Of a stretch of 64,000 nucleotides of DNA, positions 1 to 64,000 are shown piece after piece (positions within the stretch are counted from its first letter, which is position 1; every line of letters starts with the position of its first letter). This stretch comes from an uncultured Alistipes sp. (GTDB taxonomy: Bacteria > Bacteroidota > Bacteroidia > Bacteroidales > Rikenellaceae). Location of the stretch: positions 19,146 through 83,145 of the forward strand of contig CALYVN010000002.1 in assembly GCA_945494785.1 (NCBI GenBank), written 5' to 3'. The notes under the pieces were generated by a model. The model did no database searches. It worked only from the letters and a program-made list of their open reading frames with translations, and was not told the DNA's origin. Position numbers and translations under genes: made by a program.

Positions 1-644
1 TAACCATCGCCGACAGCGTGGTGTTGATAGGCGACTATGCCTTCTCCGAGTGTCAGCAACTTGCGAGCATCGCAATCCCCGACAACGTTACGTCGATAGG
101 CGATTTCGTGCTGTCCAAATGTTCGGGACTGAAAAGCGCAACTCTCGGCAGCGGTATTGCGTTGATTGGCGATTTCGCATTCAACGAATGTACGGGGCTG
201 ACAAGTATCGACGTTCCTGCCAACGTCAAGACAATCAATATGTACGCCTTCTATGGCTGCACCGCTTTGACGAGCGTAACTATGGGTAACGGAGTTACGA
301 CAATCGGCAGCAATGTATTCCGCAAATGTACGGCTCTGACCAAAGTCGTCCTGCCCGACAGCGTCGAGACAATCGGAGATTATGCGTTCGGCTATTGCCA
401 AGCGTTGCCAACCATTACCATACCCGCAAAGGTCGCATCGCTCGGCGATTATGCCCTCTATGGCTGTTTGCATCTGTCGAGCATCTATTGCAAGCCGACC
501 ACTCCGCCCGATTTGGGTCGCTCGGTGTTCAACGGCATTGCGTCGGATGCGGTCATCTATGTGTCTCGTGCCTCGCTCGAAGTGTATAAAAACGCGATTT
601 ATTACAACGGCTGTTCGTCCGAGGTGGTCGGCTACGATTTTTAA
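1..644 (+). CDS. BspA-type leucine-rich repeat (LRR_5) surface protein, 3' fragment (5' end outside window)
   Basis: ORF to 644 with ~23-aa repeats of the form xxIGDxAFxxCxxLxSIxIPxxVxxIG; frame open towards the window start. Confidence 0.85.
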   Translation, partial: TIADSVVLIGDYAFSECQQLASIAIPDNVTSIGDFVLSKCSGLKSATLGSGIALIGDFAFNECTGLTSIDVPANVKTINMYAFYGCTALTSVTMGNGVTTIGSNVFRKCTALTKVVLPDSVETIGDYAFGYCQALPTITIPAKVASLGDYALYGCLHLSSIYCKPTTPPDLGRSVFNGIASDAVIYVSRASLEVYKNAIYYNGCSSEVVGYDF

Positions 645-659
645 TCGGTACTTTTATCG

Positions 660-697
660 AAAAACAGGGCGGTGTCATTGGGTTGCCGCCCTGTTTG
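660..697 (+). terminator. Rho-independent terminator after LRR protein
   Basis: aaacagggcgg...ccgccctgttt inverted repeat just after the stop codon. Confidence 0.7.
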
Positions 698-796
698 CGA
701 TAGGTGCAAGGCCTTCGGTATATGTCTGTAACCGCACTGTATGGCTGTTGTTCAAAAATTTTTGTGCTTATGCTTTTATATCCCGAAAAATATGCG

Positions 797-804
797 TACC
801 TTTG
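797..804 (+). promoter_or_regulatory. Bacteroidetes -7 element TACCTTTG
   Basis: TAnnTTTG match 31 nt upstream of the ATG at 836. Confidence 0.6.
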
Positions 805-835
805 AGTGCTGTATTGTATCGACAAAACTGCTTTT

Positions 836-1129
836 ATGACCAACAAGGAGATTATAGACGCTCTCTCGGCGGATGTGCGCAAACTGATGCAGCAACATGC
901 CGCTGCTGTGGAGCAACTGCGTGCCGCTCGCAAAACCAACGAGGAGCAGGCACAGAAAATACGCTCCTTGCAGGAGTTGGCAAAGGCCAACAAAGAGGAG
1001 ATTGCCCGTTTGCGTTTGGGCAACGCTCTCGAAAAAGGCAGTGGCGACAAATCGGCTGCAAGGGCGCAGGTAAACCGTTTATTGCGGGAGGTGGACAAGT
1101 GCATTGCATTGATTTCAAACGAGATATAA
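836..1129 (+). CDS. Small coiled-coil protein preceding zapA
   Basis: ORF (start MTNKEIID) rich in A/E/K/Q/R heptads; directly upstream of zapA. Confidence 0.7.
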   Translation: MTNKEIIDALSADVRKLMQQHAAAVEQLRAARKTNEEQAQKIRSLQELAKANKEEIARLRLGNALEKGSGDKSAARAQVNRLLREVDKCIALISNEI

Positions 1130-1144
1130 TAGAGACACGGAGAG

Positions 1145-1444
1145 ATGGGCGACGAGCGAGCATTGGAGATAAAGTTGCGAATAGCAGGCAAGACCTATAA
1201 CATGACGATAGATCCCCGCAAGGAGGAGGTTTATCGCCTTGCCGAGCGCGAAATCAACCGCATGGCAGCCAAATACGAGCAGGCGCATTTGGACGGATAT
1301 GGCGCACAGGACTACCTTGCCATTGTCGCTTTGCAACTCGCCATTTCGAATATCCGTCTGGCTCAAAGTCGCGAAATCGGCGACGAAAATTTGAAACGGT
1401 TGGCCGAACTCGCCCGCGAGGTCGAACAGCATCTCAACCGATAA
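1145..1444 (+). CDS. zapA: Cell division protein ZapA
   Basis: ELKLRIAGKTYNMTIDPRKEEVYRLAEREIN...DYLAIVALQLA, typical ZapA. Confidence 0.85.
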   Translation: MGDERALEIKLRIAGKTYNMTIDPRKEEVYRLAEREINRMAAKYEQAHLDGYGAQDYLAIVALQLAISNIRLAQSREIGDENLKRLAELAREVEQHLNR

Positions 1445-1749
1445 TCTGCCAAGCATCCCACGCAAGGGCGCAGAGATGCGCATGAGGGAGCAGAAAAGGG
1501 CGTAAATAGGTGCAAGAGTGCGCCGGCAGAGGAAGGCGGAGGAACGGGCAGAGAGCAGGAGAGAAAGAGGAACGGAGAAGAGAGCCGGAAGAGAGGGACA
1601 ACGAAGAGGACGAAGGGGACGAAGAGGGCAGAGAGAAGTAACGGAGAGAAAAAGTTTCGTGTGAAAGTTGCACGAGAGATTGAAAATGAGAATTTTCGTC
1701 TGCAAAGGCGATACGCAGCGTTCTTTTAACATACAGTAAGGAAAATACC

Positions 1750-1942
1750 CGCATAGATTCCTAAGCTTTGCGAAACTGAACAATTATTACATTGGGGTAG
1801 ACTCGATGCGTCAAAACCGGGCCTTGTAGCCCGCAAGGGTGAGTACGTGAGTACCGATGGAGGGTTGCGACGATATGTAAGCCCCACACATGACTTATCG
1901 GCAGATTCGTCAAACAAGAGAAGGAATCGATGCGGTTTTTTT
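1750..1942 (+). ncRNA. ssrS: Probable 6S RNA
   Basis: About 190-nt noncoding unit between zapA and rny; closing stem CGCATAGATTCCT/AGGAATCGATGCG, second stem TTTGCGAA/TTCGTCAAA, open central region, TGGGG/CCCCA stem, apical CGGGC/GCCCG stem, then a T-run. Confidence 0.7.
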
Positions 1943-2056
1943 TGTATGCGGTACTTTGGCTGCGCAGCAGAAAAAAGAGACGACAACGAACAAACATAAA
2001 CAAATATAAATTAACGGATTACAAACATACCAATAACAGTTTTTTAGAGCAAGATT

Positions 2057-3586
2057 ATGAATATATTGATTATCGTAAGCATCGCCGTTGTGGTATCGGC
2101 CATATCGGGTTTCGCAACGTTCTATGCCGTAAAGGCGCGTTCGTCTGCGATTCTGAAAGAGGCCGAGAATGAGGGCGAAATGATTAAGAAAGAGAAGATT
2201 CTGCAAGCAAAAGAGAAGTTCATGCAACTCAAAAGCGAGTACGACAAGCAGGTCAATGAGCGCAATCAGCGTCTGAACCAGAGCGAGCAGCGTGCCAAGC
2301 AGATTGAGTCGCAACTTCAAAACCAGCAGCGGGAGATGGAGCGCAAAATTGCCGACAACGACCGCCTGAAAGAGAAGATGGAGAGTCAGATGCAGGCTCT
2401 CGAACACAAAAAGGAGGAGTTGGCGCAACTGATGAGCGAGCAGAATGCACGGCTCGAACAAATCTCGGGCATGAGTTCGGAGGAGGCAAAAAACAGCCTT
2501 ATCGAGAATATGAAGGCCGAAGCCAAGAGCGAGGCTGCCGCCTACATCAACGAGACGGTCGAGGAGGCGAAACTCACGGCGACGAAAGAGGCCAAACGTA
2601 TCATCGTGGCTTCGATTCAGCGTGTGGCAACCGAAACGGCGATAGAAAATTCGGTAACGGTGTTCAACATCGATTCCGACGAGGTCAAGGGTCGTATCAT
2701 CGGTCGCGAGGGTCGCAATATCCGCGCCCTCGAAGCAGCCACAGGTATAGAAATCATCGTGGACGATACGCCCGAAGCGATTATCCTCAGCGGATTCGAC
2801 CCAGTGCGTCGCGAGATTGCCCGTTTGGCACTGCATCAACTCGTTACCGACGGCCGTATCCATCCCGCACGCATCGAGGAGGTGGTTGCCAAGGTCAAGA
2901 AACAGATAGAGGAGGAGATTGTCGAAGTCGGCAAACGTACGACAATCGACCTCGGTATTCACGGTCTGCATCCCGAACTGATACGCCTTATCGGTAAGAT
3001 GAAATATCGTTCGTCGTATGGTCAGAACCTGTTGCAGCACGCTCGCGAAACGGCCAATCTGGCAGGTATCATGGCTGCCGAATTGGGTCTGAATCCGAAG
3101 GCGGCACGCCGTGCGGGTCTGTTGCACGATATAGGCAAGGTGCCTGATGACGAGCCGGAACTGCCTCACGCAATTATCGGTATGAAACTTGCCGAGAAAT
3201 ACAAGGAGAAGGCCGAAATATGCAACGCCATAGGTGCGCACCACGACGAGGTCGAGATGACTTCGCTCATTGCGCCGATTATTCAGGTGTGCGATGCCAT
3301 TTCGGGTGCCCGTCCGGGTGCTCGCCGTGAGGTTATCGAGTCGTATATCAAGCGATTGAAGGAGATGGAGGATATAGCCCTGTCGTATGACGGCGTGGTC
3401 AAGACATACGCCATTCAGGCAGGTCGTGAATTGCGCGTTATCGTAGGTGCGGACAAGTTGTCCGATGCCGAGAGCGAGAATCTGTCGCACGAAATCGCCA
3501 AGAAGATACAGGACGAAATGACCTATCCGGGTCAGGTCAAAATTACCGTTATCCGCGAAACCCGCAGCGTAAGTTACGCGAAATAG
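2057..3586 (+). CDS. rny: Ribonuclease Y
   Basis: N-terminal TM plus coiled coil, KH motif ([15 protein letters not shown]), HD domain (LLHDIGKV), 509 aa. Confidence 0.97.
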
Positions 3587-3608
3587 GCAGGTCGCGCTTT
3601 ACGATTGT

Positions 3609-3648
3609 CTCCCCGAATCGCTCCTTTACACAAAGGCGGTTCGGGGAG
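3609..3648 (+). terminator. Terminator between rny and surE
   Basis: ctccccgaa...ttcggggag followed by a T-rich tract. Confidence 0.65.
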
Positions 3649-3754
3649 ATGTTTTTGTCGGACGGATACGGCAAGAGGTGTCGGATGTCGAAAAGTTGCG
3701 GTTTTTGGTCGAGAAATCGTGCGGCAGGTTGTTGGATATTCTCGCAGTTCTTAC

Positions 3755-3762
3755 TATCTTTG
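3755..3762 (+). promoter_or_regulatory. -7 element TATCTTTG of surE
   Basis: TAnnTTTG ending 6 nt before the surE ATG. Confidence 0.6.
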
Positions 3763-3768
3763 TCGTGT

Positions 3769-4539
3769 ATGGAAAGCGATAGATTGATATTTGTAACGAA
3801 CGACGACGGCTTTGCGTCGAAAGGTTTTGCCGCGGCGATAGAGGTGGCTCGTCGTTTCGGCAGGGTGGTAGCCGTTGCCCCCGAGTGTATGCAGAGCGGC
3901 ATGAGTCAGGCCATTACCATTTACAACCCGCTCTATCTGCGCAAGGTGCGCGACGAGGAGAATGTTACGGTCTATGCCCTCTCGGGTACGCCTGTGGATT
4001 GCGTCAAGATGGCGTTCGACTATATGTTCGGCGACCGCAGACCCGATTTGGCTATTTCGGGTATAAATCATGGCTCCAATTCGGCGGTAAACGTACTCTA
4101 TTCGGGTACCATGGGTGCAGCCATAGAGGCTTCGTTCTATGATATTCCCGCTGTCGGGTTGTCGGTACTCGACCACTCGGAGGATGCCGATTTCGAAGCG
4201 GCGGTGGAGTATGGCGCAAAAATTGTCGAGCGGGTGTTGGAGCAGCAGGTGCCGATGCCGTTGTGTCTGAATGTGAATGTGCCTGCCATTCCGAAGGCGG
4301 AGATTAAGGGCGTAAAGGTTTGCCGACAGACGCGGGGCTATTGGCGCGAGGATTTCTTTCGTCACGAAGATCCGCGCGGTCGGGAGTATTTCTGGCTGAC
4401 GGGTGCGTTCGAAAACAAAGAGCCGCAGGCGCAGGATAGCGACGAGTGGGCTTTGAATAACGGCTATGTCTCGGTTGTCCCCGTACAGACCGACATGACC
4501 GCGTACACGCAGATGGATGCGCTGAAAAAGATATTGTAA
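3769..4539 (+). CDS. surE: 5'/3'-nucleotidase SurE
   Basis: VTNDDGFASKG, SGINHGSNSAVNVLYSGTMGAA motifs; start at MESDRLIFVTNDDG. Confidence 0.95.
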   Translation: MESDRLIFVTNDDGFASKGFAAAIEVARRFGRVVAVAPECMQSGMSQAITIYNPLYLRKVRDEENVTVYALSGTPVDCVKMAFDYMFGDRRPDLAISGINHGSNSAVNVLYSGTMGAAIEASFYDIPAVGLSVLDHSEDADFEAAVEYGAKIVERVLEQQVPMPLCLNVNVPAIPKAEIKGVKVCRQTRGYWREDFFRHEDPRGREYFWLTGAFENKEPQAQDSDEWALNNGYVSVVPVQTDMTAYTQMDALKKIL

Positions 4540-4554
4540 CCAACAATTCCGAAT

Positions 4555-5568
4555 ATGGAGAGCGTCGTCGGATTGAGAGTCGTTTTGATGGTCGAACTGA
4601 TTATTCAGTTGGTGGCAACCGTCTTTGCCATCCGATTGATACGGCGCACGAAATACAATGTCATCTGGATTTTCTGTATCGTCGGTTTCGTGGCATTGTC
4701 CATAGAGCGGGTGTGCCAATTGACGATGTTCGATTTGCTGACTACCATACCGAAGGGTTTTGTGGCTGTGGATGTGTTGGTGTCGCTGTGTATTTCGGCT
4801 GCCGTATTGTTCGCCAGCCGCCTAATCAACCATATCGACCGATTGGACAGACAGCGGCAACTCTTCAACAAGCGCATCCTTACCGCCGTGTTGCGCGCCG
4901 AAGAGAAATCGCGCTCCGATTTTGCCAAGGAGTTGCATGACGGATTGGGTCCGTTGCTCTCGTCGGCAAAAATGTCGCTTTCGGCACTGTCGCGCAAGAA
5001 TCTGCCTGCCGAACAGCAGAGCATCATGGATAATACGGCGTATGTCATCGACGAGGCCATACGGTCGGTGCGCGAAATCTCCAACAACATGTCGCCACAG
5101 GTGTTGGTGGATTTCGGACTTGCACAGGGTGTCAAGGGCTTTATATCGCGCAGCGTGGCTCTGAACGGCGCAAATATACATTTTGTAACGAATCTGCATG
5201 CGGAGCGTTTCGACAAGGATGTGGAGGTGATTATGTACCGCATAATTTGCGAATTGATAAACAACTCGCTCAAACATTCCGGCTGCTCTGCCATAAATGT
5301 ATCGCTTTCGCTGAATGGGGCTGAACTGAAATTGTACTATACCGACAACGGTCGGGGCTTCAATCCGAAGGCGGTACTCGATTGCGGCATGGGGTTGTCG
5401 AATATAGCCTCGCGCGTCAATTCGCTCAGCGGTACGTTCGATATTTCGAGTCGCAAGGGCGAGGGAATGAGTGCTACCGTTGTCATCAATGCGTGCGGCA
5501 GCGAAACGGCGCGGAAACAGGAGAGGGGAGATGGACGAAACAAGAAAACGAATCGTGTTGGTCGATGA
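4555..5568 (+). CDS. Membrane sensor histidine kinase (HisKA_3/NarL-type partner)
   Basis: DHp motif DFAKELHDGLGPLLSSAKMSL, HATPase NNSLKHSG...DNGRGF; overlaps the downstream response regulator. Confidence 0.9.
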   Translation: MESVVGLRVVLMVELIIQLVATVFAIRLIRRTKYNVIWIFCIVGFVALSIERVCQLTMFDLLTTIPKGFVAVDVLVSLCISAAVLFASRLINHIDRLDRQRQLFNKRILTAVLRAEEKSRSDFAKELHDGLGPLLSSAKMSLSALSRKNLPAEQQSIMDNTAYVIDEAIRSVREISNNMSPQVLVDFGLAQGVKGFISRSVALNGANIHFVTNLHAERFDKDVEVIMYRIICELINNSLKHSGCSAINVSLSLNGAELKLYYTDNGRGFNPKAVLDCGMGLSNIASRVNSLSGTFDISSRKGEGMSATVVINACGSETARKQERGDGRNKKTNRVGR

Positions 5569-6172
5569 CCATGCGTTGTTCCGCAACGGTCTGAAAGGTC
5601 TTATCGACGGTCGCAACGGCTGTTGCGTGGTCGGAGAGTTCTCGGACGGAGCCGACTTTGTGAAGGCACTGCCGTCGATGGATGCCGATGCGGTCTTTAT
5701 GGATATATCGATGCCTGTGATGAACGGCGACGAGGCAACTACCGAGGCATTGCGTCAAAAACCGGATTTGAAGGTGATATGTTTGTCGATGTTCGGCGAC
5801 GAGAAATACTATTCGCGGATGATGGAGGCGGGAGCAAAGGGCTTTCTGCTCAAAGATTCCGATATCGACGAGGTCTTCGATGCTTTGGAGACGGTTATGG
5901 CAGGCGAGAATTATCTTTGCCATGCTTTGTTGGAATCCATCTCGGGGTCGATGCACAGCGGCGCGGAGAATCCCGATGCACTGTCGGAGCGGGAGTCGGA
6001 TGTACTGCTCGGAATCTGCCGCGGGTTATCGAATCAGGAGATTGCCGACTCGCTTTTCATCTCGAAACGGACGGTCGATGCCCATCGTGCGAACATCCTC
6101 GAAAAGACAGGATGCAAAAATACGGCGAGCCTCGTGGTCTATGCGGTCAAAAACGGATTGGTCGAGGTGTGA
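5531..6172 (+). CDS. LuxR/NarL-family response regulator
   Basis: REC domain (VLVDDHALFRNGL, MDISMPVMNG) and LuxR HTH (LSERESDVLLGICRGLSNQEIADSLFISKRTVDAHR). Confidence 0.93.
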   Translation: MDETRKRIVLVDDHALFRNGLKGLIDGRNGCCVVGEFSDGADFVKALPSMDADAVFMDISMPVMNGDEATTEALRQKPDLKVICLSMFGDEKYYSRMMEAGAKGFLLKDSDIDEVFDALETVMAGENYLCHALLESISGSMHSGAENPDALSERESDVLLGICRGLSNQEIADSLFISKRTVDAHRANILEKTGCKNTASLVVYAVKNGLVEV

Positions 6173-6252
6173 GTTTATAGGCGTATTTTGTAAACGGACA
6201 ACGAATTGTTATAAAAATCCCCGAATTGATTACGATTCATAATAATTATTCC

Positions 6253-6260
6253 TATATTTG
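6253..6260 (+). promoter_or_regulatory. -7 element TATATTTG of gdhA
   Basis: TAnnTTTG match 40 nt upstream of the ATG. Confidence 0.6.
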
Positions 6261-6300
6261 CAATAGAAAAACAAATCAATAACCTTAAAACATTATAACT

Positions 6301-7641
6301 ATGAATGTAAACAATTTGATGGCCGATTTGGAGCGCAAACACCCGGGCGAGAGCGAATATCTGCAAGCGGTGCGCGAAGTGTTGGAGTCGGTCGAGGAGG
6401 TGTATAACCAACATCCCGAATTCGAACAGGCCAAAATCGTGGAGCGTATGGTTGAGCCTGACCGTATCATCACATTCCGCGTAACGTGGGTCGATGACCG
6501 CGGCACGATTCAGACCAATTTGGGCTATCGCGTACAGTTCAACAGCGCGATAGGTCCGTACAAAGGCGGTTTGCGATTCCATAAAGCGGTCAATCCGTCT
6601 ATGCTGAAATTCCTCGGATTCGAGCAGACTTTCAAAAACGCGCTTACCACGTTGCCTATGGGCGGTGCGAAGGGCGGTTCCGATTTCGACCCTGTCGGCA
6701 AGTCGGATGCCGAGATTATGCGTTTCTGCCAGGCGTTTATGCTCGAATTGTGGAAGAATATAGGTCCGGATACCGACGTGCCTGCGGGAGATGTAGGTGT
6801 GGGAGGCCGTGAGATTGGTTTCCTCTACGGTATGTACAAGAAACTCGCCCGCGAGTATAATACGGGCGTACTGACGGGCAAGGGTATGACTTGGGGTGGT
6901 TCGCTGATTCGTCCTGAGGCTACCGGTTTCGGCGCACTCTATTTCGTGCAACACATGCTGCACAAGGCGGGTTGCGACATAAAGGGTGCAACGGTGGCAA
7001 TCTCGGGCTTCGGCAACGTGGCTTGGGGTGCTGCAACGAAGGCTACCGAACTAGGTGCGAAGGTTATCGCCATTTCGGGTCCCGACGGCGTGATTTACAA
7101 CCCTAACGGCATGACCAAGGAGAAAATCGACTATATGTTGGAGTTGCGTGCCTCGAATCGCAACATCGTCTCGCCGTTTGCCGAGAAGTTCAAGGATGCC
7201 ACATTCACTCCGAACAAGAAGGCTTGGAGCATCAAGTGCGACATCGCTTTGCCTTGCGCATTCCAAAACGAATTGACGGGCGACGATGCCAAGGAGTTGC
7301 TTGCCAACGGAACATGGTGCGCTGCCGAGGTGTCGAACATGGGTTGCACTCCGGAGGCTATCGCCGCATTCCAAAATGCAGGTATCCTCTTTGCACCGGG
7401 TAAGGCCGTCAATGCAGGCGGTGTGGCAACTTCGGGCTTGGAGATGACGCAGAACGCGATGCATATCTCGTGGTCGGCAGAAGAGGTCGATGCCAAACTG
7501 CACTATATCATGCAGAGCATTCACGAGGCGTGCGTCAAGTATGGCACACAACCCGACGGCTATATCAACTATGTAAAGGGTGCCAACATCGCCGGATTTA
7601 TGAAGGTGGCACATGCAATGTTGGAGCAGGGAATAATCTAA
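6301..7641 (+). CDS. gdhA: NADP-specific glutamate dehydrogenase
   Basis: 446 aa; GPYKGGLRFHKAVNPSMLKFLGFEQTFKNALTTLPMGGAKGGSDFDP. Confidence 0.97.
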   Translation: MNVNNLMADLERKHPGESEYLQAVREVLESVEEVYNQHPEFEQAKIVERMVEPDRIITFRVTWVDDRGTIQTNLGYRVQFNSAIGPYKGGLRFHKAVNPSMLKFLGFEQTFKNALTTLPMGGAKGGSDFDPVGKSDAEIMRFCQAFMLELWKNIGPDTDVPAGDVGVGGREIGFLYGMYKKLAREYNTGVLTGKGMTWGGSLIRPEATGFGALYFVQHMLHKAGCDIKGATVAISGFGNVAWGAATKATELGAKVIAISGPDGVIYNPNGMTKEKIDYMLELRASNRNIVSPFAEKFKDATFTPNKKAWSIKCDIALPCAFQNELTGDDAKELLANGTWCAAEVSNMGCTPEAIAAFQNAGILFAPGKAVNAGGVATSGLEMTQNAMHISWSAEEVDAKLHYIMQSIHEACVKYGTQPDGYINYVKGANIAGFMKVAHAMLEQGII

Positions 7642-7838
7642 TCGGCGCAAAGCCGTAAACTGCGGTGTGTCATAATTGCCGACTACCGCGTTATTATCGA
7701 AAAGAGGACGCAGACATTTACGTCAAGTAAACTTCTGTCGCCCTCTTTCTCAATGCCTTGCATTCGACTAATTCTTGCACACCTTTGTTTTTGGAAATAG
7801 TTAATGGACAGATGGCGTCGCGGTTATGCGGCAACGAA

Positions 7839-7867
7839 AAACGGCAGACTTTCAGGTCTGCCGTTTG
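7839..7867 (-). terminator. Terminator downstream of OmpA-family gene
   Basis: aaacggcagac...gtctgccgttt; T-run on the minus strand. Confidence 0.65.
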
Positions 7868-7884
7868 TTTGTTGCAAGCGATGA

Positions 7885-9084
7885 TTAGTAAATCACCACG
7901 ATACGGTTGTGTGCAGGTTTGCCGAACGGACAATCTGTCGTGCCGCAGTTGCGAACATCGAGACGGTTGCGATCGACACCCTTGCTTACGAGGTAATCGG
8001 CTGCGATGCGTGCGCGTTTGCCAGCCAAACGGGCATTTGCCTTCGGTGTGCCGGTCTGCTTGTCGGCGAAACCATCGACGCGGAATACCTTCTTGTCGGA
8101 AGCCTTGATATGCTCGGCAATAAGGTCGAGACGCTTTTTGTTGGTGCTCGAAAGAACCGAGTAGCCGTAAGCATAGAACAACATCTCGTCGTAATTGTCG
8201 GTATCTACCGCCTCCTTGGCAGATTCTGCCTGAGGTCTCTCTTTCTTGGCATTCTTCAAAGCCTCAGCCTGCTCGGCTGCAAGTTGCTCGGCTGCTGCCA
8301 AAGCCTTTGCCTGTTCGTCGGCCAAAGCCTTCAATTTGTTGGACTTCGCCTTGGCTGCCTTAGCCTCGTCTTGCGACTTCTTCAAGTTGGCAAGCATCGC
8401 CTTTGCCTCCTCTTCGGTTGCTCCCGAACGCTCGAACGTGCGCTTGTTGAAACGGTAGGTTGCACCTACATATACGTTAAGACCATGGAAACGGTTGCTC
8501 TTGATGGAGGAAACGGGACGATACTCCGAATCGGCCAACAGATATTCCAACGTCAGGTCGATGCTGACTGCTTTGCATACGTTGAAGCGGTTTTGCCAAC
8601 CGAGGTCGCCGACAAATTGTACGGTACGATATTCTTTGTGGTCCAATGCGCTGCCACCGACACCTGCACCGAGGAAGAGAATCGAATTCCAGATGCGGTT
8701 GTCTTTGTAGCCGCCAATCCAATTTGTCAAATCCATCATAAAGTCGGGGTGGAAGAGGATGTAAGACCAATTGCACTCACTACCGGTAGCGGTGGTGTGA
8801 GTAAATTTGCCGCCTTCGCCTACAAGTCGTACACCGAATACGGGGTGGAACCATTTGCCTACGCCAACGTATGCTCCGGCAAGTACCGAATTGGAGATAC
8901 CGCTGCCGTTACCCATGTTGAAGGTAGGGCCTACACCGGCCTGAATCTCCCAGTTATCCCAGAAACCGTTGGAGATGAAGCCTTTGACATTGGAACTCTT
9001 TTGCTTCCCGTTGTTGTCTGCCGCCATTGCGCTGCCGGCAACCAAGAGTGCCGCTGCAAGGACGAAAATAAAATTCTTTTTCAT
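7885..9084 (-). CDS. OmpA-family outer membrane protein (beta-barrel + coiled coil + OmpA C-terminal domain)
   Basis: Signal peptide MKKNFIFVLAAALLVAGSAMA; C-terminal VDGFADKQTGTPKANARLAGKRARIAADYL. Confidence 0.9.
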   Translation of the reverse strand: MKKNFIFVLAAALLVAGSAMAADNNGKQKSSNVKGFISNGFWDNWEIQAGVGPTFNMGNGSGISNSVLAGAYVGVGKWFHPVFGVRLVGEGGKFTHTTATGSECNWSYILFHPDFMMDLTNWIGGYKDNRIWNSILFLGAGVGGSALDHKEYRTVQFVGDLGWQNRFNVCKAVSIDLTLEYLLADSEYRPVSSIKSNRFHGLNVYVGATYRFNKRTFERSGATEEEAKAMLANLKKSQDEAKAAKAKSNKLKALADEQAKALAAAEQLAAEQAEALKNAKKERPQAESAKEAVDTDNYDEMLFYAYGYSVLSSTNKKRLDLIAEHIKASDKKVFRVDGFADKQTGTPKANARLAGKRARIAADYLVSKGVDRNRLDVRNCGTTDCPFGKPAHNRIVVIY

Positions 9085-9256
9085 AATTGGGCTTGTTTGT
9101 TGTATTTGTAATCTCTTATTGTGCCAATATATACTTAACAAAGCAAAGATATACAATATTTTTCAAATGCAACATTTATACCAAAAAAATTATCTTGCAG
9201 AGCAAAAAAAAATAGCGACAGACCGAGCCTGTCGCTTGTGTGGCAAACGGGTGTCA

Positions 9257-9841
9257 TCAATATATAGCCACGACCCTGTTATGTTCGGGACAACCTATGG
9301 TGCATGGCGCAGTGCCGCAACTGTCCACTTCGAGCCGATTGGCATCGAAGCCTTTTTCGATAAGATAGTCTGCTGCTATGCGGGCGCGTTTTTCTGCCAA
9401 ACGTTCGTTGACCGACGGTGTGCCGGTACTGCTGTCGGCAAAAACATCTACTTTGAATATCTTGTCGCTCGAAGCGTTGATTCGTTCGGCAACTCTGTCC
9501 AACTGTGTTTTGTGTTCGTCGGTCAGTGCCGAATATCCGCATGCGTACAGCAGAATCTCCGCCTCTTTCTTTCCGGTCTTGGAGGTTTTCGATGCCGATT
9601 TGCTGTGTTGCAACTCCTCTTTCAAAGCGGCGTTTTCGCTTTCTAGCCGTTTAATCTCTTCATCCGCACGGTTTGCCTTTGTCGTCTGTCGGTTGGCCTC
9701 GTTGCGTGCATTGCGTGCATCGGTCTCGGCATCTGCCGCGCTTTTCGACAGGCATTTGACCTTCTCCAATACCGCTTTGACCTCCGTTTCGCTCATTCCC
9801 GCACGGTCAAAGATATATCTTGTTTTTGGTTTGTACAACAA
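9257..9841 (-). pseudogene. Truncated OmpA-domain paralog of the adjacent gene (no signal peptide or barrel; possible pseudogene)
   Basis: C-terminal 100 aa align with the 7885..9084 protein (DVFADSSTGTPSVNERLAEKRARIAADYLIEKGFDANRLEVDSCGT); the first codons are TTG with an in-frame TGA just upstream; nearest in-frame ATG near 9796. Confidence 0.6.
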
Positions 9842-10000
9842 TATAAGTCATTGATATAATGCTTATTGTGTACTTATTGGCGCAATATACCCGCGCATGT
9901 TGACGTGCTAAATTCTGATAAAACGATGATTATGCGCGAAGAATATCCGCACATAAAAAATCGTAAAAAAATTCGATTATTTCAGCCTTTTCCGACACAA

Positions 10001-10040
10001 AACGATACGACGGCGCAGAATTCTGCACCGTCGTATCGTT
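10001..10040 (-). terminator. Terminator of nrdJ
   Basis: aacgatacgacgg...ccgtcgtatcgtt 13-bp inverted repeat between genes. Confidence 0.65.
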
Positions 10041-10078
10041 TGCGAAAAAGAGCAGTCAGTCTCTGCCGACCCGTTCCG

Positions 10079-12625
10079 CTATCCGCATTTGGAGTATCCG
10101 CAGGACATACAGGTCAGACAACCGTTTTGGTATGCCATGTTCTCCTGACCGCAGTGAGGACATTTGCCCTTCGACTTCGTACCGTCCTTGATATACTGTT
10201 TGAGCGCACGTTGTACGCCGTTTTTCCACGTGTTGATATTCTCGCTGTCCAGATGCAGACCATCGATAAGCGATACCACCTTCTCGAGAGGCATGTCGTA
10301 ACGCAGTACGCCCGAGATAAGTTTGGCATAGTTCCAGAAACTTTCATCGAACAGACGCGATATGCCGCCGATTGTGTTGGTATAGCCGTAGCGGTCGTTG
10401 TATTGGAAATCGTAACGTTTTGAGCCGTCCTCCTCGCGAACCTTGATGATATTGCCGTGAACGATTTTCGGCGGAATGTACATGGCATCCTCCTCAATCT
10501 TTCCCGTGAAAATCTCGTAAGGGCGACCATCGCGCAAACCAACGAATGCAATCCAATTTTCGGAGCCGTTCTTGAAACGGACGATGTCTGCGGGAATCGA
10601 TTTAGGTCGTTTGCCGTGGTCGGCAGAGCAATCCGATTTGGCTTTGGATTTGTTGTTCTTATCGACGAGAACGCCCGTGCGGCAACCATCGCGATAGACC
10701 GTAACGCCCTTGCAACCGCACTCCCAAGCAGTGCGATATACTTCGGCAACCAACTCTTCTGTTACGTCGTTCGGCAGATTGACGGTAACGGAGATGGAGT
10801 GATCCACCCATTTCTGTATCGCACCCTGCATCTTGACTTTTGCTACCCAATCGATGTCGTTGGCAGTGGCGTTGTGATAAGGCGAAGCCTCCACCCATTT
10901 TGCAAGTTCGGCATCGGAGATGGTTTGCAGCCGCGATGTGTCATAGCCGTTGATGCGCAACCACTCGACGAACTTGTGGTGATATACGTTGAACTCCTCC
11001 CAAGACTGTCCTTCGTCATCCACAAACGACACCTTTACATCTTTGTCCGAAGGGTTTATCTTGCGACGACGACGATAAACAGGACGGAAAACAGGCTCGA
11101 TGCCCGACGTGGTTTGCGACATGAGCGAGGTTGTACCCGTAGGCGCAATCGTCAGCATGGCTATATTGCGGCGACCGTATTTAAGCATCTGTTCGTAGAG
11201 TGCAGGGTCGGCCTCCTTGATACGTTGAATCATCGGGTTGTTCTTCTCCTTGGCGGCATCGAATACCTTGAACGCTCCGCGCTCGCGAGCCATATCGACC
11301 GATTCGCGATATGCCTCCACTGCCAAAGTCTTATGTACTTTTACCGCAAACTCCAACGCCTCGTCCGAGCCGTAACGCAGCCCGAGAGCCGCGAGCATAT
11401 CGCCTTCTGCCGTAATGCCGAGACCGGTACGACGACCTTTGAGAGCCATATCCTTGATTTTGCGCCACAGATTCAGTTCGACCTGGCGTACATCTGCATC
11501 TTCGGGGTCGGACTCTATCTTTTCGATTATCAAATCGACCTTTTCGAGTTCGAGGTCGATGATGTCGTCCATAAGGTGCATGGCCTTGTGAACATGGTCG
11601 GCGAACTTGTCGAAATTGAAGTGTGCCTGCTTGGTAAACGGATTCTCGACGTAACTGAACAGATTGACCGCCAACAATCGGCAACTGTCATACGGGCACA
11701 ACGGAATCTCGCCGCACGGATTGGTGGATACCGTTACGAAGCCTTCGTCGGCATAGCAGTCGGGAATGCTCTCGCGAATAATCGTATCCCAGAACAAAAC
11801 CCCCGGCTCCGCCGATTTCCAAGCGTTGTGAATGATTTTGTCCCACAACTTTTTGGCATCTATCTCCTGTACATATTTCGGATTGTCCGAGTTTATCGGG
11901 AACTGCTGTCTGTATGGCTTGCCTGCTTGTGCGGCACGCATAAATTCGTCATCTACCTTTATGGAGACGTTGGCACCCGTAATCTTGTTGGTGTCCAATT
12001 TGGCATCGATGAATTTCTCGGCATCCGGATGCTTGATTGAGAGCGAGAGCATCAACGCACCGCGTCGTCCGTCCTGAGCAACCTCGCGCGTCGAGTTGGA
12101 ATAACGCTCCATGAACGGCACGATGCCGGTCGAAGTCAGGGCGGAGTTGAGAACGGGGCTGCCGCTCGGACGAATATGCGACAAATCGTGTCCGACACCA
12201 CCGCGCCGTTTCATCAATTGTACCTGTTCTTCGTCGATGCGGAAAATGCCGCCGTAAGAGTCGGCAGGTCGCTTGTGGCCTATGACAAAACAGTTGGAAA
12301 GCGAGGCTACCTGAAAATTGTTGCCTATGCCGGTCATCGGTCCGCCTTGCGGAATGACATAGCGGAAATGGTCGAGCAAATCGAAAATCGTCTTCTCTGC
12401 AAGCGGATTTTCGTATTTGTTCTCGATGCGTGCCAACTCTTTGGCCAAACGCATGTGCATCTTTTCCGGAGACGACTCGTATATGTTGCCGAACGAGTCT
12501 TTCAAGGCGTATTTGCTTACCCAAACGGTGGCGGCAAGTTCGTCGCCGTCGAAATATTTGATTGATTCGGCGACGGCATCCGCATAGTTAACCTTGCTAA
12601 TCAGCTGACTCTCTTTTTGTTTCAT
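10079..12625 (-). CDS. nrdJ: Adenosylcobalamin-dependent (class II) ribonucleoside-diphosphate reductase
   Basis: 848 aa; RNR motifs (FLDTIIRESIPDCY, NPCGEIPLCPYDSCRLLAVNL, TIAPTGTTSLMSQTTSGIEPVF) and C-terminal Zn-ribbon CPHCGQ...CLTCMSCGYSKCG. Confidence 0.93.
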   Translation of the reverse strand: MKQKESQLISKVNYADAVAESIKYFDGDELAATVWVSKYALKDSFGNIYESSPEKMHMRLAKELARIENKYENPLAEKTIFDLLDHFRYVIPQGGPMTGIGNNFQVASLSNCFVIGHKRPADSYGGIFRIDEEQVQLMKRRGGVGHDLSHIRPSGSPVLNSALTSTGIVPFMERYSNSTREVAQDGRRGALMLSLSIKHPDAEKFIDAKLDTNKITGANVSIKVDDEFMRAAQAGKPYRQQFPINSDNPKYVQEIDAKKLWDKIIHNAWKSAEPGVLFWDTIIRESIPDCYADEGFVTVSTNPCGEIPLCPYDSCRLLAVNLFSYVENPFTKQAHFNFDKFADHVHKAMHLMDDIIDLELEKVDLIIEKIESDPEDADVRQVELNLWRKIKDMALKGRRTGLGITAEGDMLAALGLRYGSDEALEFAVKVHKTLAVEAYRESVDMARERGAFKVFDAAKEKNNPMIQRIKEADPALYEQMLKYGRRNIAMLTIAPTGTTSLMSQTTSGIEPVFRPVYRRRRKINPSDKDVKVSFVDDEGQSWEEFNVYHHKFVEWLRINGYDTSRLQTISDAELAKWVEASPYHNATANDIDWVAKVKMQGAIQKWVDHSISVTVNLPNDVTEELVAEVYRTAWECGCKGVTVYRDGCRTGVLVDKNNKSKAKSDCSADHGKRPKSIPADIVRFKNGSENWIAFVGLRDGRPYEIFTGKIEEDAMYIPPKIVHGNIIKVREEDGSKRYDFQYNDRYGYTNTIGGISRLFDESFWNYAKLISGVLRYDMPLEKVVSLIDGLHLDSENINTWKNGVQRALKQYIKDGTKSKGKCPHCGQENMAYQNGCLTCMSCGYSKCG

Positions 12626-12668
12626 CGTATATGTATGTAAATATGTATTGAATTAGTAACAATTGACA

Positions 12669-12676
12669 CAAATTTA
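12669..12676 (-). promoter_or_regulatory. -7 element TAAATTTG (minus) of nrdJ
   Basis: caaattta on the plus strand upstream of nrdJ. Confidence 0.55.
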
Positions 12677-12818
12677 TAACAAAATTTTTCTCGGTGCAAC
12701 ATTTGTCGGCATTACATTTTCAATAATTTTTCGACAATTCTCCGCAGATTGCCGTTTTGCGATATACAGACATGTTTTTGCCGTTGTGTCGGGTGCTTAA
12801 ATTACCGAAAAGTTTTTG

Positions 12819-12826
12819 TAAATTTG
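12819..12826 (+). promoter_or_regulatory. -7 element TAAATTTG of DAHP synthase gene
   Basis: TAnnTTTG 20 nt upstream of the ATG at 12847. Confidence 0.6.
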
Positions 12827-12846
12827 CGACGTTATCTATCGAACGG

Positions 12847-13908
12847 ATGGACTTTATCGAAAATATCGAATTGTCGGGCGACAGCCTCTGCCGCATTCCT
12901 GTCGTTGCGGGACCGTGCAGTGCCGAGACTTCGGAGCAGTGTATGGCTACGGCCAAAGCACTTGCCGCGTTGGGTGTTCGGGCATTCCGCGCGGGTTTGT
13001 GGAAACCGCGTACCAAACCCAACTGTTTCGAGGGTGTCGGGGCAGAGGGCTTGGCATGGCTGACGGCCGTGCGACGCGAAACGGGTATGGCGGTCATGAG
13101 CGAAGTGGCAACGCCCGTACATGTCGAAGAGGCTCTGTCGGCGGGCTTGGATGCCTTGTGGATAGGGGCTCGGACGACAACCAATCCGTTTGCCGTGCAG
13201 GAGATAGCAGATGCCCTGCGTGGTGTCGAAATACCCGTTTTCGTCAAGAATCCTGTTACTCCCGACCTCGCTTTGTGGATTGGAGCGATAGAGCGTTTGT
13301 CCAATGCCGGTGTGAAGGAGATTGCGGCAGTCCACAGAGGTTTTGCCGACTATGCGAACGGTCGGTACCGCAACAATCCGCAGTGGACGATTCCGATTGA
13401 TTTGCGTCGGGAGATGCCCGCAATTCCTATATTGTGCGACCCGAGCCATATAGGCGGCAGACGCGAAGCGGTCGAACCGCTGTGTCGCCAAGCGGTGGAT
13501 TTGGGTTTCGACGGTCTGTTTGTCGAGGCGCATATAGCACCCGACGAGGCGTTGAGCGACAGCCGGCAACAGATTACGCCGCAGATGCTTGGCGCGATAC
13601 TCGGTCGGTTGGTGTTGCGCGACGGAGCGACTACCGAAGGGCAGATGATTCGTTTCCGCTCGGAGATAGATGCGATAGATGCCGCTCTGCTCGATTTGCT
13701 TGCGCGACGTATGGAGGTTTCGCGCCAAATAGGCCGCTACAAACGCAGTTGGAATGTAGCCGTTTTGCAGTCGGGCCGTTATGCGGAGGTCGTAGCCCGC
13801 TTTGTCGAGGGTGCGAAAAGTGCGGGCATGGATGAACAGTTTATCAAAAAAATTGTCGGAGCGATTCATGAAGAGTCGGTACGGCAACAGTTGGAAAAGG
13901 AGGAATAA
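12847..13908 (+). CDS. Bifunctional 3-deoxy-7-phosphoheptulonate synthase / chorismate mutase type II
   Basis: N-terminal VAGPCSAETSEQ...FRAGLWKPRTKPNCFEGVG; C-terminal RFRSEIDAIDAALLDLLARRMEVSRQIGRYKR (chorismate mutase). Confidence 0.93.
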   Translation: MDFIENIELSGDSLCRIPVVAGPCSAETSEQCMATAKALAALGVRAFRAGLWKPRTKPNCFEGVGAEGLAWLTAVRRETGMAVMSEVATPVHVEEALSAGLDALWIGARTTTNPFAVQEIADALRGVEIPVFVKNPVTPDLALWIGAIERLSNAGVKEIAAVHRGFADYANGRYRNNPQWTIPIDLRREMPAIPILCDPSHIGGRREAVEPLCRQAVDLGFDGLFVEAHIAPDEALSDSRQQITPQMLGAILGRLVLRDGATTEGQMIRFRSEIDAIDAALLDLLARRMEVSRQIGRYKRSWNVAVLQSGRYAEVVARFVEGAKSAGMDEQFIKKIVGAIHEESVRQQLEKEE

Positions 13909-13913
13909 GGCGT

Positions 13914-14684
13914 ATGACGGCATTGTATCCCGATATAATTTACGGTCCCGTGCATTCGCGACGATTGGGGTTGTCGCTCGGAGTGAATCTGCTGCCGTTG
14001 CAGTCGAAAATTTGCAGTTTCGACTGTATCTATTGCGAGTGCGGTTGGAATGCCGATAATCGCGGGCGGTCGCGGTTCAATTCGCGCGAGAGTGTCCGTG
14101 AGGCTTTGCTGGAGCATCTGCGGGCAATGGCTGCGGACGGAGCATTGCCCGATGTCATCACCTTTGCGGGCAATGGCGAGCCGACCATGCACCCCGATTT
14201 CGAGGCCGTTATAGACGATACGCTGGCTTTGCGCGACGAATTTGCACCGTCGGCCAAGGTGTCGGTGTTGAGCAATGCCACGCAGATTGGGCGCGAGAGT
14301 GTCAGGCGGGCTTTGTTGCGCGTGGACAACAATATACTGAAATTGGATTCGGCTTTCGATGCTACGGTAAGGGTGATGAACAACCCGTGCGGCGAGTACT
14401 CCGTGGCGCAGGTGGTCGAAAACATGAAACTCTTCGAAGGCAGATTGGTCGTGCAGACGATGTTCCTGCGCGGAGAGTTCAACGGGGCGCATTTCGACAA
14501 TACGACCGAACGGGAGGTTGAGGCATGGCTCGCTCTCGTGCGTGAGATTGCTCCCCAAAGCGTGATGGTCTATTCTATTGCGCGGGATACTCCGTGCCAC
14601 ACGCTCTGCAAGGTGTCGCACGAGGAGTTGGCGCGGATTGCCGAGCGCGTCGGGGCATTGGGCATCGCATGCTCGGTGGCGTAG
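13914..14684 (+). CDS. Radical SAM protein
   Basis: YGPVHSRRLGLSLGVNLLPLQSKICSFDCIYCECGW; CxxxCxxC cluster motif; FAGNGEPTMHP. Confidence 0.9.
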   Translation: MTALYPDIIYGPVHSRRLGLSLGVNLLPLQSKICSFDCIYCECGWNADNRGRSRFNSRESVREALLEHLRAMAADGALPDVITFAGNGEPTMHPDFEAVIDDTLALRDEFAPSAKVSVLSNATQIGRESVRRALLRVDNNILKLDSAFDATVRVMNNPCGEYSVAQVVENMKLFEGRLVVQTMFLRGEFNGAHFDNTTEREVEAWLALVREIAPQSVMVYSIARDTPCHTLCKVSHEELARIAERVGALGIACSVA

Positions 14685-14754
14685 AGTGGCAGGTATCTCT
14701 GTTTTTTGCAAAAATTTAGTTCGTTCGAACGGTCGGCAAATCCGAAAAAAATAC

Positions 14755-14762
14755 TATTTTTG
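14755..14762 (+). promoter_or_regulatory. -7 element TATTTTTG of nhaD
   Basis: TAnnTTTG upstream of the ATG at 14792. Confidence 0.55.
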
Positions 14763-14791
14763 CAGTAACCTGTTTGTAAATATATCGTTAT

Positions 14792-16120
14792 ATGCAACAA
14801 ATTGAAGCGTGGACGCTGATTCCTTTTGCGATTATGTTGCTCGTAATCGCCATTGCACCCCTTATCATCGAAGAGAGGTGGGAGAAGAATATCAACAAAA
14901 TGATTTGCGTATTGGTGCTCTCGATTCCGACGGCATGCTATATGGCATATATCGGCTTGGGCGAAAAGATAGTTGAGCAACTGTTGTACGACTATCTGCC
15001 GTTTATCGTTTTGCTGGGTGCGCTCTTTGTGGTAACGGGCGGTATCCATATCAAATATAATATGGTGGCGAATCCGCTCGTCAATACCATCGTGTTGTTC
15101 GTCGGTTTCAATCTGGCATCGTTTATCGGAACAACGGGCGCGGCGATGTTGCTGATTCGTCCGCTGCTCGAAATCAACAAAAGCCGTCTCTACAAGGCGC
15201 ATACCGTCTGCTTCTTCATCGCATTGGTGGCCAACTGCGGCGGAGTGTTGTCGCCGTTGGGCGATCCGCCGTTGTTTTTGCTCTATCTGCGCGGTGCGGA
15301 GTTCGATTGGTTCCGCTCGATGTTCCTCGAATGGGCATTTGTCGGCGGTGCGTTGCTGATAATATACAACATCGTAGACCACTTCTACTATCGCAAGGAA
15401 CGGCGTATGCTTGCTGCCGACAAAGCCGTTGCGGGCGACGAGGAATCGAGCGAGTTGGACGAGCCTCTGCAACTTTCGATTGGCGGTGCGATAAATGTAT
15501 TCTATGTGGCTGCAATCGTTACTGCCGTAGCACTCGTCAATCCGACGCATATCCCTGCCATGGGGGCAGAGGATGCTCCGCTTTATATCAAATTCCTGCG
15601 CGAAATCATATTGGTCGGCATCATTTTGCTTTCGCTCCTGACGACTTCGAAGCGTGTGCGCAAGGCCAACAACTTCTCGTGGGACCCTATCGAGGAGGTC
15701 GCCATATTGTTCATCGGCATATTTACCACGATGACCCCTGCGCTGATATTCCTTAACATGCACGCTGCTTCGTTGGGCTTGTCCGAGCCTTGGCAATTTT
15801 TCTACTCGACGGGTCTGCTGTCGTCGTTTCTCGACAATGCACCCACTGCCGTTGCATTCCATACGGTGGCGTTGGGCTTGCCTGCTGCCGACGGTGCCGT
15901 ACTCGTGGCAGGTGTGTCGGAGCAACTGTTGAGGGCTATTGCATTGGGTGCGGTATTCTTCGGTGCATTGACATATATAGGCAACGGCCCAAACTTTATG
16001 GTCAAGGCGATTGCCGAGAAGGAGGGTGTGAAGATGCCGTCGTTCCTCGGATATATGTTCAAATTTTCGCTGATTGTTCTGTTGCCGATTTATGCGATAA
16101 TGCAACTGATATTCTTTTAG
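14792..16120 (+). CDS. nhaD: Na+/H+ antiporter NhaD family
   Basis: Polytopic protein; NLASFIGTTGAAMLLIRPLL, VANCGGVLSPLGDPPLFL, SSFLDNAPTAVAFHT. Confidence 0.9.
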   Translation: MQQIEAWTLIPFAIMLLVIAIAPLIIEERWEKNINKMICVLVLSIPTACYMAYIGLGEKIVEQLLYDYLPFIVLLGALFVVTGGIHIKYNMVANPLVNTIVLFVGFNLASFIGTTGAAMLLIRPLLEINKSRLYKAHTVCFFIALVANCGGVLSPLGDPPLFLLYLRGAEFDWFRSMFLEWAFVGGALLIIYNIVDHFYYRKERRMLAADKAVAGDEESSELDEPLQLSIGGAINVFYVAAIVTAVALVNPTHIPAMGAEDAPLYIKFLREIILVGIILLSLLTTSKRVRKANNFSWDPIEEVAILFIGIFTTMTPALIFLNMHAASLGLSEPWQFFYSTGLLSSFLDNAPTAVAFHTVALGLPAADGAVLVAGVSEQLLRAIALGAVFFGALTYIGNGPNFMVKAIAEKEGVKMPSFLGYMFKFSLIVLLPIYAIMQLIFF

Positions 16121-16128
16121 TCGGTCGC

Positions 16129-16419
16129 CTACCGTACCAAAATATCGGCAACCAGATTTACTCCCGATTGGGCATTTATCGCCCTGACGAGAGCATCGCG
16201 CTGCATCATCAACTCTTTGCGCACGACGCCCGACTGCACGTGTACATGGAGCGTTCCTTTTACCAGACGCACTTGCAGGGTCTGTTCGGCTATGGCCGTA
16301 CCGACCACCTTGCGCCAAGTCTCGGGCAGAGAGCCTTCGGCGATTTTTGCCCTGATGTCGGGGCTGTTGAAAATTTCGTCGATATATTTCCCTATCGGTT
16401 GCGGGTCGGTGCGTTTCAT
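16129..16419 (-). CDS. DUF721-family protein
   Basis: 96 aa; adjacent to recF as in many bacteria; SLPETWRKVVGTAIAEQTLQVRLVKGTLHVHVQSGVVRKEL. Confidence 0.85.
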   Translation of the reverse strand: MKRTDPQPIGKYIDEIFNSPDIRAKIAEGSLPETWRKVVGTAIAEQTLQVRLVKGTLHVHVQSGVVRKELMMQRDALVRAINAQSGVNLVADILVR

Positions 16420-17504
16420 TGCAGTACTTTTCCGTAATTTACATCGAATATCTTATGCCGGCAACCCGAAGCGTCGAGCAGCCGTTTCATGCGCTCGTGA
16501 TTGCAGTCGGTGATGAAAATCTGACCGAATCGTTCGGTTGCCACGATTTTCAGCAACTCCGCCACACGTCCTTCGTCCAACTTGTCGAACACGTCGTCCA
16601 ACAGCAAAATCGGTGTCTCGCCGAAACACTCGGTGATGATTCGGTATTGCGCAAGTTTCAACGCGATGATGAACGATTTTTGTTGCCCTTGCGAGCCGTA
16701 TTTGCGCAACGGTAATCCGCCTATGCGGAACGACAAATCGTCGCGATGAATGCCTGAGGTCGTAAAGCCGTTTACTCGGTCGCGTTCGCGTGCCGAGAGC
16801 AGCAGTTCGGCCATCGGTGCGCTTTCCAACTCCGATTTGTATGTCAGTTCGACCTGCTCTCTGTCGCCCGACAACAAAGCGTAAAATTCGGCAACGGCAG
16901 GGTGGAGTGCTTCGGCTGTTTCGCGCCGTTTGGCATATATCTTTTCGCCTGCGGCAACAAGTTGCGCATCGTAAATCTGCAACATCTGCTCGTCGGCAGA
17001 GGTTTTCAGCAGTTTGTTGCGCTCGGCCAATACCGAATTGTACCTTATCATGGTGGCAAGGTATTCGTGGTCGAGTTGCGAGATGAAACTGTTGAGGTAA
17101 CGGCGACGCTCCTCGGCAGCATCGCAAATCAAAGCGGTGTCGGCAGGCGAGACGATGACGACGGGAATGAGACCGATGTGGTCGGAAAGCCGTTCGTATG
17201 CCTTGCCGTTGCGCTTGATTGTCTTGGCCGCGCCGCGTGTGAACGAACAACTTATCTGCTCGCGCCGGCCTGCGGAGTTGAGATATTCGCCGTCGATAAC
17301 GAAAAATTGTTCGCCATGCCTTACACACTGTCCGTCGCTCATGGGCAGAGAGGATTTGCACATCGACAGATAGTAAATCGAGTCGATGATGTTGGTTTTG
17401 CACGTTCCGTTGTCGCCGACGAAACAGTTTATGCCCTCATCGAACGGCAATATCTCCTGCACGAGATTTTTGAAATTGATGAGCGATAGTTTTTTGAGCA
17501 GCAT
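16416..17504 (-). CDS. recF: DNA replication and repair protein RecF
   Basis: LSLINFKN...GDNGTCKTNIIDSIYYL; GIHRDDLSFRIGGLPLRKYGSQGQQKSFIIALKLAQY. Confidence 0.95.
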   Translation of the reverse strand: MLLKKLSLINFKNLVQEILPFDEGINCFVGDNGTCKTNIIDSIYYLSMCKSSLPMSDGQCVRHGEQFFVIDGEYLNSAGRREQISCSFTRGAAKTIKRNGKAYERLSDHIGLIPVVIVSPADTALICDAAEERRRYLNSFISQLDHEYLATMIRYNSVLAERNKLLKTSADEQMLQIYDAQLVAAGEKIYAKRRETAEALHPAVAEFYALLSGDREQVELTYKSELESAPMAELLLSARERDRVNGFTTSGIHRDDLSFRIGGLPLRKYGSQGQQKSFIIALKLAQYRIITECFGETPILLLDDVFDKLDEGRVAELLKIVATERFGQIFITDCNHERMKRLLDASGCRHKIFDVNYGKVLQ

Positions 17505-17604
17505 TGCATTGTCCCTCCGAGGTCAAAAGTACTAATTTTTGTCGAACAATCCGCCTGTGTTCAAAAAAAAGTGCGGCAATATCCGTTTATTGCATAAAAA
17601 AATG

Positions 17605-17612
17605 TATTTTTG
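17605..17612 (+). promoter_or_regulatory. -7 element TATTTTTG of TPR gene
   Basis: TAnnTTTG upstream of the ATG at 17679. Confidence 0.5.
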
Positions 17613-17678
17613 TCATTTGAATCGCACAATGCCGATTTAGCAATGCAATAAATAATAAATTAAAAATAGTTACAAGTT

Positions 17679-18365
17679 ATGGCAAAAAACGAAACACGCG
17701 CACAAGAGGTTGCGGTAGCCGAAGCAGTAAGTCGCACCGAAACTTTTTTTGAAAACAACGGCAAGAAGGTCGTAATCGCATTGGTTGTACTCGTATTGAT
17801 TGTAGCGGCAGGTTACGCCTACAAGAAACTCGTTATCGACCGCAATGCCGAACGGGCAGCCGAACTTATCGTCGAGGCACAGTACAATTTCGAGGGAGCG
17901 ACTCCCGATTATTCGCTCGCTCTCAACGGCGACGACAACGTGGCAGGTTTTCTGAACGTGATAGAGCAGTACGGCTCCACTCCTGCCGGCAATCTTGCAA
18001 AGCACTATGCCGGTATTTGCTACCTTCGCTTGGGCGATAAGGAGAATGCCGCAAAGTATCTGGCGGATTACAAAGAGGTAGCGGGCATTCCTGCCGCTAT
18101 CGTCAATGCGCAGAATTTGGGCTTGCGCGGCGATATCGCAGCCGACAACGGCGACTATGCCGAAGCCGTGAAACTTTACAAGAAGGCTGTCGCTGCATCG
18201 GACAACGAATTTACCGCTCCGCTCTACCTCTATAAAGAGGGTTTGGCTCTGATTGCCTTGGGCAACAAGGATGAAGCGGTAAAGTGCTTGGAGCGCATTT
18301 CGACGGAGTATCCGTCTGCGGTCGAGGCTCGCGAAGCAGAGAAACTGCTCGGTGCAACGGAATAA
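17679..18365 (+). CDS. Tetratricopeptide repeat protein with N-terminal TM
   Basis: 228 aa; TM VVIALVVLVLIVAAGYAY plus TPR-like helices; adjacent to ribH-like gene. Confidence 0.85.
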   Translation: MAKNETRAQEVAVAEAVSRTETFFENNGKKVVIALVVLVLIVAAGYAYKKLVIDRNAERAAELIVEAQYNFEGATPDYSLALNGDDNVAGFLNVIEQYGSTPAGNLAKHYAGICYLRLGDKENAAKYLADYKEVAGIPAAIVNAQNLGLRGDIAADNGDYAEAVKLYKKAVAASDNEFTAPLYLYKEGLALIALGNKDEAVKCLERISTEYPSAVEAREAEKLLGATE

Positions 18366-18395
18366 CGCGGCATACAGACTAATTTTACTCCCGCC

Positions 18396-18812
18396 ATGTT
18401 GTCTCCGTCAGAGGTACGTTTGGGTATAGTAGTGGTCAGAAATCGACATCGTCATATTCTCGATGTCGTAAAGGATGTCTATACTCCGTTGTTGCGTCGC
18501 GGATGTCAGGAGTCGAATCTGCAACTGAAATATGTGCCGACCGATTTCGATATTACGCTCGGCGTGCTGTTCTTTGCCGAATATACGGATGTGGACGGCG
18601 TGATAGTCGTCGGGGACGGATACGATGCAACGGTGGCAAAATCGGTACTGGATTTGCAGATACAGTGGAATATGCCTGTCGAATACCGTTTCGACGGAGC
18701 CGATACGGGCGACGGTTGCCACGTGGTAGAGATGGTGCAGTTGCAGAGCGAAATGGTCGCCGATGTTCCGGAGGAGAAGACGCCCGCTTCGCGCCGCGAG
18801 AGTATCAACTAA
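18396..18812 (+). CDS. Divergent/degenerate lumazine synthase (RibH)-like protein lacking the catalytic loop
   Basis: RLGIVVVRNRHRHILDVVKDVYTPLLRRGCQESNLQLKYVPTDFDITLGVLFFAEYTDVDGVIVVG aligns with the RibH core, but the IRGxTxHFxYV segment is absent. Confidence 0.65.
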   Translation: MLSPSEVRLGIVVVRNRHRHILDVVKDVYTPLLRRGCQESNLQLKYVPTDFDITLGVLFFAEYTDVDGVIVVGDGYDATVAKSVLDLQIQWNMPVEYRFDGADTGDGCHVVEMVQLQSEMVADVPEEKTPASRRESIN

Positions 18813-18884
18813 CGGTGCGTGACAATCGCAAACTGTTGCGTTACGCTCGGATTGGTTTGCACGCCTTGACAGGGGGTGAAAAAT

Positions 18885-18917
18885 AGAGGGTCGGTGTTGA
18901 TAACCGACCCTCTTTTT
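18885..18917 (+). terminator. Terminator after RibH-like gene
   Basis: agagggtcggt-gttgata-accgaccctcttttt. Confidence 0.85.
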
Positions 18918-19033
18918 GTGCCTTGTCCGACGATATTGCAGCCTTCATCGGCGCGTTGCAGGTCAATCTGTGGGTGCGATGCGATATTTTTTCAATAAAA
19001 TGCCCGCTATTTTTGCAGAATAAAAATTTTTAT

Positions 19034-19041
19034 TACCTTTG
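19034..19041 (+). promoter_or_regulatory. -7 element TACCTTTG of tRNA-Leu
   Basis: TAnnTTTG ending 25 nt upstream of the tRNA 5' end. Confidence 0.6.
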
Positions 19042-19066
19042 CACTCGCTTTACTTGTAAAGCCGAA

Positions 19067-19150
19067 GCCCAGATGGCGGAATCGGTAGACGCGCTGGTCT
19101 CAAACACCAGTAGGTTCACCCCTGTGCCGGTTCGACCCCGGCTCTGGGTA
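19067..19150 (+). tRNA. tRNA-Leu (anticodon CAA)
   Basis: Acceptor gcccaga/tctgggt, anticodon arm ctggt-ctCAAac-accag, long variable arm, T-arm ggttcgaccc. Confidence 0.95.
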
Positions 19151-19153
19151 CAG

Positions 19154-19200
19154 AGATAAATCGGTAACAATCTGTGTTATACAGTGTTACCGATTTATCT
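19154..19200. terminator. Terminator shared by tRNA-Leu and convergent HAD gene
   Basis: agataaatcggtaaca...tgttaccgatttatct long inverted repeat. Confidence 0.8.
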
Positions 19201-19215
19201 TTTGTGTTTTTGGCG

Positions 19216-19902
19216 TTATTTTGTCCGCTTTTTCAACGCTTCGGCGAGCGAAGCCAATGTCATGCCCGTAAAATCCTTGACGACAATGTCTGCTCCTGCA
19301 TCGGCGAGTACCTTGGCGGGCAGGGTGGTGGTGATGCCCACTGCGGCGCAACCTGCTGCACAAGCAGCCTCTATACCTGGGATGCCGTCCTCGAACACCA
19401 CGCAATCGGTAGGTGCGAGATTGAGCCGTTCGCAGGCTTTGAGGAATATCTCGGGGTCGGGTTTGCAGTGTGTTACGTCGTCGGCACAGACGCAGGCTGC
19501 AATGCGGTCGTGCAGATTGGTCTCGCGCATGATGAACTCCACGTTGATACGCGGACCTGCCGAGCCTATGGCGCACTTTATGCCGCTGTGTACCGCCTCG
19601 TCGAGCAGCGTGTCGAGACCGTCGGTAAGGCAGACGTGTCCCGAATAGAGTTCGCGGTAAATATCCTCCTTCTCCTTGACCAGAAAATCGCAACCGTAAC
19701 GAGCCAGCGTCTCGGCATCGACGATTTCGGGGAAGATGTCGAAGGTGTTCCAACCGTAATAGCGCGAATCGACAGGTCGCAAAAATTTGTAGCCATGGCG
19801 TCGTGCCTGCTCGTCGAAAGCGGCGAAATGGTACGCTATGTTGTCTATGAGCGTGCCATCCATGTCGAAGATAAAGCCTTTGATATTCATTGTATCATGC
19901 AA
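19216..19902 (-). CDS. HAD-superfamily hydrolase (beta-phosphoglucomutase/phosphatase-like)
   Basis: FIFDMDGTLIDN; VFEDGIPGIEAACAAGCAAVGITT. Confidence 0.9.
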   Translation of the reverse strand: MHDTMNIKGFIFDMDGTLIDNIAYHFAAFDEQARRHGYKFLRPVDSRYYGWNTFDIFPEIVDAETLARYGCDFLVKEKEDIYRELYSGHVCLTDGLDTLLDEAVHSGIKCAIGSAGPRINVEFIMRETNLHDRIAACVCADDVTHCKPDPEIFLKACERLNLAPTDCVVFEDGIPGIEAACAAGCAAVGITTTLPAKVLADAGADIVVKDFTGMTLASLAEALKKRTK

Positions 19903-20911
19903 ATAGTTCTCTGATTGAATCGAATGTTTCGGGATAGACGCTTACCTTGCCGATAGCCGTAGGTAGGACGATGTACAGACGGTCGCCGATACGCTTTTTG
20001 TCCTTGCGCATCGCATCGAGCAACTGCTCCATGTCTGCCGGCAAATCGGTCGAGAAGCCGTAGCGGTGCAACAGCGATGGGATGCGCTCGGTATCTCGGC
20101 GGTCGAGCAATCCGATGCGGTACGCTTTCTCTGCCATCTTGTGCAGCCCTATGGCGACCGCTTCGCCATGGCTGTATTGCGGTGCGCATCGCTCGATTGC
20201 ATGCGCCAACGTGTGGCCGAGATTGAGTTTGCGGCGTTCGCCCTGCTCGGTCGCGTCGCGTGCCACAATCTCCGCTTTGACCCTTACGGCGGCCTCGATG
20301 ATGCGTTCGGTTATGGCGGAGCAGGTTCTCAATTGTTGGAAAGAGAGGTTTTCGAGCAACTCGAAAAGATCTTTATCGCCTATTATCGCAGCCTTTACGA
20401 CCTCTGCCAATCCGGAGCGAAATTCGCAATCGGGCAATGTCCGCAACAATGCGACATCGCAGACGACGAATCGCGGTTGGGCGAATGTGCCGACCATATT
20501 TTTGTATCCCTCGAAATCCACGCCGTTTTTGCCGCCTATCGCCGCATCGACCATGCCGAGCAGGGTAGTCGGAACGAAGCCGAACGGAATGCCCCGCATA
20601 TATGTCGAAGCGACGAAACCCGCCATGTCGGTAACCACTCCTCCGCCGATGCCGAGTACGAACGACGACCGGTCTGCTTCGCGCTCGACCAATTCGGCAT
20701 ACAGCCGCTCGGCAGTGCGCAGGCTCTTTGCCTGTTCGCCTGCGGGGAGCAGAATATGCTCGAAAGGGGCAAGTAGTTCGGGATGCGCTCTGCCTACATT
20801 TTCGTCGGCAACGGCAATTACCCGCATACCTGCCGTGAGTTTCGGCAACAGTCGGGTCGCAGAGCCTGTGTACAACAGGCTGTCGTCCGTTATTTTAATG
20901 GTTTTGCTCAT
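19895..20911 (-). CDS. aroB: 3-dehydroquinate synthase
   Basis: GGGVVTDMAGFVASTYMRGIPFGFVPTTLLGMVDAAIGGKNGVDFEGYKNMVGTF; start MSKTIKITDD. Confidence 0.95.
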   Translation of the reverse strand: MSKTIKITDDSLLYTGSATRLLPKLTAGMRVIAVADENVGRAHPELLAPFEHILLPAGEQAKSLRTAERLYAELVEREADRSSFVLGIGGGVVTDMAGFVASTYMRGIPFGFVPTTLLGMVDAAIGGKNGVDFEGYKNMVGTFAQPRFVVCDVALLRTLPDCEFRSGLAEVVKAAIIGDKDLFELLENLSFQQLRTCSAITERIIEAAVRVKAEIVARDATEQGERRKLNLGHTLAHAIERCAPQYSHGEAVAIGLHKMAEKAYRIGLLDRRDTERIPSLLHRYGFSTDLPADMEQLLDAMRKDKKRIGDRLYIVLPTAIGKVSVYPETFDSIRELFA

Positions 20912-20977
20912 GCTTGGGACGGTCGGTAATCGGTTGAATAGTTGAACAAAAATAGAACATTTTTGCAAACTAATTGT

Positions 20978-20985
20978 TACCTTTG
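20978..20985 (+). promoter_or_regulatory. -7 element TACCTTTG of typA
   Basis: TAnnTTTG 20 nt upstream of the ATG. Confidence 0.6.
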
Positions 20986-21005
20986 CGCAATAATTTGATT
21001 TCTGT

Positions 21006-22811
21006 ATGCAAAAACTGCGCAATATCGCCATCATCGCCCATGTCGATCACGGCAAGACGACACTTGTGGACAAGATGATTATGGCGGGACATCTGCTTCG
21101 TGAAAATTCGGCGAAAAACAACGGCGATTTGATTCTCGACAACAACGACCTCGAACGCGAGCGTGGCATCACCATCCTCTCCAAAAACGTGTCGGTAATA
21201 TATAAGGATTATAAAATCAACATAATCGATACTCCGGGTCATGCCGATTTCGGCGGCGAGGTGGAGCGTGTGTTGAACATGTGCGACGGCGTGCTGCTGC
21301 TGGTCGATGCCTTCGAGGGTACGATGCCGCAGACGAGGTTCGTGTTGCAGAAGGCGTTGGCTTTGGGCAAGAAGCCGATTGTCGTAATCAACAAGGTCGA
21401 TAAGCCGAATTGCCGTCCCGAAGTGGTGAACGAACAGGTGTTCGATTTGATGTTCACTCTCAATGCGACGGAGGAGCAACTCGACTACAAAACCATCTAT
21501 GGCTCGGCAAAGCAGGGCTGGATGTCGCACAAGTCCAACGAAAAGACCGACTCCATCACACCGTTGCTCGATGCCATCATCGACGATATTCCTGAACCTG
21601 CCGTTGTCGAGGGTACTCCGCAACTGCTTATCACCTCGCTCGAATATTCGCCATACGTCGGTCGGATTGCCGTAGGCAAACTGACGCGCGGCGAGTTGCA
21701 TGCGGGCGAGAACGTAACGCTTGCCAAACGCGACGGGCAGACGATGATAAAGACCAAAATCCGCGATTTGATGGTCTTCGACGGCTTGGGCAAAAAGAGG
21801 GTCGATTCGGTGCAGTGCGGCGAGATTTGCGCCATGGTCGGCATCGACGGTTTCGAAATCGGCGATACGGTTTGCGACTACGACAATCCCGAGCCGCTGC
21901 CTCCGATTGCAATCGACGAGCCGACGATGTCGATGCTCTTTACAATCAACAATTCGCCATTTTTCGGTCGCGACGGCAAATTCGTTACCTCTCGCCATAT
22001 CAAAGAGCGTTTGGACCGCGAGTTGGAGAAGAATCTGGCTTTGCGTGTCGAGGCGGGAGCCAATGCCGATTCGTTCATAGTCTATGGTCGCGGCGTGCTG
22101 CATCTGTCGGTGCTTATCGAGACCATGCGTCGTGAGGGATACGAGTTGCAGGTCGGTCAGCCGAAGGTTATCATCAAGGAGATTGACGGCAAAAAGTGCG
22201 AGCCGATAGAGGAGATGACCATCGATTGTCCCGACGAAGCAGCCGGTACGGTTATCGAATTGACGACCAAGCGCAAGGGTATGCTTACCAACATGGAATC
22301 GAACAACGGTCGCACGCGGTTGGAGTTCGACATCCCTTCGCGCGGCATCATAGGTCTGCGTTCGAACATGCTTACCGCTACGGCGGGCGAAGCGATTATG
22401 TCGCACCGCTTAAAGGGTTTCGAACCCTATGTCGGCGATATAGAGATGCGTACCAACGGCTCGATTATTGCATCGGAAACGGGTACGGCATACGCCTATT
22501 CGATAGACAAGTTGCAGGACAGAGGCCGTTTCTTCATCTCGCCTATGGAGGAGGTCTATATGGGTCAGGTCATCGGCGAACATACGCGCAGCAACGACAT
22601 TACTGTCAATGTTACCAAAGCCAAACAACTGACCAACATGCGTGCTTCGGGCTCGGACGACAAGGCTGTCATAGTTCCGCCGAAGGTCTTCTCGCTCGAA
22701 GAGGCGTTGGAGTATATCAAGGAGGATGAATATGTCGAGGTTACTCCGAAGGCTATGCGCCTGCGCAAGATACTGCTGAACGAGATTGATCGCAAACGTG
22801 CCGCAAAATAG
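21006..22811 (+). CDS. typA: Translational GTPase TypA/BipA
   Basis: RNIAIIAHVDHGKTTLVDKM; 601 aa; RGIIGLRSNMLTATAGEAIMSHRLKGFEPY. Confidence 0.97.
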   Translation: MQKLRNIAIIAHVDHGKTTLVDKMIMAGHLLRENSAKNNGDLILDNNDLERERGITILSKNVSVIYKDYKINIIDTPGHADFGGEVERVLNMCDGVLLLVDAFEGTMPQTRFVLQKALALGKKPIVVINKVDKPNCRPEVVNEQVFDLMFTLNATEEQLDYKTIYGSAKQGWMSHKSNEKTDSITPLLDAIIDDIPEPAVVEGTPQLLITSLEYSPYVGRIAVGKLTRGELHAGENVTLAKRDGQTMIKTKIRDLMVFDGLGKKRVDSVQCGEICAMVGIDGFEIGDTVCDYDNPEPLPPIAIDEPTMSMLFTINNSPFFGRDGKFVTSRHIKERLDRELEKNLALRVEAGANADSFIVYGRGVLHLSVLIETMRREGYELQVGQPKVIIKEIDGKKCEPIEEMTIDCPDEAAGTVIELTTKRKGMLTNMESNNGRTRLEFDIPSRGIIGLRSNMLTATAGEAIMSHRLKGFEPYVGDIEMRTNGSIIASETGTAYAYSIDKLQDRGRFFISPMEEVYMGQVIGEHTRSNDITVNVTKAKQLTNMRASGSDDKAVIVPPKVFSLEEALEYIKEDEYVEVTPKAMRLRKILLNEIDRKRAAK

Positions 22812-22839
22812 TTGCAAACAACCAAAAACAACCGGACCT

Positions 22840-23292
22840 ATGAATAAGAAAATCGGAATTGCCAACGACCATGCAGGCTATGAATTGAAGGAACTGCTTA
22901 CGGGTTATCTCTCGACCAAAGGGTATGAGGTCTTCGACTTCGGTTGCAATTCGCCCGAGAGTTGCGACTATCCCGATTATGCGCATCCGCTTGCCGATGC
23001 ACTCGAAGCGGGCGAATTTCCGCGTGCCGTAGCCATCTGCGGCTCGGGCGAGGGTATGGCAATCACGCTGAACAAACATCAGAAAGTGCGTGCAAGTCTC
23101 TGCTGGTTGCCCGAGATAGCCGCTATCACCCGTCGGCATAACGATTCGAACGTGTTGGTGCTGCCTTCGCGTTTTATCGATAACGAGACGGCGATAGCAA
23201 TACTCGATACATGGCTCTCGACCGCATTTGACAAGGACGAGCCGCGTCATCGTCGCCGTATTGCCAAAATCCCCGTGCGGGAAATCGAATAG
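22840..23292 (+). CDS. rpiB: Ribose-5-phosphate isomerase B
   Basis: KIGIANDHAGYELKELL; ICGSGEGMAITLNKHQKVRASLC; RHNDSNVLVLPSRF. Confidence 0.95.
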   Translation: MNKKIGIANDHAGYELKELLTGYLSTKGYEVFDFGCNSPESCDYPDYAHPLADALEAGEFPRAVAICGSGEGMAITLNKHQKVRASLCWLPEIAAITRRHNDSNVLVLPSRFIDNETAIAILDTWLSTAFDKDEPRHRRRIAKIPVREIE

Positions 23293-23366
23293 CCGGCTTG
23301 CCTGCAAATTCCTTGCTTACAGGCGTGTTTTTTACCGCAAATTGTTTGGAATTGAGAAAATTTCGA

Positions 23367-23374
23367 TATATTTG
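23367..23374 (+). promoter_or_regulatory. -7 element TATATTTG upstream of small ORF
   Basis: TAnnTTTG 34 nt upstream of the ATG at 23409. Confidence 0.6.
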
Positions 23375-23408
23375 CGGTAGATAGGCATGTATTTTAATCC
23401 TTAGTAAT

Positions 23409-23612
23409 ATGAAACGCAAAACTCTCATTTTCAAGGAGGCGGAGGTAAATTTGCCCTATCTCTCGCCTAATCTCAAATGCTGCAGTGTGTGCACAGAGGC
23501 AGGATTTTTGAACTCTGTAAACGGCTTCGAGGCCGACGACGAAGGCAATGTCCTCGGCGATGTCGATTCGCCATCCAACGGCTACGGCACCATCGACAAC
23601 GGTAGTTACTAA
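23409..23612 (+). CDS. Small 67-aa protein preceding surface lipoprotein gene
   Basis: MKRKTLIFKEAEVNLPYLSPNLKCCSVCTEAGFLNSVNG...; own promoter element; gapless similarity to the 36-aa ORF at 44221. Confidence 0.75.
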   Translation: MKRKTLIFKEAEVNLPYLSPNLKCCSVCTEAGFLNSVNGFEADDEGNVLGDVDSPSNGYGTIDNGSY

Positions 23613-23634
23613 CCCTCTAAAATCTGTGTGCATC

Positions 23635-25704
23635 ATGAAAAATCTTTCTGTTATATTCGGCTTGGCTGCAATGCTTATGACGGGCTGTGCTGCCGACAAC
23701 AACGATATCCGCAAGGATATTACCTCCAAAACCTATACTCTGCGCCTGACCTCTGCCGCACCTGTTGCCGACGGACGTACCTATCACGACGGTACGACGG
23801 TACTTTGGAACAGTACGGGTGAGCAGATGGCGGTCGCCATCTCCAAAAACGGCGAGATGCTCAACGTGGGCAGCGAAAAGGAGTGTATAATTCCTTTCCC
23901 TGCATGCTCTACATCGGAAGTGGCTGCCGACGGCAGTTCGGCGACCTTCGCTTTGACATGGAATACCGACCTCTACGGCGCATTCCCTACCGCATCGGCC
24001 TCTTACCGTCTGCACGGCTTCTATCCTGTGGCTGCCATCGGCAACTACGACAGCGAACGCTATCCGTTTTTGAGCGGCAACATCCGTCCCGACGAGGTGC
24101 TGATTATAATGCCCGACATGCAGCAGCCGAGTGCCGATACCTTCGACCCTTCGGCTGACGTAATGATGGCGATTTCGCAAAAAGCATATACCATACTGAC
24201 CGACGGTATGGAGATACCGATGGTATACGACCGTATCGTAACCCACGGCAAACTGACGCTTACCAATCTGCCGTTCGATGCCTCGACCATAAAATCGGTC
24301 AAAATTACCGCACCCGAAGACAAACAGATGACGGGCGTTTGGTATATTGCAATTCTCGACAAATCGGAATCGGTCGAAAAGGGCAATTTCAACTATGTAC
24401 AGTTGATTTATCCGCAGGATGGAGGCAAAGGCGACGAAAAGAAATCGGTAACTCGTGCGGGTAATTCGATGGATTGCTGGTTCTGCACCATGCCGTTCGA
24501 AATCGCGGAGGGCGAGCAACTGAAACTCCAAATCGAAACGACGGAGGGTATGGCGACACATGCCATCACGGCTCGCAGCGGCGGCATACGCTTTGAAAAG
24601 AACAAATTGGGTACTCTTTCGGTCGATATACCTGCATCGGCGTTCTCGGCATGGAGCATCGAGGCTCCCGCATCGGTGGATGTACGCGGTACGGAGGGTG
24701 CGACAACCGAGATTTTGGTGCGTGCCAACTGCGACGTCTATCCTAATATAGAATACTCGGGTGCCGATACCGGTTGGGCGAGTGTGGATATCGATTACTC
24801 TTATACGACGACCGATTCGGAGGGTTTTACGACATATCGCTATGTTGTAACCGCCAACGAAAACCACTCTACCGATGTGCGCAGTTGTACGGTCGTGATA
24901 ACCGATTACAACTCGGGATTGGTAAAGAATGTTGCGGTTAATCAGGCTGCGGGCGAGGGCGACGTTACAATCGTTCTCGAAGACGATACCCGATGGGTAG
25001 GTACGAGTGTAGTTCTGGCAGGTGTGCGCTGGTATCCCGTAAACTGCGGTTTCTCCAAGGCTCAACCTTTCGGTCGGTTGTATCAGTGGGGTCGTCGCTA
25101 TGGCTTGAAATACGCGGAATCGACGCCTGATTATACGATACACGAATATACCACGACTCCATTTGCGACACTGCATCCGGAGAACAACGTTTACTATTGG
25201 ACGAAGAGGGGTGATGCCGATAAGGATTGGTACACTTCGGAGTTTGAAATTACGCAAGCGGACGAGGCTGCCGGCGTGCCGACGAAGAAACTGCCTGAGG
25301 GTTGGGTGGATATTGCCGACAATGCCGAAATAGGCAATCCTTGTCCGGAAGGTTGGCGTGTGCCTACTTTGGCTGAATTGACGGCTTTGAGCGATTTGCG
25401 TGTCGGTTCGGCTGTACAGAACGGTTTGAAGCACTGCAAATTCAGCGATGGCGAAAATACGTTGCTGCTGCCGTTGGCAGGTTTCGTGGACCCATGGAAT
25501 TCAACCGGTTATAATACATCGCCTTACGGATGGAACTCGAAGGCATATTACTACTCTTCGACAAGAACATGGATGATTGCGATGTCCACGCAGTTGCGCG
25601 ATCTCCTAATCCATGCGATGTATGTAACGGCGGATTATTCGGTCATGGAGACGTCCCGACCTATGGCAGCCTATTCGGTGCGTTGTGTCAAGTCGCTCGA
25701 ATAG
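23635..25704 (+). CDS. Fimbrillin-like lipoprotein with BACON-like and C-terminal FISUMP-like domains
   Basis: Lipobox MKNLSVIFGLAAMLMTGCAADNN; BACON-like SIEAPASVDVRGTEGATTEILVRANCDV; FISUMP-like NPCPEGWRVPTLAELTAL...YYYSSTRTW...AYSVRCVK. Confidence 0.8.
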   Translation: MKNLSVIFGLAAMLMTGCAADNNDIRKDITSKTYTLRLTSAAPVADGRTYHDGTTVLWNSTGEQMAVAISKNGEMLNVGSEKECIIPFPACSTSEVAADGSSATFALTWNTDLYGAFPTASASYRLHGFYPVAAIGNYDSERYPFLSGNIRPDEVLIIMPDMQQPSADTFDPSADVMMAISQKAYTILTDGMEIPMVYDRIVTHGKLTLTNLPFDASTIKSVKITAPEDKQMTGVWYIAILDKSESVEKGNFNYVQLIYPQDGGKGDEKKSVTRAGNSMDCWFCTMPFEIAEGEQLKLQIETTEGMATHAITARSGGIRFEKNKLGTLSVDIPASAFSAWSIEAPASVDVRGTEGATTEILVRANCDVYPNIEYSGADTGWASVDIDYSYTTTDSEGFTTYRYVVTANENHSTDVRSCTVVITDYNSGLVKNVAVNQAAGEGDVTIVLEDDTRWVGTSVVLAGVRWYPVNCGFSKAQPFGRLYQWGRRYGLKYAESTPDYTIHEYTTTPFATLHPENNVYYWTKRGDADKDWYTSEFEITQADEAAGVPTKKLPEGWVDIADNAEIGNPCPEGWRVPTLAELTALSDLRVGSAVQNGLKHCKFSDGENTLLLPLAGFVDPWNSTGYNTSPYGWNSKAYYYSSTRTWMIAMSTQLRDLLIHAMYVTADYSVMETSRPMAAYSVRCVKSLE

Positions 25705-25745
25705 CCGACAAAGCGATAGTCGCAACAACGACGTTTTTACAAAAA

Positions 25746-25772
25746 ACTCCGCGCATCGCGCGGAGTTTTTTT
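25746..25772 (+). terminator. Terminator of lipoprotein operon
   Basis: actccgcgc-atc-gcgcggagt followed by TTTTTT. Confidence 0.9.
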
Positions 25773-25837
25773 GCGGTATTGCATCGGAAACCTCCGCAGA
25801 ATTTTGTAAATATGTCATATTGCCAAACACAGCGCGT

Positions 25838-26320
25838 TTATCGTTCGGCGAAGGTGTAGTAGCGTCCTGCGAGATAACTGTATGCCGTGCAGATTAGGGT
25901 GGTGGCGACTTTGGCGGGTGTAGCCCACAGCCCTGCTTGTTCCACCAGCAGTTTCATAGCCACATAATTCAACAGCAGCGACCCTGCCACAGTCAGCATG
26001 TAGCGGCACAACTGTCGGCTGCCCGATATGTGTACCGTGCGAAAGGCGACGTTGCGATTGAGCCAAAAACCCGTGAGGAACGTTATCGGAAAGACGCACA
26101 GCAGGGCGAAGATATGCGGCGAAACAGTAACGAAAGGCAGTACGACGAAACGTTTGCAGACGACGAAGTGGTAGAATACGAAATACCACACGGCATCGAG
26201 CGTCATGTTCAACGCTCCGCATGCGCCGTAACGGAAAAAGCGTTGCGAAACAATCTTTTGCAACGGAGCGATGTAGAAAAAATCTATCGCGCGGGTGATT
26301 AAGGCTGCGGTAGACATCAT
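25838..26320 (-). CDS. GtrA-family membrane protein
   Basis: RFFRYGACGALNMTLDAVWYFVFYHF, four TM segments; ATG overlaps the upstream stop (ATGA). Confidence 0.85.
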   Translation of the reverse strand: MMSTAALITRAIDFFYIAPLQKIVSQRFFRYGACGALNMTLDAVWYFVFYHFVVCKRFVVLPFVTVSPHIFALLCVFPITFLTGFWLNRNVAFRTVHISGSRQLCRYMLTVAGSLLLNYVAMKLLVEQAGLWATPAKVATTLICTAYSYLAGRYYTFAER

Positions 26321-27210
26321 TGCTTGGTATAAACCCACACCTCGTCGAAGGTGTGCGAACGCTCTTTGAGCGATTCTGCTTTGCGGACACACTCACTGCG
26401 GGTGTTGCATTCGAAAAGTGCGACCATATACCTCTCGCCGTAGCGATATATGCGGGCATCGAGGTCGGTGAATCGGCGATTGACCCTGCTTTGCCACTCT
26501 TCGGCATTAGCGAGTTCGGCATATACGCCCCAAACGGCATAACTGTTGCCGACCGACATAGGCAGAATGTCCGTCTGTTGCTCCTCGTTTGCCGTCGTTT
26601 GTTCGGCGGCGTTCTGCACAGGTGCTTTGGTCTGCGTCGTTTCGGCAGGCTCTGCTGTCGGCTGTTCTGCGACAACTGGCTCTGCGACTGTCGGTGCGGC
26701 AGCGATTTTGCCGACCGACGATTTCTCCATTTTGTCGGCAAATATATGCTCCGAATAGATGATGTAGCCGGCTACGCCGATGGCGAACAGTAGGCACAGC
26801 ACGGCAAACGAAATCACCAACCAATTTGTCAGCGGTTGTATGCGTATCTCTTTGTTACCCATAGGATTTATCAAATTATCGAATTGTCGGTCTGCCGCAA
26901 ATTCGTTTTCGCGAATCACTCCGACACCCTCAATCGTCAAAACGCCTTCGCGCAGGTTGTTCTGCAACCACTGCCCGTATATGGCTGCGGCACGCTCCTG
27001 CGACACGCCTGCAACGGTGGCGATGGTATCGACGAGCGGCGTGCCGCGACTCTCTTTGGAAAAGAGAATGTCGGTGTGCGGCGGCAACAGACGGCGTGCC
27101 GACAGCCTTTTGGCTCCCGTACACCGCACGATAAGGCTGCCGACATTCGGCAGACAAACATCGCGCTTGGCGGCTAACTCGTTGAAGATAAGGTTGTCTG
27201 TTTGCGACAT
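26317..27210 (-). CDS. Membrane protein with N-terminal HU-like domain and C-terminal SPOR-like domain
   Basis: NELAAKRDVCLPNVGSLIVRCTGAKRLSARRLLPP; TM WLVISFAVLCLLFAIGVAGYIIY; SPOR-like YAVWGVYAELANAEEWQSRVNRRF. Confidence 0.75.
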   Translation of the reverse strand: MSQTDNLIFNELAAKRDVCLPNVGSLIVRCTGAKRLSARRLLPPHTDILFSKESRGTPLVDTIATVAGVSQERAAAIYGQWLQNNLREGVLTIEGVGVIRENEFAADRQFDNLINPMGNKEIRIQPLTNWLVISFAVLCLLFAIGVAGYIIYSEHIFADKMEKSSVGKIAAAPTVAEPVVAEQPTAEPAETTQTKAPVQNAAEQTTANEEQQTDILPMSVGNSYAVWGVYAELANAEEWQSRVNRRFTDLDARIYRYGERYMVALFECNTRSECVRKAESLKERSHTFDEVWVYTKQ

Positions 27211-28076
27211 TATTTTTTTGCTTTTTTGTTCGGTGTCGGTGCCTTTGCCGTCTCGGGCTTGTGCTTTAAGGCATACCAAATCGAAGCGATGCCGATGACG
27301 ATGAACGGCACACTCAAAACCTGCCCCATGTTCAGACCGATGTCGTCAATCATTGCAACTTCGAACTTCTCCTGCTCCATCTTGATAAATTCGATGAAAA
27401 AGCGGGTGAGGAAGATGCCTATCAGGCTTATGCCGAAGAGCATGCCGTGTCGTTTCGGAGCATCGGTACGCTTGTACAGATACCACAGCACGACGAAGGT
27501 CAGCACATAGCATGCAGCCTCGTAAAGTTGCGTCGGATGTTGTGCCGGTATCTTGTCGATGGGTATGTTCGGATAGAGCCGCACGAATTTGAAACCCCAA
27601 ACGGCATCGGTCGCTCGGCCTATAATCTCGGAGTTGAAGAGATTGCCCAAGCGGATTATCGCGCCGCTTATGGGTGCTATGATTGCCAAACGGTCGGTCA
27701 GCCATAAAACCGGAACACGGTTTTTGCGGGCGCACAGCCAAATGGAGAGCAGTATGCCGATGGTTGCGCCATGGCTTGCCATGCCTCCGTCTCGAATCTC
27801 GGTAATGATGGTCCAAGGTTGCGCGAGATAGTACATTGGGTCGTAGAACAGACAATGACCCACGCGCGCACCGATAATCGTACCGAGAGCGATGTAAACG
27901 AATGCCGAATCTGCCAACTCTCCGCTTTTGCCCTCGTGTTTGCAGAAATAGGAGAATATCCAGCCGCCCAACAGCAGAGCCACAGCCCACATGACGCCGT
28001 AATAGCGAATATCGAGCGAGCCGATATTGACGAGAGTGGGATTCCAATCCCATACGATTGCGAGCAACGATGCCAT
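27210..28076 (-). CDS. lgt: Prolipoprotein diacylglyceryl transferase
   Basis: GARVGHCLFYDPMYY; HPTQLYEAACYVLTF; polytopic. Confidence 0.95.
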   Translation of the reverse strand: MASLLAIVWDWNPTLVNIGSLDIRYYGVMWAVALLLGGWIFSYFCKHEGKSGELADSAFVYIALGTIIGARVGHCLFYDPMYYLAQPWTIITEIRDGGMASHGATIGILLSIWLCARKNRVPVLWLTDRLAIIAPISGAIIRLGNLFNSEIIGRATDAVWGFKFVRLYPNIPIDKIPAQHPTQLYEAACYVLTFVVLWYLYKRTDAPKRHGMLFGISLIGIFLTRFFIEFIKMEQEKFEVAMIDDIGLNMGQVLSVPFIVIGIASIWYALKHKPETAKAPTPNKKAKK

Positions 28077-28079
28077 GGC

Positions 28080-29117
28080 CTACAACTCCACCTTTTTGAG
28101 CGTGAAGGTAAAGGTGCTTCCCTTACCCAATTCGCTGCGTACCGATACGTGTTCGCCGTGAGCCTCGATGATATGCTTGACAATGGCCAATCCGAGACCC
28201 GTGCCTCCCTGCTCGCGCGAACGTCCGCGGTCGGTGCGATAGAATCGTTCGAACACATGCGGAGTGTCGGTCTTGGCCATGCCTATACCGTCGTCCTCAA
28301 CCTCGATGAGTACCTTGTCGAGCATGTCGCGGAATCCGATTTTGGTGGTACCACCCTCTTTGCCGTAGCGGATGGAGTTGATAATCAGATTCTCGAATAC
28401 CTGACCGATATAGAATTTGTCTGCCGATACCCAAAAACGCGACGGCAGATTGTGCGCATCCCTAACCGTGATGGTGATGTTGCGCTTTTTTGCCTCGATT
28501 TCCGCCTCGTCGGCAATCTCCTTGGCAAGCGACACGATGTCGAAACTCTCGGGTTTCATCTCGGTCATGTCGCTCTCCAACCGCGATATGGTATCCAAAT
28601 CGTGGATGATGTTGATGAGGCGATCGACGCTCTTTTCGGCACGTTCGAGATATTTGCGATTGACCAACTCGTCTTCCAAACCGCCGTCGAGGAGCGTGGA
28701 GATGTAACCCTGAATGTTGAAAATAGGGGTTTTGAGTTCGTGCGCCACGTTGCCCAAATACTGTTTGCGGAACTTCTCGGCCTCTTTCAGACGGGAAATC
28801 TCCTTGTCGTTGTCGTCAGCCCATGCGTTCAACTCCTCCGACAGATTCTCCACCCGCTTGTCTTTGAGTTCGCCCAGAATCTCGCCCGTGTGGACATCGC
28901 GCGACAATACCACCGAATATATCGGTTTGAGTTTGTATGCCACATAGCCCTTCATCAACCCCAATGCCAATACCGAAATCAGCACGAAAGTCAGCAGCGA
29001 GGCAACCACTGCCACCCACCAAGCCGAGTGCAGCAAAAGAGTTACGACCAGCATGATGCAGCCGGCAACCGCGCCTATAATCCACGACGCGCTCTCTTTC
29101 GTTTTAATCCGTATCAT
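28080..29117 (-). CDS. Sensor histidine kinase (PhoR-like)
   Basis: YLGNVAHELKTPIFNIQGYI; NLIINSIRYG; DDGIGM; GGTGLGLAIVKHIIEAHG. Confidence 0.92.
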   Translation of the reverse strand: MIRIKTKESASWIIGAVAGCIMLVVTLLLHSAWWVAVVASLLTFVLISVLALGLMKGYVAYKLKPIYSVVLSRDVHTGEILGELKDKRVENLSEELNAWADDNDKEISRLKEAEKFRKQYLGNVAHELKTPIFNIQGYISTLLDGGLEDELVNRKYLERAEKSVDRLINIIHDLDTISRLESDMTEMKPESFDIVSLAKEIADEAEIEAKKRNITITVRDAHNLPSRFWVSADKFYIGQVFENLIINSIRYGKEGGTTKIGFRDMLDKVLIEVEDDGIGMAKTDTPHVFERFYRTDRGRSREQGGTGLGLAIVKHIIEAHGEHVSVRSELGKGSTFTFTLKKVEL

Positions 29118-29118
29118 A

Positions 29119-29751
29119 TCAATTCTTTATAGTTAATTTTCCTCTAATGGCGTAAACCTTTTCGATGTCGGCTCGGCGAATGGTCATATCGTCGTATTCC
29201 GCACTATTGACTGCCACCAAACGCAACACGGCATCGTCGGCACCGGCACGCACTTTACGCAAAGTTATCAATTTTCTGCCTATTATCACATATTCCTCGC
29301 CCAAAATCATCGATTCCGCATCGGTCTCCTGCAAAATCAATACCGAACCCTTTTCGACAGAGGGTGCCATGTCGTCGCCGGAGTAGCAGACAGCAAAGTC
29401 TGCCGCCTTGATTTGGGGCAGGAACATATACGATTCCGGCCTTTTCTCGTGCAAACTCCCGATTTCGCCTATGTCGCATCTGTAAAACGGAATTTGTCTC
29501 GCGCTATTGTCATCGTCGCTGACATACATCGCTCCGTAGCCTGTCAGCAGCCACGGCTTGCTGATTTGCGGGAATCGGGCAACCACACAATCGGCAACGT
29601 TGCGGGAGATGCCGTTTTTGCCGTTTTTGATTTGGTACAGCGTCTCGCTGCGCGCAAGCCCTATATGACGGGCAAAAGCGTTGATGGTCATACCCGACAA
29701 TTCGATAACCTGCCACAATCTTTCCCAATTAGGGTTGTTTATATTTGTCAT
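29119..29751 (-). CDS. HTH transcriptional regulator with S24/LexA-like C-terminal domain
   Basis: XRE-like HTH (MTINAFARHIGLARSETLYQIKNGKNGIS) and S24-like fold YSGDDMAPSVEKGSVLIL...GEEYVIIGRKLITLRKV. Confidence 0.8.
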   Translation of the reverse strand: MTNINNPNWERLWQVIELSGMTINAFARHIGLARSETLYQIKNGKNGISRNVADCVVARFPQISKPWLLTGYGAMYVSDDDNSARQIPFYRCDIGEIGSLHEKRPESYMFLPQIKAADFAVCYSGDDMAPSVEKGSVLILQETDAESMILGEEYVIIGRKLITLRKVRAGADDAVLRLVAVNSAEYDDMTIRRADIEKVYAIRGKLTIKN

Positions 29752-29784
29752 AATAACATTTTTTTTGCATCTTTGCACCCGATT

Positions 29785-29856
29785 GGCTCCGTAGTTCAAT
29801 GGATAGAATTTAAGATTCCGGTTCTTACGATATGGGTTCGAATCCCGTCGGAGTCA
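29785..29856 (+). tRNA. tRNA-Arg (anticodon CCG)
   Basis: Acceptor ggctccg/cggagtc, anticodon arm taaga-ttCCGgt-tctta, T-arm gggttcgaatccc. Confidence 0.92.
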
Positions 29857-29986
29857 CTTCCAACCATCAATTATTCCCGTGCAGCACATTGTCGTCGGTT
29901 GCCGGCACATCGTTACCGCGAGAGCAAATATAATGAATTTTCGCCTCATTGCGTCAATGTTGGCTTCACTTTATGCAAAAATTGCG

Positions 29987-29994
29987 TATATTTG
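29987..29994 (+). promoter_or_regulatory. -7 element TATATTTG of ruvB
   Basis: TAnnTTTG upstream of the ATG at 30013. Confidence 0.6.
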
Positions 29995-30012
29995 CATAAA
30001 TAATCCCATTGT

Positions 30013-31026
30013 ATGACCGAAATCAGAGATACAAGACATACGGGCAGCGACAGTGATTTCGAGAACAGAATCCGTCCGCAGGAGTTGGACAGTTTCTCGG
30101 GACAGGACAAAATCGTCGATAATCTGCGCGTATTCATCAAGGCTGCACTCATGCGTGGCGATTCGCTCGACCACGTGCTGTTGCACGGTCCCCCGGGATT
30201 GGGCAAAACCACTTTGGCAAATATCATAGCCAACGAGATGGGGGCGCAACTCAAAGTAACATCGGGTCCCGTTTTGGATAAACCGGGCGACTTGGCGGGT
30301 CTGCTGACCAATATGGCGGCAGGCGACGTGCTGTTCATCGACGAGATTCATCGGTTGAGTCCCGTTGTGGAGGAGTATCTCTATTCGGCAATGGAGGATT
30401 TCAAAATCGATATAGTCCTCGACAAGGGTCCTTCGGCTCGTTCGATTCAGATTGAGTTGGCTCCGTTTACGCTGATAGGCGCAACCACCCGAAGCGGATT
30501 GCTGACTTCGCCTTTGCGGGCGCGTTTCGGCATACAGTGCCATTTGGAGTATTACGATACGCCCGTACTTAACCGAATAGTGAAGCGGTCGGCATCGATT
30601 CTCGGCATCTCCATCGACGACGATGCCGCAACCGAAGTGGCTTTGCGCTCGCGCGGTACTCCGCGAATCGCCAATGCGCTTTTGCGTCGGGTGCGCGATT
30701 TTGCGATGGTCGGCGGAGAGGGTCATATCGACCTCGCCATTACACGGGTCGCACTCGAAGCACTCAACATCGATTCGCGCGGTCTCGACCAAATGGACAA
30801 CAAGATACTTGCCACAATCATCGAGAAATTCAACGGCGGGCCTGTCGGTCTGAATACCATAGCCACGGCCGTCAGCGAAGAGGCAGGTACGATAGAGGAG
30901 GTCTATGAGCCGTTCCTGATAAAGGAGGGTTTCTTAAAGCGTACTCCACGCGGACGCGAAGCGACAGAACTCGCGTACAAACATCTCGGATTGGCATTTC
31001 GGGGAGCGGAGGAGACCTTGTTCTGA
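30013..31026 (+). CDS. ruvB: Holliday junction DNA helicase RuvB
   Basis: [51 protein letters not shown]. Confidence 0.97.
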
Positions 31027-31033
31027 CACGCGC

Positions 31034-33067
31034 CTATTTGCGTTCGTCTTTGAGTTTCTGCAATTCGTACATGCGGTCGCGATAACGTGCCGCAGCAAGG
31101 AAATCGAGCGATTTCGCAGCCCGTTCCATATCCGCTTTTGCCTTGGTAATCAATGCGTCTATATTTTCGCTCGCGGCGTAGGTCTTTGCTATGTCGGCTG
31201 CCATAGGGTAGTCGATATTCTCATTCGGCAGATTGTAGGCGGCAACACGGTTGTCGGCACTCTCGGCATTTGACAGCAACAGGCTCTGACCCGTACCGCT
31301 GCGTTGTGCCTTGTGCGGCAACATCGCGTGTTCCATATTGTATCGCACCTGCTTTTCGCGCCGACGATTGCTCTCTTCGATGGCTATGCGCATGGAGTCG
31401 GTGCATTTGTCGGCATACATAATCACATTGCCGTTGGAGTGTCTGGCGGCACGTCCCGCAATCTGGGTAATTGCACGTACATTGCGCAAGATGCCCTCTT
31501 TGTCGGCATCGAGAATGGCGACGAGTGCCACTTCGGGCAAATCGATTCCTTCGCGCAACAGATTTACGCCGATAAGCACATCGAACATTCCTGCACGTAG
31601 GTCTTCGAGAATCTGCACCCGTTCGAGCGTGTCGATGTCGGAGTGGATATAGCGGTTGCGCACACCGACACGGTCCAGATACTTCGACAACTCTTCCGCC
31701 ATGCGTTTGGTAATGGTCGTAACGATTATTTTGTCGTCGCGTTTGGCGTAAAAGTCTATCTCTTCGAGCAGATCGTCAATTTGATTATTCGTTACTCGCA
31801 CCTCCAAAGGCGGGTCTATCAATCCCGTAGGGCGGATGACCTGCTCTATGACGACGCTCTCGCTCTTGACGATTTCATAGTCGGCAGGGGTCGCACTGAC
31901 ATAGATTGTCGTTCCGTGCAACTGCTCGAACTCTTCGAATTTGAGCGGACGGTTGTCTTTGGCGGCAGGCAGCCGGAAACCGTATTCGACCAAATTTTCC
32001 TTGCGTGCGCGGTCTCCGCCGTACATCGCCCTAACCTGCGGAATGGTAACGTGGCTCTCGTCGATGACCATCAGGTAATCCTTCGGGAAATAGTCGAGCA
32101 GACAGAACGGGCGGGTGCCTGCCTTGCGTCCGTCGAAATAGCGCGAATAGTTTTCGATACCCGGGCAGTATCCCAACTCCTTAATCATCTCCAAATCGTA
32201 CTCCACGCGCTGTTTGAGCCGTTGAGCCTCGGCGGTGCGTCCTTCGCTCTCGAAGAATGCCACCTGTTTGCCCATATCCAGATAGATTTGACTGACGGCC
32301 GTGGCTATGCGCTCTTTGGTCGTAACGAACAGGTTGGCAGGGAATATCGTAATCTCCTGCAACGTCTCCAACCGGCAACCCGATACCGCATCGATGGAGT
32401 GAATGGCCTCTATCTCGTTGTCGAAAAACATTACGCGGTAACACTTGTTGCCTATGGCGGACATTATGTCTATGGTATCTCCCGTAACGCGGAATGTTGC
32501 GGGTGAGAGTTCTCGTTCGGTGCGGGTGTAGAGAGCCTCGACGAGCCGATACAGAAAATGCTTGTAACTTACCACGTCGCCGACCTTGATATCGATTGAC
32601 GTGGCGTGGAAATCGGCGGGATTGCCGATGCCGTAAAGACACGACACGCTCGAAACGACTATTATGTCGCGACGTCCCGAGAGCAACTCCGAAGTTGCGC
32701 TGAGCCGCATCTTCTCTATCTCGGCATTTATGGCGAGGTCTTTTTCGATGTAGGTGTCGGTTGCGGGCAGATAGGCTTCGGGTTGGTAGTAGTCGTAATA
32801 CGATACGAAATACTCTACGGCATTGTCGGGGAAAAAGTTTTTGAACTCGCCGTACAGTTGTGCCGCAAGCGTCTTGTTATGGCTTAAAACGAGTGTCGGA
32901 CGATTGAGTTCGGCAATTACGTTGGCAACCGTGAAGGTCTTGCCGGAACCGGTAACTCCCAAGAGGGTGTTGTGTTCCGAGCCGCTGCGAATCGAGCGCA
33001 CCAATCCGGATATCGCTTCCGGTTGGTCGCCCGTAGGGCTGTAATCCGATACCAATTTGAAATCCAT
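31034..33067 (-). CDS. uvrB: Excinuclease ABC subunit B
   Basis: MDFKLVSDYSPTGDQPEAI; GVTGSGKTFTVANVI; C-terminal UVR motif. Confidence 0.97.
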   Translation of the reverse strand: MDFKLVSDYSPTGDQPEAISGLVRSIRSGSEHNTLLGVTGSGKTFTVANVIAELNRPTLVLSHNKTLAAQLYGEFKNFFPDNAVEYFVSYYDYYQPEAYLPATDTYIEKDLAINAEIEKMRLSATSELLSGRRDIIVVSSVSCLYGIGNPADFHATSIDIKVGDVVSYKHFLYRLVEALYTRTERELSPATFRVTGDTIDIMSAIGNKCYRVMFFDNEIEAIHSIDAVSGCRLETLQEITIFPANLFVTTKERIATAVSQIYLDMGKQVAFFESEGRTAEAQRLKQRVEYDLEMIKELGYCPGIENYSRYFDGRKAGTRPFCLLDYFPKDYLMVIDESHVTIPQVRAMYGGDRARKENLVEYGFRLPAAKDNRPLKFEEFEQLHGTTIYVSATPADYEIVKSESVVIEQVIRPTGLIDPPLEVRVTNNQIDDLLEEIDFYAKRDDKIIVTTITKRMAEELSKYLDRVGVRNRYIHSDIDTLERVQILEDLRAGMFDVLIGVNLLREGIDLPEVALVAILDADKEGILRNVRAITQIAGRAARHSNGNVIMYADKCTDSMRIAIEESNRRREKQVRYNMEHAMLPHKAQRSGTGQSLLLSNAESADNRVAAYNLPNENIDYPMAADIAKTYAASENIDALITKAKADMERAAKSLDFLAAARYRDRMYELQKLKDERK

Positions 33068-33071
33068 ACCG

Positions 33072-33079
33072 CAAAGGTA
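33072..33079 (-). promoter_or_regulatory. -7 element TACCTTTG (minus) of uvrB
   Basis: caaaggta on the plus strand, 4 nt from the uvrB ATG. Confidence 0.55.
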
Positions 33080-33172
33080 CACCAAAATAGCGATGCAAGC
33101 AAATTGTATGAGTGCAAACGTCCCGCACAAAATAAGCACCCCTCCGAATTTGTTTATGCCACGCGGTTTTTT

Positions 33173-33180
33173 TATCTTTG
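33173..33180 (+). promoter_or_regulatory. -7 element TATCTTTG of dnaG
   Basis: TAnnTTTG 7 nt from the dnaG ATG. Confidence 0.55.
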
Positions 33181-33187
33181 CCGTCGA

Positions 33188-35170
33188 ATGATTGACCGCG
33201 AAACAATAGACAGAATTTACGCCGCAGCCGACATCGTGGATGTTATCGGCGATTATGTTACGCTCAAACGCAAGGGCGCAAACTATCAGGCGTGCTGTCC
33301 TTTCCATAACGAGAAGACGCCTTCGTTCGTGGTCTCTCCGTCGAAAGGGGTGTTCAAGTGTTTCGGTTGTGGCAAGGGCGGTAATGCCGTAACGTTTGTT
33401 ATGGAGCACGAGAACGTTACATATCCCGAAGCGTTGAAGATAGTCGCCAAGAAATACGGTATCGAGGTGCGCGAAAAAGAACTCACGGAGGAGGATATTC
33501 GTCGCAACGACAATCGCGAGAGCATGTTTACGCTCAATTCGTGGGCTGCGGACTATTTCATCGACTACCTGCATCGCAGCGACGAGGGCATGAGTGTCGG
33601 AATGACCTATTTCCGCCAACAGCGCGGTTTTACCGATGCGACGATTAAAAAATTCGGTCTGGGCTTCTGTCCGTCGAAGGGCGACAAGATGTCGCAGGAT
33701 GCACTCTCGTCAGGCTACAAAGAGGAGTTTTTGCTCTCGACGGGTCTGTCCATAAAGCGCGAGAGCGACGGTCGCATCTACGACCGATTCCGCGAGAGGG
33801 TAATGTTCCCCGTACACAACATTTCGGGGCGCATAGTGGCATTTGGCGGTCGTACTCTGCGCACCGACAAGAGTGTCGCCAAATACCAAAATTCGCCCGA
33901 GAGCGAGATTTACAGCAAGAAAAACGAACTGTACGGCCTCTATTTCGCCAAGAAAGCCATCCAGCAAAAGGATTTCGCGATAATGGTCGAGGGTTATACC
34001 GATGTGATTTCGATGCATCAGGCGGGTGTCGAAAATGTTGTGGCATCGTCGGGAACGTCGCTGACGACCGAACAAATCCGACTGCTCGGCCGTTTTACGC
34101 GCAACATAACGGTTATCTATGATGGCGACTCGGCAGGTATTCACGCTTCGCTGCGCGGTATCGATATGATATTGCGCGAAGGTATGAATGTCCGTGTGGT
34201 GCTGCTGCCCGAGCCGGAAGACCCCGATTCGTTTGCCCGTACACACTCGGCGGACGAGGTGCATGCCTACATCGCCCAAAACGAGGAGAATTTCATCACC
34301 TTCAAGGCGAAACTTCTGTTGCGCGATGCGGCAGACGACCCTATCAAAAGGTCGGCTGTCATTACCGACATCGTGCAGTCGATAGCGCAGATTCCGGACA
34401 ACATACAGCGGTCGCTGTTCGTGCGCGAGTGCGCCAGAATCATGGATATCGAAGCCTCGTTGCTGGTCGGCGAAGTGGCACGCAAACGCCTGTCGTCGCT
34501 CGGCGATGCGGAGGCAGACGAATTTTTGCGTCGTCAGCAGCGTCTGCGTCGTGCGGAGGAGCGCGAAACGACGGCGGCCAATGCGGATGCCGAAGATAAA
34601 ATCGGCGCAACGTCCGTCGGCAGCAGTACCGATGCGTTGGAGCGCGAAATCATCCAATACCTGCTGCGTTACGGCGAGCATAATTTCGATTTCAAGGAGG
34701 GCAACAACTATATTCACGTGAACGTGGCGGAGGAGATAATCACCGAACTCAACGAGGACGATACGCAGTTGTCGAATCCGGTCTATAACGAGATTCTGTC
34801 GTTGTACCGCAAGGCATTTGCCGAAGGGCGCAAGGTGGAGATGCACGAACTCATCAACAATCCGAATCCCGAAGTGTGCAATGCGGCGATAGATATAATC
34901 ACCGCAGAGGAGAACTATACCGAGAGCGAGATATGGAGTCTGAAAGAGGTGCATACGACCTCCGAATCGGAGATGCTCAAAGCGGGTGTGCCGAAGGCGT
35001 TGTTGCTCTTCAAGTCGAAATCGGTGGCGCGAATGATTGCGGAGTTGCAGACGAAGTTGGCCAACGAGGAGTTGGACGATGACCGAATGCTGCAAATCGC
35101 CGATAAACTTGCTCAACTCAACCGCGTCAAGGTGATGCTGGCGAAAAAAATTAAGAGATTGTTGCTTTAA
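33188..35170 (+). CDS. dnaG: DNA primase
   Basis: Zn finger [50 protein letters not shown]. Confidence 0.97.
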
Positions 35171-35173
35171 TGA

Positions 35174-35181
35174 TTATATTT
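35174..35181 (+). promoter_or_regulatory. -7 element TATATTTG of smpB
   Basis: TAnnTTTG upstream of the ATG at 35220. Confidence 0.55.
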
Positions 35182-35219
35182 GCAACCCGTTCGTATGCGG
35201 CGGTGGTTGTCGGGAGAAA

Positions 35220-35681
35220 ATGGCAGATTACAAGAGCATAAATGTTCGCAACAAACGTGCGACGTTCGACTACGAGATACTCGAAGAGTATGTCGCAGGT
35301 GTCGTTTTGGTCGGTACCGAAATCAAATCCGTCCGTATGGGCAAGGTGTCGATGGTCGATAGTTACTGCTATTTCGACAAGGGCGAATTGTGGATTCGCG
35401 GGGTAAATATCGCCGAATATGCGTGGGGAACGTGCAACAACCACATCCCCAAGCGCGACCGCAAACTGCTTCTTACAAAGCGCGAGATTGGCAAACTGAC
35501 CCGTGCGATGCAGGATAAGGGTTTGACTATCGTCGGCCTGCGACTGTTTTTGAACGAGCGGGGTTTGGCAAAAATCGCAATCGGTCTGGCTCGCGGCCGC
35601 AAGAGATACGACAAACGGGAATATCTGAAGGAGAACGACGCGCGACGAGAGATGGACAAGGCTCTCAAACATTTTAAGTAA
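35220..35681 (+). CDS. smpB: SsrA-binding protein SmpB
   Basis: [42 protein letters not shown]. Confidence 0.97.
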
Positions 35682-35687
35682 TTTATT

Positions 35688-36395
35688 ATGGCACTGATAC
35701 TTTGTATAGAGACGGGTACCGACATCTGTTCGGTCGGTATTGCAAAGGATGGCGAATTGGTTTCGTTGCGCGAGAGCGACGAGGGTCGCGACCATGCCAA
35801 AAAGGTCGGTGTGTTCGTCGATGAACTCCTGCACGAAACAGGGGTTGCACCCGATGATTTGGATGCGGTGGCAGTAGGCAAAGGCCCGGGTTCTTATACG
35901 GGCTTGCGCATAGGCGTATCGTTTGCCAAAGGACTGTGTTACGGTATCGGCAAGCCGCTGATAGCCGTTGATTCGCTTGCTGCGCTTGCTGCGGTGGCAT
36001 GCGAGGATTATGAAGCGGGCATTATCGATGTGGAGCATTGGGACGAAGCACTGCTTTGCCCTATGGTCGATGCACGGCGCATGGAGGTCTATGCGCAGGT
36101 CTTCGATACAGCGGGTGCGGCACGCAGCGAAGTGTCGGCAGAGGTGGTTACTTCCGAGTCGTTTGCCGAATATCGCCGCGCATGCAGCGAGTTCGTCATC
36201 TTCGGCAGCGGAGCGGCCAAATGCGCCGATGTGTTGCAGGATGCAACGGCGGTGTCGGTTTTGCCGTCGGTGCGCGGTATGGTGTCGTTGGCAGAAAGGG
36301 CATTCGTTGCGGGAGAATTTGCCGACGTTGCCTATTTCGAGCCGTTCTACCTCAAAGACTTTGTCGTTACGACATCCAAGAAAAAATTTTTCTAA
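35688..36395 (+). CDS. tsaB: tRNA threonylcarbamoyladenosine biosynthesis protein TsaB
   Basis: ILCIETGTDICSVGIAKDG; VGKGPGSYTGLRIGVSFAKGL. Confidence 0.93.
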   Translation: MALILCIETGTDICSVGIAKDGELVSLRESDEGRDHAKKVGVFVDELLHETGVAPDDLDAVAVGKGPGSYTGLRIGVSFAKGLCYGIGKPLIAVDSLAALAAVACEDYEAGIIDVEHWDEALLCPMVDARRMEVYAQVFDTAGAARSEVSAEVVTSESFAEYRRACSEFVIFGSGAAKCADVLQDATAVSVLPSVRGMVSLAERAFVAGEFADVAYFEPFYLKDFVVTTSKKKFF

Positions 36396-36404
36396 TCCGA
36401 TTGT

Positions 36405-36968
36405 TTATGCCGTGTGATGGTTGCGCAACTCTTTGCGCAACTCCTGCTCTCTGCCGTCCATACAGCGGTCGGCAAGGGCATGAAAGCGTTTGGAGTGGTT
36501 GTGGTGTACTGTGTGGCACAACTCGTGGATTACGACATAATTCTGCAAATGTTCCGGCAGTGTCATCAGAAACAGCGACAGCGATATGTTGTTCTCACTC
36601 GTGCAACAACCCCACTTGGAGCGTGCCGCCCGAATCGTAACTCGCCCGTAGCGGAATCCGAATTTGCGTGCGAAAAATTCGACTTTGGCAGGCAATACGC
36701 GCTTTGCCTCGCGGCGCAGAGCCTCGATTTCGTCGGGTGTGCAGATATGGCGGTCGGTAGCGGCTGTCTCTATCCGACGGCGGGTTGCGGCAATCCAATC
36801 GGCTTTGCTCTCGGCAAAGACCAATGCCCGCGAGACGGATATGCCTGCGGGAAAACTCAAACGAACTGCTCCGTTGGGCTTTATGGTAAGCGAAATGCGA
36901 CGGCAGCGTGCATTTTGCGACAGCGTTATCGCTCCGAGCGTCGGATGGTCGATTTGCTTTACTGCCAT
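36405..36968 (-). CDS. YgjP-like M48-type metallopeptidase (DUF45)
   Basis: SKWGCCTSENNISLSLFLMTLPEHLQNYVVIHELCHTVHHNHSKRFH. Confidence 0.9.
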   Translation of the reverse strand: MAVKQIDHPTLGAITLSQNARCRRISLTIKPNGAVRLSFPAGISVSRALVFAESKADWIAATRRRIETAATDRHICTPDEIEALRREAKRVLPAKVEFFARKFGFRYGRVTIRAARSKWGCCTSENNISLSLFLMTLPEHLQNYVVIHELCHTVHHNHSKRFHALADRCMDGREQELRKELRNHHTA

Positions 36969-37013
36969 GAGGTTGTGCCGATTGTTGCTGTTGATGAATT
37001 GCCCGAACGACGG

Positions 37014-37748
37014 CTATTCGCCTATTCGCTGTCGGACGACCTCGAACAGCATCACTGCTGCAGCTGCCGAAACGTTGAGCGACTCGATTGCGCCGATAAG
37101 CGGAATGGCGAGTTGTTCATCGCACAATTTCAGGGTCTCTTTCGAGATGCCCTTCTCTTCCGACCCCATGATGATTACGGTCGGTTGACGGAAATCGGCG
37201 TCGTATATCAGTTTGCGGCTGTGTTCGGTCGCGGCGACTACCCGAAAGCCCTCTGCCTGCAAGGTCTTTATCGTGTTGCGTATCGAGCCGACGCGACAAA
37301 CGGGTATGCGGTTTAACGCTCCTGCCGATGCTTTCATCGCTTCGGCATTGACGGGTGCCGAATTTTTCAGCGAGGTGATTATGCCGTGCGCTCCCGCACA
37401 CTCTGCCGAGCGTGCTATGCCTCCGAAGTTGCGGATGTCGGTAATGCCGTCGAACAACACTATGAGCGGTGTTTCGTCATCGGGTACACGCTCCAAAATA
37501 TCCTGCAATTCGACATACTCTATGGCCGCCATTTGCGCCACAACTCCCTGATGATTGCCCTTTGTCAGGCGGTTGAGTTTTTCGACGGGTACCTCCTGTA
37601 CGCGTAGACGGTGGCGCAGACACAAATCGCGCAAATCGTTCATAAGTTGTCCGTCGGCACCTTTGCGCATATAGATTTTTTCAATCTGTTTGCCCGACTC
37701 CACAGCCTCTGCCACGGGACGAATGCCGAATACCAAATTGCACTCCAT
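37014..37748 (-). CDS. rlmB: 23S rRNA (guanosine-2'-O-)-methyltransferase RlmB (SpoU family)
   Basis: VFGIRPVAEAVESGKQIEKI; DGITDIRNFGGIARSAECAGAHGI; IMGSEEKGIS. Confidence 0.93.
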   Translation of the reverse strand: MECNLVFGIRPVAEAVESGKQIEKIYMRKGADGQLMNDLRDLCLRHRLRVQEVPVEKLNRLTKGNHQGVVAQMAAIEYVELQDILERVPDDETPLIVLFDGITDIRNFGGIARSAECAGAHGIITSLKNSAPVNAEAMKASAGALNRIPVCRVGSIRNTIKTLQAEGFRVVAATEHSRKLIYDADFRQPTVIIMGSEEKGISKETLKLCDEQLAIPLIGAIESLNVSAAAAVMLFEVVRQRIGE

Positions 37749-37815
37749 AAAGACATCTGTTTTCGTTCGGCAACAAAAATACGGAAATATATTTGAATTT
37801 TTGGCGGTAACATCA

Positions 37816-37823
37816 TAATTTTG
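37816..37823 (+). promoter_or_regulatory. -7 element TAATTTTG
   Basis: TAnnTTTG upstream of the ATG at 37853. Confidence 0.5.
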
Positions 37824-37852
37824 TGAGCGGTTTGAATCAGTTTGTGGAGATT

Positions 37853-38659
37853 ATGAAACTATTGCGTACAATCACATCGATTTTTGTCGTCGCCGTTTTG
37901 GCCGCTTGCAGCGATAAGGCTGCCGACAAGTGGCAGTGTAAGGTGCAATCGGTCTATATCATCGGCGCGTCGATTGCCTATCCCGAAAATACATGGTTCG
38001 AAATGGGTTGCGAGCAACTCGGACTGACGCCAATCAACCGTGCCGTCTCCGGTACGCGCCCGACCGAGAGTGCCGTACAAATGTCTCGCGGCGAGGAGTA
38101 TTCGTTCGAGGAGTTGGACTCGTTCGGCGTATTTGCCATAATGCACTGCCACGAGATGGAGGTGTGCGACGAGAGCAAGTTGCTCGCCGATTACAACGAT
38201 TACGAGGTGCAGGTGGATATGGACTATTCGCAGGCGTTCGACTACATCATTCGCCGATATATCGACGATTGCCGTGCGCTCGAATACAACCCTGCCTCGC
38301 AATGGTACGGCATCAATGGCGGCAAACCCGTCAAAATCATTCTGTGTACCCATTGGCACGATGCAAGGGTCGTATATAATGCCTCCGTCCGTCGTCTGGT
38401 CGAACGTTGGCGGGAGTATGCCACGCTTTGCCCGTTCGATACCGAAATAGGCTTTACCAAAGATGTCCCCGACCAAAACGGCCAGCAGGTCTCGTTGCAG
38501 TTTGCCTGCAACGGCATCAACGATACGGAGGAGTTGTACGGCGTGGTTTACGGCTGGCATCCGACACGCGGCCGCGATGCCGAGATACAGCAGCGCATGG
38601 CGCGGATATTCGCCAAAGCGTTGCAAAGATGTCTCGACGAGGAGAACGATGCGCAATAA
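37853..38659 (+). CDS. SGNH-like (DUF5040-type) lipoprotein
   Basis: Lipobox SIFVVAVLAACSDK; GASIAYPENTW...GTRPTES...THWHDARVVYNASVR...YGWHPTRGRDAEIQ. Confidence 0.7.
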   Translation: MKLLRTITSIFVVAVLAACSDKAADKWQCKVQSVYIIGASIAYPENTWFEMGCEQLGLTPINRAVSGTRPTESAVQMSRGEEYSFEELDSFGVFAIMHCHEMEVCDESKLLADYNDYEVQVDMDYSQAFDYIIRRYIDDCRALEYNPASQWYGINGGKPVKIILCTHWHDARVVYNASVRRLVERWREYATLCPFDTEIGFTKDVPDQNGQQVSLQFACNGINDTEELYGVVYGWHPTRGRDAEIQQRMARIFAKALQRCLDEENDAQ

Positions 38660-38676
38660 TCATTTTTCCGCACCTT

Positions 38677-38706
38677 AAAGGGGTTGTGCCGATTGACACA
38701 ACCCCT
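38677..38706. terminator. Bidirectional terminator between convergent genes
   Basis: aaggggttgtg-ccgattga-cacaacccctt with flanking A/T tracts. Confidence 0.85.
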
Positions 38707-38728
38707 TGTTTTTCGTCTGCCTCGCGTT

Positions 38729-40657
38729 TTACGACTGCACTATGTCGAGTTCGTAATTAGCCTTCTCCCACTCGTGCATCAGATGGTCGTAACGCCGTTT
38801 CAAATCGTCGTATCGACGGTATGACTCGGCGTCGTACGACGTTGCAACCGCAAATTGCTCGTCGAAGGCGGCAATCTGCTTCTCGATATCGCCCAATTCC
38901 GACTCGATACCCTCTATCGTTTTGCGAATTTTGCGCAGCACCTTCTCCTGCTCCTTTTTCTGCTCGTATGAGAGTTTGCCGGCAGTCGGCTCGGATTTCG
39001 TCGCAACGGTTTCGGGCGCGGCTTTGCGCTCGACCTCGTGCAGATTCTCCAACTTGCGCTTTTCGAGGAAATAGTATATGCCGCCCAAATACTCGTGTAC
39101 TCCTCCGTCGCGAAATTCGTACACCTTATCGACGATGCCGTCCAAAAATTCGCGGTCGTGCGAAACGACGATAACGGTGCCGTCGAACTTTTGAATCGCC
39201 GCTTTGAGTATATCCTTCGAGCGCATATCCATGTGGTTGGTCGGCTCGTCCAATACGAGCAGATTGTGCGGTTCGAGCATCATGCGTGCCATCGCAAGAC
39301 GCGAACGTTCGCCACCCGAAAGTACCTTTACCTTCTTGTCTATATCCTCGCCGCGGAACAGAAATGCACCCAATATGTCGCGCAGCCTCGTGCGGATGTC
39401 GCCTACCGCAACACGGTCGAGAGTGTCATAGACGGTAAATTCGCCGTTCATCAAATCGTCCTGATTCTGCGCATAGTAGCCTATATTGACATTCGCGCCG
39501 ATTTTTATCTCGCCCTCGCTCGGCTCGATTTCGCCGATAAGCATCCTTGCGAATGTGGTTTTGCCCTCGCCGTTCCGACCTACCAGAGCGATTTTGTCGC
39601 CTTTGTGTATGGTAAATTCCGCCCCCGAGAATACGCGGTGCGCACCGAAGGCCTTTCCTGCACCTTTGATGTCGGCAACAATCTGACCCGAACGCGGTGC
39701 GGGAGGAAATTTGATGTTGAGGGTCGCCAAATCTTCCTCCTCGACATCGATTCTCTCCAATTTGTCGAGTTGCTTTATGCGCGACTGCACCTGATTCGAT
39801 TTGGTGGGTTTGTAGCGGAATCGCTCGATGAACTCCTCGCTCTTTTCGATAAGACGCTGCTGATTCTGATAGGCGGCCAACTGCTGTGCGCGTCGTTCGG
39901 CACGCAGCGTAACGAATTGCGAATATGGTACTTTGTAATCGTATATTTTGCCCAACGACAGTTCGATGGTGCGCGTGGTTACGTTGTCCAAAAAGGCACG
40001 GTCGTGCGAGATGAGCAACACTGCGCCGTTGTAGTTGCGCAGATAATCCTCCAACCACTGTATCGACTCGATGTCCAAATGGTTTGTCGGCTCGTCCAAC
40101 AGAAAAATCGACGGACGGCGAAGCAGCAGTTTCGCTAATTCGATACGCATGCGCCAACCGCCCGAAAATTGGCTCGTCGGCTTGTCGAAATCGTCGCGCC
40201 GGAAGCCCAAACCGAGCAGCGTCTTCTCTATGTCGGCATCGCGTGTGTCGCCACCGAGTATGTGATAACGGTCGTTCTCGTCGTTGAGACGGTGCAGCAA
40301 CTGCTCGTATTCCGCCGATTCGTAGTCGGTACGCTCGGCAATCTCTTTGGTCAGCCGCTCAATCTCCGCCTCGATGCCCAACACCTCCTCGAAGGCCTTT
40401 TCGGTCTCGTCCAACAACGTGGTGGTGTCGGCAACGCGCATCTGTTGGGGCAGGTAGCCGATTGTGCATTCGCCATTGCGCGTAACTGCGCCCGAAGTGG
40501 GTTGCTGTTCGCCTACAATCAGTTTCAGAATGGTCGATTTGCCCGCTCCGTTGCGACCCACCAGACCGATGCGGTCTTTCGGGTTGATTAGGAAGGAGAT
40601 GTTGTCGAACAGCGTCCAGCCGCCGAAACTGACGCTCAGATTGTCAATCGAAATCAT
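38729..40657 (-). CDS. ABC-F family ATPase (duplicated ATP-binding cassette)
   Basis: Two Walker A (GRNGAGKST, GRNGEGKTT), two signature motifs (FSGGWRMR, LSGGERSR), inter-domain linker, no TM. Confidence 0.95.
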   Translation of the reverse strand: MISIDNLSVSFGGWTLFDNISFLINPKDRIGLVGRNGAGKSTILKLIVGEQQPTSGAVTRNGECTIGYLPQQMRVADTTTLLDETEKAFEEVLGIEAEIERLTKEIAERTDYESAEYEQLLHRLNDENDRYHILGGDTRDADIEKTLLGLGFRRDDFDKPTSQFSGGWRMRIELAKLLLRRPSIFLLDEPTNHLDIESIQWLEDYLRNYNGAVLLISHDRAFLDNVTTRTIELSLGKIYDYKVPYSQFVTLRAERRAQQLAAYQNQQRLIEKSEEFIERFRYKPTKSNQVQSRIKQLDKLERIDVEEEDLATLNIKFPPAPRSGQIVADIKGAGKAFGAHRVFSGAEFTIHKGDKIALVGRNGEGKTTFARMLIGEIEPSEGEIKIGANVNIGYYAQNQDDLMNGEFTVYDTLDRVAVGDIRTRLRDILGAFLFRGEDIDKKVKVLSGGERSRLAMARMMLEPHNLLVLDEPTNHMDMRSKDILKAAIQKFDGTVIVVSHDREFLDGIVDKVYEFRDGGVHEYLGGIYYFLEKRKLENLHEVERKAAPETVATKSEPTAGKLSYEQKKEQEKVLRKIRKTIEGIESELGDIEKQIAAFDEQFAVATSYDAESYRRYDDLKRRYDHLMHEWEKANYELDIVQS

Positions 40658-41304
40658 CGGGCTTCAACCATTTTTACTATCTCCGCTTCGGGGTCTGCCG
40701 CTCCGAATATAGCCGAGCCTGCAACCAACACATCGGCACCCGCACCGAATACTTCGGCGGCATTGGCGGTCGAAATGCCGCCATCGACCTCGATAAGGCA
40801 CTGCGCACCGCAATCGTCGGCAGCCTTGCGAATGGCCGCTATGCGCTCCAACGAGCCGTCGATGAACGATTGCCCGCCAAACCCCGGTTCGACACTCATT
40901 ACAAGTACCAAATCGACCTTCGGCAACCACTCGTTCAGTGCGCTCACGTCGGTTTTCGGTTTGATGCTGATGCCGACTTTCGCTCCTGCCGAACGAATCG
41001 CATCGATGCACGCGCCTGCGTCGTCTGCCGCTTCGAGGTGAAAGGTAACGTAGTCGGCTCCCGCTTCGACGAAACGTTTGACGTAGCGTATCGGGTCGGC
41101 AATCATCAGATGCACGTCCAAAACTTTGCTCGTGGCCTTGCGCACGGGTTTGATGACGGGAAAACCGAACGAGATGTTCGGTACGAACACTCCGTCCATG
41201 ACATCGCAGTGAATCCACGCCGCTTGCGAGCGGTCGAGCATGGTGATGTCGCGTTCGAGATTGCCGAAATCGGCAGATAGTATGGAAGGCGATATGATTC
41301 TCAT
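40654..41304 (-). CDS. rpe: Ribulose-phosphate 3-epimerase
   Basis: SPSILSADFGNLERDI; WIHCDVMDGVFVPNISFG; MSVEPGFGGQ. Confidence 0.96.
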   Translation of the reverse strand: MRIISPSILSADFGNLERDITMLDRSQAAWIHCDVMDGVFVPNISFGFPVIKPVRKATSKVLDVHLMIADPIRYVKRFVEAGADYVTFHLEAADDAGACIDAIRSAGAKVGISIKPKTDVSALNEWLPKVDLVLVMSVEPGFGGQSFIDGSLERIAAIRKAADDCGAQCLIEVDGGISTANAAEVFGAGADVLVAGSAIFGAADPEAEIVKMVEAR

Positions 41305-41344
41305 GGTGCAGTTATCTTTTTTGCAAAGGTATGAAAAATAGATT

Positions 41345-41824
41345 TCATAAAATCAATGTCAGACCGATTTTGTCGGATGATTCGTATGTGCAGACGAATC
41401 CGCTTCGCTCGAAAAGTCGCCGGCTCGCAACGTTGGATGGCGATGTTTCGGCATAAAGCAATGCGAGAGATGTTTCGCGTGCATATCCGATAAGTGTTTG
41501 CAGGGCATCGGCGGCATAGCCGTTGCGGCGGTCGGACGCAGCATAAACGAGTATGCCGACACCTGCCGATATGCCGTTGTGTTCGTAAAGGTCGATTGCT
41601 CCGACCGTCCGCCGACTGACATCAATCATCAAACGCAGTTGTCCCGTTTCGGCTGTCGGGTGTTGCTGGTTACGCACGAACTGTTCGATGTCCGCTCTTG
41701 TGAACATCTCCTTTTCGGGCGAACCCGCACGACGCACCTCGCTGTCGTTTTCCCACAAAAGAATAGTGTCGATATCTTTCGATTCGACACTACGCAGAGT
41801 GCATATTCGACCTTGCAGCACCAT
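41345..41824 (-). CDS. GNAT-family acetyltransferase
   Basis: GVGILVYAASDRRNGYAADALQTLIGYA...SNVASRRLFERSGFV. Confidence 0.88.
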   Translation of the reverse strand: MVLQGRICTLRSVESKDIDTILLWENDSEVRRAGSPEKEMFTRADIEQFVRNQQHPTAETGQLRLMIDVSRRTVGAIDLYEHNGISAGVGILVYAASDRRNGYAADALQTLIGYARETSLALLYAETSPSNVASRRLFERSGFVCTYESSDKIGLTLIL

Positions 41825-41828
41825 CGGG

Positions 41829-43055
41829 CTACAAACCGATTACCTGATTGCGGATAAGCATCGCCACACCCCAAGCAGGTGCATTGTCGCTCATCTTCGA
41901 CAGGCGGAATTTGGTATCCTTATATACGAGACTGAGCGAATACTTGTTGGTTGCCGATTTGAGAGGCAGCATTATGTAGTCGCCTGCGGCAGCAAGATTG
42001 CCTCCGACAATAACGGTTTCGGGATTGAAAATGTTGATAAGGAACGCCACGGCTTTACCCGCCTTTTCGCCTGCCTCCTCGATGAGTTCGATGGAGAGGT
42101 TGTCGTCGTTGCGTGCTGCCGCGATGATGTCGTTGATGTGAATCGGCTCCTTGCGCTCGTATTTCGGACGCAAAATGGTGTTGGCACCGTTCTTGACGAG
42201 TTCGCTCATCTTCTCCTCGATGGCGATACCCGAAATCTCGGTCTCCAAACAACCCTTTTTGCCGCAGAAACAGATTTTCTCGTTGTCGAACAACGGAATG
42301 TGTCCGAACTCGCCCGCAAATCCGCTCTTGCCGTAGTAAAGTTTGCCATCGACCACGATGCCGATTGCTACACCGAGTCCGAGATGGAGATAGATGACAT
42401 TGCTCTCGTCCTTCGATTTGCCGCACGAATACTCGGCATAACAACGCGAGCGGGTGTCGTTCTCGACAAGGACGCGGATGCCTACACGCTTCTCTATTAT
42501 CTCGCGCAGCGACTCTTCGACATTGGTGAAATACTTATAGGAACGTCCCTGCTGGGTATTGACGCGGCCGACTATACATACGCCGACTCCCAAAATTTTG
42601 TTCTTCTCGATGCCGCAGGTGTTGATGAAATGTTCGATGTTGGAACAAATCTTCTCCAAGCACTGCGAACGGTCGGTCAATTCGAAGGTGTCATCGACCA
42701 CCTCCTGAATTATGTTGTTTTGCAGGTCGGTAATGACATAAGTCATGCGGTCGCGACCTACGTTGATGCCGGCGAAATAGATGGTCGAATTGGTCAGACC
42801 GTAAACGTTCGGCCGACGACCGCCGGGGGTTTCGACTTTGCCGAGGTCGTTCACTATGCCCTCTTCGACCAACTCCTGCACGAGTTTGGTAATGGTCGGC
42901 ACGCTGATTCGCAACTCCTTGGTCAGTTCGGAAAGCGTCGATTCGCCATTGATGGCCATATAGGCGATAATGCTCCGTTTTATCAAGTTGTTTTTATGGG
43001 ACAGACCCTTGCTTTCGGTCTCCTGATGGTTGAAAAAATCTATAAGAGAAGTCAT
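41829..43055 (-). CDS. ROK-family (NagC-like) transcriptional regulator
   Basis: N-terminal winged HTH (GESTLSELTKELRISVPTITKLVQELVEEGIV); ROK domain with GEFGHIPLFDNEKICFCGKKGCLET. Confidence 0.92.
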   Translation of the reverse strand: MTSLIDFFNHQETESKGLSHKNNLIKRSIIAYMAINGESTLSELTKELRISVPTITKLVQELVEEGIVNDLGKVETPGGRRPNVYGLTNSTIYFAGINVGRDRMTYVITDLQNNIIQEVVDDTFELTDRSQCLEKICSNIEHFINTCGIEKNKILGVGVCIVGRVNTQQGRSYKYFTNVEESLREIIEKRVGIRVLVENDTRSRCYAEYSCGKSKDESNVIYLHLGLGVAIGIVVDGKLYYGKSGFAGEFGHIPLFDNEKICFCGKKGCLETEISGIAIEEKMSELVKNGANTILRPKYERKEPIHINDIIAAARNDDNLSIELIEEAGEKAGKAVAFLINIFNPETVIVGGNLAAAGDYIMLPLKSATNKYSLSLVYKDTKFRLSKMSDNAPAWGVAMLIRNQVIGL

Positions 43056-43072
43056 GTATCGGTGTGTTTAAT

Positions 43073-43096
43073 ATATCGTTACGCCCGTAACGATAT
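43073..43096. promoter_or_regulatory. Putative operator: inverted repeat atatcgttacg-cc-cgtaacgatat upstream of ROK regulator
   Basis: Perfect 11-bp arms with 2-nt spacer, between the -7 element (43098..43105, minus) and the start codon (43055). Confidence 0.65.
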
Positions 43097-43097
43097 G

Positions 43098-43105
43098 CAA
43101 AAATA
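43098..43105 (-). promoter_or_regulatory. -7 element TATTTTTG (minus) of ROK regulator
   Basis: caaaaata on the plus strand adjoining the inverted repeat. Confidence 0.55.
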
Positions 43106-43250
43106 GTAAAAACTATTTGTAACACGCAAGAATTTATTTAATTTTTTAGGAAATATCTGCAATTTGTTAAAAAACACCTTGCGGGTACAGACGCAATCGG
43201 CGATGTCCGTTCATGGGCATCGCTGAGCAAAACAATTGAATGACAGTGTT

Positions 43251-44132
43251 CTACAACTTCGATTGGGAGGTTACTGACACGTCGGCATTCGTCTTGCGGA
43301 TAAGTCCCTGCAAAACCATACCCGGACCAAGTTCGGTAAAGTCGGCAAAGCCGTCGGCAACCATGTTGCGAACTATGTGTGTCCAACGAACGGGCGCGGT
43401 GAGTTGGGCAATCAGATTGCTTTTAATCTCTTCGGGGTCGGTGTGCGGTGCCGCATCGACATTCTGGTAAACGGGGCAGGCGGGTGCGAGGAAATGCGTT
43501 TCGCCGATGGCTTGTGCGAGTTCCTTGCGTGCCGGCTCCATAAGCGGCGAGTGGAATGCACCGCCGACAGGCAGCACGAGTGCGCGCCGTGCGCCCGCAG
43601 CCTTCAACCGCTCGCAAGCGGCATCGACAGCCTCGACACTGCCCGATATTACGAGTTGTCCCGGGCAGTTGTAGTTGGCAGGAACGACCACACCCTCCGT
43701 GTCGGCACATATCTTTTCAATCTCCTCGTCGCCCAATCCGATGATGGCGGCCATGGTACCCGCCTGCTTTTCGCAAGCCTTCTGCATCGCCTCCGCACGT
43801 TTGGCAACCAACAGCAATCCCTCCTCGAACGACAGTGCGCCTGCTGCCACGAGTGCCGAAAATTCGCCGAGCGAATGACCTGCCGTTGCATCGGGACGAA
43901 TGCCGAGTGCAGTGGCGAGAATCGCCGAATGGAGAAATACGGCGGGTTGCGTCACTTTGGTCTGTTTGAGTTCGTCGGCAGTGCCTGCGAACATTATGTC
44001 GGTTATGCGGAAACCCAAAATCTCGTTGGCTCTCTCGAAGAGTTCTTTTGCCTGCGGGAGATTGTCGTACAACTCTTTGCCCATGCCGCAGAATTGTGCG
44101 CCCTGTCCAGGAAAAACCAATGCTTTTTTCAT
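43251..44132 (-). CDS. fabD: Malonyl CoA-acyl carrier protein transacylase
   Basis: ALVFPGQGAQFCGMGKELYDN; GHSLGEFSALVAAG; GGAFHSPLM. Confidence 0.96.
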   Translation of the reverse strand: MKKALVFPGQGAQFCGMGKELYDNLPQAKELFERANEILGFRITDIMFAGTADELKQTKVTQPAVFLHSAILATALGIRPDATAGHSLGEFSALVAAGALSFEEGLLLVAKRAEAMQKACEKQAGTMAAIIGLGDEEIEKICADTEGVVVPANYNCPGQLVISGSVEAVDAACERLKAAGARRALVLPVGGAFHSPLMEPARKELAQAIGETHFLAPACPVYQNVDAAPHTDPEEIKSNLIAQLTAPVRWTHIVRNMVADGFADFTELGPGMVLQGLIRKTNADVSVTSQSKL

Positions 44133-44188
44133 AATTCCGTATGGTATTCGTGTAAATTATTTTTTTGCAAAAGTAATTAAATTTTTTC

Positions 44189-44196
44189 TATCTTTG
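44189..44196 (+). promoter_or_regulatory. -7 element TATCTTTG upstream of 36-aa ORF
   Basis: TAnnTTTG 24 nt upstream of the ATG at 44221. Confidence 0.6.
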
Positions 44197-44220
44197 CAGG
44201 AAAACAAATACATATATATT

Positions 44221-44331
44221 ATGAAATTGTACTATATGCCTGTCGTTAAGGTGCTTGACATAAGCATTGAAAAGGGATTCGTCGCATCCGAGCCCGACAT
44301 GAATTACGGTGACGGAGGAGATGCGTGGTAG
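44221..44331 (+). CDS. Small 36-aa peptide preceding large surface lipoprotein gene
   Basis: MKLYYMPVVKVLDISIEKGFVASEPDMNYGDGGDAW*; own promoter element; gapless similarity to part of the 67-aa ORF at 23409. Confidence 0.65.
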   Translation: MKLYYMPVVKVLDISIEKGFVASEPDMNYGDGGDAW

Positions 44332-44353
44332 CGGTTTGAAAAATCAAAACAGT

Positions 44354-47300
44354 ATGAAAGCAATAAGATTTATTTCGATTGTATTCGCTCTCGTTTTGGC
44401 GGCTTGTTCGCGCACTGATGAGAGTATGGATATTACCGGAGGTTATGCGATAACCTCGTTGGACGGTTTTATCGAGGAGCGGGCAGACAGCCGAACTTTG
44501 GCAGAGGTGCGCGAAGACGGATCGGTGCAGATGTATTGGCGTGCCGGCGATGAAATTGCGGTTACCGATTTGTCCGCACTCTCAACCTTCAAACTCAAAT
44601 CGGGTGCCAAGAGTACGCATGGCGTATTTGCCGGTTCGATTGTTTCGACATCCAAAACGATGTATGCCGTATATCCCGCATCTGTGGCAACGATTACGGA
44701 GGGTACTGCTTCGGTTACCTTGCCGAACATACAGTCGTACACCTCGTCGGCAGATGCCGATACGGGTGGTCGCAACATCATGGTCGGCGAGACGGCAGAT
44801 GCTTCGGCATTCGATTTCTATACGGTCGGTGCGATTGCACGATTTGCGATTACGGTCGATGTCGACGAGACCATCAACTCCCTGACAATGCGTGTCGAGG
44901 ATGGTTATTTGTCGGGTCTCGGCACAATCGATTTGCAGAGCCGTACACTCAGTGCACTCAACAAGCGTAACGTTACGCTGAACTATACCGAGCCGGCTAT
45001 CGGTTCTTCGACCGACGGTTGGGCTTTGATTGCGCCAATCGATTTCACCTCGACAACGGGCAAGGTCTATTACGACATCACCACGAGCAAGGGCAAATAT
45101 ACCTTCTGCCGCAAACCGACCAAGGCGTTCAGGGCAGGTATGGTCTATAATTTCCCACTGAATAAAAACAATTTCGAGCAGGTTGCCTCTTCGTCGGAAC
45201 TTGCCGACGGCAAATATACGTTCGAGAGCAATGCCTCGACGCTGACGGTCAAATTGCTGCGTGCCACCGATACGACGATAGCGGTAGGGTGGTCGCAGAA
45301 CGGTTTCCCTGCCGATTACTCGGCGGATATTGCCGACGAATACGAGTTGTATCTCTACAACGAGCGTAACCAATCGTTGGTAATATGGCGCCCCAACACG
45401 GCTCAATGCGTAACGGGCAATGCCGTATTCGCATATACCGAAACGAGTGCTACCAATCCGCCGCGATTCATATTTACGGGTCTGACTCCGAATACGACCT
45501 ACAAAGTCAAGGTTAAGAATCTAACGACCGCCAAATCGTCGGCGATGTTGATTGTCTCGACGGCTGCGGTGGATTGCGACGAGGTAGTATCGACCGCTCA
45601 AAACGAGGGCGATATCATCGCATTCCAGAACTTCGGCAAATTGGTATGGAACGGCGATATGACTACTCTGTCTGCTGGATATATTTACCCGGGTTATGCG
45701 TCGCTGACCGATATAGACGACGGTACTGCATGGGGCGATTACCGCTCGGAGGAGCAGACCACCTACAAATACACCCGTCAGGACCGCGAACAGCAATTGT
45801 TCACCACCTATAAGGCGGTTGTGCAGAGTTGCGGACTCGGCGATTGGGCTTATTGGCGCAATTCGGCAGATGATGCACAGACGGCTACTCCTTGTGCGAT
45901 TCTCTCCCGTCCTGGTTATGTCAAGGTCGGTGTCAGCAAGGTGCGTGCCGGTATGGCAACACCGGTATTGTCGGCTTTGAGGGGTAAGGCTACCGTGCGC
46001 GTGTCGTTCAAGGCTTGCGCATACGGCACCACCACTCCCGACCAGACCGCTCTTGGCGTGCGTGCCATCGACGGAGGTACATTGTCGAGTTACAGATTGA
46101 CGGGCGGTACGGAAGGCACGGCCAAGTCGCTTACCATCAGCGATAAATTCGAGTGGAACAAATACAGCGTGGAGGTGTCTGGCGTGTCGCCTACCTCGCG
46201 TATAGTGGTTTTCGCCAATGCTGCGGATGTGTCGTCGAAGAACAACCGTTTCCATCTGGACGATATCAAGGTCGAGTTTGTCCGTTACGAAGAGGCTGTC
46301 GAGGAGGCTCCCGTAGTGAAGCAGGTGGCAGCCGACGTCCGCAATGTTACGGTGGAGTGGAACGAGACCAATACGGACGGTACGCGCAAATATACCGTTG
46401 CCATATATAAGGATGCTGCATGCACGAACAAGTATCAGGAGTACGCAACGACCATTTCGTCGAGTACGAATTATATGGCTTGGCCTGCCCGATTCACTTT
46501 CCCTCATCTGACACCGAAAACGACCTATTATGTTACTGTTACCGATTCTGCCGGCAAGGTTTCGAGCCCTGCTGCCGTAACGACTTCGGCCGAGCGTACA
46601 AGCGTCAGCAACGAGGTGCTGTATGCGGGCTTCGACGAATTGTGCTTCGGCGGCGACTATATCAATATGGCCAATGCTCCCGTATTGTCCGGTACTGCGT
46701 CGTCATTCAAGCCTTCCGAATTGACCGAGGCGATTGCGCAATCGGTATCGTCGAGTGCGCCTACGACCGACGGCGGTCAGTTTACTTCGCATTCGTCCGA
46801 AACGCTCCAACTGTTGGGCTTGGATGCGTGGACGGGTGTGGCAGCGTTGGTGCGTCAAGGCTTTGTCAAAGTCGGTACCGCATCGGCAAAAGGCTCTATA
46901 ACCACTCCCGACCTTGGCTGTATCACGAGTGGAGCAGCACTGAAAGTGTCGTTCAAAGCGTGTCCGTTCGTCGATGGCAAGACCGACCAGACTTCGCACA
47001 TAAATGTCAAACTTATTGCCGAAGACGGTACGGTTAAGGCGACACAAAGCGTCGAGATAGGCGGTCGTCGTTCGCAACCGGGTTGGGACTCCTTTACCGT
47101 CGATTTCACGGGCGCGGAGCCTGTCGATAAACTGCAATTCGAAGCGGGCGACGTGCTGCAATCGCGATTCTGCATAGACGACATACTCGTTACATCGCCG
47201 TCCGCAATTACGGGCAAAATCGTCTTCGGTTATGTCAAGGACAGCGATGGCAACCCTATGGCGGATGTCGTGGTCAGCGACGGTTTCTCGGCTGCGAAGA

Positions 47301-48754
47301 CCAATGCAAGCGGTTATTACCGCCTGACACCGACAAGCGATACGTGGTATATCTATTACTCCATTCCGGAGGATTGCGAGGTGCCTATCAACTCGTATGG
47401 TCAGCCGGCATTCTTTACGAAATACTCTTCTTCAAAGAACCGTTACGACTTTACGCTGAAGCGCATGAGCGGTGGTGTGGAGACGGCGTTCAACCTCTTC
47501 TGCCTTGCCGACCCGCAGTGTCGTTCGACCGACATCTCCCGCTTTACCAACGAGACTGTGGCGGATATTAAGTCGCATGCGGCAACCAAGTCGCTGCCTT
47601 GCTACGGCGTAACGCTCGGCGATATAGGTTATTCCGAGACCTCGCGCAATACGGTGCCTTACATGTCGCAGATGCGTTCTGCCATGGCAAAGAGCAAAAT
47701 AGGCATGCCTATATTCCAGACAATCGGTAATCACGACTATACCTATTTCTACGGTTCGAGCAATCCTATCTCTGCCGACGCTACCAGCAGTACGGCCAAC
47801 CTCAAATGCCAGCGTGCATTCGAAAATGTGTTCGGACCTATCAACTATTCGTGGAATCGAGGCGATGTGCATATAGTGAGTATGCGTAACATCATATACA
47901 ACAGTACGACGGATGCCTCCAATTATTCGATGGGCTTCACCGACGAGCAATACAAATGGTTGCAGCAGGATTTGGCATATACGCCGAAGACCAAGATGAT
48001 TATCTTGTGCGTGCATATTCCGATTATGAACTCGTCGAAACTGAACGTGCAGAATGTATTGAAACTTATCAAGCAGTTCAAGACGGCGCACATTATGTCG
48101 GGACACACCCACTATATGCGCAACGAGCCGACCAAATCGGGCGCATACGAGCATGTACACGCGGCGGTATGCGGTGCATGGTGGTGGTCGTCGGTCAATG
48201 GCGACGGTAGCCCTAACGGCTATGCGGTGTACGAAATCAACGGTACGACCATGACCGATTGGTACTACAAGGGTGTAAATAATGGAATGAATAAGCGCTC
48301 GTATCAAATCCGACTCTATCGTGGCAATATCAAGACGGGCGGCTCTTACGAGTATTTCAAATATCAACTCGGCAGCAACGTATTGTTGGCAAACGTCTTT
48401 AATGCCGACTCTTCGTGGACTGTCAAGGTTTACGAAAATGGCGTATATTCGGGTGATATGACTCCTATTTCCTACGTACGGTATGATGCCACCACATTGC
48501 CGAAGAGTTCTACCAGCCCGACCTATGTGCCTACCGATTCGAGTCAGGATTTCTGGGCGATAGGTTATCACATCGGCGTTGTGGGGCGCGGACATACCGA
48601 CAGTTATATGACCAGTTGCTTCCACATGTACAAATATACGCTCAAAAATTCGTCGGCAACCATCAAGGTGGTTGCTACCGACCGTTTCGGCAACGAGTAC
48701 ACGCAAACGTCGATAACGGGAGATTGCGAATATACGTATGCGAAAAAACCTTAA
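44354..48754 (+). CDS. Large lipoprotein: fimbrillin-like N-terminus, tandem FnIII/jelly-roll-like units, carboxypeptidase-regulatory-like domain, calcineurin-like metallophosphatase
   Basis: Lipobox ALVLAACSRTDES; metallophosphatase motifs LADPQ, LGDIGYS, GNHDY, HIPIM, SGHTHYM; internal repeats. Confidence 0.85.
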   Translation: MKAIRFISIVFALVLAACSRTDESMDITGGYAITSLDGFIEERADSRTLAEVREDGSVQMYWRAGDEIAVTDLSALSTFKLKSGAKSTHGVFAGSIVSTSKTMYAVYPASVATITEGTASVTLPNIQSYTSSADADTGGRNIMVGETADASAFDFYTVGAIARFAITVDVDETINSLTMRVEDGYLSGLGTIDLQSRTLSALNKRNVTLNYTEPAIGSSTDGWALIAPIDFTSTTGKVYYDITTSKGKYTFCRKPTKAFRAGMVYNFPLNKNNFEQVASSSELADGKYTFESNASTLTVKLLRATDTTIAVGWSQNGFPADYSADIADEYELYLYNERNQSLVIWRPNTAQCVTGNAVFAYTETSATNPPRFIFTGLTPNTTYKVKVKNLTTAKSSAMLIVSTAAVDCDEVVSTAQNEGDIIAFQNFGKLVWNGDMTTLSAGYIYPGYASLTDIDDGTAWGDYRSEEQTTYKYTRQDREQQLFTTYKAVVQSCGLGDWAYWRNSADDAQTATPCAILSRPGYVKVGVSKVRAGMATPVLSALRGKATVRVSFKACAYGTTTPDQTALGVRAIDGGTLSSYRLTGGTEGTAKSLTISDKFEWNKYSVEVSGVSPTSRIVVFANAADVSSKNNRFHLDDIKVEFVRYEEAVEEAPVVKQVAADVRNVTVEWNETNTDGTRKYTVAIYKDAACTNKYQEYATTISSSTNYMAWPARFTFPHLTPKTTYYVTVTDSAGKVSSPAAVTTSAERTSVSNEVLYAGFDELCFGGDYINMANAPVLSGTASSFKPSELTEAIAQSVSSSAPTTDGGQFTSHSSETLQLLGLDAWTGVAALVRQGFVKVGTASAKGSITTPDLGCITSGAALKVSFKACPFVDGKTDQTSHINVKLIAEDGTVKATQSVEIGGRRSQPGWDSFTVDFTGAEPVDKLQFEAGDVLQSRFCIDDILVTSPSAITGKIVFGYVKDSDGNPMADVVVSDGFSAAKTNASGYYRLTPTSDTWYIYYSIPEDCEVPINSYGQPAFFTKYSSSKNRYDFTLKRMSGGVETAFNLFCLADPQCRSTDISRFTNETVADIKSHAATKSLPCYGVTLGDIGYSETSRNTVPYMSQMRSAMAKSKIGMPIFQTIGNHDYTYFYGSSNPISADATSSTANLKCQRAFENVFGPINYSWNRGDVHIVSMRNIIYNSTTDASNYSMGFTDEQYKWLQQDLAYTPKTKMIILCVHIPIMNSSKLNVQNVLKLIKQFKTAHIMSGHTHYMRNEPTKSGAYEHVHAAVCGAWWWSSVNGDGSPNGYAVYEINGTTMTDWYYKGVNNGMNKRSYQIRLYRGNIKTGGSYEYFKYQLGSNVLLANVFNADSSWTVKVYENGVYSGDMTPISYVRYDATTLPKSSTSPTYVPTDSSQDFWAIGYHIGVVGRGHTDSYMTSCFHMYKYTLKNSSATIKVVATDRFGNEYTQTSITGDCEYTYAKKP

Positions 48755-48792
48755 TAAACAGTGATTGACTTTTGTAGTTCCGCCGAAAGTAT

Positions 48793-48800
48793 TACTTTTG
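48793..48800 (+). promoter_or_regulatory. -7 element TACTTTTG of argS
   Basis: TAnnTTTG upstream of the ATG at 48827. Confidence 0.55.
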
Positions 48801-48826
48801 CAAATTATTAAATAACTATTTGTAAA

Positions 48827-50608
48827 ATGAATATAGAACAGCACATCGCCAATGTCGTATTCCATGCGGTCGATTCGTTGTACGGAGGGGTCCATATGTC
48901 CCAAATCCAGATACAGAAGACCCGCAAGGAGTTTGATGGCGATTACACGCTCGTTACCTTCCCGTTGCTGCGCATCAGTCGCAAGTCGCCCGAAGCGACG
49001 GCACAGGAGATAGGCGAACGCATTGTGGCGGATAACGCCGACATCGAGGGATTCAATGTAATCAAAGGCTTTTTGAACATTGTTCTCGGCTCGGCATTCT
49101 GGTTTGAGCGTTTCGGCGAAATCGTTGCCGATGCACACTATGGTCAGGCAGCCCCTACGGGTCGCAATATCATGATTGAGTATTCGTCGCCCAATACCAA
49201 CAAACCGCTCCATTTGGGACACGTGCGCAACAATCTGCTCGGTTACTCAGTGGCACAGATTCTCAAAGCCAACGGACACAACGTCATCAAGGCCAACCTT
49301 GTAAACGATAGAGGCATACATATCTGCAAATCGATGGTCGCATGGTTGCTCTACGGCAATGGTGCCACTCCCGAATCGACAGGCAAAAAGGGCGACCATC
49401 TGGTGGGCGACTACTATGTCGAATTCGACAAACACTACAAGGCAGAGATTGCAGCTTTGGTAGCCGACGGTGCAAGCGAGGAGGAGGCGAAAAAGAGGGC
49501 TCCGATTATGCTGCGCGCGCAAGAGATGTTGCGCAAGTGGGAGGCGAAAGACCCCGAAGTCTATGCCCTTTGGGAGAAGATGAACGGTTGGGTCTATAAG
49601 GGCTTCGATGTTACATATAAGGCATTGGGCGTCGATTTCGACAAGGTCTATTACGAATCGCAGACCTACCTCCTGGGCAAATCGCTCGTGCAGGAGGGTT
49701 TGGACAAGGGCATCTTCTTCCGCAAGGAGGACGGCTCGGTTTGGATTGACCTTACGGCGGACGGATTAGACCAAAAACTGCTGTTGCGCGGCGATGGTAC
49801 GTCGGTCTATATGACGCAGGATTTGGGTACGGCATTGAGCCGCTTTGACGAGAACAAACTCGACAGCATGATTTATGTTGTCGGCAACGAGCAGAACTAC
49901 CACTTCCAAGTGCTGAAACTCGTGCTGAAAAAGTTGGGTTACGAATGGAGCGACAGCATCTACCATCTCTCCTACGGTATGGTCGAACTGCCGAACGGCA
50001 AGATGAAATCCCGCGAGGGTACGGTGGTCGATGCCGACGAACTCATCGAAGGCATGGTCGATACTGCTCGTGCGATGTCCGAGGAGTTGGGCAAATTGGA
50101 GGGCTGTACTGAACAGGAGGCTGCCGCGATTTCGCGCATGGTCGGTTTGGGCGCACTCAAATACTTCATCTTGAAGGTCGATCCCAAGAAGACCATGCTC
50201 TTTAATCCCGAAGAGTCCATCGACTTTAACGGCAATACGGGTCCGTTCATCCAATATACGCATGCCCGCATCTGTTCCGTGCTGCGCAAGGCAGAGGAAC
50301 AGGGCATCGAGTTCGCGGATTGTACGTCGGCAGACGAGTGTCTGCGGGAGGAGACCGAGATTATAAAGTCGCTGTGCGACTATCCGAACGTGGTTGCTGC
50401 TGCGGGCGAGAATTTCGCACCGTCGCTGATAGCGAACTACACCTACGAATTGTGCAAACTTTTCAACGGCTACTATCACGATTACTCTATTCTGCGCGAG
50501 GAGTGCTGCGCAACCAAGCGCATGCGTCTGCAACTTGCACGCCAAGTTGCCCGTGTCATAGCATCGTCCATGAGTCTGCTCGGTATCGAGGTGCCTCAAA
50601 GAATGTAG
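48827..50608 (+). CDS. argS: Arginyl-tRNA synthetase
   Basis: IEYSSPNTNKPLHLGHVRNNLLG (HIGH-like) and the class I ArgRS C-terminus. Confidence 0.97.
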   Translation: MNIEQHIANVVFHAVDSLYGGVHMSQIQIQKTRKEFDGDYTLVTFPLLRISRKSPEATAQEIGERIVADNADIEGFNVIKGFLNIVLGSAFWFERFGEIVADAHYGQAAPTGRNIMIEYSSPNTNKPLHLGHVRNNLLGYSVAQILKANGHNVIKANLVNDRGIHICKSMVAWLLYGNGATPESTGKKGDHLVGDYYVEFDKHYKAEIAALVADGASEEEAKKRAPIMLRAQEMLRKWEAKDPEVYALWEKMNGWVYKGFDVTYKALGVDFDKVYYESQTYLLGKSLVQEGLDKGIFFRKEDGSVWIDLTADGLDQKLLLRGDGTSVYMTQDLGTALSRFDENKLDSMIYVVGNEQNYHFQVLKLVLKKLGYEWSDSIYHLSYGMVELPNGKMKSREGTVVDADELIEGMVDTARAMSEELGKLEGCTEQEAAAISRMVGLGALKYFILKVDPKKTMLFNPEESIDFNGNTGPFIQYTHARICSVLRKAEEQGIEFADCTSADECLREETEIIKSLCDYPNVVAAAGENFAPSLIANYTYELCKLFNGYYHDYSILREECCATKRMRLQLARQVARVIASSMSLLGIEVPQRM

Positions 50609-50614
50609 TGTAAT

Positions 50615-51607
50615 ATGGCAGGCTCAAATTTTGTCGATTACGTCAAGATTTTTGCACGGTCGGGACACGGCGGCGCAGGCTCGGCGCATTTTCGTCGCGA
50701 GAAGTTCGTGGCTTTCGGTGGTCCGGACGGCGGCGATGGCGGCAAGGGTGGCAGTATTATTTTGCAGGGCGACAGTCAGTATTGGACGCTGATACATCTC
50801 AAATACCAACGCCACCAATTTGCCGAAGATGGCGAATGCGGCTCGGGTGCCCGTTCGTCGGGTAAGGATGCAAAAGACATCATTATTCCTGTTCCGCTCG
50901 GTACGGTTGCCAAAGATGCCGAAACGGGCGAAGTGGTAGGTGAGGTTACGGAGAACGGCGAACAGTTGGTACTGCTCAAAGGCGGTCGCGGCGGATTGGG
51001 TAATTGGCATTTCCGTTCGGCCACCAATCAGGCTCCGCGTTATGCGCAACCGGGTGAAGAGGGTGCCGAAGGTACGTTCGTTTTGGAATTGAAGGTACTC
51101 GCCGATGTCGGTTTGGTCGGTTTTCCGAATGCCGGCAAGAGTACGCTGCTGTCGGTCGTGTCGTCTGCCAAGCCGAAAATCGCCAACTATGCCTTTACGA
51201 CCCTCGAACCCAATCTGGGTATTGTCGAGGTGCGCGACCACAAGTCGTTCATCATGGCGGATATTCCGGGTATCATCGAGGGTGCGCACGAGGGCAAAGG
51301 CTTGGGTACACGCTTTCTGCGCCATATCGAGCGCAATTCGATATTGCTGTTTATGATTCCTGCCGACAGCGACGATATATGCCGCGATTACGAGATTCTG
51401 CTCGGCGAATTGACGCAGTACAATCCCGAATTGCTCGACAAACAGCGGCTGTTGTCCATCACCAAGTGCGATATGATCGACGATGAACTGATTGAGCAGA
51501 TGCGCGCACATCTGCCTGCGAATGTCGAATCGGTATTTATTTCATCGGTTTCGGGCTTGAACATCACAACGCTCAAAGATATGTTGTGGGCTGCATTGCA
51601 ACGATAA
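50615..51607 (+). CDS. obgE: GTPase ObgE/CgtA
   Basis: Obg glycine-rich domain ([12 protein letters not shown]), G1 [12 protein letters not shown]. Confidence 0.97.
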
Positions 51608-54090
51608 TGCGCCTTTGCAGATACATACTCCTTTTGATTGCGATTTTGTCGTGCATTTCCGCCTATGGGCAGGATTTGCACGACTATCGTTATTACAAAC
51701 TGTTTGAAGACGAAACGACGGAAGCGGTGGAGTTGCAGACCGATTCGATTGTCGCCGACACTCCCCGCAAATCGTACGGACGCCGACTGCTCGACTACAA
51801 CTTCCGCTTTGTCCGCACCATGCGTCGCGGTGCATCGCTCGCCGAACGGCAAACTTCTCTCGGCGGCATCTGCGTCGAAGGGTTGTACCGCTCTGCGGCA
51901 ACACGCCTGCAACTCGTGCGCAACGAAACGGACGGCCTAACATTCTCCTCTGCATCGGCAGGAGGAGCATTCGGCAATGCGGAGTATGCTTGCGACACCA
52001 TTGTACAGGAGCGCACTTCGGTTGCCTTCAATCTCTCGTCGCGCAACTATCTGGCGGGCATAAATGCCAATACGGCATGGCATGCAGGGCGTAATTGGTC
52101 GCTTGCGGTCGATGTATCGGCACGCACGGGGCGCGATGCGCACATCAAAAGCATCTTTACCAACGAAATGTCGCTCGATGTTATGGCGGTAAAGCAATTC
52201 GACTCGCTGCACCGACTCTCTGCCGTAGTGCTGCTGTCGCCTGTGGAGCGCGGAACGCGACAGGCCTCGACCCGCGAGGCTTTCGGATTGCGCGGCAACA
52301 CGCTCTATTCGCCTTCGTGGGGTTATCAGAACGGCAAGGTGCGCAATTCGCATGTGCGACGCGACATGGTGCCTGTGGCTGTTGCCATGTACGAAGGGCA
52401 GATAACGGCGCAGACCTCATTGTCGGCATCGGTGGGTACAACGCTCGGTATCAGGCGTTACAGTATTCTCGATTGGTTCGATGCACCGACACCTGCACCC
52501 GACAACTATCGCCGTATGCCGAGTTATTTTACCGATGCAGCAGTTGCCGACATGGTGGCGGACGCATGGCGACGAGGCGATACACGCTATACGCAGATAG
52601 ATTTCGACGAACTTGTGGCACGCAACCGTTTGACGGGCGACGAATCGGTGTATGCGGTTGCCGACAGGGTAGAGCGGATTACGCGGTTGCAGATGCGGGT
52701 GGCAGCGACCACTGCGCTCGCCAAAAATATGCGAATCACATACGGCATCGATGCTCTCTACGACCGCAGTCGTCGTTACAAACAGATGCGGGATTTGCTC
52801 GGTGGCAGACCGATTACCGACATAGACCACTATCTGATAGACGACGATGCCTTCTGCAATTCGTTGCAGAACAATCTGCTTACACCCAATCGCCGTATAG
52901 ACGAAGGCGACCGCTACGGTTACGACTATGCCTTGTCGCGAACTTCGGCATCGCTCTTTTGTGCCTTGAATTACGTTGCATCCGAACTGTATGTCGATGC
53001 GACGGTCGAAATCGGCTATGGCGGCATTGTCCGCAAAGGCTTCTATCGCAAGGAACTCTTTGCCGACAACTCCTATGGTCGTTCGCGCGTCGTGCGTTTG
53101 TCGCCTTATGCCCTGCGGTTGGCTGTCGGTTACGATATATCGAAGCAACACCGCTTGCGCTTGGCGGCGTTGGTGCGTGGCGATATGCCGGAGGCGGAGA
53201 ATCTGTTTTTGCAGGCCGATTACAACAACCGCACCATCGACAATCCCGTGTTGCGCAAGACATTCGCCGCCGAAGCGGTCTATACATTTGCGGGCGAGAA
53301 AATCGATTTGTCGGCTACCGCTTTCTGCTCGCTTACGCGTAGCGATACGGAGAGCGACAGGCTTTACGACGACACTTCGGGCGAATATGCCGATATGGTC
53401 GTGTCGGGAATCGATGTGTTGCGTTACGGGGTTGAGGCGGAGTTGAATGTGCGACTTGCGGAACATTGGCGCATATCGGCTGCTTTGGCGGCAGGTCGCT
53501 ACAAATATGCAGCCAATCCGCGCATAACGCTCTATGCCGACAACGACAACCGTCTGCTGTGCGACCGAGTGCAGAGTTATGTCGGTAAATGTACGGTCGG
53601 CGGTGCGCCGCAGGTTATGGCAACTGCCGAAATAGCCTATTTCAACAGAGGTTGGGGCGTATCGGTCAATGCCGCGTATGCAGGATTGCGCTATGTTACG
53701 CCGTCGTTTTTGCGCCGTACCGAACGGGTGGCATATATGGCCGATTCGCCCGAATTGTTCGACGAATTTATGCGTCAGGAGCGGTTGAAGGATGCCTTCT
53801 CGATAGATTTGTCGCTCTCCAAAACGTTATATTTGAGCCGCTTCGACAAACGCATCTATACCGCACCGCATCTGCCGCGTTTTATCGATCGCCATTCGCA
53901 TTCGCGCTTGACCTTCTATCTCTCTGTCGGCAACCTGCTCGGCGGGCGCAATACGGTTTACAGCGGTTACGAATCGTCGCGCCTGCAACGGAATTGGTTG
54001 GCAGGTGCATATACCTTCCGCCCGCAGGCCTCGCGCTACCTCTATGCCTATCCGCGCACCTACTATTTTGCGGTACGGTTTACATTCTGA
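51607..54090 (+). CDS. Outer membrane beta-barrel protein (TonB-dependent receptor-like, plug not evident)
   Basis: Signal peptide [22 protein letters not shown]; beta-strand-rich, aromatic C-terminus YYFAVRFTF; ATG overlaps the obgE stop (TAATG). Confidence 0.75.
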   Translation: MRLCRYILLLIAILSCISAYGQDLHDYRYYKLFEDETTEAVELQTDSIVADTPRKSYGRRLLDYNFRFVRTMRRGASLAERQTSLGGICVEGLYRSAATRLQLVRNETDGLTFSSASAGGAFGNAEYACDTIVQERTSVAFNLSSRNYLAGINANTAWHAGRNWSLAVDVSARTGRDAHIKSIFTNEMSLDVMAVKQFDSLHRLSAVVLLSPVERGTRQASTREAFGLRGNTLYSPSWGYQNGKVRNSHVRRDMVPVAVAMYEGQITAQTSLSASVGTTLGIRRYSILDWFDAPTPAPDNYRRMPSYFTDAAVADMVADAWRRGDTRYTQIDFDELVARNRLTGDESVYAVADRVERITRLQMRVAATTALAKNMRITYGIDALYDRSRRYKQMRDLLGGRPITDIDHYLIDDDAFCNSLQNNLLTPNRRIDEGDRYGYDYALSRTSASLFCALNYVASELYVDATVEIGYGGIVRKGFYRKELFADNSYGRSRVVRLSPYALRLAVGYDISKQHRLRLAALVRGDMPEAENLFLQADYNNRTIDNPVLRKTFAAEAVYTFAGEKIDLSATAFCSLTRSDTESDRLYDDTSGEYADMVVSGIDVLRYGVEAELNVRLAEHWRISAALAAGRYKYAANPRITLYADNDNRLLCDRVQSYVGKCTVGGAPQVMATAEIAYFNRGWGVSVNAAYAGLRYVTPSFLRRTERVAYMADSPELFDEFMRQERLKDAFSIDLSLSKTLYLSRFDKRIYTAPHLPRFIDRHSHSRLTFYLSVGNLLGGRNTVYSGYESSRLQRNWLAGAYTFRPQASRYLYAYPRTYYFAVRFTF

Positions 54091-54100
54091 CAGATACGCA

Positions 54101-54126
54101 AAAAGACCGCAAATGTGCGGTCTTTT
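54101..54126. terminator. Terminator between convergent genes
   Basis: aaaagaccgca...tgcggtctttt. Confidence 0.8.
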
Positions 54127-54146
54127 GTTGCAAACAAAGGAAGCGT

Positions 54147-54962
54147 TTAGTATTGCTCCTTGTCGTTGGGGAAATCGCCCGATTTGACATCCTCGATATA
54201 GCGCGAAACGGCATCCGACATGACCTCGTGCAAATCGGCATATCGTCGCAGAAAACGTGGCGAGAAGCCCTTGTTGATACCCAACATGTCGTGGATGACC
54301 AATACCTGTCCGTCGGTACCTGCCCCTGCGCCTATGCCTATTGTCGGGATGCTCAACTCCTGCGAAACCCGTGTGGCAAGCGTCGCGGGAATCTTCTCCA
54401 ACACAATCGAGAAACAACCTGCCTCTTCGAGCAGATGGGCATCGTGCAACAGCCGTTGTGCCTCTGCCTCCTCTTTGGCACGGACGGTATATGTGCCGAA
54501 TTTGTGAATCGACTGCGGAGTCAGCCCGAGATGACCCATAACCGGTATGCCGGCGGAAAGAATACGCTTTATGGAGTCCAAAATCTCCTCGCCGCCCTCC
54601 ATCTTTACGGCATCGGCCTCCGTCTCCTTCATTATGCGGATTGCCGAATCGAGTGCCGCTTGCGAGTCGCCCTGATATGTGCCGAACGGCATATCGACAA
54701 CCACCAAAGCCCTCTTGACTGCCCGCGTAACCGAGCGTGCATGATAAATCATCTGGTCGAGCGTTATGGGTAGTGTGGTTTCGTAACCCGCCATAACGTT
54801 GGCGGCAGAATCGCCGACCAATATCACGTCGATACCTGCAGCATCGACTATCGTTGCCATGGAAAAATCGTAAGAGGTGAGCATCGATATTTTCTCGCCG
54901 CGCCCCTTCATCTCTTTGAGCCGCAATGTCGTTACGGCTCTTGTGGTACTCTCTACCGACAT
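54147..54962 (-). CDS. panB: 3-methyl-2-oxobutanoate hydroxymethyltransferase
   Basis: [40 protein letters not shown]. Confidence 0.96.
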
Positions 54963-55209
54963 TTTTGGTTGGTTTTTAAGTTTTGCGACGCAAAGGTAAG
55001 CAATTTATCGATACGGCTGCCACCGCACTGCAAAAGTTTTTGCCGCGAGAAGCAATTCCGGCAAGGCACTTGCAGGAAATCATCCTCAAAGAGCAACATC
55101 CGGAATCATGGGATTCGAACGGCGAAGCCGTCGCCGAAATACCGCTGAAAATAAAACACAATTATTTCGGCAACCCCCGACCACAATTCGAAACCATCAA
55201 TTCCCGTTT

Positions 55210-55335
55210 CAGAATCCGTCGGGCGATAAACAATCACCCTTTTGTTTTGTGTCCGACAGTGTCAAATTTATTTGTAAGCGAGGCGGACACAAAACAAAAA
55301 AAGACCACTACAAAGTAGTGGTCTGACGGATTCTG
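55210..55335. repeat. Nested inverted repeats downstream of tRNA-Val
   Basis: Outer cagaatccgtc (55210-55220)/gacggattctg (55325-55335); inner tttgttttgtgtccg (55241-55255)/cggacacaaaacaaa (55284-55298). Confidence 0.8.
55303..55323 (-). terminator. Terminator of tRNA-Asn/tRNA-Val unit
   Basis: gaccactac-aaa-gtagtggtc followed on the minus strand by TTTTTTTGTTTT. Confidence 0.8.
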
Positions 55336-55343
55336 GAATTGTG

Positions 55344-55418
55344 TGGGAGTTGAGGGATTCGAACCCCCGACCCTCTGCTTGTAAGGCAGATGCTCTGAAC
55401 CAGCTGAGCTAAACTCCC
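55344..55418 (-). tRNA. tRNA-Val (anticodon TAC)
   Basis: Reverse complement gggagtttagctcagctggttcagagcatctgccttacaagcagagggtcgggggttcgaatccctcaactccca. Confidence 0.96.
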
Positions 55419-55538
55419 GTTTCAAAAAATGGCTCGGGACTGCGAGCATCACTGCCCGCCGCAACGGAACATGCTATCCACAACACTGCATCCGCAGCGT
55501 ACAAGTGGGCAGTTGCTCTTGCAACCCTCGCGCAAATG

Positions 55539-55612
55539 CGCCTGAACAAGGACTTGAACCTAGGACCCCATGATTAACAGTCATGTGCTCTAACCGACTG
55601 AGCTATTCAGGC
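55539..55612 (-). tRNA. tRNA-Asn (anticodon GTT)
   Basis: Reverse complement gcctgaatagctcagtcggttagagcacatgactgttaatcatggggtcctaggttcaagtccttgttcaggc. Confidence 0.95.
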
Positions 55613-55736
55613 GTTTTTAAAGAACCTTCGAAACAGAATCGGGCAACGGTACACCCGTTTTCCCGATTTTCGTGGTGCAAATATACGGCTATTTTTTATT
55701 CCTGCAAAAATTTTGTGCAAAAAATGCAAAAAAATA

Positions 55737-55744
55737 TAACTTTG
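55737..55744 (+). promoter_or_regulatory. -7 element TAACTTTG of DUF1573 gene
   Basis: TAnnTTTG 7 nt from the ATG at 55752. Confidence 0.55.
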
Positions 55745-55751
55745 CCCTGTG

Positions 55752-56840
55752 ATGAACAGATTAGTCATATTCGGCCTTTCGCTATTCGCATTATCGGTTG
55801 TGACAACGGTTGCGACGGCCCAGTCGGCATTGCGTTTTGCCGAGTCGCAACACGATTTCGGCACGATAAATGAGGATGGAGGCATTGTGTCGAATACGTT
55901 TCGTTTTACCAACGTCGCCGACGTGCCTGTGGTTGTAATCGATGTTGCATCGTCGTGCGGCTGTACGAAGGCGGAGTTCTCGCGCAAGCCCGTACAAGCA
56001 GGCGCAGATGGCGAGATTATCGTCCGTTTCGACCCTATGGATTACCCCGCAGGGGCGTTTTCGCGCAAGGTAACCGTCTCGACATCGCAAGGCAGGGCAG
56101 AAACACTGACGGTAACGGGTAGGGTAAAACCCCGCAAAAAGAGCATTGTCGAACGTTATCCGCTCGCCATAGGCAACGGCATACGGTTAGAATCGAACGC
56201 CCATGCGTTCGGCTATGTCGAACACGGCTCTGCCCAACGCAGTGCAATCGGCATGATAAACGATTCCGACAAGGCGGTGCGAATCGACATAAAGCTTGCG
56301 ACAATCGAGAGTCGGCTCGATATACGCCATCCGCACACCCTTGCTCCTCACGAGGAGGGGGTGATAGATTTCGGCTACATATTGACTGAGGTGTGTGCCG
56401 TCTATGGCACGATGCGCGATTTGGCGACGATTTCCATCGATGGCAAGGCCTCCGATTACGAGTTGATTATAAGCGGTATGGCGATAGACAGCCGCAACCG
56501 TGAGGGCGACAATGGAGAGCCTGCGGCACAATTGTCGGAAAATTTTATTAAATTTGGGACGCTCAAAAGTACCGACGTGGCGCAACGACGGACGATTGTG
56601 CTGCACAATGCGGGCAGTGCGCCGCTGCATCTGCGCCATGTCGAGACCGAACGAGGCGTTGTCGCGGTCATCATGCCCGACAGACGCACCGTTGCAGCGG
56701 GTGGCAAAACGATATTGACCGTTGTTCTGCATCCGTCGAAATGTCCGTTCGGGGCAGTTGCCGACCGCATCAGAATTATTACCGATGATGCTGGACGACC
56801 TGTTTTGAGCGTAAAGGTTACCGCTTTGATTGAGAAATAG
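55752..56840 (+). CDS. DUF1573-domain secreted protein
   Basis: Signal peptide; FAESQHDFGTINEDGGIVSNTFRFTNVADVPVVVIDVASSCGCTKAEFSRKPVQAG. Confidence 0.9.
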   Translation: MNRLVIFGLSLFALSVVTTVATAQSALRFAESQHDFGTINEDGGIVSNTFRFTNVADVPVVVIDVASSCGCTKAEFSRKPVQAGADGEIIVRFDPMDYPAGAFSRKVTVSTSQGRAETLTVTGRVKPRKKSIVERYPLAIGNGIRLESNAHAFGYVEHGSAQRSAIGMINDSDKAVRIDIKLATIESRLDIRHPHTLAPHEEGVIDFGYILTEVCAVYGTMRDLATISIDGKASDYELIISGMAIDSRNREGDNGEPAAQLSENFIKFGTLKSTDVAQRRTIVLHNAGSAPLHLRHVETERGVVAVIMPDRRTVAAGGKTILTVVLHPSKCPFGAVADRIRIITDDAGRPVLSVKVTALIEK

Positions 56841-56856
56841 TTAAACCGAACGATAT

Positions 56857-57735
56857 ATGTTTGAGATAGTTGAAAAGCGACTGCTTGCCGACGGCATATT
56901 CCTCACGCGCGTCCATGCACCGCGCATTGCCAAATCGGCTTTACCGGGGCAGTTCGTCATCGTTCGTGCCGACGGCAACGGCGAGCGCACACCGCTGACC
57001 ATTGCCGATTACGACACGGCAGACGGGACGATAACGTTGGTAACGCAGGCGTTGGGCGTATCCACGCGCAAAATAGTGGCAAAGGAGGTCGGCGAGTCGT
57101 TTGCCGATGTTGCCGGACCGCTCGGACGGCCATCCGATTTCGTGAGTATGTCGGACGAGGAGTTGCACCGTACCCGATTCGTATTCATAGGTGGCGGAGT
57201 CGGTACGGCACCCGTATATCCCCAAGTAAAGTGGCTGCACGAACACGGCATCGAGGCCGATGTAATCGTCGGAGCCAAGAGCGAACGGATGTTGATTTAC
57301 ACCGACGAATTGGCGCGTGTCGGTCGGTTGCACATAGCTACCGATGACGGCTCGCGAGGTTTTCACGGATTGGTTACGGCATTGCTCGAAAAGTTGGTTG
57401 CGGAGGGCAACACCTTCGACCGATGCGTGGCGATAGGCCCTATGATAATGATGAAATTCGTCGCGCTTACCACCAAGAAGTTGGGTATTGGTTGCACGGT
57501 TTCTCTCAATGCCCTTATGGTCGATGGTACGGGTATGTGCGGTGCGTGTCGGGTAACTGTTGCCGGCAAAACACGCTTTACCTGCGTGGATGGTCCCGAA
57601 TTCGACGGCCACGAGGTCGATTTCGACGAAGCCATGCGCCGTCAGGGAATGTACCGTACACAGGAGGAGCGGGCATTGGCGATTATGCGCGAACGCGAGG
57701 CGGGACACAAATGCAATATCGGTTTAGACAAGTAG
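56857..57735 (+). CDS. nfnA: NfnA/SudB-like FAD/NAD and [2Fe-2S] subunit (dihydroorotate dehydrogenase electron-transfer-type)
   Basis: RTPLTIADYD, GGGVGTAPVYPQ, CGACRVTVAGKTRFTCVDGPEFDGHEVD; adjacent to nfnB-like gene. Confidence 0.85.
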   Translation: MFEIVEKRLLADGIFLTRVHAPRIAKSALPGQFVIVRADGNGERTPLTIADYDTADGTITLVTQALGVSTRKIVAKEVGESFADVAGPLGRPSDFVSMSDEELHRTRFVFIGGGVGTAPVYPQVKWLHEHGIEADVIVGAKSERMLIYTDELARVGRLHIATDDGSRGFHGLVTALLEKLVAEGNTFDRCVAIGPMIMMKFVALTTKKLGIGCTVSLNALMVDGTGMCGACRVTVAGKTRFTCVDGPEFDGHEVDFDEAMRRQGMYRTQEERALAIMREREAGHKCNIGLDK

Positions 57736-57741
57736 CGAATT

Positions 57742-59139
57742 ATGGCAAACAAAATACCGCGCGTGCCGGTGCGCGAACAAAATCCGGCGCAACGTGCCGC
57801 CAACTTCGAGGAGGTATGCTACGGCTACAATGCCAACGAGGCGATGTTGGAAGCGACACGCTGTTTGGATTGCAAAAATCCGCGATGCGTTACCGCGTGT
57901 CCCGTAGGCATTAAAATTCCGCGTTTCATCGAGCGACTCAAAGAGGGCGATTTCTCTGCGGCTGCCGACATCATTGCCGAAGATTCGTCGCTGCCGAGCA
58001 TCTGCGGGCGTGTTTGTCCGCAAGAGACGCAGTGCGAAGGCTCGTGCATACTCGGCATCAAGGGCGAAGCGGTGGCGATAGGCAAATTGGAGCGTTTTAT
58101 CGGCGATTGGCAGTTGGAACACCGCACTGCCGAACATGCGGCACCCGCAACCAACGGCCATCGTGTGGCGGTTGTCGGCAGCGGACCGTCGTCGTTGGCT
58201 TGTGCAAGCGATTTGGCAAAGATGGGTTACAAGGTCGATGTATTCGAGGCATTGCACGAATTGGGCGGTGTGCTGGTTTACGGCATCCCCGAATTCCGTC
58301 TGCCGAAACAGGCGATTGTCCGCAAGGAGATTGAGGCAGTGCGTCGGTTGGGCGTAACCTTCGAAACCGATGTCGTCGTCGGCCGTACCGTAACTGTCGA
58401 TTCTCTGCTCGACGACGAGGGGTACGACGCCGTATTCATCGGGTCGGGTGCAGGATTGCCGCGTTTTATGGGCATCGAGGGCGAAAACCTCAACGGAGTA
58501 TTCTCTGCCAACGAATTTCTTACGCGAGCCAATTTGATGCGTGCCTACGACAACGAATCGGATACACCGATATATGTCGGTCGGCGTGTGGTTGTGGTCG
58601 GCGGAGGCAACGTGGCGATGGATGCCGTCCGTACAGCCAAGCGATTGGGCGCGGATGCCACAATCGTCTATCGTCGCAGCGAAACCGAATTGCCCGCACG
58701 TCGAGAGGAGGTGCATCATGCCAAGGAGGAGGGTATAGAGTTCCGTATGCTGACCAATCCGACGCGCATCATCGGCGACGAACGCGGTTGGGTGCGCGAA
58801 ATAAATTGCGTGCGGATGGAGTTGGGTGAGCCCGACGAGAGCGGTCGCCGTTCGCCTGTCGAGGTTGCCGGCTCCGATTTTCGGATTGAATGCGATGCGG
58901 TGATTATGGCACTCGGTACATTGCCCAATCCGCTTATCGCCTCCACCACGTCGGGTCTCGAAACCACACGACGGGGTTGCATTGCCGCCGATGCCGACGG
59001 ACGCACCACTCGCGAAGGGGTCTTTGCGGGAGGCGATACCGTAACGGGTGCGGCAACCGTGATTTTGGCAATGGGCGCAGGTCGGCGTGCCGCAAAAGCC
59101 ATAGACGAATACGTAAAAGCAAAAAATGCCAAACAATAG
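57742..59139 (+). CDS. nfnB: NfnB/GltD-like NADPH-dependent glutamate synthase-type oxidoreductase
   Basis: Fe-S motifs CLDCKNPRCVTACPVGI, CGRVCPQETQCEGSC; FAD GSGPSSLACASDLA; NADP GGGNVAMDAVRTAKRLGA. Confidence 0.88.
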   Translation: MANKIPRVPVREQNPAQRAANFEEVCYGYNANEAMLEATRCLDCKNPRCVTACPVGIKIPRFIERLKEGDFSAAADIIAEDSSLPSICGRVCPQETQCEGSCILGIKGEAVAIGKLERFIGDWQLEHRTAEHAAPATNGHRVAVVGSGPSSLACASDLAKMGYKVDVFEALHELGGVLVYGIPEFRLPKQAIVRKEIEAVRRLGVTFETDVVVGRTVTVDSLLDDEGYDAVFIGSGAGLPRFMGIEGENLNGVFSANEFLTRANLMRAYDNESDTPIYVGRRVVVVGGGNVAMDAVRTAKRLGADATIVYRRSETELPARREEVHHAKEEGIEFRMLTNPTRIIGDERGWVREINCVRMELGEPDESGRRSPVEVAGSDFRIECDAVIMALGTLPNPLIASTTSGLETTRRGCIAADADGRTTREGVFAGGDTVTGAATVILAMGAGRRAAKAIDEYVKAKNAKQ

Positions 59140-59149
59140 AATCGGATTC

Positions 59150-59710
59150 ATGCGTACAAACTTTTTATTGTCCGCACTCTTTGCTGCATTGATGATCGTC
59201 GGCTGCCAATCGAAACACAACTCGCTGACAGGCGTCATAGGCGATGCAACCGTAAATACGGTTACGGTAGTAACGACGGACGGCGACAAGGTAACGTTCG
59301 GTACCATGGATGCCGACCGCTCCGACTGCCACGGACTGCTTATCGGCTCGCCCGTAACGATAGAGTATGAGGGCGACATCGAGAACGGAATCGGCACAGC
59401 CGTTGCCGTTGCCGTTGCAACATCGCGCGAATACAATCTTCTGATAGGCGATTGGACCTATCGCAACGGCGACTTCGAACAAGGTTTCTCGTTGCGCATC
59501 GGGGGCGAAGCGGAGCAGATAGGCACAGCCACGCTCCTCTATTCGGCTTGGCAACTCGACGGCGACACTCTTTCGCTTGCAGGCCGCAGTAGCGGCAACG
59601 GACAGGAGTTCGATTTTATCGAGACGTGGACTATTGCCGATTTGGATGAAAACACTCTGAAACTCGAAGGCGAAAACGGCTCTTCGCTGACACTGACACG
59701 CAAGCGGTAA
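59150..59710 (+). CDS. Small lipocalin-like lipoprotein
   Basis: Lipobox FAALMIVGCQSK; C-terminal lipocalin-like LLIGDWTYRNGDFEQGFSLRIGGEA. Confidence 0.7.
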   Translation: MRTNFLLSALFAALMIVGCQSKHNSLTGVIGDATVNTVTVVTTDGDKVTFGTMDADRSDCHGLLIGSPVTIEYEGDIENGIGTAVAVAVATSREYNLLIGDWTYRNGDFEQGFSLRIGGEAEQIGTATLLYSAWQLDGDTLSLAGRSSGNGQEFDFIETWTIADLDENTLKLEGENGSSLTLTRKR

Positions 59711-59732
59711 CAGAAGAGTCCGATACGATTTC

Positions 59733-59760
59733 ACGCGCCCCTGCCGAAGCGGGGGCGCGT
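59733..59760 (+). terminator. Terminator downstream of lipoprotein gene
   Basis: acgcgcccc...ggggcgcgt followed by gatgtttttt. Confidence 0.8.
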
Positions 59761-59783
59761 GATGTTTTTTACTCAAACCCTCT

Positions 59784-60926
59784 CTAACCTATTGCCTCTT
59801 TGGAATCGACAGGGTTGGCATAAATGCCGAGGAATATCTCGCGGGCTGTCTCGGCACTCGCGCTGAACGCACGCTCGGCATCGGACAGACGATTGCAAAA
59901 CCGTGCCTGCTGCTCCGCCGTGTAGCGGTCGGCAAAACGGTTGTCTCCGTGCAGAATATCGTGCGCTATATAATTGGTGTCGTGCAGAACATAAGCCTCT
60001 GTGATACGCTTGTCGATAGCCTCCACCAGAGCCTTGTATGCTTCGGGTTTCGGCAGTGCAGCCATCTCCTGCAACTCGTCGTCGCCGATAGGCCGGCAAA
60101 CCGTGATGTTCACATCGCCCTTTTGTGCCGATATGCCGCACATGATACTTTCGAAATCCTCGTTAGGCTGCTTGCGGTAAGGCTCGCCCGTGGCACGAGC
60201 CGCGAGTTCCAATGCCTTGCGCACGTCGCACGTCTCGTATTGATACGACACGGCGACAGGAGTAATATGCAGACGTGAAAAATCGGCGGCAAAATCGCCA
60301 TCGCCACTCATTCCGAGCATCTTCAACACCCCTTGGTCGGTGGCATCGCGCCCATCTTTCGTTCGGCCGTTGCGTTGCGCTATCCACATCGAGCGACCTG
60401 CCTCGATACGCAGACGGATATACTCGGTCAGGTGGCGCGAATTTTCCAAAAATTCGCGAGGCGAGACATCGTCCTTGCGGATAATCTTCACCATATTGTT
60501 GGCTCGGCATATATCGGCGACTATCTGCGGACGCAGCAGATTGTCGCCCAAAGCGATGTCCGTAGTCGGCAAATCGTGCGAAAATAGCATGTACTGCAAC
60601 ATAAACGCATCGAGCGATATGTCGCGATGGTTGGATATGAAGAGTTGGCCGCCTTCGTGCGCCACGTTCTCCAAACCCGATTGTGTGAAATTGTCTATCG
60701 TCGAGTCGATAATCTGCTGAATCGCGGGATAGAGAATACGGCTCTGAATGTCGTGCGTATTCCGGCAACTGCGGATTGCTTCGCGTATCAGCGCGATGTC
60801 GATATTCGGAAAAGCGAATTTTGCTGCAGGTTCGAGCATCGGATCATCGGCAATACGCTCCATCGCTGCGGGAATTTCATCGTCGTAATAAGCCCTTATG
60901 TCATCGAATGAGGTATTATCCATCAT
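59784..60926 (-). CDS. Glycerol-3-phosphate acyltransferase (PlsC-like) family protein
   Basis: FISNHRDISLDAFMLQYML (HxxxxD); RSMWIAQRNGRTKDG. Confidence 0.85.
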   Translation of the reverse strand: MMDNTSFDDIRAYYDDEIPAAMERIADDPMLEPAAKFAFPNIDIALIREAIRSCRNTHDIQSRILYPAIQQIIDSTIDNFTQSGLENVAHEGGQLFISNHRDISLDAFMLQYMLFSHDLPTTDIALGDNLLRPQIVADICRANNMVKIIRKDDVSPREFLENSRHLTEYIRLRIEAGRSMWIAQRNGRTKDGRDATDQGVLKMLGMSGDGDFAADFSRLHITPVAVSYQYETCDVRKALELAARATGEPYRKQPNEDFESIMCGISAQKGDVNITVCRPIGDDELQEMAALPKPEAYKALVEAIDKRITEAYVLHDTNYIAHDILHGDNRFADRYTAEQQARFCNRLSDAERAFSASAETAREIFLGIYANPVDSKEAIG

Positions 60927-61075
60927 GTCGTTTTTTTCGATTTCGCGACTTGCGCGAAACAATAATCTCTGCAAATATAAGAAAAAAATCCTATTCGGCG
61001 CATTTTTCTGCCTATATGTCGTTTTAAGAGCGGGATGAACATTACTCTTGTGCCTTGCCGTATCGATAAATTTAG

Positions 61076-61083
61076 TATATTTG
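61076..61083 (+). promoter_or_regulatory. -7 element TATATTTG of fba
   Basis: TAnnTTTG upstream of the ATG at 61134. Confidence 0.55.
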
Positions 61084-61133
61084 CACAACCTTCCGTTACG
61101 ACAAACACGATTTAACGATAATTGTTCAACGCT

Positions 61134-61958
61134 ATGAATGTCAAAGAACTTCTCAAAGAGTGCCAAAAGCGTCGATGCGCCGTTCTGGCAACCAACTTCT
61201 ACAATTTCGAGACCCTTACTGCCGTAATGCGTGCCGCACAACGCACGCAGGCTCCCGTATTGTTGCAACTCACGCGCAGTTCGATAGATTATATGGGACT
61301 GAAACAGGCGGTTGCCATGGGACGACAGGCGATTGCCGACTACGGTGTGCAGGGTTGGATTCATCTCGACCACGGCAGTTCGGTCGAATTGGCGGAACGA
61401 TGCCTCGATGCCGGTTTCGATTCGGTGATGATAGATGCCAGCGAAAGTTCGTTCGACGAGAATGTGGCAACCACGCGCCGTGTCGTGGAGTTGGCACGTC
61501 CTTACGGTGCCAATGTCGAGGCGGAGTTGGGTTATGTCGCCAAACTCGGCCAGCAGCAGGGTGGCGGTTTTACCACAGCATCCGATGCGGCACGTTTTGT
61601 GGAACTGACAGGTGTCGATGCGTTGGCTGTTGCGATAGGCTCGGCGCATGGATTTTACAAGGAGGAGCCGCATTTGGACATCGACCGTCTGCGCGAGATA
61701 CATGAGGCCACTGATGCAGCCCTCGTACTCCACGGCAGTTCGGGCATTCCTCATTCGCAGGTGCGCGAGGCGATTGCCAACGGTATAGTCAAGGTCAATC
61801 TCGCCACCGAAATCAAAGACAATTTCATGCGTGCGCTCAAAGGCGTACTGCTCGAAAGCAACGAAATCGACCTCCGCAAGGTATTCCCGAAGGCTGTCGA
61901 ACCGGTTGTCGAACTTCTGTGCGAAAAGTACCGCATGGTTGGCTCGGCAGAGAAGTAA
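61134..61958 (+). CDS. Class II fructose-bisphosphate (ketose-bisphosphate) aldolase
   Basis: WIHLDHGSSVELAERCLDAGFDSVMIDASESSFDENV; AIGSAHGFYK; LVLHGSSGI. Confidence 0.93.
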   Translation: MNVKELLKECQKRRCAVLATNFYNFETLTAVMRAAQRTQAPVLLQLTRSSIDYMGLKQAVAMGRQAIADYGVQGWIHLDHGSSVELAERCLDAGFDSVMIDASESSFDENVATTRRVVELARPYGANVEAELGYVAKLGQQQGGGFTTASDAARFVELTGVDALAVAIGSAHGFYKEEPHLDIDRLREIHEATDAALVLHGSSGIPHSQVREAIANGIVKVNLATEIKDNFMRALKGVLLESNEIDLRKVFPKAVEPVVELLCEKYRMVGSAEK

Positions 61959-61979
61959 CCGATTGCGACCATTCGACAA

Positions 61980-62009
61980 AACGCCGTGCATCATCCGATG
62001 CACGGCGTT
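61980..62009. terminator. Bidirectional terminator between convergent genes
   Basis: aacgccgtgcatc-atcc-gatgcacggcgtt. Confidence 0.85.
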
Positions 62010-62031
62010 ATTATATACGGCAACTCCATTC

Positions 62032-63285
62032 CTATCGGCTCTCCCGCTTCAACAACAGATGTTCGAGCAGCAATATAATGATTATGCCCATTACGAAGCC
62101 GTTGCCCACAATCGGACGAATCAGTGCAGGAATGGCATCGACAGCCTGTTGCGGAGCGAACGACAAAACGATGTTGAACATTATCGGAATGCCGAGTATC
62201 AATCCGTCCTTGAAGGTAGCGACCGATTTCGTCGTCTGTATCATCCCCAATCCCGCAGCCACCTGTGTAGCCATGAGATAGAGCAACACCGTACCCATAA
62301 CCGGCAGCGGAATGGTCAGCAACACCGCAACGACCTTCGGAAAGAAGGCGAGCAGAATCATACCCACGGCAGCAGGGATAACCGTATGTCGCGATGCGCA
62401 TGATGTCGATGCCACAACACCCGGGGATAGCGAATAATCGACAGGACCGATAACGCCCAATGCTCCTGCCACGATATTCATCAGACCCGTGATGCCCGCA
62501 CTCCGTTTGTTGCGCTTGGCCATATCACCCGCGCCTATCATATCGCCCAACGATTGTACCGAGCCGATTTGGTTTATCAGCAGGGCGACGTAGCAGAATA
62601 CGAACGCCAACACCACTCCTGCATCGAACTTCATCGGCCACACCGACAAGCGCGGCGCAACAGTATCGGTGGCGAACTGCGATGGAAAGCCCGTAAAGCA
62701 GTAGTAGATAAGCGACCCGAGTATCATAGCCCATATCACCACGGTAGTCTTCCACACACCGCGCAGCAGATTGTTGGCAACCGCCATGACCATTACGCAG
62801 ACGAGCGAGAAGACAAATGCCGACAACTGATGCTCGGCATCGGAGAAAATCAATTCGACTATCGGTTTGGCGATTGTGAACGACACCAACAGCAATATCG
62901 ACAATACGATACGCGGTGTAAAGATGCGTTGCAGTTTCGACAATGCTCCGCATGCCGCGATGCCTGCAACCATTGCGCCGCCTATTATCATCGAGGGGTA
63001 GATGGTCTCCGACCCGTAGCCTTGTGCCGAAGCGGCGATAACCCCCATAAGCAATGCTGCGGCAGGGCCTGCCACAAGCGGCAGACGATGACCCCACAAG
63101 GCCTGTACGACCATCGTCAAACCCATTACGGCAAACAACTTCTGCGTAAAGCAGACCGTTTCGCCTTCGGGTGCGATGAAGGTGCTCGTAAGCACTACGG
63201 GGATACATATCATAAACCACTGCAACCCGTACAACAACATTGCACCGGCAGCAGGACGGTCATCGGTTCCGTATTTGAGTTTCAT
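62032..63285 (-). CDS. NCS2-family uracil/xanthine permease
   Basis: Polytopic; GLQWFMICIPVVLTSTFIAPEGE; NQIGSVQSLGDMIGAGD. Confidence 0.88.
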   Translation of the reverse strand: MKLKYGTDDRPAAGAMLLYGLQWFMICIPVVLTSTFIAPEGETVCFTQKLFAVMGLTMVVQALWGHRLPLVAGPAAALLMGVIAASAQGYGSETIYPSMIIGGAMVAGIAACGALSKLQRIFTPRIVLSILLLVSFTIAKPIVELIFSDAEHQLSAFVFSLVCVMVMAVANNLLRGVWKTTVVIWAMILGSLIYYCFTGFPSQFATDTVAPRLSVWPMKFDAGVVLAFVFCYVALLINQIGSVQSLGDMIGAGDMAKRNKRSAGITGLMNIVAGALGVIGPVDYSLSPGVVASTSCASRHTVIPAAVGMILLAFFPKVVAVLLTIPLPVMGTVLLYLMATQVAAGLGMIQTTKSVATFKDGLILGIPIMFNIVLSFAPQQAVDAIPALIRPIVGNGFVMGIIIILLLEHLLLKRESR

Positions 63286-64000
63286 AGTATTTGTGTTGAA
63301 CAAAATAACGTTGCGATTTTATCAGATTGCGCGTATGCAGCACCATTGTCTTGGTCTCGTTCAGAATGGTTATGTAGAGCATGCTCGCCTTGGTCGAAGT
63401 CTCCTTGTGTTTGATGCTGCGCAACTGCGTGGTCATCGATTCCGAGATGCTCTCGAACAGCGCATCGCGCAACTCGACAACCATGTGCGCCTCCGTAAAG
63501 TCGTTGCGTTGCAGAATCAGATTGACCCGCGCGAATATCACCTCGACATCGTCGTTTATGCGCATCAAATCCTCGATTTGCTCCTTGTTCATGCCCTCAT
63601 GGTTGTTGTCGATATGCTCGAAACAGGGGTGTGTGATGTTGCACAGCGACCGCGCTACCTCGGTGATGTAATCGACCGCCTGCGCATAGTAGTATGCCAC
63701 CGAAATCTCGTTGTCCTTCAATGCGGAGAGTACCGACATTATATTCTGTTTGCGCTCCTTCGCCTTGGCATAGAGTTCGTCCGACTGCTGCATCACCTCG
63801 CGCAGTACCTTGCGATTCTCCTTGAATACGGCAATCATCGTTCGGTCGTAAATCTTGGTTGCAAGACGCATCGCCTCCGAAACCTCCGCGACGCTCTGTC
63901 TGATTACGCCGTCTGCTCCGTCGGCGAGGTTGTCGGCATCGCTCTCCGTTACGGCAGCAGCCGCACGATTCTTTTTGATATTGCTGCGCAACAGAATCCA
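63260..64000 (-). CDS. C-terminal part of an inorganic phosphate transporter with PhoU-like domain (truncated by window end)
   Basis: Helical PhoU-like sequence; frame continues to the window edge with no start required inside. Confidence 0.6.
   Translation of the reverse strand, partial: WILLRSNIKKNRAAAAVTESDADNLADGADGVIRQSVAEVSEAMRLATKIYDRTMIAVFKENRKVLREVMQQSDELYAKAKERKQNIMSVLSALKDNEISVAYYYAQAVDYITEVARSLCNITHPCFEHIDNNHEGMNKEQIEDLMRINDDVEVIFARVNLILQRNDFTEAHMVVELRDALFESISESMTTQLRSIKHKETSTKASMLYITILNETKTMVLHTRNLIKSQRYFVQHKYYETQIRNR

Follow-up and report, generated by a model that had tools for sequence, protein, structure and literature searches.

A probable RiPP precursor encoded ahead of a surface lipoprotein in Alistipes, and its relatives across the Bacteroidales

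What a short peptide might do when it is encoded directly ahead of a surface lipoprotein is the question raised by a locus from an uncultured Alistipes sp., located within the 64-kb stretch of DNA that was analysed (the window). The original prediction described this locus as a promoter, a 67-aa ORF, a 22-nt gap, a lipoprotein gene and a strong terminator, all of which proved accurate in both sequence and coordinates, and correctly stated that the peptide lacks a signal sequence; it further offered, as speculation, the idea that the ORF encodes a precursor peptide (RiPP). The analysis described here supports that idea, and indicates that the 67-aa peptide is very probably a RiPP precursor from a Bacteroidota branch of the linear polyphosphorylated peptide (LPP) type, with its RRE, kinase, peptidase and exporter steps assigned by homology. 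The features of the locus are as follows.

23367-23374, + strand: -7 promoter element TATATTTG, of the Bacteroidota type (TAnnTTTG), from sequence
23409-23612, + strand: 67-aa peptide ORF, without a signal sequence
23409-23507, + strand: predicted precursor leader, residues 1-33 (MKRK...YLSPNLKCCSVCTEAGF), from profile conservation and a P-to-GF spacing of 11 in 107 of 107 relatives
23508-23612, + strand: predicted precursor core, residues 34-67 (LNSVNGFEADDEGNVLGDVDSPSNGYGTIDNGSY), and stop codon; in relatives, the position of Ser36 is Ser/Thr in 106 of 107, and the cores are all net negative and free of Cys
23514-23516, + strand: Ser36, predicted phosphorylation site, by analogy with LPP core residue S3 (PMC13381572)
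23635-25704, + strand: 689-aa lipoprotein with lipobox, common N-terminal domain, weak BACON and C-terminal FISUMP-like domain
25741-25771, no strand assigned: intrinsic terminator, perfect 14-bp hairpin stem and T-run (fold -20.8 kcal/mol)

The peptide, its lipoprotein and their relatives

The -7 element is separated from the start of the 67-aa ORF by 34 nt, and 42 of 103 relatives have a TAnnTTTG sequence no more than 120 nt upstream, as compared to 6.6% of random stretches from the same loci (a comparison in which intergenic base composition is uncontrolled). Because the gap between the ORF and the lipoprotein gene is only 22 nt, the two are likely to be co-transcribed. The lipoprotein, with a lipobox that reads LMTGC, had been labelled as fimbrillin-like, BACON-like and FISUMP-like. 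The FISUMP assignment stands as the sole Pfam match above cut-off, albeit at a borderline score (PF09603, 34.1 bits vs a cut-off of 33.9), whereas BACON falls below its Pfam cut-off (17 vs 25) and no fimbrillin-like match appeared in the Pfam search; the N-terminal domain nevertheless has homologues in 87 other partner lipoproteins (E 5e-19, using a model built from those 87 with the 689-aa protein left out, for which the best of 500 shuffles gave 0.35).

A BLAST search with the peptide alone returned only four weak relatives, all of the same genus and all short ORFs immediately 5' of a lipoprotein gene, such that a profile was needed to recover the family. That profile (A1), built from six rows in which Y, P, E, G, F and S are invariant, matches 153 of 250 genomes of the Rikenellaceae, with up to 18 matches per genome, and finds 12 peptides in the Alistipes genome itself, where a wider profile finds 13. 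The locus had been described as the second copy of one arrangement; it is actually one of 13 in its genome, and an arrangement with that many copies, in 153 of 250 genomes, is far beyond chance. Nearly all family members lie immediately 5' of a lipoprotein gene. These peptides lie outside the coverage of Pfam and NCBIfam, where no family was matched by the members beyond chance; the one hint was that the paeninodin lasso precursor model weakly matched two of 38 members (E 0.0078). A tblastn search of the peptide against phages found nothing.

Two observations concern the edges of the family. At one locus (L210, G162:C73) a second short ORF (MKKIYIKPICVEMHIDTMQMLAMSGNAP...) lies 3' of the peptide, with a YxxP-like start (YIKP) and LAMSG replacing GFxxS, and may form a sister family of peptides served by the same RRE. 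In other Bacteroidales families, members stand alone with no lipoprotein gene behind them (L071, L073, L074, L085, L087, L093 and L097).

Features of the peptides were tabulated over 107 distinct relatives drawn by profile, a selection that favours the motif more than features of the tail. In all 107, GF lies at a distance of 11 residues from the Pro of YxxP, and position 3 after the F is occupied by Ser in 104 peptides and by Thr in two. The proposed division between leader and tail at GFxxS is right, as is the acidic character of the tail: all 107 cores are net negative, and the part after GF (12-34 aa, median 20) carries only 0.26 Lys/Arg per peptide. An aromatic residue is found among the last four positions in 86 of the 107 (mean of 50 and maximum of 68 over 2000 shuffles), and core residue 1 is Ala in 71 and Gly in two, unlike the usual ring-forming Gly of lasso cores. 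Cleavage of the leader is predicted close to the boundary between GF and AxS, an approximate position since G-F-A also fits the -3/-1 pattern of signal peptidases. The CCxxC cluster to which attention had been drawn (residues 24-28) does fall in the constant front part of the peptide, and Cys is present in 36 of the 107 leaders; it would belong to the leader and not to the product, and none of the 107 tails contains Cys.

The window contains a second pair of the same kind.

44189-44196, + strand: -7 element TATCTTTG of the second pair, from sequence
44221-44331, + strand: second putative precursor peptide, 36 aa (MKLYYMPVVKVLDISIEKGF / VASEPDMNYGDGGDAW); profile E 1e-13, the peptide being itself one of the six rows of that profile
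44354-48754, + strand: partner lipoprotein with C-terminal calcineurin-like phosphoesterase (PF16370, PF16371, PF00149)

This second lipoprotein (~1466 aa) combines Fn3 with its calcineurin-like phosphoesterase, placing a protein of phosphate-cleaving type next to a predicted phosphopeptide. The sequence MNYGDGGDAW precedes a phosphoesterase lipoprotein in two species (at 44221 of the window and at L050), and an orthologue search in peptide-free genomes gave a match to the lipoprotein that was limited to the phosphoesterase domain. Just outside the window, the same genome carries two precursor-lipoprotein pairs that diverge from one another ~200 nt apart (G000:C2:12048-12182 on the - strand and 12384-12506 on the + strand; L124).

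Candidate enzymes in trans and in complete loci

The YxxP motif is read by the RREs of lasso and LPP pathways (PMC12710340, PMC10368454, PMC13381572), and its occurrence in the leader is a predicted RRE-binding motif. LPPs constitute a RiPP family described by Popov et al. (2026, Nat Commun 17:6633; PMC13381572), in which the RRE LppB binds YxxP, LppK phosphorylates core residue Ser3, the SpI peptidase LppS cuts the leader with help from the RRE, and LppD exports the product. Corresponding genes are found in the Alistipes genome at sites remote from the peptide, with the RRE on contig C24 and the exporter, kinase and peptidase on contig C5. The PqqD family has exactly one match in that genome (C24:10586-10804; PF05402, 52 bits), for which lasso PqqD chaperones are the top NCBIfam models, with scores under the cut-off, and which matches the lasso RRE TfuB1 among solved structures (6jx3, E 0.0065). 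Its conserved N39, D77 and W81 are spaced nearly as are N33, D70 and F74 in the YxxP-binding pocket of LppB (a mapping inferred by spacing and by alignment to TfuB1); residues matching LppB N33 and D70 make Tyr the favoured residue of the motif (PMC13381572). The C5 operon comprises an ABC exporter, a kinase and a signal-peptidase homologue (SpI), all of them intact. The kinase matches a profile of in-cluster kinases at E 1e-93 and retains the motifs GESGTGKSTH and LLNDDSP; the SpI, a divergent member at 64.7 bits to the SpI profile, has its Ser, His and Asp in place; and the 565-aa exporter is encoded immediately 5' of the kinase, with one of its cluster homologues matching MsbA-type models. 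No NTP transferase was seen beside this operon. Ser, His and Asp are invariant across the SpI homologues, which are of the SipW/archaeal type, and the Dysgonomonas homologue matches TIGR02228 at 34 bits (E 2e-8), below the cut-off of 51.85.

In most Alistipes the RRE is absent from the kinase locus. The solitary Alistipes RRE has fixed neighbours, namely a small Cys/His-rich protein, a TonB-dependent receptor and a heavy-metal-associated protein, and diverges from recQ or an acyltransferase gene (G000:C24:7182-10858, L130; also L132-L136 and L143-L161). Long open frames of up to 1087 aa around the RRE were considered as RRE fusions, and were rejected as reading-frame overlaps with the divergent recQ.

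Peptides and enzymes are distributed together. Over the same 250 genomes, 147 contain both peptide and RRE, six the peptide only, nine the RRE only and 88 neither (Fisher 6e-49), the RRE being present in 147 of the 153 peptide-bearing genomes, while the equivalent counts for peptide and kinase are 141, 12, 8 and 89 (Fisher 4e-44); these counts and Fisher values take no account of phylogeny. At the level of genera, all seven that carry the peptide are among the nine of 22 that carry the RRE (hypergeometric p ~2e-4). The SpI was found in 20 of 20 peptide-bearing genomes and in none of seven without the peptide. Its profile gave only four matches across 397 genomes of the phylum, either because the profile is too narrow or because certain Bacteroidales hold most instances of the system.

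In other Bacteroidales, the enzymes can share a locus with the peptide and lipoprotein, which lends further support to the precursor idea. The PqqD gene of other Bacteroidales is accompanied by an HprK-like kinase, a signal-peptidase-like protein, a PF14907 nucleotidyltransferase and an ABC exporter, and in five loci (L121, L275, L332, L314 and L337) peptide, lipoprotein and enzymes all occur together. One of these (L121, G506:C2) encodes within ~12 kb an RRE, a nucleotidyltransferase, a kinase, Wza- and Wzc-like genes, a peptide and its partner lipoprotein, SpI and an exporter (the names Wza, Wzc and Wzz being read from the sequences by eye). The Bacteroides oleiciplenus YIT 12058 locus (L275) adds a Wzz-like gene, an exporter, a kinase and SpI to its peptide and lipoprotein, and next to these sits another peptide-lipoprotein pair. 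Similar sets of genes in differing order occur in Phocaeicola sartorii (L332), in a Prevotellaceae MAG (L314) and at L337; in Dysgonomonas sp. 511 (L339) the enzymes accompany a peptide that has no lipoprotein. PF14907 was matched in the G268 and G144 clusters, with homologues by position and sequence in L121, L332, L314 and L337. Across 80 kinase loci, SpI is present in 78 (the other two lying on contigs of ~2 kb), an RRE in 47, and a profile-recognised peptide, mostly 5' of a lipoprotein gene, in 18. Sets of RRE, nucleotidyltransferase and kinase were also seen inside exopolysaccharide-type loci with a sugar transferase and Wza-/Wzc-like genes (L154, G144:C4; L121), and G144 carries a solitary RRE as well.

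Pairing with lipoproteins and the alternatives

The constancy of the lipoprotein partner was assessed for 119 peptides from all families, each with at least 400 nt downstream, using a strict lipobox pattern. Of these, 100 precede a lipobox protein, at a median gap of 15.5 nt; five partners missed by the pattern are lipoproteins by eye (L005, L042, L043, L207 and L235), and most of the remaining peptides stand alone, in other families. The partners share an N-terminal domain, while their C-termini vary between BspA-type LRR, BACON, Mfa-like, PCMD, nuclease, FISUMP and phosphoesterase domains. Over 90 non-redundant pairs, core similarity tracks lipoprotein similarity (r 0.47, permutation p 0.0005), and does so undiminished once the effect of the leader is removed (r 0.47), the leader itself giving an r of only 0.07 with the lipoprotein. 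Shared descent of neighbouring genes would account for part of this correlation, and the leader, equally linked, may be kept constant by common machinery. Since the core co-varies with the lipoprotein and the equally linked leader hardly does so, we propose that each core functions at the cell surface together with the lipoprotein encoded beside it, in display, in assembly or as a ligand.

Several other explanations can be weighed against the same evidence. Short gaps (median 15.5 nt) and, in Alistipes, a nearly constant position immediately upstream are what would be expected of a regulatory ORF, the translation of which controls the lipoprotein gene in cis while the peptide itself has no function; that reading is very unlikely, given a motif conserved at the protein level with its spacing fixed in 107 of 107 relatives, the lack of peptides from genomes that also lack the RRE and kinase, the stand-alone peptides of other families, and a search of the peptide/lipoprotein region that found no Rfam element. 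The possibility that the RRE and peptide have instead been co-opted to serve pilin-type lipoproteins in the cytoplasm, as chaperone or adaptor, with the peptide no longer cleaved or exported in Alistipes, draws on the RRE being unlinked to the other enzymes in most Alistipes and on the divergence of the genome's own SpI. It is very unlikely, as the operon of kinase, SpI and exporter remains intact in that genome with its catalytic residues, the peptides share their pattern of presence and absence with kinase and SpI, and a hydroxyl residue is kept in 106 of 107 relatives.

The first residue of a lasso core takes part in the ring and is usually Gly, and Asp or Glu stands at positions 7-9. A lasso precursor, with a YxxP leader and an acidic core closed into a ring by a B2/C pair from another part of the genome, would agree with the leader motif, with the two weak matches to the paeninodin precursor model and with the resemblance of the RRE, among NCBIfam models, to lasso chaperones; it is nonetheless very unlikely, because core residue 1 is mostly Ala, and because no cyclase or B2 gene lies beside the enzyme loci that were read, where an SpI-type peptidase takes the place of B2.

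The best reading is that LPP-like precursors multiplied by duplication in Alistipes and spread through the genome, each linked to a surface lipoprotein of its own, while the enzymes act in trans. Under this LPP-type scheme: (i) the precursor would be translated from an mRNA common to its lipoprotein; (ii) the single, discrete PqqD-type RRE would bind the YxxP-x-(V/I/L) strand; (iii) the HprK-like kinase would phosphorylate the near-invariant Ser after GF, a site predicted because the gene set equals that of LPPs, where LppK phosphorylates core Ser3; (iv) the SipW/archaeal-type signal-peptidase homologue would remove the leader close to the boundary between GF and AxS; (v) the MsbA-like ABC exporter would take the acidic core out of the cytoplasm; and (vi) outside the cell, the core may work with its own lipoprotein, as linkage and co-variation suggest. 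The genome most likely encodes at least 13 small phosphorylated, exported peptides that are served by one common enzyme set, nearly each of them encoded immediately 5' of its own surface lipoprotein. A broader proposal, put forward tentatively and with somewhat more doubt than belief, is that this is a RiPP system for building the cell surface, as opposed to making a diffusible product, in which at least 12 acidic phosphopeptides in each Alistipes genome would be matured by one RRE-kinase-peptidase-exporter set, every peptide being produced alongside, matched to and presented with a pilin-type surface lipoprotein of its own.

RiPP precursors can, by this account, be scattered singly and far from their enzymes, where they are invisible to cluster-based mining. 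Isolate genomes suited to testing are those of Bacteroides oleiciplenus YIT 12058, Phocaeicola sartorii JCM 17136, Dysgonomonas sp. 511 and Alistipes sp. An66.

Comparison with LPPs and other systems

The open-licence literature yielded no description of peptides preceding fimbrillin-type lipoproteins, of a PqqD/HprK/SpI system in Bacteroidota, or of a scattered precursor set of this kind. RiPP precursors with GG leaders and PCAT exporters have been surveyed in Bacteroidales (PMC10352776); the present peptides, in contrast, have no GG leader motif and no C39 peptidase, and the text of that survey does not mention Alistipes, fimbriae or lipoproteins. The HPr-rel-A systems (TIGR04352/TIGR04353) likewise combine a PqqD-type chaperone with an HprK-related kinase, and both models match weakly, but at scores far under their curated cut-offs (17.9 vs 35 and 19-22 vs 200). 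Phosphorylated lasso peptides of the paeninodin and Bsf types share a YxxP/WxxP leader, a discrete RRE, an HprK-like kinase and a nucleotidyltransferase (PMC10368454, PMC13381572), and differ in that here there is no ring-forming core, SpI replaces the B2 peptidase, and no cyclase gene occurs at the loci read.

The closest correspondence is to LPPs, with which the system shares a discrete RRE, an HprK-like kinase, a SipW/archaeal-type SpI, an MsbA-like exporter and, in several Bacteroidales loci, an NTP transferase. Precursors of both kinds have a YxxP leader, variable C-termini and a conserved Ser that closely follows a conserved Glu, and exopolysaccharide-export neighbours are a further shared feature at some loci. 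From the LPP leader consensus (YxxPxVLxHQxIxFETxxS), the YxxP, the later Glu and the Ser are kept, whereas VLxHQ and FET are not; the distance from Glu to Ser is six here as opposed to four in LPPs, and the cleavage site does not align exactly. These leader differences count against the LPP-type reading, as do the outgroup peptides that stand alone without a lipoprotein (L071, L073, L074 and L085), the divergence of the SpI on C5 and the lack of an NTP transferase beside its operon. LPPs have been called restricted to Bacillota (PMC13381572), whereas the present system belongs to Bacteroidota, where the precursors pair with a surface lipoprotein and, in Alistipes, are numerous and scattered, with their enzymes in trans. 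No function has been assigned to LPPs; their gene set, recurring in gut Bacteroidota with a constant protein partner for the peptide, offers a lead to the role of such peptides.
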